Origin: Lobosporangium transversale
Lineage: Eukaryota > Mortierellomycota > Mortierellomycetes > Mortierellales > Mortierellaceae
Direction: 5' to 3'
Assembly (NCBI RefSeq): GCF_002105155.1
Contig: NW_019028983.1
Coordinates: 708,001 to 772,000 of the forward strand
DNA: 64,000 nucleotides
The notes beneath the pieces are model-generated. The model was given only the letters and a program-made list of their open reading frames with translations. It was not told the origin of the DNA and did no database searches. Both the position numbers and the translations under genes were made by a program. Below are positions 1 to 64,000 of the stretch, in pieces (positions within the stretch are counted from its first letter, which is position 1; every line of letters begins with the position of its first letter).

Positions 1-520
1 CTAACAAACGATTAATGCGCAGAGTGATGCTTTTGGCGAAAGCTAGTGATCAAATGTTGGAAATCCATTGCTTTTTATAATAGTATCTAAGCAGCTCCAA
101 GTAGCTTCAAATGATCACCCCTCCTATCATCTCTATTGTTTTTGTTTTTGTTTTTGTTTTTGCTCTTGTTCCTGTTCCTACTTCTACTTTTATCAAGTTT
201 CTCCTCTTTCACCATCCCCTTGTTGTTCTCACTCACATGCTCGTTACTCAACATTTTGGGAAGTGTGGCTGAGAGGAATTGAAAGACCGTCTCTTTTTCC
301 TGCAAATCCAAATAAAAAAAATTCCGAGCCTGAATCGAGAAATGATTGTTTAATGTAACAGAATGCAATAATGCATTCATTCAACAGATATATTTGTATT
401 ATATTATTACTGGTGAAATATTAGAATAAGCGAGACATCAGAGCAAAAAAAAATGTATACATATAATATCAATCATATTACAGAGAGAGAGAGCTCTGCC
501 TGAGTTGATACTCTTCCCCT
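1..520. other. Unassigned flank with (GTTTTT)n repeat
   Basis: I see no gene I can support here. The open frames on both strands (about 68-380) consist largely of translation of the T-rich repeat and have no recognisable domain. The 3' UTR of the SUR7/PalI gene probably occupies the right-hand part, next to its stop at 521. Confidence 0.5.
138..162. repeat. (GTTTTT)n microsatellite
   Basis: About four copies of a six-base GTTTTT unit, followed by a decayed TTCC-type tail. It is a simple-sequence repeat. Confidence 0.85.
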
Positions 521-1634
521 TCAAGCATCCTGAATTTCTGCTTTGGATACAGGTACATCGTTTTGTTGAGTAGCAGCAGTATGAGGTGTAACGGTAACGT
601 TAGGATGTTTTTCAAAACGACCAGGGCAGCAAACTGCAAAGGCACTGAACACCGATCCAAAGATTGCCAATGGCGCCAGGGCCAACGTGATCCATACACC
701 TGGTCCTAATGAAGTCTTGGCCTCTGGCGTCAAATGTCTCTCATATTGGATTTTTCTGGACACATTCACGGTGAAGACAACTATCATGAGAAGTACACAG
801 CATAATGTCACTAAGAACATGAAAAATCCAGACATGGCATGGAGCCATCGTTTACGAAAACGAGGAGACAACGCAATTGCAGAGAGGACAAGTGCCAAAA
901 ATGCCACACAAGTTGCTATTAAAAATAAAAATAAAAATAAGCATAAAAATGAAAATAAAAATAAAAATAACATTGTGCAAGTCGGGAAGATTCTCTAGTC
1001 AGTAAATTTTCCCTTGGCACTTGACGGTAGGATAGTGTTTTTTTTTTTTTTTTTTTATGAGTCCAATGCAGCAATTCTCTTACCAGGAATGAATAGAAAA
1101 CTAGCCTTGTTGAAGCTTCTAACAGCGTTGGGTACATAGTGCTCGTCAGTATCAAAGATATTTGGTATGCCCTCTAGAAAAATAAAATAAAATAATCAGT
1201 GCTACCATTTTTAATATGTAAAGCAATGCATCAAAAAGAAAAACGACCAAAAACAATTGTCTACTTTGACATACCGAGAGTAAATCCAGTTTTGGGCTCG
1301 ATACAGGCGTTGATAACATTATCTTTCCCCTCACAGAAGTTCCACAGACCAAATGTCAACATGTTGTACGACGTGCTCAACCATCCACTCTTAGGACCAT
1401 CTCCTGTCGTATAAGTGACCTAACGTTGTTGTTTAAATTTTTGTGTTCATGAAAAGGGTTCTTTTTTATCGCAGTAGTTTGTATTTTGAATGCACAATCT
1501 CCTAGTCGATCTAGTACCTTGAGGAGATAGAATGCTGTGAAAAAACGGCCTGACCAGAGATTCCCAATGCTGACCAGGAAGAGAAGTAACGTTATAATGA
1601 GGTTGATTAAGAAGGACACAATAGGCACAAACAT
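521..1634 (-). CDS. SUR7/PalI-family four-helix membrane protein
   Basis: Four exons on the minus strand: 1518-1634, 1275-1419, 1084-1173 and 521-915, giving 248 residues. All junctions are GT..AG and in phase. The first helix lies at about residues 4-22. An extracellular loop follows with the claudin/SUR7-like signature GLWNFC (W65, C68) and a second cysteine (C78). Three more helices lie at about 115-140, 148-173 and 190-215, before a short polar cytosolic tail. Family members sit at the plasma membrane: Sur7 marks eisosome (MCC) patches and PalI/Rim9 assists the ambient-pH sensor. The sequence does not separate these two roles. The ATG at 1634 is preceded by purine-rich DNA, which is CT-rich on the coding strand. 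Confidence is high for the family and low for the subfamily. Confidence 0.8.
919..970. repeat. (ATAAAA)n repeat in SUR7/PalI intron 3
   Basis: An A-rich five/six-base repeat next to the acceptor of the last intron (916-1083) of the SUR7/PalI gene. On the coding strand it forms a long T-rich tract before the splice acceptor. The same intron also has a poly-T run at about 1039-1056. Confidence 0.8.
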
Positions 1635-2941
1635 GTTATATTAAGCTGAAAATCAATGCACGAGGAAAGAGGAAAGGATTAAGAATATTAAAGGTGTGGT
1701 GGACAACAACGGAAAGGATGTGGATGAGAAAGTAAAAGAAGAAAGAATTAGAAGGGATATCTCTTAAGTAAAAACGTGTTGCTTGCAGTAAGATGGAACG
1801 TAAGCAGGGATGACCAATGCGAGGTGTTACAAACAATTCGAGCCCTCTTTTTCATGGATGTGGTCATGGAGTAAGAGAGCACATCTTTTTTTAAGCTATA
1901 AATGGCTTTAGAGTGGAGCTCTCTACCTTTAAAAAAGGCGGTAACATTTCAAGGGTTCAGAGAGTAAAATAAATAGACTATGCGGACTATCCAACAAAAA
2001 AGCAGAGTTATTTTAGAGACTCCAGGTAATGTTTGTTTATAGATGCAGGTCAAGTAAGGGATCCAAAAAGAACAATGGACAAGTGCAAACAGAACAAGCC
2101 ATTCATGAAAAGCAGAAGCAGAAGCAGAGGATTAAAGAATAAAGTGACAGGTGTGGGAGAGGGATGCACCAAACAGATCTAGGACGTCTAACGACGATTA
2201 ATATCGCTGTATACATTACAGTCTCCATTTTTCTTTTACAAAAGGAGCGTTTGCTTGACTGTTATTTGAATTGTTCTTTTCACGCGTCAGCCTCCTAGAG
2301 GTTTACTGCAATGTCTAGACCAAGAAGCACCCTTGTTATCTTGCTTCAAACTAGGAGCGGAGAAGGTGAAGAAGTTTATGGTTCTCGGCCTCCGATACGC
2401 TGCGCTGTAGTACATATTCTAACTTGCTCTAGCTGCAAACTACATGTAATCCCTACATGAACTCTAGCTTGCTTATATTTCGACTTCTCCTAGAACTCCG
2501 CAGCCTTTTAGAAACAAGACCGATGGATGTAATTAACTGCCTTTAACGAGCAATGAGGCATTGACTATTAAAGTCCAACCCCAACAACATTCATTTTTGC
2601 CTTATCAGGATCCGTGTTGAATGAAAGAAATATCACTGTGTATCTGTGCATGATATTGATATTTTTATGCATACACACATGTCCATTTTATAGTTATTTT
2701 GCTTCGAATTCATTCTTCTCATTCTATTTCCTCTTCACTCCACATTGTTGAATGCCATCGCATCGAGTAGCTGGTCCGATATAATTCTTTGTGGGGTGAA
2801 AAATACAGAGAGAATTCGCCGCTTCCGTTGAAGCATTGGACGATAAAATCGCGGTATTTCTTCTCTTCCTCTTCTTTCTTTCGTTTCACTCTCTTTCACA
2901 CTTCCTCTTAAAACCTCCAGTTTCAAACAAGGCAAGCAGCC
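1635..2941. promoter_or_regulatory. Divergent intergenic region: SUR7/PalI and elongase
   Basis: This 1.3 kb holds the 5' regions of two divergent genes. Near 1655-1680 it is purine-rich, so CT-rich for the leftward gene. At 2715-2925 it is strongly CT-rich for the elongase, ending just before the ATG at 2942. I see no gene in the middle. A 50-codon frame at about 2311-2460 has no recognisable features. Confidence 0.6.
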
Positions 2942-4236
2942 ATGGATGCCCTCAAGAATCTCAGCACAAAGTACCTGAATCTAAACTTCGATGATGATCG
3001 CCACATCTTCCACAACACTGATCACTGGGCTATCGCACCACAACCCAAAGGGATCCTCTACCCAGAATATTATGACATTCTTGTCAATTGGCGTACTCCT
3101 CTTACAGTCGCAGCTCTTTATGTCCTCATGGTTGTACTCTTAAACCCCAAGGAAGGCAAGGTTTCTAGAGTGGTTGCAGCGGACAACGCCGTGAAGTTGA
3201 AAGGAACGGCAGCTCAACAAATTAAGCAGCTACAGCAGCAGGAATTGTCCCAGTCTTCGCCTTTTATGACAACTTTGGTTTTTGTCCACAATGCCATCCT
3301 CTGTATTTATTCTGGTTGGACATTCTACGGCATGTTCTTTGCCTGGAAGGAAGTCTTTACCACTCACTCTTTCATGGATGCTGTAAGTGAGATTCGAATT
3401 TTTTTTTTTTTTTTTTTTTTTGGGGGGAGCCAAAATCGATCTGATCTTGTTTTTCTATCCGTTCATGCTCACTATATACCATCCTTGTGTAGGTCTGCGA
3501 CACCGATGGTACATTTTGGGGCACCCTCGGTTTTTACTCCTATTACTTTTATCTCTCCAAGTACTGTACGTTTAAAAAATAAGAAAAGTTGCATTTGTAT
3601 TCCACTTAGCAATTGAAATGGGTGATTAATGCCTCTTGGAGTAATTCTTCTTTTGACGCAAAAAAAAACATAGATGAAATCCTTGATACAATCATCATTT
3701 TACTCAAGGGTCGTCGCTCCTCACTATTGCAGACCTATCATCATGCTGGTGCAATCATCACAATGTACTTGGGCTACAATTATCGTGCTCATCCTATCTG
3801 GATTTTCACCACTTTTAATTCCTTTGTGCACACAATCATGTATGCATATTATGGTAAGAGAAAAAGACAGCCTAAGCTTCATTTCCTCTTCTTTAGATAG
3901 ACATTGGCCTACTCTAAAATACTATTCATTCTCCCTTACCCAATCCAATCCTTAGCCGCGACATCCGTAGGTTTGAAACCCCCTGGCAAAAAATACCTTA
4001 CTTCGATGCAAATCACCCAGTTCTGGACCGGAAGCGCTCTGGCTCTCTGGTACGAAATTGGTGCTCCCGAAGGTTGCTTCTCAAACCCTGGATCACGTTT
4101 TGCCATTTGGGCCAACCTATCCTACGTATTCCCATTGACTTTCCTCTTCCTTGCCTTTGCCAGAAAAATGTATGGCGATCGTGGCAAGAAAACTAAAGTT
4201 ATTAATAAGACTGCTCAGTTCAAAAAAGAGAACTAG
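2942..4236 (+). CDS. ELO-family very-long-chain/PUFA fatty acid elongase
   Basis: Four exons: 2942-3382, 3493-3565, 3674-3853 and 3956-4236, giving 324 residues. It is the condensing enzyme (3-ketoacyl-CoA synthase) of the ER elongation cycle, adding two carbons from malonyl-CoA. The diagnostic motifs are present: KYYEILDT (about 170-177), QTYHH (191-195), and NSFVHTIMYAYY in the following helix. The first histidine of the usual HxxHH box is glutamine, as I recall from Mortierella PUFA elongases such as GLELO and MAELO. There are about seven hydrophobic segments and a lysine-rich C-terminus that would suit ER retention. Intron 1 carries a run of about 23 T. The ATG lies directly after a CT-rich leader. 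Chain-length specificity cannot be read from the sequence. Confidence 0.92.
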
Positions 4237-4362
4237 TTAGAAAAGCTGAGAAAGTAAACAAATAAAAATAATAATCGTGGGAATGTTAAACAATTCTGAA
4301 GTAATTCTCTTTATTTTTGTCTGGTATTTTTTTATTAATATGTCTTGACTAATTTCTCTTGA
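4237..4362. terminator. Convergent 3' ends: elongase and chitin synthase
   Basis: Only 126 bases separate two convergent stop codons. The spacer is A+T-rich with AATAAA-like words on the plus strand (about 4260-4270) and a TTTATT word near 4311, which reads AATAAA on the minus strand. The 3' UTRs must be very short or overlap. Confidence 0.6.
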
Positions 4363-7300
4363 TTACATGCCAACGCCAACACCCCCTTGATCATTCATAA
4401 TACTTCCATTTTGACTTAGCGTCGATACAGGCTGGTACCAACCAGTGATGCCATTGCTCAAGCCAAGTTTGATCCTTTTATCGCGTTCAAACTCGCACCA
4501 TTTCTTCATCACGATCTGACTCGAATCAAACTCGCCTTCTTTGGAGCCATGTGAATCCGCTTTGCCATCACCTTCGCCTTGCACCTTACGCGTTTGGCCC
4601 CACGTAAAGTCATCGAAGTGCCAGAATGCATAGGTTGGCAGTACGAAGTTCCAGATTGGAAGCGAAAGTAAGTACATGCCCATCCAACCAACGTACACAA
4701 TCTTGCGTGTCGTCATCAGAATCAAGATGGCTGGAAGGCCTAAAATAGCTGCCAATAACATGAGTGGAATGATCGGGACCGGCGTGATAATGAAAGAGAT
4801 GATAATTAAATACATTGTGAACGAGATGGCAGCAGGTAGGACCACAGTTCCCACCAGCTCCATGAAGATCACAAACTGCATCGAGAAACAGAACGTTCCA
4901 CAAAGATCTCGGATCAGAACCAGCTCCATCAGATTGTGGATTGTCGAGTTGATCCACCGACGGCGCTGAGACAACAAAACTGCGAAAGAGATAGGAACCT
5001 GGGTTTTGCAAACCGCCTGAGGAACAAACATCATCTTGCGCTTTGGGAATGTTCGAAGCATGAGCGTGGTCAAGTAACGATCCTCTCCCAAAAGCAGCAA
5101 GTTCTTCTTGTGAAGCGTATCAACAACGTTCTCGGAATAGTGCTCAACAATATCAGGATTGGCGAGAACAGGGACCCAATATCGATTAGGGCCCTTGGGA
5201 GCCTTGATGCGGTACATGCAAAAACAACCAGGAAGACAAGTCACGCCTCCAAAGATGGACTCAAATGCTTTTGATAGATGATGTGAAATGTAATACTCAA
5301 AAACTGACAAGAAAGCAATCATTATGATGGTTAGTCTTTCTGGCAGGTAAGATTTATAGCAAAGTTTGAAGAAAAACCAATTACTTTTTTTTTGTCCTAC
5401 CTTGGATCATGGAAACCCAAGATTCCTTCTTATTGGCGATCTTGGTCTCGCCACAAAGACCCATTACGGTTGGATCTTGAGCCATGCAGGCAACCATTCT
5501 GGTTAAAGAATCAGGATAGACCTTAGTGTCCGCATCAACCATGAGCACAAGCTCATAAAAGTCTGGTGTCACCTTGGTTACATTCCAAAACGCGTTGAAG
5601 AATTCATATTCCAACGGCGTCATGCGCTCATCAAACATCACTTTTTGCAGGAATGACATCAAAATAATCTGTGAATCCCTCTTGCCACGGTTTCCAGGTT
5701 TCTTGTCGCTTGATTCTGCAGGGGTTCCACATTTGACAATCACAATCATGGGGACTCTTTGGCGTTCTTCCATCGGAATTTCACAATCATCTGCATATTT
5801 ATAATATCCGGCGTAGATCTTGGCCATGTTGTGGCGCTTGGATCCGTCAGCAATAGCAATGTATGACTGGGGCTCGACTTCTTCGCGAGGGACCACAAAG
5901 TCAGTCATCATATCCAAGCAAATATCAGGTGTTGTTCTATCCTCATTTTCGCCACGAATAATGCCATCCGCAATGATCAAAAGTAGCTTATGGGTCGAAG
6001 GGTAGCTCGTGTTCGCAAGCGAGTCGCAAGTAGCTCGAAGGCCATCCATGCCTTCAGAATAGCATGTCACTAACATTAGCGTATGTAACAATGGACATTG
6101 CCGAGCCTCACCCTTGAGTTTGGATAGAGAGGCATTGAGACCTGCACGACTTAAACGTGACCCGCTTGTAAAGCTCGATGGCTTCAAGGAATCGGAACGC
6201 ATTTGACCGGGCCGCGGCATAGAACGTCCTTTCAAAGATGAACTAGACCGTGACATTTCAGTGTTTGAAGGTAAACTATTCCAGCGATTAGGTGGAGGAG
6301 GGAGACCGAGCGGAAACGGGAACTCTGTAGTAGCAGATATATGTGACCCATTGGGCGTGGTGGTGCCCGAGACGTCAACAGAGTATCGGGATCCTGAAGG
6401 TATGACATTGGCGCGAATACGCTCGGCACGGCTTGAATAATAAAAGACGACGAAGGTGCATAGAGATCTGTCACGTTAAAATTCCTCTAATTCTTGACTA
6501 AGCAGAATTAACTCAAAAAAATAAAATAAAATAAAACTTTACCGATTTGTCTCAGAATTTGGGCTCTCAACGTATGGCGAAGTGTTGTCGTCGACCCAGG
6601 CTTCAATGATCTCCTGGCGTCGAAGCTTTTCAGCAAAGGTCTTTTCGTCAAATGACCCTAATCTCCAGCTGAGGACCCATCCAAAGATGACAGCCAAAAA
6701 GAACCTGAGTAAGACAACGCCCAGGATGACGATCAGTGAGACATAGAGTACAATATCCGCGATCACGCATCCTAATGACATTTGATCAATGACCCCAACT
6801 TTGACAATCTCGACAAGGCACTTGCTGATATTGATGCGCTCCTTGGAATAGGACATGCTCAAACTGATATCTTTGCCTGCAAAGCTTCCATTCATGAAGG
6901 GAGCAAACGAAGGAGGGACGATAATATTGTCCTCCAACCAAGATAGTCGGTTAAGGTCCAGTACATTTCCATTATAGACCACATAGTTAGTCCCACTCTC
7001 TCTGAGATCCTCCCAGCTGAAGTAAACCTCACCCATAAATCGGAGATGCTTGATGTACTCACGTGCATTCATCGACCGTGGTCCTATATGGCAGCCTTGG
7101 GTCCCTAATCCACCAAGAGGCTTGGTGCCTGAGCCAGCACTTGTGACAACGCAAGGGAAATAGTTCCAGACATTCCCGAATTGGTCGTGCTGTTTAGCGC
7201 CTAAGACGCCTTTGCATGCATGATTGACTTTTTGAAACATAAATGTCATATCTCTCCCGCCAGCATCTGGGACTGGCTTGGCGAGTAAATTGCTTGTAAC

Positions 7301-8227
7301 GTTAGGGATTCCAGGTACAGGAGGATGGTTGAAGTCTTTGAGTAAGTAAGCGCGGCCCAAGAGAACCGCTGATTGATTATCAACGTGGCCATGCCGGATA
7401 CGGCTGGGTTCCTTGCCACAAAGAACAACATTGAAGCCAAAAGTGAGGAATCCGACTGAGAAGCATAGCATGAAAATGATGAATACCAGCGCGACCTTTT
7501 CGCGCCAGGCTTGTTGGATTTCTGAAGTATGCTTGCCTGTTATGCAGTAAGAGAAGAGAGTGAAAGAGTCAGGTAGAAGTATAATATGTCCGGGCTATAG
7601 AAGATTCCTTTTTTTTTTTTTTTTTTTTTTTTGACTTTCGAAAATAGATACATATCATTATGGGTCTTTACCAAGCAATACAAGAAGAGGAGGTGGAAAG
7701 CAACAAGTCACCATCCTAGAAAACGCCACCCAGACGGATGGACATCGACTGGGCTCTTCTCCTCCATCCCTGGAAGCCTTATTATGTTTCTTGCGCTTCT
7801 CCATCCTTTCAGCCTTCGCCTTGTCAAGATCATGCTGTTGCAATTGGTCCGGTCGGCGTTTCCGCACTGTGTGTTGATTATTAGTGTCATGACTATCATT
7901 AATCTTATTATCACGATCATCATGCACAAGTCCTGCTACCACGGAATCCCTGGGATATTTTTCAGATGATGGCTGTATGTTATCATGATTGTAACGACGA
8001 TGATGGTTATGATAACTTTGTTGCAGACTCTGTTCAATGGATCCATTTCGATTGGCATGACGATTAATGCCAGGTGGCTGAGTAACGATAGTCAGTCCTC
8101 CATTATTTCTATGGCCATGATGGTGGACTGGTTGTGGTTGCGGAAGTCGCACACCAAGTGTTTGTGAGAGCTCAGAATATAAGTCGTCGCTACTGCCATT
8201 CTCCAAGTCAAATTCCTTTTCTTTCAT
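4363..8227 (-). CDS. Chitin synthase, class IV type
   Basis: Four exons: 7672-8227, 6543-7536, 5401-6467 and 4363-5303, giving 1185 residues. It is a processive GT2 enzyme that makes chitin from UDP-GlcNAc at the plasma membrane. A polar 185-residue N-terminus, rich in His and Asn, is followed by a first hydrophobic segment (about 195-225). Next come a cytochrome-b5-like region ([11 protein letters not shown], about 340), a second hydrophobic block (about 435-470) and the catalytic domain. The catalytic signatures are intact: VDAD with D828 and D830, GEDR at 945-948, and QRRRW at 985-989. C-terminal membrane helices follow. There is no myosin motor, so it is class IV (Chs3-like) rather than class V or VII. 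Activators of the Chs4 type are expected but not seen here. Compare the fusion at 27274-32042. Confidence 0.95.
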
Positions 8228-8923
8228 CTAGATGAAAAGAAAAAGAAAAAGAAAACGGGAAGAAAGGGCGAGATTTGTCATTTAGGTGCTGTCTTTTTAT
8301 TTTTTTTTTTAAGTTTGTAGATCCGAGAAGTGTCATATTTGAACACAGCCGCGTAAAATGCCAAGCCGTCATAGGAGGGATGTGGAGTAACCATGAGCTG
8401 ACGAAGAATATGGGGATGAAAATATGGTGAATACCTTAACTGCCAAATCAATATATCAGGCACCAGCTACAGGTTTGAGCCGATGAAAGATATTATGGTA
8501 TAAATAGGAGTATATCAATTAAACAGGCAATAGAGCAAAGGAGAAATGATAGAGGAAAAAAAAAAAAAAAAAAAAAAGTGATAGTAGAAGCACCAACAAG
8601 CTTGACGGGTTGTTTACCAATTGTGATGTTAGATATTGCGATAAAAGCAATAGAGAGTATATGAATGGGCCAGAGCAAGACAGGAGATAGCGCAAACGGT
8701 TCAATAGAAGGAAAGGACCAAGCTTTAGTTATAAGATATAAAAAACGGTGATAGCCGTTGAAAATGGAATATGGTATGCAGTCATGCATCCAATTTTTCG
8801 GTAGAGTTGCTAGTCTTCTAATTAAGGTAAGCAGTATTCCTGTTTGCTCTTTGCACATGTGTCATACACCTGAATTGGTCTTGTTCATTATTTTATGCAC
8901 TTTTAAAAAAAACTATGTAATCA
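8228..8923. promoter_or_regulatory. Chitin synthase 5' region and Nup85 3' region
   Basis: Purine-rich DNA at 8228-8265 (CT-rich on the coding strand) lies immediately upstream of the chitin synthase ATG. A run of about 23 A at about 8555-8577 sits mid-spacer. The remainder holds the Nup85 3' UTR. I see no gene. Confidence 0.55.
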
Positions 8924-10839
8924 TCATTGATCAGCGCTATTAGGAGGGTGTACAAGTGACCGAGCAAGGTTTCTAACTAAAGAGAGTCGAATAATATTCA
9001 GTTGCTTCTCCCTTTCTTCCACTGTCGACCCTTCTGATGCTATATTTGCAGGCAACCGCTTGAGATATTCTGCTTTATGTTGTGATCCAACAATCTCCTC
9101 CAAGCACCACATGAGCTCATATGTGTCGCTTGAATCAAAGATCACTCGCTGCTTATTCTCCAGTAGAGGCAATGCATCAAATAAAATTGCAGCCCAATAC
9201 CTGATCGATGCTTTTCCCATCGTCAACAGCTTTCTCAATATACGTCCTGCATTCATAAGGTTGCCGTTCTAGGAAAGAAAGAGATGTAAAGGATTGTAGT
9301 TAAGTATATAAGCCACCAGTGGAATTAGATAAAACGATTTGTTGATTTGTATAAAATAATAGTAATTGTTATTAAAGTTTTTACCTTGTATTCCTGATGG
9401 AATTGAACATAGAGGCGAAAAAAGTCAACATGTCGGTTTGAGGTTCGATCCGAGAGAGATATGAGTGTGTCCTCTAGGTCAAACTGGCCACTCTTCAAGT
9501 ATCTCTGCATTAACTCATCTACTACTTTGGCTACGCGGTCATCATCACAGGAGGCAATGAAATGCTGGATCGCAAGTATGTATTCGCCGCGCTTCGCCTC
9601 TTCTACACCAATAACCTGTTATAATCATCATATAAATATATGTATTAGCTACGACTCATGACAAAAGATATTCGAGTTAAAGTCGTAGCACCTTTTAGAC
9701 GATTTCAAACTTACTCTGTTGATAGAGCGTAGTGCATCTGAAAGTTCGTTATCTTCACAAAATTTGAGTACTTTGTTGGCGTGGCTAGGTGTTTGCAAGG
9801 GCACGTGACAAATCCACTGCAAAGCGCAAAAGGAGATCAGATGAGTTTATGTCATTCAAGTATTTATCACTAGACATTATAAAAAGCGCTTACCTCTGAC
9901 AGCATAGCTCTACCGGTATGTCCGCACCTAAGCAGATAGCCAGCGACAACCTCCCAAAGACCTGTGTTAGACATAAGACTTTGAGCATAGCTAATCACGA
10001 AAAAATCGCGGACATCCAGTTCAAATTCAGCAGTGATATCTTGAAGTTGAAGGTCGCCTATATTTAAATATCCATACTGCTGAAGAATGTCAGCGAGATG
10101 GGCAACAAGCCAAGGATGATAGCTCCCGCAGTGACGAAGAGTCTATATAATACACGCATGTTGAAGGGACATTGTCAATAAGAGTCGATCGATTATGCCA
10201 AAATATTCAGGTTTATGTCGTATTGATACCTTGATGGCGTCCATCTCCAAGACAGCGATCTTGATCCTGTTCAAAAGTGACACCTCTGTATCATCTAGAT
10301 ATTTCTCTACACATAATTTCAGTACTGGCAAAAGCTCATATCTGCGAATTTCTGGATTGTTGTAGAGAAGGATGGCGGAGAAAGCTTCTTCCCAAGATTC
10401 TGTAGAAGTAAGAATTGTCTCAATATCTCCAGACAATATACCCGCAGCTTTCTTCCCACCCGCTCCAAGGCGAGAGACTTGCGAAGAGTTTGCGAATTTT
10501 CTAAGCAAACAAAGCGGTTAATCATCTATTTGAAGGAGAAGGGGCTTAAAGAAATAAAAATAAAAAAAAAAAAAAAAAACCTACTCGCATGCTCTGCTCC
10601 ATTTTTTATGTCGATCCCGACTCTTGCCATCTGGTGCTATTGACCCAGAGGATGGGATCTCTCGAAGCAATTTTAGTAGAGCCTCTAAAGCATCAGCTTT
10701 ATCTTCGTTTGTTTCTTCGCTTAGGATTTGCTCCACCATAAACACGACAGAGTTTCCAAGACCGCGCAACAGACATCTAGTGAGACGTAAGGTAATGCCA
10801 TTTAGAATAGTCGAACTAAATAAATAATAATAGCAAAGG

Positions 10840-10870
<31 letters not shown>

Positions 10871-12057
10871 CCTGCGGCTTACTGATGAATATAGGGCCAG
10901 AATTGAGGATTTGATAGTTTGTCTTCAGATCTGAGTAACTGTTCGCCAATACTCAAGTCAATCCCTAGTATGTCATATTGATACACTCAAAGTTTAGACT
11001 AGACGTAGGGATATAAGCATATTATTAAAAAAGATGTTTTCTGTGTTCATACCTGTGAAAACATGTGATGCAAGCCACTCGCTATACATGAACGCAATTG
11101 GCTTATCCTGATCTTTTGTGAAGAAAATACATTCAGAAAGATGCCAGATTGCAGCAATTCCTTCGATAAGGTCAAGTTCATGAGAATTTTCGTCCATTTC
11201 CTTAGTCTCCATATCCTTCTTTGATTGTACCTTTCGGAATAGAAAAAAAACACGATTTAGTATTTATTTTGTTCCATTCTCTATATAGCGTCGTGTTCAT
11301 TAACGCACTCATTTTAATAATTTCTTTTTCTTTTTAAAATAAAACTCACATAGAGCTGAACAAGATACTTCTTGATCCCTGCATAGTATAAATCGTAATT
11401 GCGTTTATAATTTTCACGTCCCTTGCGAGGATCCAAGTCTGTTACTTTAGTAAACACATCAAATATCTGCGTGATAAACTAGCGATGATAACAAAACAAT
11501 GTAGAATCTGTCGTGAGTTTAAATTGAACCTAAATCAATGCGAATGCCTCCCTTTAACACAAGAAAAAAATGGAGCCACCTACTGGAATACGACACTTAG
11601 GGATCGATGCTTGACACAGGAACACTGTATTATCCTTAGCTGACATCTGCTGTCTGATGGGAAACTAGGTTGTACAATAACAATAGACACATTGATATGG
11701 ATATTATCCTTCTTGAAAGAACTAGTACGAGACAAACGCTCTTTTATATACCTCTTCAGCAGCTTTTTTCCCTGCCACATAGACAGCAATCTCATTGGTG
11801 CTAGGTCTGAATGTGGCCGCAAGTGTTCTGTTGCTCTGGGCCCAAGATTCTACAGGCAAGTCCTTGCCAATAGGACTAGGATCCAGATGCATGTCGAAAA
11901 CATAGTCATCCTCTGTTTCTGGTTCATTTAACACATCCTGGTAAGTGCTCGCATCCCTAATATCGACCGTCGGTATACTGAAAATGGATTGACTGTTTTT
12001 GCTTGCGCTGAATTTGGATGCTGAGGCCGAAGGCTGGATCAGAGGGATACTTGTCAT
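8924..12057 (-). CDS. NUP85: Nucleoporin Nup85 (Y-complex)
   Basis: Eleven exons: 11752-12057, 11584-11649, 11350-11478, 11053-11230, 10883-10964, 10585-10776, 10230-10500, 9894-10142, 9715-9816, 9385-9615 and 8924-9268, giving 716 residues (human Nup85 is 656). It is a structural alpha-helical subunit of the Nup107-160 Y-complex of the nuclear pore. Family landmarks near the C-terminus include LLENKQRVIF, SDTYELMWCLEE and LSLVRNLARSLV, which closely follow the vertebrate protein. Two acceptors are ambiguous but in frame either way (11478 or 11466, and the short 66-base exon). An upstream ATG at 12171 would add 38 residues. I prefer the one at 12057 because the extra segment looks non-conserved. 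Two introns carry runs of 19-30 A or T. Confidence 0.9.
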
Positions 12058-13589
<1,532 letters not shown>

Positions 13590-14044
13590 AAGGGTTGCTC
13601 CCCCTCCTCCCTTCCCCTGCCGCAGTTCATTTTGTGGTGTGGTTCTGTAGTTCAAGGGCTTTATTCATAGCAAAGTTTGTTAAAGTGGTCAAATATGAAT
13701 CCTTTCTACAAGCAAAATAAACAATTGTTTGTCACAACCATATTTTTATGTTAAACAAAAAGTATACATGTATTTGCTGTGCACTATGATGCTGAGAAGG
13801 ATAAGAAAAACAATGGGATCAAGCAACCCTGGGCTTTGGACTTTTTTCTACTCCCTCTGCCCAACCCGACAGCCTTCATGTCCCAAGTTAGAAACCACTA
13901 GTCGCGATCTGTCCCTCCCTCTCCTTACATTCTCGCCAAGTTTCGTATACATATTTTCCTCACTTTCCTTTCTCCTTTCATCAACTACTTTTTCAAATTC
14001 ATCCTTGTTACCATCAAAAGCTTCGACATTCTCTTCTTACTTGA
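13590..14044. promoter_or_regulatory. Polyubiquitin 3' UTR and PalC-type promoter
   Basis: The left part holds the ubiquitin 3' UTR with an AATAAA at 13716-13721. The right part, about 13905-14040, is CT-rich on the coding strand and runs up to the PalC-type ATG at 14045. I see no gene. Confidence 0.6.
13716..13721 (+). terminator. Poly(A) signal of polyubiquitin gene
   Basis: A canonical AATAAA about 127 bases after the polyubiquitin stop codon, in A+T-rich sequence. Confidence 0.6.
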
Positions 14045-15276
14045 ATGACAACTATTGGGTATCCATACACATTACCAACCACTGGTAATGTGTCATTTCA
14101 GGAATTTTTCGTTCTCAATGCCCAATACCAACGCCCAGTATCTGATGCAACTGCATTCCGCGGGCGTTTGCGTACAGCGCTGAAAGAGCACAAGCATTCA
14201 GATAGACATGACTTCTTGAATGTTCAAAAGGTACTAAAGTTATATAATAATTAAAAAAGCATGCAGTATGAAACTTTGGTGTTTATTTTATATTAACTCC
14301 ATTATTTCATTCGTCCAGGCACTTGAGGACTATATACCTTTTCTATTCGGTCTAGTAGCAGGGATTGAGAATACAGAATTGGAACTGTCAAATGAAGTGG
14401 GTAAAGTAGTTTTTTTTTCTTTTTTCTTTTTTTTTTAAAAAGAACCTGACACTCTATTCTCATCGTAATTGTTAATAATATCGTTATTACTTGGTTCCAG
14501 AGACCACATGGCGTTGTACAATATCCAATATTGCACTTTCATCCAAGCAACCTCAAGTCAAACACAAATCGATCCATTATGAAGCCATCTTCACTTTATT
14601 AACCCTTGGCTATGTTCTCATGGACCGTGCTAATGAATATGCTCAGAGTGTACAAAATAAGATCCTGATTGCTATCGGGGATATATCCAGCTACGGGAAA
14701 GGGCATGGGGAAGGATCATCATCTGTAGGAGCAAATCATGGCGCCAATAATACCATTCATGGCAGTGGATCAATTCCTGGATCATCATCAGCAACTTCAT
14801 CATCCGAGTTTTCTATTGGTATTAGTAATAGTAGTAATGCTAATAGTGGTAATAGTAGCAGTGGCGGTAGCAGTGGAGGAGGAGGAGGAAACAGTGCATC
14901 ACGCCTGTTTAAAAAATCTTCCTCCAATTTTTCCGCCAAAAACTCCAACACCATTGGCGAATTCACTGATTATTTGACAGACGATGATCTAGCAGCCATT
15001 GATCATCAGTTAACAACCGCTGCGGATTTGTATTGCAAAGCAGCAGGAGTATTTGAATACATTGCTCAAGATATGATTCCTAAATGGAGCAACAATTCAC
15101 ATATCACATCTACGGCTACAGCAATAGTAACAACAACTCAAGATGTCGCTGGCCTCAATGTCAACAAATCATTATCCTCAAAGAAGTTCACGCCAGAAAG
15201 TATACGGCCTGTTGATATACAAACCAGCGTAGTGTCTGCTCATATCAGGTGAATATTATCATTTATTTATTCCCGC

Positions 15277-15309
<33 letters not shown>

Positions 15310-16156
15310 GGAAGATTGATTTTTTATTAATTATTAATTTTTTTTTTTACAAAAAAAAACTTGATCATATTAACAATAAGGCTAGCGCTCGCAGAAGCTC
15401 ATTCATGCACAGTCAGGAAGGCTGCCATTAAAGCTGCCAGAGCCTCAGCTATTAGGCAATTGATCTCTAGTGGATCTTCTACAGTAGCATCAGGGACAAC
15501 CCCGAAAACCTCATATGTTTTGCTCGCAAAGCTGACAATTGGCGTCAAGGAGGAGTATGAGCGCGCTTATGGTCTGTTAAAATCCGTGAAGGATTTAAAT
15601 GAGATTTCATCCGATTTTAGAGCGCATGTTAAAGACGCTAAAGTATATTATGAGGCTCTAGCACAGACTCTTCTCGGCATGGATGCATATGAGGCACAGT
15701 AGGTTTTTTTTTTTTTTTTTTTTTTTTTTTCGAGATCTAGTTGTTTATGACAGATTACTACTTTTGCTAAGACATCTTTGTCCCCACTCTAAAAAAAATA
15801 GACATTACGGTAAAGCCATCGGCTTCTTATCGTTGGCCCGAACCTCGTTCGCAGCTTTGTCAAAGGCTAGCAAGTCTCATACGATTGCACAGGCCGCTGC
15901 GTTCGAATACCGTCTTTCCAATGAAAAAGTAATCGCCTTCCAAAAAATTAATGATTCTGTAACATTTGAGCAGATCCCCACCCAAGCGCAGCTCCTTGCA
16001 GTGATGCCCAGTGGCCGCGATCTACTTTCTTCCAAAAAGTACATGCCTCCACGACCCAACTTTGGGATTGCAGCAACAGCAGGTGAAGGTGGCCAAGGTG
16101 GAGCGGACGAAAGCGTGAAGAAGTTGGCGTACGCTTTGCAAGGTGCTTACTTTTAG
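14045..16156 (+). CDS. BRO1-domain protein, PalC-type pH-response regulator
   Basis: Five exons: 14045-14230, 14319-14400, 14501-15248, 15381-15698 and 15802-16156, giving 562 residues. The N-terminus YPYTLPTTGNVSFQEF matches the start of fungal PalC proteins (L-P-T-T-G-x-x-S-F). A BRO1 helical domain covers most of the chain and ends with blocks such as HYGKAIGFLSLARTSF. PalC links ESCRT-III to the Rim/Pal ambient-pH pathway that activates the PacC/Rim101 factor. A Ser/Gly/Asn-rich insert at about residues 155-245 splits the BRO1 domain and is probably a disordered loop. Introns 3 and 4 carry about 30 A and 28 T. Another BRO1 protein class (Bro1/Alix) is unlikely, because the V domain and Pro-rich tail are missing. 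Confidence 0.82.
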
Positions 16157-16374
16157 AAAGAAAGAAAAAAAACCAATAAAAGCACATTTACACGCTTATT
16201 TAAAATCACTATCTCCTTAAAAGTGGGTAATGATTATAGTCAAATGTAAATTATTAAAGTCGACTATCTGCAATACCATGATTTAATCGAGTCATAGTGT
16301 AGACATTTAATTATGGTTTCTTGATGGAAATGATTGCTAAAGAAAAATATCAGTTTGTCATGTCATATTCTTAT

Positions 16375-19300
16375 TCAGTTCATTCCGTTATCTTCGCCCA
16401 CAGGGCTTACAGACATTAGCGTCAACTGCCCAACCTCACGCCTAAATGTCGTGATGTTCTGAGTGAACCTGTCACGGTTGACTGTGGTTAAATCGTATAC
16501 AATGCCTTCTAAAAGCTATTACGTCAATAGATATAGGAAATCATAAAGAATTATTTTGGAGAAAAATAATGGCTTTGGTCCTCTGCCGCGTGTAAATTCC
16601 TGAGCCAACGAGGAAGAGTAAAAGTTACTTACCGCTTTAACAGCTGTTTGAACTTGCTCCTGTCGGTCAGGTAGCTGACTTTCCACAAACATGTTTGTAT
16701 ATGCAACATAGAATTCACGGTTTAAAAGGATGAGTCCCAACAACGGTCGGCTCAGACTCCAGTAGTTGCTTCTGTTTTCAAATGTCACTGCCTGGAAGAT
16801 GATCATGAATAGGTAGTTGAGGATTTCCTTGTTCGTCATTAGATAGTCAACCAACCAATGTGTTTCCTGATGTTGTTGTTGTTGGCGGCGCATCGATATT
16901 GACCGGCTACCATTGGAGTTGGGTGGTCCTCGTGTGAGCTCGACGCTATTGCGCTGACTATTGTTGCCGCTTCCTGCGCGTGCTCTATTCGTGTCAGGGG
17001 ATTCGTGGTTCAGCAACTCTTCGTCCTTTTCCTTACGCACCTTATCTCTGAGGATCCAGTTTAACACAAAGGTACAGATTTTATCAATGGCAGAGCAGGC
17101 CAGAGTGCATACGAGCGTATTCGGGTCCTGTGGAACAATAATTTCACCCAGTGCTCGGAACATATACTCTAAAACAGGTTGAGGCATCATAGATAGCCCA
17201 GTCATATGATCGGCTGTAAATACATCGATTAAATTGAAGTAAGCGTAGGAAAGCTTGGGGAAAGACTATAAAAAAAAAAAAAAAGAAATAATTACAATAG
17301 CATTAGTTAATTGTAGAGCAAACATACATTTCCAGAGATTTATCAACAAAAATAATATTTTCACATAAACAAAATCCTTTACAATCATATCCTCGACAGG
17401 GATGGCAAGCATCAATGAAAAGAACATTTCCAAGACTTGGTCTAGTGCTTTGTCGCCATAGAGCTTGAATACTCCAAAATTGACGTATTTCCCTGACAGC
17501 GAAGCTGAGGTGACACTGAAGTAAAGCATGATTCCCTTGTATCTATGCGGTTCAAATCAAATTCCATACCATAGTAAGCACCAATGCATTAAACTCAACT
17601 TAGTACTTAAAGAAGTAACTTTACAAAGCCAAGCTTACTTTTCTGCCCATTTGGCATTGGAATCAGACAAAGGTCGACTCAAAAGGTTTTGGCCATATGT
17701 GTAAAGGATATTGCTATCATTATTACGGAAAACATATATTGTTTTAATATATGCACGACCATTCTTCATGTCAGCTTTTTTTTTTTTAAAAAAAAAAAAA
17801 GTAAATACCTTGTTTCACGGAAGAGTAAAATCCCATTAGGACTACTACTGTCAAATGTGACGCGACTGCTCTTGTTGCTTGCAAACTCGTTCCAGAATCG
17901 AAGGATTGCGATACTAAGCTCGTTGTGCGGCCAAATCTCAATTGCACGAAGAACAATGGGGGTATACGCTGGATAGAACCACTGAAAAAATAGAGCGTAT
18001 TGCTTGCGATTTGTGATGCTACTGACAAAGCCCCGAAGGTCCTTGAAAATGCCTAAAAGAATTAGCTATAAAAAGAAATAAAAAAGTTAAAACTCACAAA
18101 CTCACAAGATTTTATTTTTTTTTATATATTTTTTTTTTTAAAGCCAAATTACCCGAATATCTTCTTCACTAAGTTCGCTGCTGCCTTCAAACGCCAATGT
18201 GACTTGATCCAGTGTAACCTCCCAAGGGTGCACAAATTGCCAAAAATCTGCTTCCACATTGTCTTCCGAGAAGAGGACGCGCGAAAGCATCATGTAGTAA
18301 TTCAAGCGGCAGCGCGCAACAGCAGTATCCGAACTTTTTCTTGTTGGGTCAAGAAATTTGAAATCGCTGGAGTTGTGGTTCTTTAAGAGCGCCTGTGTGG
18401 TCTCCAGCTTTCGAATATGCTTTACAGCGCTGTACCTGCTCTCATAGAGCCACAAATAGAGAGTGTTTTAGCGATCAACAGTTAACTAATTGAGCTGACC
18501 AATTTAGCTCAAAAAAAAGTAAAAAAAGGAAATAAATAAATAGCTATAAAGCAAGGAGACATACCCTGAAGCCAAATGCGTGTATAGGCGTAATGTTCGA
18601 ACGACAAGCTGGTCTTCTTGCTTTTTCCACCCTGGATCACCGCTCGAGCGAAGATTTCCAAGCGAAGAGCTCATGATGACATCTAGCACTTGATTTGGAA
18701 TATTGAGACCCCACCGTTCGCCTAGCAAAGCGTACAGCTTGACAGACTTAGAGGCTTCTTCTCCGATATAAGAGCTACGAAATTGTGTATAGAAATACAA
18801 GATTGCCGACTGTACGTAGAGATGCGCGTCTGCCGAAGCAATATAAAGTGGCCTTTGAGAAGACCATACTTGCTGTTGATAAACAAATCCAAGGACTTCA
18901 CTGGAAAGCTCTCCATCCATCTCGTCCTGTTCCGATGTGCTTTGATACGACTGAAAATGAACAGATTTGTGAATAGGCTCGATTAGACATATTATATCAA
19001 ACTAAATAAATATAATATAACAAATAAAATTAAAAGCTTACAATCCTTCCACCGACAAGAGCTCCTATCATATAGACCATCCACGTCAGTTGCATTTCCA
19101 CAACTTGCAGCTGTTCCTTGAGGTCGCTTGAGCCGAACGATGGAGAGTTAGTTCCTGCAGAAGCAGTCTGGATCAAATCTCGATGCTTTTTAGAGAGATC
19201 CTTGAACTCTGCCAGGACATATCGACCGGAATCGACATACTTGGAGCGTGCTAAAGTTGCATACATTTCCAATGTTGCCACTAATTCCTCTTCAGACTCC

Positions 19301-19617
19301 ATAGGATCTAAAACCAGTATCAAAACGATTCAAATGCAATTTTAGACGATGACAACAGGGCTCTACATATATATTCATTAAGTTAACATGAGACGTCGAC
19401 GTACCATCTACCTCGCCATCGATTGCTGCTTGCGCACACTCTAAGCGACTCTTCAAATATGCACGAGAGAGATCCACAGTGATGCGCTGGATATGGTCCT
19501 GTGTTGCTTGCTTCACTGAACTGAGAGAGGATATCATCTTGCTCCAGAATGTTAGAAGGTATGGCACACTATTCGGTGACCACTTTGAATACGAAGCAAA
19601 AGGTTTGTATATGTATG

Positions 19618-19651
<34 letters not shown>

Positions 19652-22506
19652 AAAGCAATTGTGTGAGATTTTTGGAGAGCGCTTATAACCAAAAGAAGAC
19701 TTCCTTTCAAACGATGAACATACTTTCCATGAATGGAACCCGCGTGTTGTAAATTCGCCGACCGTAGAGATCCACTGATCAAACTCTTTGTATTCAGACA
19801 TCTCGCTCAACTGAAACGTGCTCCTGAACTTGGAAAGCATTCGGCAGAACTCATGAAAGTTGCCAACTTCCTGTAGCTTATTCTGTCCTATGCCCGATTT
19901 TAGCGTGAACGCTATTTCGCGCATGATATGATAAATATATATGTTCCGATGATCGTCGTTGGAAAAAAGAGAGCGACGAATCGACGCTGCCTGCGAGAGT
20001 GATTCCATGGCTAGAACAGAGTTGGAGCCAGAAAATTTTTTCCAGCATTCCCATAATATATCAAGATATCCGGACTCTTCAAACACAGATCTCCATGTTG
20101 TTGGCGTTTGGATGCTGCCAACGTCGTCCGATGACTCATCTGGTAATGTTCCAATAAAGTCGAAAGAGAGGCATGTCCGCATGAGAACTAAAATTGATTC
20201 TCTGAATTTGTCCGCATCAGGGTCTATAAGCAGGAAAAGGCATATATATTTTAGCATTGTCCTCTAAGTCAAATCTATGCATTTTTTCTCTTTTAGCTTA
20301 TTACCTGAAATTTGCAAAGAAGATTGAAGCATTGATATCGCAAATTGGAAGATAGGCAGCAATTGTTTATCCCTAAAGTCAACTGCAATTTTGCGGAATT
20401 TGGTAGCGTGTCGGCTGCTAGGGATGTTCATTTCAGTGGCAACGGCGGCCAATAAACGCATTCCAATCGTGTGGAAGATGAGGGCTCTGCCAGGCTGTCC
20501 CACCATTACAAGAAACAGATCAACAAATCAGCATATAAAAAAATTTCCCGTTAGTTGGGTCCTGATTGATCTTTTATTGTACTTCTATCAGCCTGTACAC
20601 GCATGGCGGCGATATTTATAAAGTACTATGTGCTCGTGTTTCAACAATGCTCATTCCATACTACTGTTGTAAAGATCGCAATAAGCACTCACTTTTTTCT
20701 ACACTATGGCTTGAGCAAAGACATACCTGAAAAAACACTTGAATTTGATCGACCAGTGCCCTAAATTCGTCATTCTCAAGCCAACCTAACTTGGTGATTA
20801 AGGCAAAGAGTTGTGCCTGTGCAGTGATGATGAAAGGCTGCGCGTCCGGGTTTTGATAGATGTAACGGAGAACAAACGTTCCTATGAAGCCATGATGATG
20901 GGCGAAGGAAGAGATAGGAGGGTGGCACATAGTTAGGCCAAACACGCGTTTTCAATGACATGCATCATAACGTGGTTCTTCTTTTTGTCTTGGTTTGTTG
21001 ATTAGCCATGCTCTTTCCAAGCTCCTGAATTGATCTCCACTAATAGAGCTACTTTGGTCAAAGAGAGGAAGAGGAAAATGCTTCCAATGCTTCATGCTAT
21101 TGGCCAATCATTGCTTCCATACTACATTCCTGTAATCAAGCCTGTGGCATGTTACTCTTGTATCCCCACGTGCTATTGCTCTGGTCCTTGAATAGAAATA
21201 AAATAAAAGGGGTATTGAATGAAACATTGTCCATTCATCATGCATGTGCTGAAAAAGCCGTGCTCATGGCACCGCAACTTTCCTTCGTCCAACGTGTCTT
21301 TATCCTGATAAAAAGGATAAACGACTTTCACTCTGTAGTGGTCCTTGGGTGGTGGAATCTTTTCTTTTTCTTTTATTTCTTTTGTAATGTCGAGCATTAA
21401 TAAAATTAAATAGCTCAAGAAAGAAATACATACGAAGGCCAAGTTGCTCTGGCGTTGTGAAGGTGGTAAAGTGATCCTCTACCAGATTTTTCAGCCGGGA
21501 TGTTGCAAACCTATTAGATCGAATCATAAAGAGTGAGAAAAAAAAAGTTATACCATACGCCCATCATCTTTTACCAAGTTTGGAATAAAAACTATTAATC
21601 ACGTCGTCATATTAATGATATACAAGGCAGCAGACATCCAATATCTCTCTCAAATGATCCTCTTATTGATTGCTCTATGTCTAACACTGATATTTTAGCC
21701 CATTCTTTGATTCCTTTTTCCAGGTGTAAAATAATAATAATAAGTCAAATGACCATCCTTGGGACCTTTTCCCCCAAAGACTTTTTGACATAAGATTTTC
21801 CTTGTGATTCACTCATCCTGTTACAAATTCCCCCCAAAGAAAAAAAAAACCCCCCCTCCTTCATTAAGAGATCATCCGTGTATTCTTTCTGCTTGCGCTA
21901 ATGACATCGGTTTTGTCATCAACGTTGCTAGTCGACTAGTAACTCTAGTCAGCTAGTACATAGACCTCGCCACAGCATATCATGACATGCCTACGAGGAG
22001 AAATGTACTCTGAAGAACAGAAAAAAAGGAAGAAGGGCTCTCAAAGTCATTCATTTATCCAACGATGGCATGATTTGTCCTTCAAATAAAAGTTTAAATA
22101 AAAAAAAGTCTATCGTCTTCTCTAACCATTTATAACCCCCACCCGTTTTTTAAAAAATAAAAAATAAAAAATAAAAACGCCCGGGCAACAACAACAACAA
22201 CAACAGAAATGAAGACACTTGCATGAGAGCATATGGGTTCTTGGTGTTTTCGAGAAGGCTACGACAAAAGAGCGCCGATTCAATAGGAGTATTGATAGAG
22301 GGGCTGTGACCCTTCATAAGTGACTCATCATCAGGACCTGTGGCTGCTGCTGAAGAAGTCGCAGCTGTGGAAGTAGAAAGGGAAAAGGTGGGAAAATGGT
22401 AGTTGAGGAGCGATTCGACCTGGATGCGGCTGGTCTGACTCGAAGGATTGTATAGAGTCTCGCAATATTGCTCCAATGAGTGAAGGTCGAGCGAAGCTGC
22501 CATCAT
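16375..22506 (-). CDS. XPO7: Exportin-7 (RanBP16) nuclear transport receptor
   Basis: Fourteen exons: 22223-22506, 21434-21510, 20727-20881, 20305-20494, 19724-20223, 19405-19582, 19042-19307, 18565-18950, 18153-18435, 17809-18065, 17639-17713, 17365-17542, 16633-17265 and 16375-16515, giving 1200 residues (human XPO7 has 1087). It is an importin-beta-type HEAT-repeat carrier that binds RanGTP. Blocks shared with the human protein include SFDFIGTLPDESSDD, RHATKFRKIAVDFRD, YVNFGVFKLYGD, SRPLLGLILLN and the C-terminal NRDRFTQN. Extra residues are low-complexity inserts: Ser/Thr/Ala-rich near residue 50 and a Gln-rich linker in the 16633-17265 exon. The first intron starts with GC rather than GT and is 712 bases long. 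The 3' ends of this gene and the PalC-type gene converge within 218 bases. Confidence 0.95.
17776..17800. repeat. T12-A13 palindromic run in exportin-7 intron
   Basis: Twelve T are directly followed by thirteen A, ending just before the reverse-strand donor at 17803-17808. The run is a perfect inverted repeat with no loop. Confidence 0.85.
19618..19654. repeat. T27-A10 run in exportin-7 intron
   Basis: A run of about 27 T abuts about 10 A inside the intron 19583-19723. It is the same design as the runs at 17776-17800 and 57951-57994. Confidence 0.8.
21511..22222 (-). other. Exportin-7 intron 1: 712 bases with GC donor
   Basis: The coding strand reads CAT then GCAAGT at the donor (22217-22222) and AATAG at the acceptor. 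Only this donor joins the two exons in phase, giving YALM-FATSRL, and the conserved family sequence continues across it. The intron is seven to ten times longer than others here. It holds an (AAAAAAT)n block (22152-22177), a (CAA)n block (22186-22205) and A/C-rich stretches, with no evident exon inside. Confidence 0.75.
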
Positions 22507-22918
22507 TTTTTCTTCTTTATATGATAAACAACCACAAATATATGATTTCAAGTATTAAGACAAGTGTGTGAGGGAGAGAAGGGAAATTTACCAAAAGGAC
22601 GAGAAAAGAAGAAAAGAAAGAAAGGAATGAAATGCCATAAAAAGAATATAAGGAGGAATGAGCAAGTTCTCATGTCAACCTTTTGGGGTGGAATGAGCAA
22701 ACGATTCTTCCTCTTTCTGTATTTTCATGTTTGTGCAACCACTCAAGGTTTGTTTTTACACGTTTTCAGCCATCCGTCATCCATCTTGGAGAGAACACTC
22801 AGATTTATATGCGTGTGTGACACATGTATTCTTTTATCGACCCAGATGCTTTTCTTTTTTTTTATTGATGGTATAGGAATGATTAAATTTCGCGGCCTTT
22901 TTTTTTTTTTTTTTTTTT
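22507..22918. promoter_or_regulatory. Exportin-7 5' region and TBC1D5-like 3' region
   Basis: Purine-rich sequence at about 22568-22630 gives a CT-rich block on the coding strand roughly 60-120 bases upstream of the exportin-7 ATG. A run of about 20 T at 22899-22919 overlaps the start of the TBC1D5-like stop codon. I see no gene. Confidence 0.55.
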
Positions 22919-25900
22919 TCAAAGTCTCAAAGGATCGTCCTCTTGAAGTTGCTGATGGGTTATTGTTATTCCAGACGTTGCTGCTGAAGATGCTGATACA
23001 TTTTGTTTGCTCACATTGCCTGCCAAGGGATCGATATTGATTCGATGGCTTGGTGTTGGTGATGGCGAGAACGTATCTGGTGTCGACCGCTGTACTCCTG
23101 AACTAGCACCAGATTTTGGTAGCGATGAAATTGAGGCAGATGGAGATGCAGTCTTGGTAATGTTGCTACTGCTGCTACTGCTGATGCTATTATCGTCATT
23201 TAACATCCAACTAAATTGAGAATTAACCAGAGAAGAGCGTGGCGATTTGACTTTATATCCCAAATTGGATGATCCTACTCCCTTTGTAGCCGATATGGAT
23301 GGTGATGATGAACGCACAGGTCCTGTAGTGGTGGTGTCATCAATTAAGTCGTCGAATGAGAATGGTTTAGGTGCAGATAAACTCGAAGGAGGTGAAGGAA
23401 CATATGATTTTGCAATTGGCGGCGTGACAGGAGGCGTGTTTTGATCATATTTATACCCTCGATCAGCGCTGAATTCAGTCCCAATCGCACTGCTATGACT
23501 TAAAGTCCGAGACAAGCTTCCTCTCTGACTATGAAGGTCGCTGCTTGACCTTCGAGGACTTTCTGCCCTAATAGGCGTCGGAGAGTTAATTCTGGTCGTC
23601 GCAGCTATCGCATTGATGGGTTTTCGTTGAACCTTAGTAGTTGTTCCTGATCGGGTATCTGTTTGAGTGGAGGCGTTTGGTGATGGCAGGGTAGGTTTTG
23701 TGGTAGAGTGAGCTACTTCATGAACACCACTCTCATCGTTTATATTGGTTGATGTCTCAAGCATCTTGGATTCAATAACAAGGAGATCCAGATCTTTAGA
23801 AGACCCTAATAGGAAATCGCGTACATGCTCAAGTCCAGACATTGCAGCTTGCGTAGCCTTGGATGGCATCATTAAGACAGAGTTGCTCTGATCAGGTGTT
23901 CTAAGTTCAGTTTCCAAAATAGCCATTGCTTTGGCGACTATTTGTCCCAATTGTAATTGAAGCTGTTTGTCAGTAAAACCGACGGTATTACTGCCATTAG
24001 CATCCTGATATTCCTGTTCCATTGGTGAATGATGTACAGGTTGTGTTGATGCCACTAGCCTGCTACTTGGGACATTCGCCTGATCGAATATTGGAGGAAA
24101 TGGAGACGGTGACGGAGATTGTACTGGAGAGTTGACTTTTCGAATATACGACTGGGTGTTTTTCTGTAGAGTGGGAAAAAAAAAAAAAAAAAAAAAAAAA
24201 AAAAGCATGATTAATCAGTTTCGTATCATATGATCATATGAAAGAGACATTAAGACTCGTTACCATACTAAATATGCATATCTTACTTTCATATCGCTGA
24301 GCGCTTTATTCAAAGCCGCACCGCCTTTGCTCTCCAAAACATTCTTGGTAACATGTACAAATCCTTCAGCCACGGGTTTGATAGCATCCAAAGCAGCTGG
24401 TGGCAAATGCTGACTGAAGACTCCGCTGCCTGAGAAGCTCGGATTTTGTCCCTTTGCATGGTCATAGGGGTACGATTGTTGTTGCTGATGGTCCTGTTTT
24501 TGGTGATGGTGGGACTGTTGTGTATATGTTGGAGACACCCCACTCCGTTGATGGCGCTGTTGCAGATGGTCATGCCCTGCATGCTCCGAGTCACTTTCAT
24601 AAGGTAATGGTGGCAGTGGTTTCCCTGTAAGAGCATTGTTCTGTCGAATAACCTCGAGTCCACCAATAGCATTCGGCTGTTTTTGAAGAGACAGTCCTTG
24701 GGAGATGAACAAATGGACATCTTTCACTGATGGGTACCTCATCAATTTATGAAGACATCCTGCGAAATCCTCTTGTAGCACTAACATTCAAAAGCCATAT
24801 ATTTTTAGTGACTAATTGTTCCTAGTTGATGAACTTTCCCATCCATTTTATACGGGATAAAAGCTATGATAAACACATACAATCATCTCGAATGCGTAAG
24901 AGCAGCGCTAGACCAATAAAAATGCATATTTCAAGATTTGGGTCCTGAGCAAAGATGCCATCCCAAATAGTTAAAACATCCTCCATAGGAAACTCCCGTC
25001 CAAAGAGCAAGCGAAACCAGCGACTATGAAAGTGACACAAAACCATGGTTAATAGGCACTGAAACTTCATATTCTTAAATCCTGATCACCTGCGTGTGTA
25101 CATGTTTAAACTTCGCATATAGTTGCTTACATGCCGAAGAGCTGAGGCTGGATATCAAGGTTTTTCAGGTGCAAGTACAGCTCGTTATCAATTTTTTCCA
25201 AGTAATAAAATATTTTCCTAGACCATTCAATCACTGGAGTTTGCTTTCCTGGTGTGGGCTGACATCCACAAAATGAAAGAACATAAATACCATGTGGAAA
25301 TAATACGTTGGTGAATAAAATATCCCCATACTTTTTCGCATATTTTTACCTCCGGACTTTCTGCTCTACCAAATAGCTGGGTATGGCTGTTTGCGTTAGG
25401 GATCTAATCTCAACATATACATATAAATATATAAACATGATTATTGGTGATCTCTATGATGGCTATTTTTCTCTTCTTTCTTTTTTTTGTCTTCTCTTAA
25501 ATTACCTGAAACGAACATTAACTAACCTTGGGTTTTCTACTGACCATGGTATCATCACTGAATTCATACCATGGCTTTGCACGACTCATTAGAGCCGAAA
25601 ATAAAGTGAACGAATCGTGCTCAATGGAATCTGCATCTAGTACATTCTTGATTATGTCTATAGTTGGATCGCTGAAAAAAAAAAAAAAAAAAAAAAAAAA
25701 GAAGGAAGATGGATTGAATTAGCCATGAGAATATGCGAGTAGGATGACCTATACGACCGCATATATATAAAATACTCACGAAGGGAAACTAGGTGTGGAA
25801 TGAGCATCCAAACTTTCAGACGAAACGACCCAGAGAATGTGCGCAACCAACTCATGCATTCCTTGGCGGTAAGACACATCGCTGTTGATTTTACAATATA

Positions 25901-26648
25901 TGAACAAGATATCATTCAATTGTTCCTGGACTTTCTCTGATCGAAAGAAATCATTATCGGGTAAACTAAAAAAAAAAAAAAAAAAAAAAAAAGTATCATG
26001 AACAAAACATTGATTTTAAAACTTTGGTTGCCTTCAGCCTCAGTAGCCACTTTGCACGACTATTCAACTCACGTTCGATCCACGTCCTGCTTAATAACCT
26101 TTCTTAATTCTGAATCAACAAAAAACTGTTGCCATGGACTATCCTTGGCTAAACTGAGGGGATTGTTGACTTCTAGATCTGGCTCTACCCCATCATCACT
26201 CCCAATTGACCGAATGTATTTCTTGCGCAGTTCCTTGTATTGCTCACGCTTTGTACTCATTGCATATGGCCATGATGAAGTATCTAATGAAGGCAGGCAC
26301 GATAGGTAGACCTGCAAAAAAGAAAAAGAAAAAAGGCCCATAGTGTTAATGATAAAGTAATGGATTGACTGCCTTGCATATACAGGGATACAATGACAAG
26401 TTAAGACTAAGTTTGGCTGGATAAAGTAGTAAATAACTTTTGTCTTCGGGCCATTTTTCTTGATATACCTTCCAACAGATAGAACGAATCCCATCAATGC
26501 CTAAATTGGCATGTTGCGAAACAGCTCGTGCTCTGAGCGATTCCTGAGTAAGACTAGGGTCTTCAAAAACCTCAGCCCATTTCAGTCTATGGTGAATAGA
26601 ATGTATTAAAAGATGAATGAACCGCGTGAATTTATGTGGTGTGACCAT
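22919..26648 (-). CDS. TBC-domain Rab GTPase-activating protein, TBC1D5-like
   Basis: Exons: 26469-26648, 26073-26311, 25780-25965, 25527-25671, 25350-25376 (27 bases), 25131-25258, 24881-25023, 24287-24780 and 22919-24163, giving about 928 residues. The TBC domain keeps the order of human TBC1D5: IRSICWK, NNPLS, QDVDRT, YRQGMHEL, RWFRLLFGREFP and IWDGIF. The arginine finger is in the IRSICWK block and the glutamine finger is in YRQGMHE. TBC1D5 is a Rab7 GAP that works with retromer at late endosomes. The C-terminal half is Ser/Pro/Gln-rich and probably disordered. The N-terminus is uncertain. The ATG at 26648 gives an uninterrupted first exon, but an acceptor at 26587 could join an exon further upstream that I could not identify. 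Confidence 0.85.
24176..24204. repeat. A29 homopolymer in TBC1D5-like intron
   Basis: Twenty-nine A, which are T on the coding strand, lie 10-40 bases upstream of the acceptor of the last intron (24164-24286). Confidence 0.85.
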
Positions 26649-27273
26649 GTAGTTAGTCCGAATGAAATAGAGATCCGGTAAAATCACATACCGGACACCT
26701 TTGATGGTATTCATGAGGTGACAGTAGAAGAGAATAAAGAGAATAACAGAGGTAGTCCTAAAAAGTGCTTTCAAAAGAAATATCAAGGTCATAAAAAAGG
26801 CACACACTAAGATTTGCTCCTGAGTTTGAAAGAACGTCACGCCCAACTATGGACGCGTGAAATTATTATGAATTAAGTATTATAGAGAACTATTAAGGTA
26901 AAGTCAAGGGTGTATGTGGGAGAGGTAATATGTACAAAGTATCTACAGGTATTAAGCCAAGCGCCCCCAGACTGGGCACCAGTTCATGCCATCACACGCG
27001 TGTGCTCAATCTTAAGCTCTCTCTTGTTCATGTTGTCCATGCTGCCTATTGTAACTGGCTCAGCAACACTCAGTGGCCTTATAGCTTTCCATTCCACCCA
27101 GTATCGCAGCTTTCGGCCATTCGCAGGGCTGGTTATGACTGCCTTTAGTGAGCTATCCACAGGGAAAAACGGAGGGGAACCTTCCATGTAGGTGACCTCG
27201 TGAGGTAAAGAGGACCCATGATCTACTTTAATTTTTTTTAGGGTAAATTACGCAGGTAAGTCCCATTTTTCAT
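26649..27273. other. Spacer with overlapping ORFs of unknown meaning
   Basis: This holds the 5' region of the TBC1D5-like gene and the 3' end of the ankyrin/chitin-synthase fusion. Within it, 26910-27191 is open on both strands. The minus frame (67 codons, starting at 27187) has balanced composition, unlike the A+T-rich DNA around it. I recognise no family. It could be an unplaced 5' exon or a relic of a mobile or transferred segment. The phase 1 and phase 0 donors near its end do not match the phase needed at 26587. Confidence 0.35.
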
Positions 27274-30200
27274 TTACACGAATATCCACCCTCCTTTCGC
27301 CTTAATTCCATTTTCAGGGGTCAAACCATTACCATTGAGACGCCAATGTGCGCAAATCGGTATAATCAAATATTTAAGAGGCATGCACAGCAAAAACAAA
27401 CAAAGGTCAATCAAATCGGCAAGGAGTGTATGTCGTCGGCTCAACAAGATGCTGAGTATTGGCTGAAGTATTGTTGAGCATAGCATGATCGCCAATGTCA
27501 ATACTACTGGCAAAGAATACAGAGAGCTCATGTTCATCGTAGTTCCAACAATCACAAGTGTCATCAAAGTCCATGACAGCATGACAGCGATAGGCAAAAG
27601 AACCAAGTTGAACCATTCCAAGAGAGCCAAGCAGTTGACGGAAAAGCAAAAGATACCGCGAAGCCTTGAGGACCACATCATTGTCCATAGGTTATGGAAT
27701 GAAGTAATCAGGAGTAGACATTGCTCCTGAAAGTACTCTCGAAAGCTCACACTCGCGAAAGATTGATAAGTAGCATCTGGCAGATAGATAATACGGTGTT
27801 TGGGTAGTGACCGATGAAGTAATCCTGTCAGATAACGGCTGTCCCCACCTCGCAAAAGCCTACTGCGTTGGTGTAGAGCTCTCGGCTTGTGACTAACAAA
27901 GGCGGATACCACATCGGGATGAACCAAAATCGGTAGGAAGTATTGCATATCCTCTATGTCTTCTTTCCGATTGTAATCTTGACCTTCCTTCGTGCGCCTG
28001 TTTTCGTCAATGCTCTGCTGCTTGTCTTCTCCAAGCTCTAGATCTATACCTTCACTTCCATTTGCATTAGTTGCGCCATTTGCCTCGCCAGCCCAAGGTA
28101 TAGCTGATACTTCACCAGGGTATAAACGTTGGTTGGAAACACTATTATGCGAAAACTGACGATGCTGGTTACGGCACTTGATCTTGATCCTAACGATTGA
28201 TAATTGACTTGGAAGGCATTGAATAGCACCTAGAGTCGACTCGAATGCGCTTGAAAAGTGCTGCGCTAGATGGTTTTCGAAATTCTGAATCCTCGTCAGC
28301 CAACTCTCTGTATGATTCGCAATTAGTCTATGGGCAGCGACTCCAATAGTTCGCTCATCGTCTTGAAGTGTTTGGATCATACTCCTCACGCTTTGTCGAG
28401 CACATACGCTCCCAATCTCTGTCATGAGAAGCGAGTCAAAAGCTTCTGGCCCAACATGGTTCAACGCTCGTATTTTCTCGCAAAGATTGAATTCGTTAGC
28501 CGACATTGGCTCGTTAAAGCAGATGCGATATAGCCAACGGATGACCATTTTCTTCTTCTGCCAGTCTCCATAGTAGGATAGTGAGAGGTTATTTGGGCGA
28601 GATAAGCAGGCGATGACTACATAAGGGACTCGTCTCGTCTCCACCACATAGTGACCAGAATACACTCTTGTTGTAGATCCATCATCATCAGAAGCGATAC
28701 AGACTGGTTCGACGCTGCTAATCGCCAAAGGGCCAATGTCCTGATCCGGCGCTAAACCAACATTTGCTGTCTTTTCGAAGTCAGACGTGTTTACATGTGA
28801 TGTCACCATCTGTCTCAGACAAGACAATAACGCCCCGCTGGGGTTCCCTTCTTGATCTGTTGCAACATCTACAACAACCATCAAGACCTTTCGGTCATCT
28901 TCATGATCAGTTAATGCCAATGAATCGAGTGTTGCCTTGATTCGAGTCTCGGGCTCGTCCGCGTTGCAAGCGATAAACATCAAGATGTGGTTCTCAGTTT
29001 TGACTCTGGAACCAGGTTCCGGTACAGAGGTGCTCTTCCCTGACTCATATGTTGGCCGCTGATTAAATATCACACGGTAAACAAGTGCAGTAACTAGGCG
29101 TAAAATCGTGATCAATAAGACAATCGCCAGCGCTGCTGTATTGAGCACTAATGAAGCTAAGCATCCATTAGTCTGTCCAGAGATCTCACCGACTCTGAAA
29201 AATTCATTAAAGCAAACTGAGATCTCCTTATGGTCGGATTGTCGCTGAACCAGCAGCGTGGCGTCCTTGCCAACAAGGGTACGAACCCAGTCCATCCGTT
29301 TATTTTCTTCGGGAGTGATAGAAGGCTCCATTGTCTGATTCAAGTAATCAGTTGCATCAAAAACTGATCCATCATAGACAAACAAGCTGCGACCCTGCTC
29401 ATTCATTTTCTTAATATCCATCCAAGAGTAGGTGATTCGAATATCGTTTCGAGCGATACTTCTCAATGATCCTTGAATTAACTGGCTCTGGTGACAGTGG
29501 TTGACGCTTTTATTGCGGGCACTTGTGCACATCCCGAAACCGTTGGCGGCGCCAAAAAGCTGACAGGTGCCCGTATGACTTGATGGGAAGAGGAAACTGA
29601 TATCGGATCCAGAGCGCATTGTCAAGAATGAGTCGAGCTGTCCTTGGTCCGAGGTTGGAGGATGGTAACCGGCTTTAAAGAAAGAGCCAACGTCATACAC
29701 ACCGCCCCGAATCACCATTAGACCATTCGTCCCTGGTCCTAGTAATTGACTTGGATTTCTGTAACGGGCACTGAATTCGAGAAGAGACAAGGCTTGGACT
29801 GAGCGGGGCCTGCATGTCAGCAGCGGGAGGCCAATGGCTATGAACCCGATAGTGAATGAGAACCCTATCAACAAAACGCCAAGAAGAAATTTTTCACGCC
29901 AGTCTTGACACATATCCTTACTCCACGCTCTGGGGAAAAAACGTGCTGGGCAACAAAAGGCTGCTAGCTGCGACAACCCCACCCAAAGTTTATTCCTAGG
30001 CCTTTTTATTGATTGTTGATAATGCTTTATGACTCTTTGGTTTAATTCATTTTCTGCATCCTTCTCCTTGGCATGCGCCGCAGAACTGTTGCCGGGACGA
30101 CCCTTGAGCTTAATCAAGCGTGGAGCAGAGACACTGTCGTCATCACGATGGTTGCAAGCACTGAAATGAAGATCTCTGGAACCATACTTTGGTTTAATAT

Positions 30201-32042
30201 TGTGACGATATATACTGTAAATTTGCAGCGGAGATGGTTTTAAGGCTGTTAACTTCCTCTGCTTGCTATTGGCGTCATCGGCACTCCCGCTACTCTCGCT
30301 TGTGTGATTATTGTTTTCAACAGCCTCATGAGCAGGGGAGATGACTGTTGAGTTTTGTTCCTGCGCAGAGGGTACTGATGCAGATACGGATGCAAAAGAT
30401 CCTGCGTCCGAGCTCTGTTCTGCAGGTGATACATCAATCGGAGGATCGAAAATGGTTACAAGGCGGCTTGCAGGCAGAGCTGTGGGTATTGGAGACACTG
30501 GCTCCTCCTCACCTGCTCTAGGCGAGACAGCTGATATAAAGATCGGGTGTGGGCGACGAGAATGTCGACGAGATAACGCAGACTGTCGAGTAACAGTACT
30601 GTTTTGACCAGAAAATGAACGTTGAGTCGCATAATGACTGCCATCTAAGCCTTCTTCTGGAACTGAGGGTAGGGAGGGTGCAGGTGAATGTGTTCTTCTA
30701 GACGATGACCTTGGTGCAGAGGGTAGCGTCTGTTGAACCAAAGTTCGAGAGCTCATACTTGAGCTTGGTCCTGAAGAAGACGACGAGGTGTTGTTGCCTC
30801 TAGCAAGAAACTTCGATATGTACACGGCGATTGACTTGTGGCCTGCATCCCAGGCTAAACTACGGGCAGTTTTACCATTAGCGGTTCTGATATGTGGATC
30901 AGCTCCGTGCGCAAGTAATAATTTGCAAGCATCTAATTTGCCTGCATAGGCGGCAAGCATAAGCGAGGACCATCCGTACTGGTCAAGTGTGTTTAGTGAT
31001 GCACCATGTTCTAGTAGCTCAGCCATAACATCTACATGGCCTGCATACGAGGCAAGTAAGAGTGCGGATTTTTGTGTGTTATCTTGCTGGTTCACATTTG
31101 CATGGCCGGTGGTGAGGAGAAGGCGACAAATCGACACAAACCCATTGTACGAGGCGATAATCAATGGTGTGATAGACTCCTGTGATACAGTAATCGTTTA
31201 GTAACCATTTGGTTTGGTTGGTTGGTTGTACATGTACGTCCACACAGAAGAAGCGATTTAGGTGGTGCACAATAATAATAAAAAATAAACGAGAGAAAAT
31301 AACAGCAAACAAGACAAATATAAGTTGAACGATCGTCAAACCGAAAGGAAGCATAGTAACATGATTGACCTGGAATACAAGGGGGAGAAGGACTATTGAG
31401 AGAAAGAATAGCAGCGTGTGGGGCGTATTGTCCTGATTTCCCGTGGATCTTACCTCGTTTCCTTGACTTGCTGATGCACCAGCCAGCAGCAGCAACCGAA
31501 CACATTCGGTCGATCCAGCTGCGGCAGCTTGATAAAGCGCTGTCTCGCCTTCCGCGTCTGTGAAAACGTGAGAAGAAGAAAAAAAGAAAAAAAAAAGGAG
31601 GCATATTGTGTGATCCAAAGAAAGTAGCAATGAGGTTGAAGAAAAGTAATGGATTAGGCAAAATGGGAAGGTATTTAGATAACCATGCTCCTTACACTTA
31701 ATAATAAAAGTCACCTTGTAAATCCACAATGATGGAAGGGAGGGTCAAAAGATATCGCAAAACGTGGTGCTTGTTCTCTGTGGCTGCAACCATGAGCATG
31801 GTCTTGCCTTCTCGGTCCCTGACATTATTGGGGTCTAGAGAGAGGCTTGTCAAGACATGATCCAGATGTTCTGTATCCTGGACGAGGACAGCATGAAATA
31901 TAGAGCGAATCACGCCTGCCACTGAGTATCGGCGCGTCCCTGTGGCTGTGGTAGTTGTGGAGCTGGAAGTTTCCTGGATAGATGAGTCGTCTGGATCGGG
32001 TCCATCTCCGAGGCTCTGTCCACGGAACCCACCAGACTCCAT
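27274..32042 (-). CDS. Ankyrin-repeat/chitin-synthase-like fusion, predicted inactive
   Basis: Three exons: 31715-32042, 31454-31557 and 27274-31179, giving 1445 residues. The first ~270 residues hold about five ankyrin repeats (for example EGETALYQAAAAGS, WSSLMLAAYAGK). A Ser/Pro-rich linker (about 270-500) and a region organised like a class IV chitin synthase follow: hydrophobic segment, cytochrome-b5-like block with LFVYDGSVFDATDYL, second hydrophobic block, GT2-like core and C-terminal helices. Shared landmarks with the enzyme at 4363-8227 include ESW..RIQ.FE, SSAFES.LG...CLPS, RYLT and RGIFCFS. The catalytic signatures are gone: VDAD is TEIG (1064-1067), GEDR is GDSR (1256-1259), and QRRRW aligns with EQCLL (1296-1300). 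The 3.9 kb exon is open throughout, so a maintained pseudoenzyme is likelier than a dead gene. The ATG at 32042 is the first in frame. Confidence 0.88.
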
Positions 32043-33944
32043 CCCGACGACAGCAGCCGTTTGTTGGCGCAAGGTGAGGGTGGAATGACTCGATTTTTAA
32101 GGACGTGCAAGGTGATTAAGTTTCGCAGTAGATATTGCTTCCTTAAGGAGATATTGTTGTGATTACTATTAGTTGTAGTCGTGATTGTCGTACTTGTAAT
32201 TCAGAATGGAATTTTCTATTGTTGTGGTCGTTGTTGCTTGAGATAAAATCTTAATGAATACTAGTGCAAGTTGATATGTATATGATTGTGGAAAGGTTTG
32301 GTTCGCGAAGGGGACGAAAAGAATGCAGACTGTAGTGCTGTATGTAAGCAAGAGACAGAAGTCGGTATGCAGGCGTGTATAGATGTGGTGATAAGAAAGT
32401 ACAACAACAAGAAGCAATGGAATGTTCAAAATTAAACACAATATAATGAAATAAAGAGAGAAAAGGGAAGAGGGAAGAGGGAAGAAAAAGGAAGAAAGAA
32501 GGAAAACAAGAGAAAAGAAAGAAGGAAAAGAAGAAGGAAGAAAGAGAGATTGAAAAGGAAAAAATAATAATAAAAGCAACATTACTTTACTTTTAATCAT
32601 CTAAAGAAAAATACACTTTGAATTCCAAGCGCAGCTTCTCACTGTGAGATTCCTGCTATCACAGATCCAACGCACCATGATCCACAGCACCAGTTGCCAC
32701 AGTTATTTAATGCAAGATGCAACAGTCAGAATGAGAGAAGAGAAAACCTTTATGCTTGTTTATTATTTTACTCAATTTTATTGTGTGGCCCAACAAAAAC
32801 ACTATCACACCAGTTAGGAGAATAACGCAACGCAACGCATCGCGACACAACACTACATGAAAGAAACAGCGACAACAAACATCAACAAATATCGACAGTT
32901 AGAAGCTAGCTCTGTACATTGCTATTAAAACAGCTTACATTGCTAGACTGGCATGCGACTTTGGACGTATGGACTAGAACAGAAAGTGTTATTATCATAT
33001 TGATATCGATATAGAGTGCTGTTTGTAAAAATCAAAATATTCTTAGGAAATATATTTTTATTGAAATGTGGTCATTGTATATAATATATTTATATATATT
33101 ATATAATATTTCTGCAAGACATGTCATCTTCAATGGTACGTCTGCATGGGCCAGGTCACTCCAGGGAGTCGGCGATTAGGCTAGTCATGCGATTTTTTTT
33201 TTTTGTGCCTGAAAAAAAAAAAAATCGTCCACTGCGTCATCCTGCTCTCTTTTTCATGGTCTTTCCCCCTTCTCTACTCCCTTTTTTTTTCTGCACCCCC
33301 TCTTTGTGCACCCAAACCAAGTTGCAGACTATGCCTGTATTTCCTTTCAGACTTGTAAAGGTATAATCTTGAAAAGAGAGAGAATTCTATGGAAGGATGA
33401 AAAAAGCGTTTGAAAAGGATTGCCATACCATTCGGCACATGCCATTCTGCACATGCGATTTTAGCCTATTATGCAAGGTGCCAATTTTTCTTTTAAATAA
33501 ATTAGAATAAAAATATAACCAGTTTATTGGCCTCTACAACGGCCTTGGATTTCGGAAGAAATATGTACAGTATAGGGGTAAAACTAAAGGGTGAATAAAA
33601 ATAAAGACAAGGGGTACAAATGACTGATTCGATGCATAAAAAAAGAGAGAGGGAGACTGACGCCAGGTTGTTGCATTTCTATCAGTCAGACCAGTAAGCT
33701 GTCATAATATTCTTAAAAATATACAAAACTCTTTTTCCACAGGTCCAAACCATCAGGACATGAAACATGTCAAACTGTACATTCTCATATTCATGTACAT
33801 GTTTATACTCATGTACATGTATAACAAATATGAACAGGTCATTTGACTTATCTTTTAAATGCCTTTCATATTTATTCATAACAGTCTAAACTAATAACAA
33901 TTGAACGATGACAATGATGACTTTTGGTCCTATGCAGCATCCTT
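32043..33944. promoter_or_regulatory. Long 5' region of fusion gene and MCMBP 3' region
   Basis: Nearly 1.9 kb without a supported gene. From about 32443 to 32570 the plus strand is almost pure purine (GAAAGA and GGAAGA words), which makes a CT-rich block 400-530 bases upstream of the fusion gene's ATG. An extremely A+T-rich patch lies at about 33055-33112. Short T and A runs flank 33195-33225. The large size suggests complex regulation or a long 5' UTR, but I cannot mark individual sites. Confidence 0.5.
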
Positions 33945-36760
33945 TTACTGCTTGCCTCTGCTTTCAATTTGCCTTGAAAGAGACACTGCATGGTCCCAAC
34001 TTTGCCTGGTCAATGTTTGCTCGCCTTGACTCAAGGCTACAAGCCTAACACGGCGATTAATATAAAAAAATAAGCTCGGTTTAATATAAGCAGTGTGATC
34101 GTGCATCTTGCATGGCCATGCGCAAAAATTGATAGGGCATTATTTTTTTCTTCTGTTGACAGTGTATAACAAATATGGCGGGAAAAAAAAAAGGGCTTTG
34201 TGTTTATACTGTACCTTGCTAGGGAAATATTGAATGCAAGCTCGTTGGGCGTTGTCAAACTTGTTCCAGCTGCGGTAGCGGCTTTGCGTTGCTCCATAAA
34301 ATCAGTTTCGATTTCCTATTTCGTCATTTAAACAAAAAGTCCGGGAGAGCGGGAAATGGGTCTGTGAGATTTTTTTATCCCCAATGCAATACAAGTACCA
34401 TTTTCACTCCTCCTTGGGATCGCGCATTCCCAATCTCCCGCAATTTTACCTGGGCCATCTCCTCTGAAAATTTGTAATCTGCAAGTCGAAGTACACTGAT
34501 GTATTTACGAAAAGAGTTGAGTTGCTCCAAGGTGGGCTCTATTAACACTTCAGATGTTGACGGGTCAGGTTTCAATGTGATTGCACAATCAACCTAAATA
34601 AAAACCTAAATGATAAGTGTGTGTTTTGGCGGGAGAAAAAAAAAAAAAAAAAAAAAGCAGCAACAGGTAATAAACAACGACCACAGAAACCCTACTTACA
34701 GGGACCAATGAATTGCCATTGGACAAAAATAATAATGAGATATCAGTCTGGAACTCAAGAGTATTAAACGGGAACACATAGTTGAGGGTCTGGTACTGAC
34801 TGATATCCGAGATAGCCTTCAGGTTCTTGAGACCTACAGTATAGTAAACAGGTTATAAAACAAAGCGTATCAGACATATTGCTATGCATTTTTATCAGGT
34901 CTTATGCCTGCTAAACCTGCAAATAGCCTCATGTTTATATTCCCCGTACCCTTTTCAACAAGTGTTCCTTCTTCCATCACAGTTTCATCGAAAAGCAAGG
35001 CCGTCCCCCGAGTGACCTGTAAAATACCAGAAGAAAGATACTCATCCCCGCGTGGAAAAAAGAAATTATTATTTAAGTTCTCAAGGCTCATCGGTATAGT
35101 GTGAACCTTGGGCAGGACATTTCTCATAACCTTGGAGAGATTGCCGTAGATCGAAGAGTTAGAAGATGAGTCCCTGAGATTCAAGCTAAACTTTCCAAGT
35201 AGAGTTCCATTGAGTCTCGAATGACTAAAAAATTAAAATAAATTCATGTTGAGTGAAACTGATCTTTCCTTCCTACATGCACTCCTACTTAGTTGTAACT
35301 TACACTCTTGCCAAAAAATGAAGAAGAACTAACTCAGCTGCCAATTGATCTCCATAGACAGCAGTGGCAATGTAACGTATCAATTCCTCTCGGATAGACT
35401 TCGCTTCCTTAAGAAAATGATCCAAGTCTTTTTCCTCAGGATAGCCATTCAGACTCAGTTCTGGATGTCCATGGTCTTCGACCTTATGCATAAAGATCGC
35501 ATGCACAGTAGCAATTTTAGGTGGGTTGATATTTCCGTCATGGAAATCAAAAGATCCATCTGTCATACTATGTCTTATTGATTAGTAATAGGGCTATATA
35601 TAAGGCGGGAAGTAGGGCGAATACGTTATCAACGATTCATATTCTTCGACTTACAGTCTGTCACTAGCGCCAAGGACACCTATAACTTCAATCACATCTG
35701 TCACTCCAATAGATAAATCGGATGAATGAGTTTTGATGACTGCTGCAAAGTGATCAACGTTGGGAAAGGGATAGCGCTCTGGGATGACTTCAGACGGCTG
35801 ATTGCTGCCTAAAGTCATGTCTACAGGAACAGAAGGAGCCACATTAACAATGAGATAGTACGGAGCCGTACCTCATTCCGAAACTTTATTATTACCCTGT
35901 ACTTGTCTTTCCAAATTCTTTTTTGAGCGCTCATAATCCTTGACCCATTGCGATTCTCCAGGGACAGAGACGCAATAGTAGCTGTTGAGGAGATCAATCG
36001 TGTCTTGAGTGTGATCTCGCAACTCCTATTGTAAAGAATGTTAGGGCGTACTACAGTTGATAGGTTTATGGATTTATGTTACCAAATATTCCAGCTTGCA
36101 CTCACATGGTCAATTTGAGGCTCGCTAGAATACCTATGACACACCGTTTTCTGGAGGTTTTACCAGGCAGGGATATTAAATATTAGCCATCACTCGGAAG
36201 GGAAAATAGAATGTGGTCAATCCTGTTTTCAAGGGCCTATGCTCTATACCTCTTCGCCGTCTGGCTGCGAAATGATTGTGCTGGTGAAGAGTCCAACTTC
36301 CTGTGAAAGCTCCGTATCCTGCACCATGCATCGAAGCCTGACGAGCGAATGCAGAGGGAGTGTTTTAATAGATTCGGCGTCGAGGATAGGGATCTATTTT
36401 GGACAAGGTTATTATAGACTTGTACGCTTAGAATTTGCCCTTCCTACCTACAAAAATGTTATTATAATGCAATAGGAACTAGACAACAATGGTACCTTCT
36501 GAAGCTTTTCGCGTGTATTGAATAGGCTTTGGAAGTGTTTCATGACCCCAAAATCATCTTTTTCCGATGGCTGTCCCTTCTTCCAGTTCTTGTCTAAAAA
36601 CAATGAAATGGTAAAAGTAGCAGAATTGTTACTACACCACCATTGTACAACAAATAGATCTCAATGTCATTTTGACACAATGACACATTCTCATTTCAGA
36701 AGGTGATTTCATACCGAACAAATCCTGAATTGTTTTCAGCGGTTGCTCGATGACATTCAT
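33945..36760 (-). CDS. MCMBP: MCM complex-binding protein (MCMBP/ETG1)
   Basis: Twelve exons: 36715-36760, 36496-36593, 36250-36393, 36106-36150, 35896-36025, 35655-35820, 35304-35567, 34950-35224, 34700-34833, 34450-34593, 34215-34315 and 33945-34044, giving 548 residues. It binds MCM2-7 subunits and takes part in unloading or chaperoning the replicative helicase and in cohesion. Family blocks: LVRLRCMVQDTE, YYCVSVPGESQWVK, YGDQLAAELVLLHFLARV, LGKFSLNL, ALLFDETVMEEG and the final LVALSQGEQTLTRQSW. The protein is absent from budding yeast, so its presence supports a lineage that keeps the ancestral set. The last exon (33945-34044) was placed by matching the conserved C-terminal helix. Twelve exons in 2.8 kb make it among the most finely split genes here. 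Confidence 0.93.
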
Positions 36761-36986
36761 GGTTTCATTTATTGGGTGATGAAGTAAAAAAAGATTAATT
36801 TTTATTTGATTGTATTTTATCGATTTGGTGGCGTTGAGTATGAAAAAAAATCGAGTCAAATCATTGCTTAAAATGTCTTTGTGTGTACTACACTAGGTCC
36901 ACTTTCATTATAGTCAACCTTATTAATGTAGTTACGGGGATCCGGGAATATTAACTGTTAAAACGAAACGAAGACAATGTGGAGGG

Positions 36987-38203
36987 TTAGCTATATGCTT
37001 TCAATGAAGCCTTCTTTCCATCTTTAATAGCACTTTTGCTGAACATTACCTTGGCGACAATTTCCGATCCAAGAAATCCAGCATGAACAATAGAGTCTTT
37101 GAGGGCAGGAAAGTAGTCTGGGATCTTCAGGAATTTGATCTCTCGAACTTGATATTCGCCAAAATTCTCGGATATAGACAGTGATTCTTCAATCTCACTC
37201 TGAATTCGAGATTGTAAGCCTAGAACGCAAATTTTACCAAGATTAGCAGTAGGCAACTTTTTATATCGACTTTATAAAAATAATAAAAATAAAAGTTACC
37301 TTTAACCTGACATGAACCACCTGTCACGATGATTGCCTCCCATAATGACTGGCGTTTCTCAGCTTTGCATGCAAATTGCGCAGCATGGATTGCCTCGATA
37401 ATGTTCAACACTCGTTTTCCCACTAAATCAGGATTAAACAAGGGATCATAAGCATGAAAACGTGCAGATCCTACAGTAAACTAGGAAAATATACCAACAG
37501 TGGCTTATCAGAATAACAATCGCGTTAAGTTACGTTATCAATGTTTCAGTTCCAAGATGTCATACCTGTCTACCCTTATATTCCGCTTGTGCTCTAGTCT
37601 TGCTTTCTTTCTCATCTTTGCCTAGAACTCGACAAATATCTGATTCTTTTAAATGCCGAGCAAACTCGATATCCAAAGGTTCTCCATACTCGCGTACCAA
37701 CTGTGTATCAGCCTTCAAAAGTTCTAGGAAGTATGTGTCAAAATCTGATCCAGCTAACGGAATCGTCTGTATTGCACTGCGTTGGATCAAGGTGTCGAGA
37801 ATTGGAGTAATTTCTAAAATAGGACAGTAACATCGACTTCAAATTAGTCACTTGATGGCATATCCTGTTGTATATCACTGACTACCGAATCAATCATCAC
37901 CTGTGCTGTTATGGCCAATGTCAATGACAAGGCCTGTGACGGCAGCACAGCCATAAAGGATCATTAATGGTTCCTCTGCAAGGTAAAGACCTGGCACATT
38001 GAAATTCTCAAAAAAGATTTGAGTAATACGCTCATGCTCTTCCTTGGTCCAATCTGTCGGAACAACCATAAGCACAGGAGAGGCGTTTCTAGAGCGCTTG
38101 ATTCCAAGCTCTCGGAATAACACATGGCGCCTATATCCGGACCAAAACACCGTGATTAATTATGTTTTTTTTTGTGCTTTCATGCTCAAGAATGAACATC
38201 ACC

Positions 38204-38238
<35 letters not shown>

Positions 38239-38782
38239 ACCAGAGTGCTTCCATAGCGCCCCAGTCCTTAATAATACCACCCTGAATGGGTGTTGAGACG
38301 ACCAGATCAGCTTTAGAATACTGTTGCTCTGCCTCAGCCAAGGCGCTTCCACAGTAATATATTGTTTGCGTTTTGGGGCTCTCACGTGCTTTTGTATTTT
38401 CCTGAGCTTCTAGATCATTTCCTTGAGCTGACTTTTCGGCTTTTATCTCTGCATCAGCATTGATGTTCTCGGATGGAGTCGCTTCCTCTGCCTTCTTAGT
38501 GTCAGCGTCAGCTGTCACTAGCTCAGAGGTCTCCGCTGCGATAGTCCTTGCTCCAACAAGTGAATGAATCGTCTATCAATTCGAAATTGCGGGTAGGGGC
38601 AACATATTGGGCCCTAGTTAACATCAATTTTTGTGTCTTATAATTTTAAAACGCGTACATCTGGTGATTAGCTAACTCCTTACAACGATTGGCGGCTTGT
38701 TTGTGTCAACAACATTGATGCCCGCTTTGGTGTTCCATGATCCAGAGTGTAAGACGACAAAGTTCTCTTCCCTGAGCGCCAT
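36987..38782 (-). CDS. Actin-related protein, Arp7/Arp9-like
   Basis: Six exons: 38684-38782, 38241-38572, 37901-38130, 37566-37813, 37300-37480 and 36987-37219, giving 440 residues. An actin-fold ATPase domain is visible: N-terminal VVLHSGSWNTKAGI, the middle block NVPGLYLAEEPLMILYG followed by GLVIDIGHNSTEITPI, and the nucleotide-site-like IIVTGGSCQVKG. The spacing resembles the Arp7/Arp9 group, which forms a dimer on the HSA helix of SWI/SNF and RSC remodelers in the nucleus. A charged, Ala/Glu/Lys-rich insert at about residues 48-102 is not part of the actin fold. The typical actin DNase loop is not recognisable. The stop lies 226 bases upstream of the MCMBP start, on the same strand. Assignment to Arp7 or Arp9 individually is not possible by eye. 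Confidence 0.78.
38205..38235. repeat. A31 homopolymer in Arp-like intron
   Basis: Thirty-one A directly precede the reverse-strand donor of intron 2 (38131-38240) of the actin-related gene, so the coding strand has T31 just after the donor. Confidence 0.85.
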
Positions 38783-39249
38783 CTTTGTCGTGTGCGTGTA
38801 GAGTAGTTTCTTGGCACGAAAGTTCAATGAGATGCAGCAAAATAACCGATCGCAAATAGAAGTTCATCCGATGTGTACTTATCACATGACTAGTCATCGA
38901 ACCTTAAAAAATCGTTCTATGCCTCGATCACTTTTACTTTAATGATATGGTCATTCCTGCGTAAGTTGTGCTTAGCTCATAATGCGCCTCGTTAATAAAA
39001 GCTTTATGTATCATGAATGCTTTCTGTATAAAAAAGCATGATCTTGGTTCATTCCATTGCCTCTCATTCCTCAAAAAAACTAGCCCTTCGTCTCAACTAT
39101 CAGTCTTTGTTAAGTTCGTACTACCTCCCTCAAAAGTATATTCTTCAAAGCACTGGGTACAACAGACTCACCAGCGAACATTATTACACACACAGCCACC
39201 TTTAGTCAGTAAGCTACAAACACGGGTCATCTCCTTAGCCCAAGCCAAA
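38783..39249. promoter_or_regulatory. Divergent promoter: Arp-like gene and aldo/keto reductase
   Basis: Between the two start codons, the reductase side has a TATA-like GTATAAAA at about 39027-39034, then a CT-rich stretch near 39055-39110. In-frame ATGs upstream of 39250 (from 39013) are possible but would put the start before the TATA-like box region, so I regard this as leader. Confidence 0.55.
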
Positions 39250-40663
39250 ATGACATTCTCAGACAGTGTATCCGCAGGCAACCCTCAGGCTGCTGGCACT
39301 ATCTATGTCCAAGGCGTTCCAACGCAGGAGACCCGGTTGACCCTCGGAGGATCGCTAAGCGTCTCCCCTATGGCTATCGGCACTTGGTCCTGGGGAGTAA
39401 GTACATGGAATTTAACCAAATACGATAGTGAAAGGACGCTATTTTTCTGATGCTTTCTTTTTACTCATTAGCATTTCTATTTTTTATCATGAATGAATAA
39501 TGTATAAATAAAGGATTCAAAGTGGGGATATACGCCCGAGATGTTCAAGGATATTGCAGCCACTTGGGATACCTTGCAAGATACTGAGGTTGGCATCAAT
39601 TTTTTTGACACGGCCGAGATTTATGGCAAAGGAGAGTCTGAGAGGATTATCGGCAAATTTTTGAAGAAATCGAAGGAAGAAGGAAAGATCCTGCCGGTGA
39701 TCGCCACAAAATTCGTCCCTCTTCCTTGGAGATTAAGGTTAAAAAAAAAAAAAAAAAAAAAAAAACTCGAGATTCTCCTGATGAAACAATATTAACGCTT
39801 TTTCTTGGAAAAACTTTTGAATAGATTTCCAAGCTCGCTTCTGACCTCTCTTAAAGCGTCAATGGAGCGCCTTGGTGTTGATGTGGTTGACTTGTATCAA
39901 ATCCATGGACCAATTTCTTTGAGAAGCATTGAGGTTATTGGTAATATACAACTGAACATGGTTGGAGTGCTTGACATTTGCTGTAACGTAACCTTTGTCT
40001 AGGGAGGTATATATGATGCTAATTCTGAGATATGATGAACAACTAGCCGATTCGCTTGCTGAAGCTGTTAAACTTGGAATAGTAAAAAGTGTAGGTGTTT
40101 CCAACTATTCAATTTCTGAACTGACCCGTATGCATGCTGCTCTTGCTAAGCATGGCATCCAGTTAGCTTCGAATCAAGTTGAATTCTCGCTATTAAGGAG
40201 ATATCCGGAGACCTCAGGATTGATCGCCAAGTGCCACGAACTTGGAGTAGCCGTTATGTCCTATTCACCTTTGGGAATGGGTCGTTTGACCGGAAAATAC
40301 AATGCTGAGAATCCTCCTCCCTCTGGTCGCTATTTCTCTGATTACCCTATGGAAGAGCTGGCTCCTTTACTCTCTGTAATGGAAAGCATTGCCAAAAAGC
40401 ATAACAAACCCATGAGTGCTGGTAAGTTGTATGAAAAAAAATTGAGGGATATTATTACGTATACATCTCTAACGCTTTACAAAAAAGTTGCTCTCAACTA
40501 CAATATCTGTAAAGGTACAATTCCTCTAGCAGGAGCAAGGAACCCTCAACAGGCTCGCCAGAATGCCCAGGCTCTTGGTTGGAGGCTCTCCGAAGAAGAA
40601 ATTGCGGAGCTTGACGGTGTCGCTCGCATCGGCAGGACCACACTTTTCTGGCAGCACGGATAG
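39250..40663 (+). CDS. Aldo/keto reductase, NADPH-dependent
   Basis: Five exons: 39250-39396, 39514-39737, 39825-39940, 40047-40421 and 40488-40663, giving 345 residues. It is a TIM-barrel oxidoreductase that reduces aldehydes and ketones in the cytosol. The catalytic tetrad is visible: D81 in FFDTAEIYG, Y86, K115 in ATKF and H151 in QIHG. The NADPH-side blocks are GVSNYS and IPLAGARNPQQA. The pattern LGGSLSVSPMAIGTWSWG and the substitution of IPLAGAR for the usual IPG resemble plant and cyanobacterial pyridoxal reductase-like enzymes, so a vitamin B6 role is possible but unproven. Exon 4 was set at the acceptor at 40044-40046, because only that one restores the family sequence VIADSLAEAVKLG. 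Intron 2 has a poly-A run right after its weak GTTAAA donor. Confidence 0.9.
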
Positions 40664-41829
40664 GCTCAGTCAGGGTTGTCAATACTAGTGAATGAACTTA
40701 GTTAACTTTTGATAATAGGAGTACAGCACAATCTTGGCTGAATTACATCATTGAAATCCAGCAAGAAGCGCTTACTCGCTTTATTTTGCACTCAGGCTGA
40801 AATTAATAAAACAGTTGCGAGAACCGTTGATACAGAAAGCGACATTGCAAGTTATGCACTATATATGGTCTTAAGAGGAGGGACGTGGCCCTTTCGCGCT
40901 TTGCACATGAGCAGATAAATTCGAGCACGTTGAATTCGACTTTGGTCCTCTTCTGGAGAGCATTATCTCGTTAGATTTACTGCACCAGCTGGGCGAGATG
41001 AAGAGGCCAGCGCTCGAGCGTTCGAAGAGTGTGAAGAAGGATTTATGGACCTAGAGAAGGAATTGGGCCGTATATAGCATATAATCGAAAAAAGAGAACG
41101 CGTACATGAAGGATATGTAAGGCTCAATTGTATGAGTGAGAGCACTGTTTGTTTTTGAGTCAAAAAATACTACTACACCCTTCAACTTCCATGACATTAG
41201 GGGTGCATTTGTTGCGGTCGATAAAGTCATACAGTTTTCTTGATATTGACAAAAAAAAAAAAAAAAAAAAAAGATGTTCGAGACTGCTAATTGAGAACAA
41301 AGTCGATAAAGAGTGACAGATTTGAGCAAAATTCATTTCGCTAGATTGACTGTGCAACAATGCAATCGAGGACCAATTCTCATCCGTTAGAATTGAATTT
41401 TTGGGTCGACATCGACTTCTTTGTCACATATTTTGAAGATTCATGCTTGACAATAATGCAGAGAAGGAAGAAATGACAGTGCATCCTTGGCAACAGCCTA
41501 AGAAGATATCCTTCAAAGGAGAAGAAAAAAAGAGAAAGAAACGAGTGTGTTTTCGTTATGCCTGATAAAGGCACATGGGAAGAGACAACAGCCCAAGATG
41601 GATGCTAATATTATTGATTTAGAATTAATTATAAGTCGAATCTGTCTGCGCAGATGAACATGCACAAAAATACAAAATTGCATAAACAATTGCACGCACG
41701 CATAAGATTGATCGGAAGAGTCCAGCAAGCGAATCATAAATAATCCGAGAAGTTTGCCAAACAAGTTTTTTGCACCAACTTCATTTGATTACTGTTCCAC
41801 AATTTATTTTCTGCCCTTTGGCGTCTTTG

Positions 41830-41861
<32 letters not shown>

Positions 41862-42134
41862 TCTGTCATCGCACACTTTCATTCTTTCATTCCCTTCATT
41901 ACCTCCTTCAATCACCTCCCTTCACCCTTCACTTCCATCAATAGCTTCCCTTTCCTCTCTTTTATTCCTCCAACTCTTCTCACTCCCCTCACTCCTTTAA
42001 AGGCATCTACACCCCATAATCTGTCGTTGCTAAAACGGACTGTCTGAGCATAGCCTCACTCTTTCCTCTTTCCTGCAGACAGATTTTTCTCCCCCTGTCT
42101 CATTCTATTGCACTTGATCTACTACAGTGTAGCC
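40664..42134. promoter_or_regulatory. Spacer with A30 run and CT-rich ABCA promoter
   Basis: There is no supported gene in 1.5 kb. A run of about 22 A lies near 41251-41272 and one of 30 A at 41830-41859. A strongly CT-rich block at 41866-42000 precedes the ABC transporter ATG at 42135. Short frames at 40963-41764 have no recognisable domain. Confidence 0.55.
41830..41859. repeat. A30 homopolymer upstream of ABC transporter
   Basis: Thirty A sit immediately before the CT-rich block upstream of the ABC transporter. Such dA:dT tracts exclude nucleosomes in fungi, so a promoter role is plausible. Confidence 0.8.
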
Positions 42135-45100
42135 ATGACCAGCACAAAAGATATCAACGACCCTTTACAGTGTGGCCAAGACGAGGGTACTATGTTATAC
42201 ATGATGCTGGCGTCTGTGGCTATTCTTTTTTCCTTTTACTCATTTCTTGATTTTAAGCTCACATTTGTCTTTTCTCTCGGTTTTCGGTTAAACTTGTTTT
42301 TTAATAGTCAGTAGTAATGATACACAGATCGTTGCCTACAATAGCCCCAGCCACGATCTTGAGCATTCACCCAAGACAGGTCGCAAATCCTATCAATTTC
42401 GAGCTCTGGTATGAATGTGGTCTTGTTGAGCTTGCTCCATCGTATTGTCCATTATATTTATTATACACTTCAATCTTTCACGAGCTGATCATTCCTTTAA
42501 ATCTATATGATTTTCAATAGGGAAGAAAAACTCTCTCTTTTCAACGTCGTCAAGTATTTGTTAATGTCTGCTGCATTGGTTTGTGTCCGATCTTAATGGT
42601 CATAATCGCTGGAGCCATGGGCATTGGAATCACAGCCCTGATCAATAATCTAGGCAATCCATCAGGTAATATGGCGATGGTGTGGATGTAAAATGAATGA
42701 ATAGCATTTCTTAGATTTCATTGAAAAGCCTATATGCATCTCAATTGTGGGTGACGTCTACTCAACTTATTTGGTTGCTTTCATGGTTTAGATTATCTGC
42801 TGTGCTCTGATGTAGATGCCATGACCCCACGTGGTTTTCCACTGGTACCATCCTTTTCAAAAGAGATTGTCGATTTCCCTTCGTCACTAGGATCATCTAT
42901 ACCCAATGCTCCTGCAGATAAAACCATTAAACACGTCAATTGGTACATTGTCCCCGGTCGTCTTGGCTTTGGAAGCTCGCCCACCATCTCCGCCGATAGT
43001 TGTGTGTGGTGGTTCGAGAAAGATTACCCCTATTCTAGTCCCTATGCCAAGGACCCCAATATCACCTCTCCTGGTGCCAATCTGGACAGTACCTATAAGG
43101 CACAGCCTAAGGGCGGATGGTTGGGCTCCGCGCAGCTGATTGCACCTATCGAGTTGACGGCACAGCAAACATATCCTTGGCTTCTGACAGCTGATGAAAC
43201 TGGAGGGCTTGCAGGAACGCGACCTAAACAACCTCAGGTGGATGCAAAGTCAGGAAATCTAACGGGTCAGCCTTTCGGTACAGGCCTCTTGGGAGGCATG
43301 GAAACGCGCTACTATACTAATATCACTGTGGATCCTAGTGTTGGATTTCCGGCTCTTACAGGATTCCAAGCAGTACCATACTACCAAAAAGCCTCCCAAT
43401 CGGAAGATGCTAAAGATGTTGATGAAGCGCTAACCAATCAGATTAGGAATTTGATTGAAGGTTTGGCGCGCGTAGACAAGTCTGCCATCCGCGCCAAGGA
43501 CCCCACACCAGAGCAACGCATCAAATACTATTCAGATATTGGCACATTAGTGCAAGGAATGCCCATTGGAGCAGTTGTATTTAATACTATTGATACTACA
43601 GCTAGAAAGTTCGGTTATACCCTTCAAATTGGCAAGGATATTCGTCTTTCACAAGCGGCAAACTATCCTGATCGGGGCTTCCGTCTGATGCAGCAGCACA
43701 CCTCACTTACTGCCGCCATCTGTAAGTTTTTTATTTATTTATTTATTAAAATGAGGGACTCTTCAATTGGAAGCTAATAAGGGTTGATTCGTGGAAATAT
43801 ACTACAGTGAAATCATCACCCACTGCCAATGCAACCAAGATCACTCATGGCTTCCGTGGGATGCCCCAATTGTTCACAACAAAGGCGGAGATCCCAATCG
43901 CCTCCTTGGTTGGAAGGATCTTGTATCCATTTGGAGTATCGTTTTTGTTGCCCATTTTTGTCATTACTCTAGTCAAGGAAAAAGAAGATCGTATTCTCGT
44001 GATGATGAAAATGGTATGTAGTCATCTAAATTTAGGCGCAGATAGATGCTTACTTCATATAATTGATCTGCATACTTATCTATGGTAATCTTTCATCTAT
44101 ATTGGCGTGTAGAGTGGACTCAAGTCAATCACATACTACGTCGCCCACTATATCCATTTCTATATCTTGCACATCCTTTCTTCGTTAATGTTCATCATCG
44201 CAGGTATAGCGTTCCGCATGCCTTTCTTTACTAAGGTCGACCCTGGTGTTTTTATCCTTCTTTTCTTTTTTTGGGGTCATGTCCAAATCGCACTCGCTTT
44301 TTTCCTCTCATGCTTCTTCAGCAAATCTCGAACTGCTCTTGTGATTGTCTTCCTGCTCGTACTCTGTGGCGTTATCGTATCGCTTGCAACTGAAAACATC
44401 TTTCAAAATGACCCTGCACCCATCGGATACTTTGTGTGGCCAGCTTTTGCATTCTATAGAGCATTGTCTGTCATTAATCGATCCAGCTATGACAGCGCAT
44501 ATCAGCCATACAAAATGTCGGATCTCAAGGGGTCGGATGAAGTTTTTCAGGTCATAATTGCAATGATCATTGAAACATTTGTGTTTTTAGCCTTGGCATT
44601 CTATTTGACCGAGGTCTTTCCTACAGAATTTGGTGTCCGTCAGCCATGGCATTTTATCATATCAAAGCCTTTTAAACGACTTTTCAAGAAAAAGAGGGAG
44701 CAGAATGATGTGGAGGGGCAAGTTCGACAGGATAATATAGGATCGATGCGTGAAAGGGTGCAAGGCGAGATCCCTTTGGATCCTGAGGAAGTCAAATACG
44801 AAGATGATGATGTGAAGAAGGAACGGACGCGCGTCTTGCACGACGAATATTCGCCTGATTGTCCATTGGTGATGAAAAATATGCGCAAGATCTATCCATC
44901 GAACAAGAAGCTGGCAGTTAAGAATGTTACCTTTGCCGTTGATAAAAATACCATATTCGGCTTGCTTGGACCTAATGGTGCAGGAAAGACGTCGTTAATC
45001 CATATCTTGACGGGTCTTTATGAACCTACACAAGGATGGGCACGTTTGGCAGGTTATGAATTAGATACAGAAATCAAAGATGTTTACCGCAACATTGGGA

Positions 45101-45922
45101 TTTGCCCTCAGCATGATATTTTGTGGGATGACCTGGTAAGCAACGCTTTTTGGATTGAATCTTGTATTAGAATCAAGATCTGCTGTTCAATCAGGGGAGG
45201 ATGTGCTAAAAGGGTCTTTTCTTGTTTGTATTATGCTATATTAGACTGTTGGGGAACACCTTTACTTTTATGCACGTCTAAAGGGCGTGGCTGCTGTAGA
45301 TGAGCGTGCTGCCGTTCTATCATCGCTGAATGCAGTTTCGCTTGTTCCGTTCGAGGATCGTTTAACTAAAGGACTAAGTGGGGGAGAAAAACGTCGTCTG
45401 TCGATTGCCATTGCGCTGGTTGGTAATCCAGGCATTGTGTTCTTGGACGAACCTACGACGGGTCTTGACATTTCTGTCCGGCGCCTCATCTGGGATATCG
45501 TCTTCAACGCAAAGCAAGGGCGGACGATTATATTGACAACACACTCCATGGAGGAAGCTGAAGTGCTCTGCTCCAGAATTGGCATTATGGCTAAGGGAAC
45601 ACTACGCTGCATTGGAAATCAGATTCGACTCAAGGATCTATATGGGCGTGGATTCAAAATCACATTCGCTAGCAAACCCGAAAATACAGAACGGGCATCG
45701 CATTACATATCATCCTTGCTTCCTCCAAATTCTAAGAGGCTTGACTCGTTTGTGACCTCTGAGTCATGGGAGTTCGACAATTCGCCTGGATTAATTCAAC
45801 GTCTGTTTGAGGAGATTGAAGCCCATAAACATGAGCATGGTATCGATGACTGGGGCCTGAGTCAGACAACTCTGGAGGAAGTCTTCTTGAGAATCATCCA
45901 AGAGGAGGATGCTGACGCATAA
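42135..45922 (+). CDS. ABCA-type half ABC transporter
   Basis: Seven exons: 42135-42186, 42308-42408, 42521-42665, 42792-43721, 43808-44013, 44113-45135 and 45245-45922, giving 1044 residues. The order is a first helix (about residues 70-95), a large extracytoplasmic loop (about 100-440), a block of about five or six helices (about 445-660), then one nucleotide-binding domain. Walker A is GPNGAGKT (764-771), the Q-loop block is ICPQHDILWDDL, the signature is LSGGEK (863-868) and Walker B is FLDEPTTGLD (D887, E888). Later comes TTHSMEEAEVLCSRIGIMAKG, typical of subfamily A. ABCA proteins move lipids across membranes. Animal members are full-length with two halves, while half-size ABCA proteins occur in Dictyostelium and plants. 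Most Dikarya lack this subfamily. Substrate and dimer partner cannot be read. Confidence 0.9.
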
Positions 45923-46102
45923 ATGAAAACGACATTTTATACCAGATGACAACCATCCAATTGTTGTAGGATTGTAGCTCTATCATTCTAAAAAAAGTTA
46001 TGCAAAATAGACAACACTCAATGTGGCTGAGTATTCTGAGTATTTATATGGATCACAAAGGGTGAATTGCCAAGCCAATGAACTCATTCTGTCTCGAATG
46101 GA

Positions 46103-48955
46103 ATGGAGCAAGGAATCGAAGCGCAAGCACAAGAGATTCTGGAATTCTTAGAGACGTGTAGCCAACAGAGGTAGGTATGCTAAAATCGCGTTTATAATAA
46201 ACATTAATTGCAAAAGATAAAACAATCTTGCTTTATACATGTTGAATGATCACACCCATAACATTAATAAACCAAATAAAATAAAATAGTCGCGCATACT
46301 CTACGTCTAAACTTACATCGTGTTTCGAGGATCTGCAAAGTTTTTTGGAGCAAGTGCAACCTATCCTTGAATTGAATGAGGATGGACAAGACCACTATCA
46401 CAGTATACCGGACCTGTATCCAACTCTGGGGAAACTGCTTGTGCGCCTTTGCAAGAATCCGGTTATTTTGTCTTCAAAAAAGTTGGCGGATTTGATTTCT
46501 CAGTCTATATGCAAATATTCAGGGCAGCACCCACATGCCATTAGCAAAACCACCATCGCCACCACTATCACTGGTACGAATACGGAGTATATTAATAAGA
46601 ATGGTCTATCGGCATATGGAAATGTTTTCAGCCAAGATCATAGTAAACAAGAATCCTCACCAAAAAAGATATGGTTTGCAGCCAGACTTCGTGACATATT
46701 TGCTCAGTCGCCCTCTGATTTATTTGAGGGCGAGTATGGTACGACGACCCAGTTTGATAATGATGGAGCTGATAGTTGTAACAACGGTAGTCAGAGTAGG
46801 AGCATGAATGCCGACATAAAGAATGAGAGAAAGGATTTTATGAGTATTTTCCAGGTATCTGAAAAGGATATTAAGCAGCAGCGGCTTGAGGAAACAATTG
46901 AGGGCATGTCTAGAATCCTACAGGGTCTCCAGGAGGTTATGAACCATAAATCAATGACAACTACGTTCCTAGAGTCTATGGTAAAGTTTTGCAATGACTA
47001 GTTATTGCTATTGTTATTTTAGGAAAAAAACACCGCTAGTACTATGCATTTAATTATTTACTTTTTGACACTGGTAAATCTACAGGCTGAATGGACGCAA
47101 CAACTATCAGAGCTCTGTACTCCATTGGTGTCAAATCCACAAGCAAGGATGTTAGTTGAAGAAGTTATTAACTTTGCTTACATCTTGTATATCAAAATAT
47201 CGAGCGACTGTGCTCAATGGCTACGTACATCATACACTGTCGTCATTCTGAACCCTGGGTTCGTGAGACAAGTCTTGGCTTTATGGAATGATAACATCTA
47301 TAACAGCATCAATAATAATGACAAGCAAGCAAATACAAGGTTCTTCAGCCATAGGTTATTACGACGGTAAAAAAAAAAAAGGGAAATTGCTTAATGTTTA
47401 TTTTTTGTCTATTGTTTTAGATCTATTAATCTAGCATTTCCTTTCTTTCATCCTCTTGTTCTTGTTTTTTTTTTTTTTTTATTTTTTATTTTTTTTTTTT
47501 ATTTTTTATTTTTTATTTTTATTTTTTTATTTTCGTTCCCGTTGTTGTTGCTTCCGCTATTAGTCTATGTATTTTATCCCCTTTGGAGCGCCAGCAGTTA
47601 CTTATTCAAGTAACTGATCAGATAATGATAGGCGAGAGTGGTGCACAAAACAGAACATTCATTTTTCCGAGCCGCAAACATATTGTCGATAATACATTGA
47701 TGAAATCGCCCTTGTTCTTTTGCCTACAGGAAGGAGCAATCAAAAGCAATGACGATGATGACGATAGTATGGACGATGGCAATAGTGATGCTGCTAGCCT
47801 TATTAGAAAGGCTATATTGGAAGATATAGCAGGAATGGCGGAGGAAATCAATGATTGGAGATTCATGGCCGTATGTAGCATGCTAGTGGGGTGGATCTTG
47901 GTGCAGGGGAAGCAGCGACAGCACTACTTCAAGAAAGTTCAGCCTCATATGATCATTAAGAAGTTCAATCATGAATTAGGAAAGGGAGTCACAGCTTGTC
48001 CGCTTCAAACCATGCTGTCCTGTGTTTATGGTATTCTGGATTCAAAGGATACTCAGACCTTGGAGGACCATCATTCAGATATGATGGCTTTATTCTTAAC
48101 GGCCCAACATCAATATATCTTCTGTGGTGGGGGTCCCAGTCGATTGTTTTTACGAAGAAGACTAGCGCTCCTGGTAGGATCAGTCCTCGCTCAACGTGAT
48201 GGATATTTAGTTCATCAAATCCAGCAATATCTTAAGGATTCGATCTCCTCTCGCGGGAAAGAGGAAAGTGCTCTCGAGGAAAGGAATGTAGCATCACCAA
48301 CAAAAGCAGCAGTAAGAGCAGTAGCAGCAGTAGCACTAAAAGGAGAAGGAGAAGGAAGAGAGGAAAAAAAAGAGAAGGCTCTAGCGTCTTTTATAGCTGC
48401 AACCTTGGTAATGATATATGGGCCAGGGCAAGCATACGCAGATATGATTCTCGAGCAAACAGTACTTTTACTGCAGGAACTCAAGAGGATGTTTTTATCT
48501 CCTTTATCAAAGACGACAGCAGTAAAGTCGATTGAGCGCATTTTTCTCAATTACCAACCTATCTTCCGAACATATGCTCCTTTTGTGGTATATCTCGTTT
48601 GTGCTGTGGGGATCATGCTGGAATCGAGAAAAACGGAATGTTGGCAATTCATGGTAAGATTTATTTATTTATATTTATATCTTTTTTTATGTTGTGAGAT
48701 TTTTAAAAGCTAAAAGTGCAAGAGAGTCTTGATCATAACTTTTTTCATTTGGACTTGCAAAAAAAAAAAAAAAAAAATGAATCTTAATAGATTCAAATGG
48801 CGATTTCTGTGATGTGCGAGTCCAAGCCTGATAATGTCATTTTAACAAAATTTTTTCTGGCACTCTTCAGAGATTTGAGCGGGGATTTGAATTCATATAC
48901 ACTAGAACAAGCGCTGGATAACCTTGCAGCTGTAGAAACTGAAAAGAATGAATAG
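46103..48955 (+). CDS. Unrecognised helical protein, 764 residues
   Basis: Five exons: 46103-46170, 46290-46980, 47086-47366, 47564-48653 and 48791-48955, giving 764 residues. All junctions are GT..AG and in phase. I do not recognise the family. What can be seen is a mostly alpha-helical, Leu-rich chain. It has an early block LYPTLGKLLVRLCKNPV (about 70), an acidic stretch of Asp repeats (exon 4, about 47745-47785) and a charged KGEGEGREEKKEKA loop. Conserved-looking helical ends follow (FRTYAPFVVYLVCAVGIML, FFLALFRDLSGDL). The look is that of a HEAT/ARM-type scaffold. There is no signal peptide, membrane segment or catalytic motif. The stop lies 128 bases from the convergent 2-oxoglutarate dehydrogenase stop. 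Intron 3 is a nearly pure T/A repeat. Confidence 0.72.
47464..47533. repeat. (TTTTTTA)n tract in intron 3
   Basis: Seventy bases of T interrupted by single A every 5-12 bases, between the donor at 47367 and the acceptor at 47561-47563 of the unrecognised gene. Confidence 0.85.
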
Positions 48956-49083
48956 TGGTGGACGCTTAAACTTTGATCTTCAAAATAAAATTTTTATTTT
49001 GTTTGGTGAGATAAATACAAAAAGAACGAGAGAAAAGAGGATAGAGATGCAATTTCAATTACATTTTAGGTTTGGATAATCTA
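48956..49083. terminator. Convergent 3' ends with palindromic poly(A) region
   Basis: The spacer between two convergent stops contains an imperfect palindrome at about 48981-49001. It supplies AATAAA on the plus strand and, through TTTATT, AATAAA on the minus strand, so both transcripts could use the same 20 bases for 3' end formation. Confidence 0.6.
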
Positions 49084-51332
49084 TTAAAAGACAGGAACAC
49101 CTCCAACTACATCTGAAGGTTTCCTGGCCTCACCAGTTAAAGCCTCAGCCAAGAAGGCATACTCTTCGGCCAAATGGACCTTCTTGTTACCGGTGGCGAC
49201 AGAAGCAGAAGGCTCACGACCAGCATAACGAACTTCTTTGTTGGCATGGTTAGTAGTCTCACGAAGCGAGGTACGGATGCGTGGAGCAACATGGGCCCAA
49301 GCGCCCATGTTCAGAGGCTCCTCTTGACACCAAACAATCTCCGCGTTGGGATACTTGTCAGCGTACTCCTTGACTCTGTCATAGGGGAAGGGGTTCAACT
49401 GCTCAACGCGAGAAATAACTACATCATCAATCTTGTTCTGCTCACGAGCCTTGACCAAGGCGTAGTAGACTTGACCAGAGCAGAAAATGTGCTTCTTGAT
49501 CTTATCGGAGCTAACAAGGTTTTTATCATCAACCTCAGGGATAAAGCGTCGGAACTGAGTATCGCCAGTCATCTCCTCCAAAGAAGAGCGAGCCATAGGG
49601 TGACGCAACAACAACTTGGAGTTGAAGACGATCAAAGGTTTGCGGTAGTCCCGGTGAATCTGGCGACGGAGGACATGGAAGTAGTTGGCAGGAGTGGAGC
49701 AGTAGACCACTTGCATGTTGCAGTCCTGGTGTTGTCGCGAGAGCTTCTCTTCCGACGGGAACTGGTTGGGATTGTCATCACACATTTGGAGGTAACGCTC
49801 GATACGGGCACTAGAGTGCTCAGGACCCTGTCCATCATAACCATGGGGCAATAGCATGGTCAATCCTGTACGTTGGAGCCACTTCTTCTCTCCAGAGGCA
49901 ATAAACTGGTCGATGATACATTGAGCATTATTGGCAAAGTCTCCGAATTGAGCTTCCCAGAGAATAAGCGAGTTAGGGTTGACAAGTGAATATCCAAGCT
50001 CAAAGCCAAGGGCACCAAATTCGGAAAGTGACGAGTTGCTGACTGAGAAAGCAGCTTGACCGTGACCAAGATTCTTGAGAGGGACATGGAGCTTGTCAGT
50101 CTCCTGGTCGTGAAGGACAGCATGACGGTGCGAGAAAGTTCCACGTTCAACATCTTGACCAGCCAAACGGATGTGTTTGCCCTCTGAGAGCAAAGTGCCG
50201 AAAGCCAAGCCCTCGGCAGTGGCCCAATCAATGTTGGAGCCAGTCTCAATGGTCTTGGCACGAGCCTTCATGATGCGGGCCAAATTGGAGTGAATCTTGA
50301 AGCCAGGAGGATACGAGCTAATGGTATTTCCAACATGCTTCAGGGTCTCCATAGCAGCACCAGTGGGGAACGTGGGAAGAATTTCTGTAGCCAGCTCAGC
50401 AGGAGATTTGAATCCATGCCATGAGCTGGTCATCCATTCCTTAGGTTGGGCTTTGTAGTCCTTGCTCTTAGAATAGTTTTCCTCAAGAATGTCCCAGATG
50501 CGCTTCTTCATTTCGTTGATCTGCTCCTCCTTGAAAGAGCCTTCCTTGATGAGCTTATCAATGTAGTTATTTAAGGCGGGAGTCTGATGCTCAATAGCTT
50601 TGTACATGATGGGCTGAGTGAAGCTGGGTTGATCAGTCTCATTGTGTCCATGACGTCTGTAACAGACAAGATCAATAACAACATCGGTGTGGAATTCCTT
50701 GCGCCAGTCAGCAGCCAACTGATGAACAAAGTTGACAGCCTCGACATCATCAGCATTGACATGGAAGATAGGAGCGTTGATCGATTTTGCAATGTCGGTA
50801 CAGTAAGCAGTCGAACGAGCGAAGCGGGGGTCAGTGGTGAAGCCAATCTGGTTGTTGACAACAATGTGAATGGTACCTCCAGTCGAGTAAGCAGGCAAAT
50901 CCATGAATCCGAGGGTTTCATAGACGACGCCCTGTCCTGCAAAGGCAGCATCACCATGCAAAAGAACAGCGAGTGAGCGAGTTCTTTCTTTATCATCCAT
51001 GTAATGTTGAATGGCATGAGTCTTCCCGAGGACGACGCCATCTGCAGCTTCTAAATGCGAAGGGTTTGCGACCAAAGACAATTGAACGGGCTTGCCCGAG
51101 GGAGTAGGACGCTCATAATTCATCCCCAAGTGGTACTTGACATCTCCAGAGAATCCGTCCTGAGCAGAATTACCACTAAATTCTGAGAAGATGGACTCGT
51201 GGGGTTTGCGTACAACATTGGACAAAACGTTGAGACGACCACGATGAGGCATTCCCATGACAATAGACTCGACACCATGCTCGACAGATCGATCAATCTA
51301 TGCAGATCCAAAGAATAATTGGTTGATTAAAT

Positions 51333-51375
<43 letters not shown>

Positions 51376-52578
51376 GATGCGGCCTGCAGTTTGCTCACCA
51401 GTGCTTTCATTCCGGGAATCAAACTCTCGCCTCCCTCAAGGCCAAAACGTTTTTCGCTGGGATACTTTGATGCAACAAAGCGTTCAAATGAATCAGACCA
51501 GATCATGCGGTCAAGGATCATGGTTTTCTCCTCGATGGTATACTTATAAGGACGAGGAACCTCGACACGGTGTCGAATCCAGTCGCAGCGGTCTCTATCA
51601 GGAATATGAATGTATTCGACACCAATAGAGCCGCCTAGATATTAAGGATAGTAGTCAGAAAAAGCGATGTGGAGGTGAGCAACGACGCCTGATGAAGACA
51701 AGAAAGCATGGGTATGATAGGAATCTAACTGATTGGGTACTCCTGGTTTTGAATGTAATTACACAAATAGTTTATCCACGAAGGTCCATTAAAGTGATTT
51801 CATCATGCTGGCATGTATAGCGCAATGTGGGATCATTCCACGTTCGTTGGGATCACGCCGTGAATAATCAAGTCAACTTAATCAATTTTTTTTTAAAAAA
51901 AAAAAAATAAATAAAAAAAAACGTACAGTAGATAGTTTTGAGATGATCAATAATCTCACGGAGCGTTTGTTTGCTTCCTGTGTCAAGGAAACCTGGAAGG
52001 ATGCCTGGTCCGAGAGAGAAGGTGCGGTCAAGATCTTTCTCTGAAAAACCATAGTGAGTGATGTCCAATTCACGTGGTATGACAGCACTCAAGTCGGCCT
52101 CATTGATGCCGAGAGGATCCAGACGAGCAACGTGATGGCCACGAACCTGGTATGCACGGACTAATAACTGGATCTTTAGATGATCAATGACATCCGAGGA
52201 TCCAGCCTGGGAGCCGGGTACCAAAGAGGGAACACCACCAGTTGGAGGAATGGTAGGAGGAGCCTGGAAGGATTGAGAGGCAGACATGCCCTGGGACTGG
52301 TTCCTGAAGTAGATCTGCCACGAGAGGTGAACAGAAGAAGGGTCCTTGAGCCAAGCAGAATACATCTCCTCAACATAAGCAGCCGAGTTGCCCTGTAGAA
52401 AGGCATCTTTGGCGACCACTTGTTCACCTTTAGTGGTGCTAGAAGAGGCCTTACGAATAGACACGAGGGTAGCGACAGGAGCGTTGGTGCGAGCAATGCT
52501 AGAGCGCAATAAAAGGGTAGACTGACGTGCCACCGGCGCAGAGGCCGTGCGAGCTAGTGAAGACAAGGGAAAAGGCAT
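49084..52578 (-). CDS. KGD1: 2-oxoglutarate dehydrogenase E1, mitochondrial
   Basis: Three exons: 51927-52578, 51399-51634 and 49084-51297, giving 1033 residues, the usual length. It decarboxylates 2-oxoglutarate with thiamine diphosphate in the matrix and passes the succinyl group to E2 of the TCA-cycle complex. The N-terminus is Arg/Ser/Ala-rich without acidic residues, a mitochondrial presequence. Next comes the E1 N-terminal block [21 protein letters not shown]. Catalytic-domain landmarks are [38 protein letters not shown] and [16 protein letters not shown]. The C-terminal part has [18 protein letters not shown] and [12 protein letters not shown]. The ATG at 52578 is the first in frame. 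Upstream DNA is purine-rich on the plus strand (CT-rich leader). Intron 2 holds an 18-unit TA microsatellite. Confidence 0.98.
51337..51372. repeat. (TA)18 microsatellite in KGD1 intron 2
   Basis: Thirty-six bases of alternating TA inside the intron 51298-51398. Confidence 0.95.
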
Positions 52579-53116
52579 AGTAGGCAATAGGAAGGGCAAT
52601 GGCAAAAACAAGCGTGAGAACGAGACAAGAAAAAGATAGTGAATCTATGGCTCTATGACTTGAGGTTCATGGAGGTGTATTAAACACACACAATTAAAGA
52701 TAAACAAAAACAAAAATGAAAAAGAGAGAGAGAAAAAAAAAAAAAAAAAAAAAAAAAGATGCAGAAGAATAAAAAGAAAAGAGAGGAGAGATGTAATGAT
52801 TAAACAAACAAAAAAAAAGACAGACAGATAAAGCTGTTCCTGTTTCCGAGAACGAGGGTGGTAATCTAAGCCACCATTACCATCTTAACGATGAAACTTC
52901 TTTCTGCTCAGTCGAAAGGACATGTGGTGTCGTTTGCCATTGTCAACTTATTTGCAACCGCCGTCACTGTTGACTTGATTTCCCAAGGTTGCGCGTAGTT
53001 CTGTGTCCTGTGCTCACTATCGGTCCCTTTTTTATGCGTGTTGTGTTTTATCAATTCATCTGTGCACATCTTTCATTCTGCCCTTCCATTGTCACTTGTT
53101 GCATCTTAACTGGGCC
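52579..53116. promoter_or_regulatory. Divergent promoter: KGD1 and SAC1
   Basis: About 540 bases between divergent start codons. The KGD1 side (52679-52800) is A/G-rich with an A run at about 52732-52757, so its leader is CT-rich. On the SAC1 side a CT-rich patch at 53060-53100 precedes the ATG. I could not mark a TATA element with confidence. Confidence 0.55.
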
Positions 53117-56100
53117 ATGGCTATCCACAATTCTCTACGTCTGTAAGTCATCCTTACTAGAATAGACTTGAGGCAGCATTAGCACCAATACTCTCATATC
53201 ATATTTTATTATCTTTATCCAAAGTACTGACCTTTTTTTACCTTTAATAAATTTTTTTTATTATTTTAATTATTGTTATTATTGTTACTGTTAATTACTG
53301 TTTGTTATTGTTGTTACTTGAATTCATATCGAATTTTTAAAGATATATTAGCATCGATACTTTCACAATTGAACCAGTATTTAATGATCCTTCAGTTGTC
53401 ACAGAAAACATTGTGATCCAACGCTCTAATGGCCAAGTCCGTTTGAACGGTATGGATAGATTAGCCATGAAGCCTTCGGTCTATGTGTCGGCATTCAACC
53501 CAATACGTTACTTTTTATAAAAATATATGTAATTAGCCCCTGCTGGAAGAGTCCCTGCAGATGAGGAAGTCATGTCGATCTATGGTATCCTTGGGATTAT
53601 ACGATTGTTGGCTGGCAAGTTTTATGGCGCGTTTGGAGAATAGTATGCTAGAAATCTCATTCGTGATCTTTAAAAGCCAAGCCTGGGGATATTAAGCTTA
53701 ATAATGATATCTCTATTATAGGCGAGTACATGATCGTGGTTACAGATAGACAAAGAGTCGGTCAAATTGGTGAACACGACATTTTTAAGCTCAAAGAATA
53801 CAAGATCATGCCATTCTCGCGTAACAACCTAGCACTCTCTGAGGCTCAGGTAAGGCCATTTGCTTTTTACTTGGATTAAGAAGTTAGCATTCATATGGGC
53901 TTATGATAAATAGGAAAAGAAATAATCAGTATTACTTCCTTGACCGGCTCTACTACACTTTATGTAGACTGGTGAGGAGGCGTCATATATTTCTCTATTA
54001 CATTCACATCTACAATCAGCAAAGCTTCATTTCGCATACACCTATGATCTAACACACACGCTTCAGCGGCAGGCTGAGCTCCGGGGCAATATACAGCCTA
54101 TGTGGGAACGAGTAAGTTATTTAATTTGGCAGACCTAATCATATCTTTTTATACTTGTTTATTTGTATGTTTGTCAAAATTCTAATTTTTTTTTTTTTTT
54201 TTTTTTTTTTCTTTAAGGCGGATGAGAGGTTCTTCTGGAACTATCGTCTTCAATCAAAATTTATAGATCACACTCGCAGACACAAAGACCAAGATGTAAG
54301 GACACTATGCTAGAGACCCATTCCTACAGTCGTTAAAATAGATGTGCTAATATGCTCTTATTTGCATTATTCAATAGTTGGGCAACTTCATCCTGCCAAT
54401 CATCAACGGCTTTGTGGATATTAAAGAAGTTGAAATCAACAGAAAACCTTTTACTTTTGTATTAATTTCGAGGCGATCGCGTCACCGCGCTGGTACTCGC
54501 TACTTTTCACGAGGCGTGGACATTCATGGAAATGTCTCCAATTTTAATGAGTCGGAACAAATTGTTGTAGTGGACACCGCTGCCCAGTCGACAATACCAA
54601 CCGCTGTTAGGAACCACATAATGCTCTCTCATGTTCAGACTCGCGGATCAATTCCTATCTTTTGGACTCAAATTAATAACATCCAGTACACGCCAAAACT
54701 TCAGATCTTTAATGATCCGCAGACTGTAAGGCATCGCTACTTCCTTCCAACTTGTTCATAGAGATGTACTGCACCCACTAAAGTTCATATTATAATGTAC
54801 TATGGGTTGTAGGGAAATGCTTTTCGACGACATTTTGAGGCACAAAAAAGGTACTATGGGACTCAACTTGTTATCAACCTCATCAACAAAAAGGGATACG
54901 AAGAGCCCATGGGAACAACCTTTTCGAAGCAGATAGATATTTTGAGTGACCCCGACATCAAGTATTACCATTTTGATTTTCACCATGAGTGCAGCAAGAT
55001 GAGATGGCACCGAGTATCGCTTTTATTGGACCATTACCATGAGGATTTGGTAGCACAGGGGTAAAAATTACTGTGATCTTGCGCCTCGTTATCGTGGAAG
55101 CGAGCCATTTTTTTGCAAAACATCACCAACCTTTGTGTCTCTATTATAGATACTTTAAAGCCGAGGCTAACAGGCACATGATACAGAGAGTATATCATCG
55201 CCAGTCGTCCGTCGTCCGTACCAACTGTATGGATTGTCTGGACAGAACAAATGTTGTTCAGTCGGTTATATCCCGATGGGTGCTGAATCGTCAGTTACAA
55301 GATGTTGGTATCCTCGCTGTAGGAGAGCAATTTGAGACATTTAAACAATTCGAGTCCGTCTTTCGGGATGGTGAGCTTTTCGTCATTTAGTTTAACACCT
55401 CTTGCTGAAAACTGAGACATTAATCATATGGGGCCATTGAGGCATATGACTTCTAATTGAAAGAATATCCTCATTCTAGTATGGGCTGACAATGCCGATA
55501 TTATCAGTTGTGCGTACTCAGGGACAGGAGCCCTCAAAACAGATTTTACAAGGTATTGGACAGTCGCTTGGTTTCAAGTACACAGGTTGAAAAAGATGAC
55601 GATGCTAATAAAGACTGTACACATTATTTCTCTATCATATCCTTTTGAAGGACTGGGAAGCGCACGAAGGTTGGTGCTCTCTATGATTTGCAGAACTCAA
55701 TTGTTCGCTACATCAAAAATAACTTTTTGGACGGATCGCGCCAGGTAAAATTTCTATTTCTTAAGGAGTTGCTCAGTTCTCAACAGTTGGTTTCTAACCT
55801 AATATCCTTCTGGTGCCAATCTATAGGATGCCTATGATCTTTTCTTGTCATACGATGTTCATGAGAATGGATCGTATCCACTCATCGACGATCGTCCACT
55901 CCATTTCAAGCTCATGCCTCTTGGTCTTATTATTGGCTTTGCCATGCTGGTGTCCTGCGCCATTATTCCAGAAAGTAAGTTTCTCATCAGCTGCTGACTT
56001 GCGTAGACCCCATAAGCTTAGAAGTATTGCTAATATTTAAAGGGCGCCACATTGGTGTCTGTTTATTCTTTGAACAGGTTTTTTCAGCACACATGTACTA

Positions 56101-56295
56101 GCTTTTGCTTCTTTTTGGGTTGCTGTGATAGTGTATATCATCCATTTCATTTTAGCAAACGGAGTCTATTATGTTAATTGGCCGCGGTTAGTTCCACTAG
56201 GCTATGACCTTGCGGCGATGACTCGAAATCATACATTCGAATCGGATACAACGCTGGGTACCGCCGAGGTTGAGCTCGGATGGAAAAATGAATAG
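53117..56295 (+). CDS. SAC1: Sac1 phosphoinositide phosphatase
   Basis: Thirteen exons: 53117-53142, 53343-53449, 53537-53614, 53722-53849, 53968-54111, 54218-54295, 54378-54725, 54813-55060, 55150-55370, 55480-55552, 55651-55744, 55827-55974 and 56078-56295, giving 636 residues. It removes the 4-phosphate of PtdIns4P on ER and Golgi membranes. The SAC domain fills the first ~510 residues, with the catalytic CX5RT signature C412-MDCLD-R418-T419. Other family blocks are LLAGEYMIVVT, RAGTRYFSRGVD and IPIFWTQINNIQYTPK. Two C-terminal helices (about 530-590) anchor it, and the tail GWKNE has no dilysine signal. The third intron has a GC donor: GCAAGT after 53614. Only this donor keeps the reading frame and the family sequence across LAG-EYM. 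Confidence 0.96.
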
Positions 56296-57229
56296 ACGAG
56301 TATCTATTAGACAAGCTATGCCTCATCAACTTCATTAAAGTAGTGCTGCTAATCTTAAATGTTCATAAACAATGTGCTTTACTTGCCATTCTGAATGTAT
56401 TGATTACAGCTCTTGAAATGTAGCCAGTGTATCATAGTCTTGCGCAATGGCGCTTTCTCATGGATCGCAGTTTTATGTCTGTAATATTGTTTAATCAATA
56501 TTCAAAGGAAAATAAAAATATTGCAGGGAGGCCGAATCATGGCACCCAGGCTTCAGTACCCATTATTATTCTCCTTCATTCATATCCAGTGATTAGTGAT
56601 TAGTGGTGCCGGAATGAAATATTTCATTTTCCAACCTATAGTATTCGTTCCTCCTCTGAGCGGCATAGGCGCTTCTGTGAGCATGTATGCGGCTCATGTT
56701 CTCATCCGAGACTGTAAATACAATTGGTGCAGTGAACAAGCTCTGCTTTTTCTAGAAATTAGATCTCCAGGCCAGCTATCTTGAGTGTTAAATGTGGCAA
56801 AGAATGGGTTGTCTAATTTTGGTTTACGTTTTCGTTCTGACGTAAGTAATCTTGCCCTGGTCTAGTACTGTGACCTTCTGAAATGGTACAAGGACAAATC
56901 TCCGTATGCTTTCCTCATGCGTTGAATGGGTGCGATAAGATAATGCTTGACCTGCATGCTGAAAGTAAGATATAAACCGATAAAGCACCTTCGTATTTTA
57001 GAACTTCATCATAAATAGCCTTTTGAAAAGAGCGCTGTTCAAGTCAGCGTGTTTTCTTTGAACTCGGAGATTGAACATTACTTTAGTAGGGAGGGTCTAA
57101 ATTGGTGGCGCAAATGCTCTTGAATTTCTCCGATACGCATTGTGTTTATTGATCAGCAAACTTTGCCTTCCCTTCACCTGATCGTCATTACATCCTTACT
57201 CTTTCTCGATCTATAAGCGACATCGTCAA
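56296..57229. promoter_or_regulatory. SAC1 3' region and LysRS promoter
   Basis: A poly(A)-like AATAAA lies near 56511. The DNA at 57160-57210 is CT-rich just before the LysRS ATG at 57230. I see no gene. A 62-codon frame at 56596-56784 has no recognisable domain. Confidence 0.5.
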
Positions 57230-57950
57230 ATGTATACGAGAACCTTATTGCAGCACTTGTCAAGGCAGTGGAATGGCCATCTATTCCATTCAACTGCTTC
57301 AATAAATTTCAAGAATACGTCCCAAAGGCGTCTGTCTCGTGTCTCAGTAAATAGCCTAAAAAGAGAATATGGACAGTTCAATACAGTAATCAACACAGGG
57401 GAATCCTGGATATTGAAACCTGAGGCACGTCTTGGAGAGCTGGAGCGTCAAGGCATTAAACCTTATCCCAGATACCAGTCGCCAAGAACACCTATTATTC
57501 CTGTGAAGGAGGTCATTGCTAAATATCAGGATAAAATTGAAGTTGGTACAAAAGACAAATCCAAGAAGATCTCAATAAACGGTACGAGGTGGAAAACTAC
57601 GCTAATCTAAAAGTCATTGCCAGTCAAATATACAGGAAGTTGATGTCTAGAAGTCTTTCACCCTTGTTTCTAATACTGGGATTTTTTTTTTTCTCTTTTC
57701 GGTCGACGTAGGTCGTATTTACTCAAAGCGCGACTCAAGCTCAAAACTGATTTGGTTTGATCTGATACAAGATAATCAGTCGATCCAAGCCGTCTTCAAT
57801 CGTAGAAACTATCTAGGAAATGATCAGGAATTCGAGAAAGCTGCCAAAAACTTTCAACGTGGAGATATTGTTCGTAAGCGTCATTTGATACAAGGATGCA
57901 AGGTTTGCTTCTGGTGAAGATTGAATTGATGAGCCAGATAATTAGTCAAC

Positions 57951-57994
<44 letters not shown>

Positions 57995-59699
57995 TGTAGA
58001 GCTAACAGGACATATAGGAAAGACAAAAACTGGAGAATTGAGTGTATTCATTACAGAATCCTTTGAGCTCCTCTCACCATGTCTCCACGCAATTCCAATG
58101 CGATCAGGGCTCAAGGACCCTGAAAAGAGGTTTAGGAATAGACATTTGGACTTTTTGGTCAATCGTGATGCTCTTGAGATTTTAAAAAAGAGGCGTGATG
58201 TATGAAGCGCTATTTCTTTGAGAAAGGCCCCGCAATATTCGGCCATAGATAGATCAATCCATCAAATAACTTTTTTTTACTTGTGTAAAAAGGTTATCAA
58301 ATTTATTAGAGAGTATCTGGATAGCCGCAATTTTCTGGAGGTGGAGACGCCCATTCTATCCACCCAGGCGGGTGGGGCAAATGCAAAACCATTTACCACG
58401 CGTGCTAATGCTTTGGACATGGAGATGCAAATGCGTGTCGCTCCAGAGTTATATCTTAAGGTACTAGGCCATCCTAGCTGTCTGTACACACTGTCAGTAA
58501 TGTAATTATTGATGTGCTATGCCTAAACACATCTGTACACAACATCCAAAAAAAAAAAAAAAAAAAAAAAAAAAAGCAACTTGTTATTGGGGGCGTGGAC
58601 CGCGTGTATGAGTTAGGAAAGCAATTCCGTAACGAAGGCATAGATGCCGACCACAATCCAGAATTTACGACCTGCGAGTTTTATCAAGCATACGCAAATT
58701 TAGAGGACCTATTTGAGATGACAGAGGACATGCTTCAAGGTATTTTCAAACACTCAACCGCAGGTTTGGATATGTTCTAAAAATAATTCTTATGGTCGCC
58801 ATCTACCATTTATTTTGCGTGCATAATTAGAGATGGCAAAAACAATTACTGGGTCAACAACTATAAGTACAAATGTCTTGAGTACACCTATAGAGCTTTC
58901 ATTCGAGAAACCTTTTCGAAGAATCAACATCATGGAGTTTTTGGAGCAAAAACTCGGTGCGCCTTTACCGGACCTTGAAAGTAAGTTCCTTTTTTTATCT
59001 AAACTTATTTAAAGATAAAACTTTTACTAAATGAAACACTGCGTCTTATTGCTTCAATACACCTGAACTGGTTTTTACAGAGGAACCTATTGCAGAACTT
59101 CTTGAACTCTGTAAAGAACACAACCTATTTGTGCCAGCGCCGCACACTATCCCTAGAATTATGGATAAACTAATATCATTCTTTATTGAGCCTGAGTGCG
59201 TTCAGCCTACGTTCTTATGGGGACATCCCATCATTATGAGCCCTTTGGCAAAGGATATTCAGTTGGACTCGGTAAGATGTAGATACAAATGTATATTAAT
59301 ATTTAAAATAGACTATAGATATTGTAAATGACTAATGACATGAAACAATGCCTAATTTTTTAGGGTCGAAGCGTTGCAGGTCGCTTCGAGCTCTTCGTAG
59401 CTGGCAAGGAGATTGTTAATGCATATGAAGAGTTGAATAACCCAGTACAGCAACGAGACAGATTTGTAAAACAGCAACGCGATAAGGAGAATGGTGATGA
59501 AGAAGCTCAGCCGATGGATCTGGCGTTTTGTGGTGCACTTGAATACGGGTTGCCCCCAACGGCCGGATGGGGTATGGGCGTGGATCGTGTCTGTCAGATC
59601 CTCACAGGCTCCCAACATATCCGCGATGTGCTTGCCTTCCCAACCATGCGTACCCGCAACGCCACCACATCCACAACGGATATAGTTTCAAACAAATAA
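57230..59699 (+). CDS. Lysyl-tRNA synthetase, class II, probably mitochondrial
   Basis: Eight exons: 57230-57581, 57712-57873, 58000-58199, 58293-58460, 58577-58763, 58831-58980, 59081-59271 and 59364-59699, giving 581 residues. It charges tRNA-Lys. The N-terminus is Arg/Ser/Gln-rich and lacks acidic residues for the first 40 positions, a mitochondrial presequence. An OB-fold anticodon domain (about 95-215, GRIYSKR..., [14 protein letters not shown]) precedes the catalytic core. Class II motif 1 is in [11 protein letters not shown], motif 2 is in [12 protein letters not shown] with [15 protein letters not shown], and motif 3 is GWGMGVDR. Yeast MSK1 is the natural comparison. A cytosolic enzyme with a long N-terminus cannot be excluded. 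Intron 2 holds T17-A27, and intron 4 holds about 27 A directly before the acceptor. Confidence 0.93.
57951..57994. repeat. T17-A27 palindromic run in LysRS intron 2
   Basis: Seventeen T are directly followed by about 27 A, ending five bases before the splice acceptor (TGTAG) of the intron 57874-57999. Confidence 0.9.
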
Positions 59700-59837
59700 A
59701 TTTTATTCAAAATTTCCTATAATTGCAATTGAGGTTCCGTATAAACACGTCACATGGTGCGTATTGGCCCGACTGCCGACCGTAGAAGCGTGATAGTGAT
59801 CTCAGGTCCTCTCCATTCAACGTGCTTCCATTCGATC

Positions 59838-62271
59838 ATGGTGAGCTCACCATTCATACTGAGGCAATTGAGTCTCCCTCAGCGTGTACGGTCAAAGGTC
59901 CTGTTGAACACAGGATATCCTGCACTGGCAGCACTGCGGCAAGTCCAGAGTGGAGTTCATATCAAATTTTATAATGCTCTTTACAGCACTCAAGCAGCTA
60001 TCCCCGATCTGACAGATAAACCATACTACATCACGACACCAATTTTCTATGTTAATGCGGGTATTGCCAATCTGGAACGTTGGATGTTTTAGCTACTACT
60101 TGAGTTGCCCGACTTCTTTTTTTTTTTTTTTTTTTTTTTTTTTTCGCAGATTATGGTACTAATAAGGAGCAATGTATTGCGCTCGGTGGCATAGTTCCTC
60201 ATATTGGGCATTTGCATTCAGCGGTCCTTGCGGACACCTTCAAACGCTTCCACGTGATGAAAGGCCGCAAAGCATTATTGAGTACAGGGACGGACGAACA
60301 TGGACTGAAAGTAATAAAAGATTTGGACATTTTGAAAATTTTTAAATAATAATTCAATAGAATTACTAATAGGTACTAATAGGATTAATGACTTTTTTAT
60401 CAATAGATACAACAAGCCGCAATGCTAGCAGGAGTAAAAGAGATTGATTTATGTGATCAGGTTTCTCAGCGGTTCAAAGACTTGTTTGATGCAGCCAATA
60501 TCAGTTATACTACATATATCAGAACAACAGAACCACGCCACACCATCACTGTCAAGGAGCTCTGGCAAAAGTTGTGGGATAATGGATATATCTATAAGGG
60601 ACAGCACGAGGGTTGGTATTCCATTTCTGATGAAGCATTTTATGCGTCAACACAAGTTGAAGAGAGGATTGATGAAAAGACGGGTAGTAAATACCATGTA
60701 AGAGCAAATTTTGGCAGCTCTTTGATGATTCGATGATCAACATTCAAAATCTTATCAGCCATGTCATCTTCAACATAGATCGCCATTGAGACAGGAAAGC
60801 TAGTTGAATGGACAACAGAGGAGAATTATAAATTTAAGCTGAGCGCTTTCACCGATCGGTTACTCGAATGGCTAGATCAAAACCCTGATGGCATGTAGCA
60901 ACTGTAATCTCTCCATAATTTGCTAATGTCTTTTCTAAGGCGCTCAAAACACTGATTAAAGATACTACTTTAAATTGTTTTCTTTACTGTTAAAAACAAC
61001 AGCTATCGTGCCCAAGAGCCGACATCAAGAGGTCCAAAGCTGGATCAGGAATGGGCTTTCTGACTTGTCCGTTTCAAGATCTAGATCAAGATTGACTTGG
61101 GGCATCCCTATTCCGGGAGATGATAGCCATGTTATGTATGTATGGATGGATGCCCTCACAAACTATTTAACAGTCGCAGGATATCCGTGGAAAGACAGCG
61201 ATATGGAAAAGAATCAGGCTTATGGATGGCCTGCAGACGCTCAGGTTGTTGGGAAGGACATATTGCGCTTCCATGCCGTGTACTGGCCCGCTTTCTTAAT
61301 GGCTGCAAAACTGGATTTGCCAAAGAGAATTGTAGCTCATGCTCACTGGACACAAAGAAAGATGAAGATGTCAAAGAGCATTGGAAACGTAGTGGACCCT
61401 TTCACAGCTATGGAGGAATTTGGTACCGATACTATTCGATTTTACTTGATGAATGATGGGGGGCTCGTAGATGACACAGGTATACTTTTGAGAAAGGAAG
61501 AAGCAAACAAAATTTTTTGAAATCTATAGTTTAGAAGTGAACGGTTGACATGGAACTCGATACAATCATTATAATTATTATTATTTCTTTGTTACTATTT
61601 AGACTATTCTTCCTCCTTAGTTATGGAGCGTTACAGAAAGTTGCTTGCTGGCCAGCTTGGAAACCTTTTGAACCGATCAATTTCTTTGGCTCTCAATCCA
61701 TCATCGAAGATCCCAGCAGCACCATCCATGGAAAACGTTCATCCTGAAGACAAGCACTTGCATTTAAGGCTCCAGGTAGTTTCAAATGCTTATAACGATG
61801 CCATGAGCAATTACAGGACAACGCAGGCGACACAAGCAATCTTTGAAATGTTAGCAGAGGTATAGCCCCCCCCTTTTTTTTTTTATTATTCAAGGGATGT
61901 CTATTCAAAGATGCTTTATAATTATTAATATGCAAAGATAAACTGTATTGACCGAATGAATGCAGGCAAACGTCCACATCAGTCAATGTAAACCATGGGA
62001 TTTGATCAAGGACCCATCCAAGAAAGATCGCTTAGATACGGTGTTATGGTATTCCATGGAATCTGTACGCCTAGCCGCTCTGCTACTCCAGCCAATCATA
62101 CCTACGAAAGCATCAGAAATACTAGATCAGCTCGCCATCACAAAGGAGGAACGGTCTTGGGATTTTGCATATCTTGGTCGTGGTTGGATGAAGGATTTAG
62201 AGGCAAGACGCGTTCGTCCTAGTGGACCCGTGTTCCCACCATTGAAGCCCACAAAAAATAAGCAACTCTAG
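59838..62271 (+). CDS. Methionyl-tRNA synthetase, mitochondrial type
   Basis: Seven exons: 59838-60060, 60195-60310, 60407-60697, 60779-60890, 61003-61479, 61603-61859 and 61966-62271, giving 593 residues. It charges tRNA-Met. The class I HIGH signature reads PHIGH (76-80), created by the first splice junction, and KMSKS lies at 369-373. The chain has TGTDEHGLKIQ, WGIPIPGD and YVWMDALTNYL, as in bacterial and mitochondrial MetRS, and lacks the zinc-knuckle insert of cytosolic forms. A basic, Leu-rich leader supports import into mitochondria. The start is chosen at 59838. An in-frame ATG at 59754 would add 28 residues and lies only 54 bases after the LysRS stop. Intron 4 has a GC donor (GCATGT after 60890), the only choice that gives the conserved NPDAIVPK in phase. 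Confidence 0.94.
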
Positions 62272-64000
62272 TCGCCAACAACAATAATGACCTCGAAATG
62301 TCTAGCTTAACTTGATTACATATTCAAATATACGTGACCATTTAACCATTGTATTAATTACAGAGCATCACTCAATTTTAATTCTAATGATTGAACATAT
62401 CTCGCAGGATTTCTCAAAGGAAACAAACAAAATAGCTAGTGGCTTCTCAATACAACTCTGGATTGTTACCCTTTGGATGAATGTCAGAGATGGTTTAATA
62501 AAATAAAGCTACTAACTATGAAAAAAGCAAAAATAAAAAAGGGATAAATCATAGAACCAATACACCAGTCCCGAGATTTTGAAATGTTGAAAGGAGTCAG
62601 CCTCTACTTCATCCCACGCAGAGACGACTCTCCACATCTCTACGGAGAGATTTTACTTGCGAAGCATTAAAGCTTTTTTGGAACAGCGGAAAGGCGAATT
62701 CGTAATAGTCATTAATAGCAGAGGAGTATACAAAGAATGCTGTACAGCAATTGCTGATCTTTAGGATCCGAACAAGTCTTTACTCACATTTCCTAAGTGG
62801 AGTTCTGGCTTAAGCCAGAAAGGTCGTTGGCTGGCCGATGATATTCAAATGTAGGTGCGAGTTTCAACAGAAGAATCCATAATTAAAGGTAAATAGGTAA
62901 GCACGAATTGTCCAGTCTCCCTAGGAGATAGTCAAGTAGGATCTTGTACGAATGATGTACCATTGGAAGCACAATCACGACACTTCAGCCAAGACGGTTG
63001 TACTCTTACTTTGAGGGATATCGAGCGCCTCTAGACCAAAGCGGAAGTCTTAAAAGGGCTTGATTGGGGAGAGAGCAAGCGCCAGCTAAACCAACAGAGA
63101 AGCGACTTCAAGCGGCAATATTTGTCTGAATTTAACAAATTATAATATCATGTATTGGGCATCATCGCTGGTATTCAAATACACTCTTTTAAAGACGACG
63201 ACTCAAATTATTTTATGGTTGCTTGATCAACAGCCTTTCATCCAAAGCTAAATTTCGATGTATTGCTCACCAGAGTGTTTATATGCTTTATTATGCTCTG
63301 GAGCCTTCATTATTATTATTTTCTTCATCATTGAGTTCAGCACGGATAAATAACGGAAGAAAGGCCTACATGTCCGTATATCTGCTTATGACCCCTGTCA
63401 AAAGTGGACGATCCATAAACACAATTAGAATGGAGGTAGGATGAGTGAGATTTGTACATTAATTGTTTGTAAAATACGAAGCATTTATTAGCGGCATAGT
63501 GGTTAGCCTGGCTCACAATGTGCTACAACTTGAGGATATTCAAGTTTATAATATATAGGTCGTGCCTGCATAAACCTAAGCACTAAAACCGCGTTTCTAA
63601 ATACAGCAATCCACGATTCCATTTCCTTGTTTCCTGATTTTGGAAAAATTGAAAAGCTTGTAAGCATATGTGCACAGCATTTATCGCGACTTTAACTTGA
63701 TAATAGCCCTAGTCCTAGCTCCTTGAGCCATATCAAGGATCAGCTTGCATTAATGAAGAGTGTGTTACCACTCGAGCAATATCTTTCACAGCATTTACGT
63801 CTTCAACTGCAAATATCTGGAACTGCACATCATGAAGAGAGACAGTTTGTGATACTCTTTTCGTATCATGCGAAGACAGGCAGGGTCCCTTATGAGGGCA
63901 AATAAGAGCCATTTTAGGTAGTGGTAGAAACTGCTCGTGAGGTTGGAGCAGGTCTTTCCCTTTACTTCCATGAACTGCTTTATTTCCTGTACACAAAACG
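62272..64000. other. Gene-poor right end with decayed coding-like patches
   Basis: After the MetRS 3' end (AATAAA near 62500) I can support no gene. Parts of 62560-63150 and 63700-63996 have coding-like composition but are cut by stops in every frame, for example around 62803-62853 and 63000-63145. They may be remains of a gene or mobile element, or the 3' end of a gene outside the window. Confidence 0.4.

Follow-up and report, generated by a model that had tools for sequence, protein, structure and literature searches.

In the window (64,000 nucleotides of the Lobosporangium transversale genome, analysed as one stretch), the four-exon gene at 32042..26984 on the minus strand probably encodes a conserved pseudoenzyme, a membrane-anchored ankyrin (Ank) adaptor derived from a chitin synthase, and belongs, as the representative from Lobosporangium, to a clade of such proteins in the Mortierellaceae; we assign this reading a probability of roughly 0.6. 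The data suggest that a wall-building enzyme of Mortierella-family soil fungi was converted to a role in binding or regulation.

Splicing of 32042-31715, 31557-31454 and 31179-27274 on the minus strand yields a translation of exactly 1445 residues in which TEIG is found at 1064, GDSR at 1256 and EQCLL at 1296, as checked on the DNA, reproducing the frame length and the motif replacements reported in the first-pass annotation. The 3' end of that frame reads into the last intron; after correction, exon 3 stops at 27333, exon 4 occupies 27225-26984 and the product has 1506 aa. The corrected 3' end matches that of P0002, the L. transversale protein at NCBI. Six Ank repeats, starting at residues 76, 110, 143, 177, 210 and 243, were counted in addition to an N-terminal cap, instead of the "about five" given before. 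The features of the gene are listed in Table 1.

Table 1. Features of the Ank-fused pseudo-synthase gene and the adjacent gene (positions within the window).
Feature	Position	Strand	Basis
Exon 1: N-terminus, Ank cap, first repeat (residues 1-109, part of 110)	31715..32042	-	alignment with orthologue P0003 from residue 1
Exon 2: second Ank repeat (up to residue 144)	31454..31557	-	spliced translation
Exon 3: remaining Ank domain, linker, TM/CHS4 segment, pseudo-GT core, C-terminal TM segments	27333..31179	-	
Exon 4: C-terminal tail, absent from the first-pass frame	26984..27225	-	agrees with NCBI protein P0002
Ank domain, residues 41-275	30787..31922 (introns 1 and 2 within span)	-	Pfam; 85% mean identity to covering members
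Conserved linker motif, residues 302-320, last letters SRRTHSPAPSLPSVPEE	30652..30708	-	35/38 dead-clade, 0/11 intact proteins; position checked on the DNA
Predicted TM segment, residues 575-593	29833..29889	-	hydropathy
CHS4 / Cyt-b5-like domain, residues 726-808	29188..29436	-	Pfam
Predicted TM segment, residues 826-844	29080..29136	-	hydropathy
Pseudo-GT core, residues 861-1310	27682..29031	-	Chitin_synth_2 match; motif table
TEIG replacing VDAD, residues 1064-1067	28411..28422	-	
GDSR replacing GEDR, residues 1256-1259	27835..27846	-	
EQCLL replacing QRRRW, residues 1296-1300	27712..27726	-	
C-terminal TM region, residues 1311-1425	27337..27681	-	four hydropathy peaks
Adjacent TBC1D5-like gene, downstream, same strand	22922..26588	-	tblastn with TBC parts of P0004 and P0051

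Pfam detected Ank repeats, CHS4 (726-808), Cyt-b5 (729-810) and two Chitin_synth_2 stretches in the protein; Chitin_synth_2 scored 202 bits, the cut-off being 27. The protein has the Chitin_synth_2 domain and the Cyt-b5/CHS4 segment expected of an active class IV enzyme, and lacks the expected VDAD, GEDR and QRRRW (TEIG, GDSR and EQCLL are found instead). The chitin synthase motifs considered here include those of donor binding and metal binding; EDRXL and QRRRW are named as chitin synthase motifs in PMC4734345.

The first-pass annotation had proposed a proteome search for Ank plus Chitin_synth_2 proteins. Protein searches, each scoring about 8000 candidates, the scope within which all clade and lineage counts given here stand, found 37 relatives that were assigned with the window protein to a "dead" clade (n = 38), those named being Mortierellaceae, as well as 11 Ank-chitin synthases with intact motifs from Glomeromycotina, Calcarisporiella, Endogone, Coemansia and one metagenome. 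Mortierella alpina, Linnemannia zychae and Podila clonocystis contribute more than one row each. In a motif table of 38 dead, 11 intact Ank-fused and 7 Ank-less proteins, the second D of VDAD is missing in 38/38 dead-clade members and the W of QRRRW in all 33 alignable rows of this clade. As far as the aligned sequences tell, the sampled dead clade lacks the donor- and metal-binding motifs as well as QRRRW throughout, and the pattern is that of a pseudoenzyme, with catalytic residues lost clade-wide and the fold family retained. The pseudo-GT region gave zero matches at E <= 0.01 against PDB sequences; the canonical enzyme P0026 matched solved chitin synthases in the PDB sequence search. Towards the C-terminus, a WxEW pattern was seen in 10/38 dead-clade members, the pattern as written being too strict.

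The two groups differ in where conservation lies. At matched TM/CHS4 divergence, mean identity is 84% in the Ank domain and 48% in the GT core for the dead proteins, while the intact proteins show 48% and 77%, respectively. At matched TM/CHS4 identity, Ank identity exceeded GT identity in 362/362 dead pairs versus 0/30 intact pairs, the pairs not being independent of one another. Between the window protein and the clade members, identity is 85% in the Ank domain and 41% in the GT core, the Ank figures excluding P0021, P0025 and P0043, which have no Ank region, and covering only the last part in P0023 (these models start late). Contact-type Ank positions, which we take to be the usual positions 2, 3, 5, 13 and 14 of each repeat, reach 96% conservation among dead-clade proteins (0.957 vs 0.628). 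Judging from these values, constraint has shifted away from the GT core and onto the Ank domain, including the face by which such domains usually bind. The earlier suggestion that the repeats form an interaction surface gains from this, since they are the most conserved part and the usual binding face is nearly frozen.

The fast evolution of the GT core would also fit a loosely constrained anchor, and it could be argued that only the Ank domain and the linker matter, the chitin synthase part being a decaying anchor with no needed surface. The 85% versus 41% identity favours such a view, as does the Gryganskiella protein P0051, which keeps the Ank domain and the linker motif without the chitin synthase part, its gene model joining Ank and linker to a TBC protein; however, the missing part may be either a gene-model artefact or a true loss. 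Moreover, neutral simulation down to 41% identity produced a mean of 42 stops and a minimum of 35 (20 runs), whereas the real GT frames are open, many GT-part residues are near-invariant, and the predicted TM layout (hydropathy peaks) is retained. We therefore consider a merely decaying anchor rather unlikely. The open frames and the conservation give the protein the appearance of a selected pseudoenzyme, in line with the initial proposal that selection keeps it for a non-catalytic job.

The dead clade is monophyletic and nested in a clade of Ank-fused proteins, with IQ-TREE support of 100 and 100 in a set for which 25/38 dead-clade proteins were given and 22 kept (P0039, P0040 and P0041 fell to a crude cut). 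The same nesting was obtained by FastTree (1.0 for the dead clade, 0.998 for the Ank-fused clade), in a set that includes these three proteins and from which P0037 was dropped for gaps. P0089, a gene model without a GT core that does not belong to the 11 intact proteins, was removed because its inclusion left the dead clade non-monophyletic and its GT core is missing. The profiles of dead and intact Ank-fused proteins are collinear, with 29% over 737 columns in the chitin synthase part and 45% over 225 columns in the Ank part. Compared with the window Ank domain, 9 of the 11 intact members scored 186-236 bits and one more 122 bits, while the Coemansia Ank reached only 97 bits, the best generic protein among those fetched scoring 108. 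With a homologous N-terminal Ank domain (225 columns, 45%) and a chitin synthase part that falls in one clade with theirs (100; 0.998), the gene groups, on sequence evidence, with other Ank-fused proteins in one branch of the class IV-type chitin synthases, in which members from other lineages keep the catalytic motifs.

The first-pass annotation had also proposed that the protein serves as a regulatory subunit, trafficking partner or modulator of the enzyme at 4363-8227, a class IV protein that does carry VDAD, GEDR and QRRRW. Two class IV-type proteins lie about 19 kb apart in the window, and chitin synthases dimerise in solved structures, both of which would suit such a pairing. However, several genes intervene, further class IV-type copies are present in the L. 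transversale genome, and the enzyme at 4363-8227 sits elsewhere in both trees, together with two further copies from this genome that also have no Ank domain, so that a nearest-relative status is ruled out by the IQ-TREE and FastTree placements. The special link between the two genes was thus not borne out, and a dedicated pairing is very unlikely.

Motif loss in the clade is not uniform. The D of EDR is present in 32/36 dead-clade members aligning there, and the D of VIADG in 32/38, so some ligand binding or unusual activity is possible, and an altered enzyme using another donor or a metal-independent route, with the acidic residue of EDR retained, could be imagined. On the other hand, the W of DDFSWG is lost, as is Dx (followed by 14 protein letters that are not shown), the alignment shows no new conserved acidic pair at the VDAD site, and L. 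transversale itself has GDSR instead of GEDR; an altered enzyme is highly improbable. Since most members keep the D of EDR, the GDSR of L. transversale, out of the ordinary even inside the dead clade, is a local change. The claim that each catalytic signature is lost consequently applies to the L. transversale copy and not to the clade, in which this residue is mostly retained. Orthologues with intact motifs, named in advance as a sign of lineage-specific loss or assembly errors, do occur in the 11 proteins of other lineages, but not inside the clade of 38. The loss common to all 38 members is an old lineage-wide event, and a local assembly error or recent decay in L. transversale, for which the unusual GDSR might speak, is hardly credible and was rejected given the loss shared with 37 relatives, the open frames and the highly conserved Ank domain.

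In the preferred reading of a membrane-anchored Ank adaptor, the protein would be unable to make chitin and would reside in membranes used by chitin synthases, with a conserved partner held by the Ank face. The pseudo-synthase body would act as an anchor and perhaps also offer a surface on which active chitin synthases could pair with it. As an adaptor or regulator, the protein would then influence how these enzymes are delivered, where they are placed or how active they are. Tentatively, and at somewhat less than even odds, one could hypothesise that an Ank-bearing chitin synthase became non-catalytic no later than the ancestor of the sampled Mortierellaceae, after which the Ank face was frozen, and that the resulting membrane scaffold ties active chitin synthases or their vesicles to a fixed partner. 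The logic of this proposed scaffold role resembles that of the inactive relatives of rhomboid proteases.

Among known systems, the class IV chitin synthases of division 2 (Chs3-like) are similar in the Cyt-b5/CHS4 segment, Chitin_synth_2 and TM layout, but the window protein has lost the catalytic motifs and gained an N-terminal Ank domain. The Ank-fused synthases of Glomeromycotina, Endogone and Calcarisporiella (P0044-P0050, P0086, P0087) share the domain order, a homologous Ank domain and the clade, but have intact motifs and the reverse constraint pattern. No description of the intact Ank-fused enzymes was found in the literature searched; several come from arbuscular mycorrhizal fungi, and they constitute a second group. 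Class V/VII chitin synthases likewise have an N-terminal trafficking or interaction module, although it is a myosin motor domain instead of Ank and the enzyme is intact (PMC5122149). In that large survey (Goncalves et al. 2016), chitin synthase-like proteins without QXXRW, formerly class VIII and similar in this respect to the proteins described here, were set aside as dubious, so pseudo-synthases would have been missed there by design. An Aspergillus fumigatus homologue of a trehalose-regulatory subunit modulates chitin synthase activity, according to the title of PMC5405227, and is likewise a regulatory subunit that is not itself a chitin synthase, although of an unrelated family. A clade of 38 proteins with a shared loss, together with intact relatives and a reversed constraint pattern, opens the question of whether chitin synthases have non-catalytic partners to direct testing.

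The chitin synthase-like window protein, which carries an ankyrin domain (Ank), is encoded by a four-exon gene of 1506 residues. The residue numbers and the motifs given for it in the first-pass annotation (TEIG, GDSR and EQCLL for VDAD, GEDR and QRRRW) were exact, while the end of the frame had to be moved from 27274, since the stop there falls inside intron 3. The NCBI protein P0002 (Lobosporangium transversale) matches the window protein at 100% and starts at residue 196 of the four-exon model, and an orthologue, P0003, is alignable from residue 1.

A protein search with the chitin synthase part yielded 28 proteins, and one that used nine aligned family members as query yielded 77 proteins at E <= 1e-25, the lower-ranked part of which consists of generic ankyrin proteins. 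Pooling the relatives from both searches assigned 37 proteins beside the window protein to a group lacking catalytic motifs, hereafter the dead clade. Its named genera (Gamsiella, Entomortierella, Modicella, Mortierella, Linnemannia, Haplosporangium, Dissophora, Podila and Lunasporangiospora) are all Mortierellaceae. Eleven Ank-fused chitin synthases with intact motifs (P0044-P0050, P0052 and P0086-P0088) come from Glomeromycotina, Endogone, Calcarisporiella, Coemansia and one metagenome. A third search, with intact members as queries, gave 662 matches; new among the 120 listed were Endogone, two Entrophospora records and one metagenome record, and most others of these 120 are ankyrin proteins of a generic kind. 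About 8000 candidates were scored per search, and the distribution described here is that within these; among them, Actinomortierella, also of Mortierellaceae, is represented only by an Ank-less intact enzyme, P0026.

Merging 38 dead-clade proteins with 11 intact Ank-fused and 7 Ank-less ones in a single alignment showed VDADT, GEDR, QRRRW and NRGKRDSQ in every protein of the latter two groups (11/11 and 7/7). The dead clade has lost both the second D of VDAD (0/38) and, with one exception, the first (1/38), as well as the Q of NRGKRDSQ (0/38), the Y of VTCYSEG (0/38), the W of QRRRW (0/33) and the W of DDFSWG (0/32). The claim that every catalytic signature is lost holds for the window protein but not for the clade; the D of EDR, retained in 32/36 proteins, and that of VIADG, retained in 32/38, count against reading the pattern as total loss. 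Read against known GT2 enzymes, the dead clade has lost donor binding, metal binding and the motif of the product channel, and retains part of the acceptor side. EDRXL and QRRRW are treated in PMC4734345.

Common descent of the Ank-fused proteins was recovered in two trees. The IQ-TREE tree (494 columns; 22 dead, 11 intact and 15 Ank-less proteins, 48 rows) gave a support of 100 both for the split between Ank-fused and Ank-less proteins and for the dead clade, and the corresponding FastTree values (37 dead, 11 intact and 15 Ank-less proteins, 63 rows) were 0.998 and 1.0. In both trees, the dead clade is nested within the Ank-fused clade. P0089, a model without the GT core, was excluded from the trees; when it is present, the dead clade is not monophyletic. 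Because the dead-clade stem is long (1.27 and 1.03 substitutions per site in the two trees), the exact sister is uncertain; Coemansia adjoins the dead clade in the FastTree tree, but not in the IQ-TREE tree. A partly independent line of evidence for common descent is the similarity of the Ank domains: compared with that of the window protein, those of nine of the 11 intact proteins reach 186-236 bits and one more 122, against 108 for the best generic ankyrin protein among those fetched. The Coemansia domain scores 97 bits and thus may have a different origin. In both trees, the intact class IV gene at 4363-8227, earlier proposed as a partner, groups with two other Ank-less copies of the same genome.

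Searching the window's own assembly gave 27 exon-level matches to PF03142. For the Ank domain, the next match after the gene's own exons has 33% identity and lies on a different contig. With the intact Calcarisporiella enzyme as query, no Ank match lay close to a match of an intact chitin synthase, so no intact Ank-fused copy was seen in the assembly. Class IV-type chitin synthase copies that closely resemble each other occur in two pairs, C73:883842-885528 with C78:103692-105365 and C36:109679-111172 with C36:355611-357101 (contigs of the assembly G000); these are either recent duplicates or unmerged haplotypes.

The gene order around the locus is summarised in the table. In seven gene models (P0004, P0018, P0023, P0030, P0033, P0035 and P0043) the family protein is joined to a TBC domain, making eight in other species with P0051, where only the Ank part is joined; the pattern points to a neighbour that is conserved and to models fused by automatic annotation. 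P0051 (Gryganskiella) has the family Ank domain and linker motif without the chitin synthase part, which was either truly lost or is missing through a gene-model artefact. In Podila P0024 an actin-related part is joined to the family protein; its match here lies upstream rather than downstream, so gene order is not fully kept. Both arrangements are taken as gene order, not function.

Features of the window around the probable Ank-fused pseudo-synthase gene
Feature	Coordinates	Strand	Remarks
Ank-pseudo chitin synthase gene, exon 1	32042-31715	-	spliced model
Ank-pseudo chitin synthase gene, exon 2	31557-31454	-	spliced model
Ank-pseudo chitin synthase gene, exon 3	31179-27333	-	spliced model
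Ank-pseudo chitin synthase gene, exon 4	27225-26984	-	spliced model
TBC1D5-like gene	22922-26588	-	adjoins the pseudo-synthase gene downstream, same strand; search matches 26588 to 22922
Actin-related gene	36871-38782	-	match to actin-related part of Podila P0024, upstream of the gene
Polyubiquitin-like open frame	12672-13589	+	four ubiquitin units
2-oxoglutarate dehydrogenase E1-like gene	49084-51258	-
ABC transporter fragment	44167-45303	+	ABC2_membrane_3 and ABC_tran matches

At the sequence level, constraint is reversed between the two groups. Within the dead clade, identity averages 0.857 for Ank, 0.509 for TM/CHS4 (the segment between the Ank linker and the GT core) and 0.501 for the GT core, versus 0.512, 0.501 and 0.756 in the intact group. 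TM/CHS4, being about equally diverged in both, was used as a yardstick. Among pairs matched at a TM/CHS4 identity of 0.4-0.6, which through their common ancestry are not independent of one another, Ank identity exceeds GT identity in 362/362 dead pairs versus 0/30 intact pairs (means for Ank and GT of 0.845 and 0.475 versus 0.481 and 0.773). Positions 2, 3, 5, 13 and 14 of ankyrin repeats often contact ligands; their conservation is 0.957 in the dead clade, where framework positions reach 0.961 and outer ones 0.766, versus 0.628, 0.803 and 0.480 in the intact group. Cutting the dead clade to 11 representatives, the size of the intact group, gave 0.952, 0.962 and 0.802. In the linker, a motif around SRRTHSPAPSLPSVPEE occurs in 35/38 dead-clade versus 0/11 intact proteins, the three misses including the late-starting models P0021 and P0025. 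A simulation in which the coding sequence drifts neutrally to 41% identity, the mean for the GT core (identities over the whole length are higher), produced a mean of 42 stops and a minimum of 35 in 20 runs.

Besides motif loss, common descent and reversed constraint, the sequences show that the predicted TM layout is kept. We favour a membrane-anchored adaptor, in which the Ank face would hold a fixed partner and the pseudo-synthase body would keep the adaptor in the chitin synthase pathway, perhaps pairing with active chitin synthases. The main rival explanation holds that nothing but the Ank part is important. Neither the dead clade nor the group of intact Ank-fused enzymes was found described in the literature covered, outside which most subscription papers lie, and the word ankyrin is absent from the main text of PMC5122149, PMC4734345 and PMC5353729. 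A supplementary table of PMC5353729 lists 14 rarely found further domains, among which ankyrin may figure.
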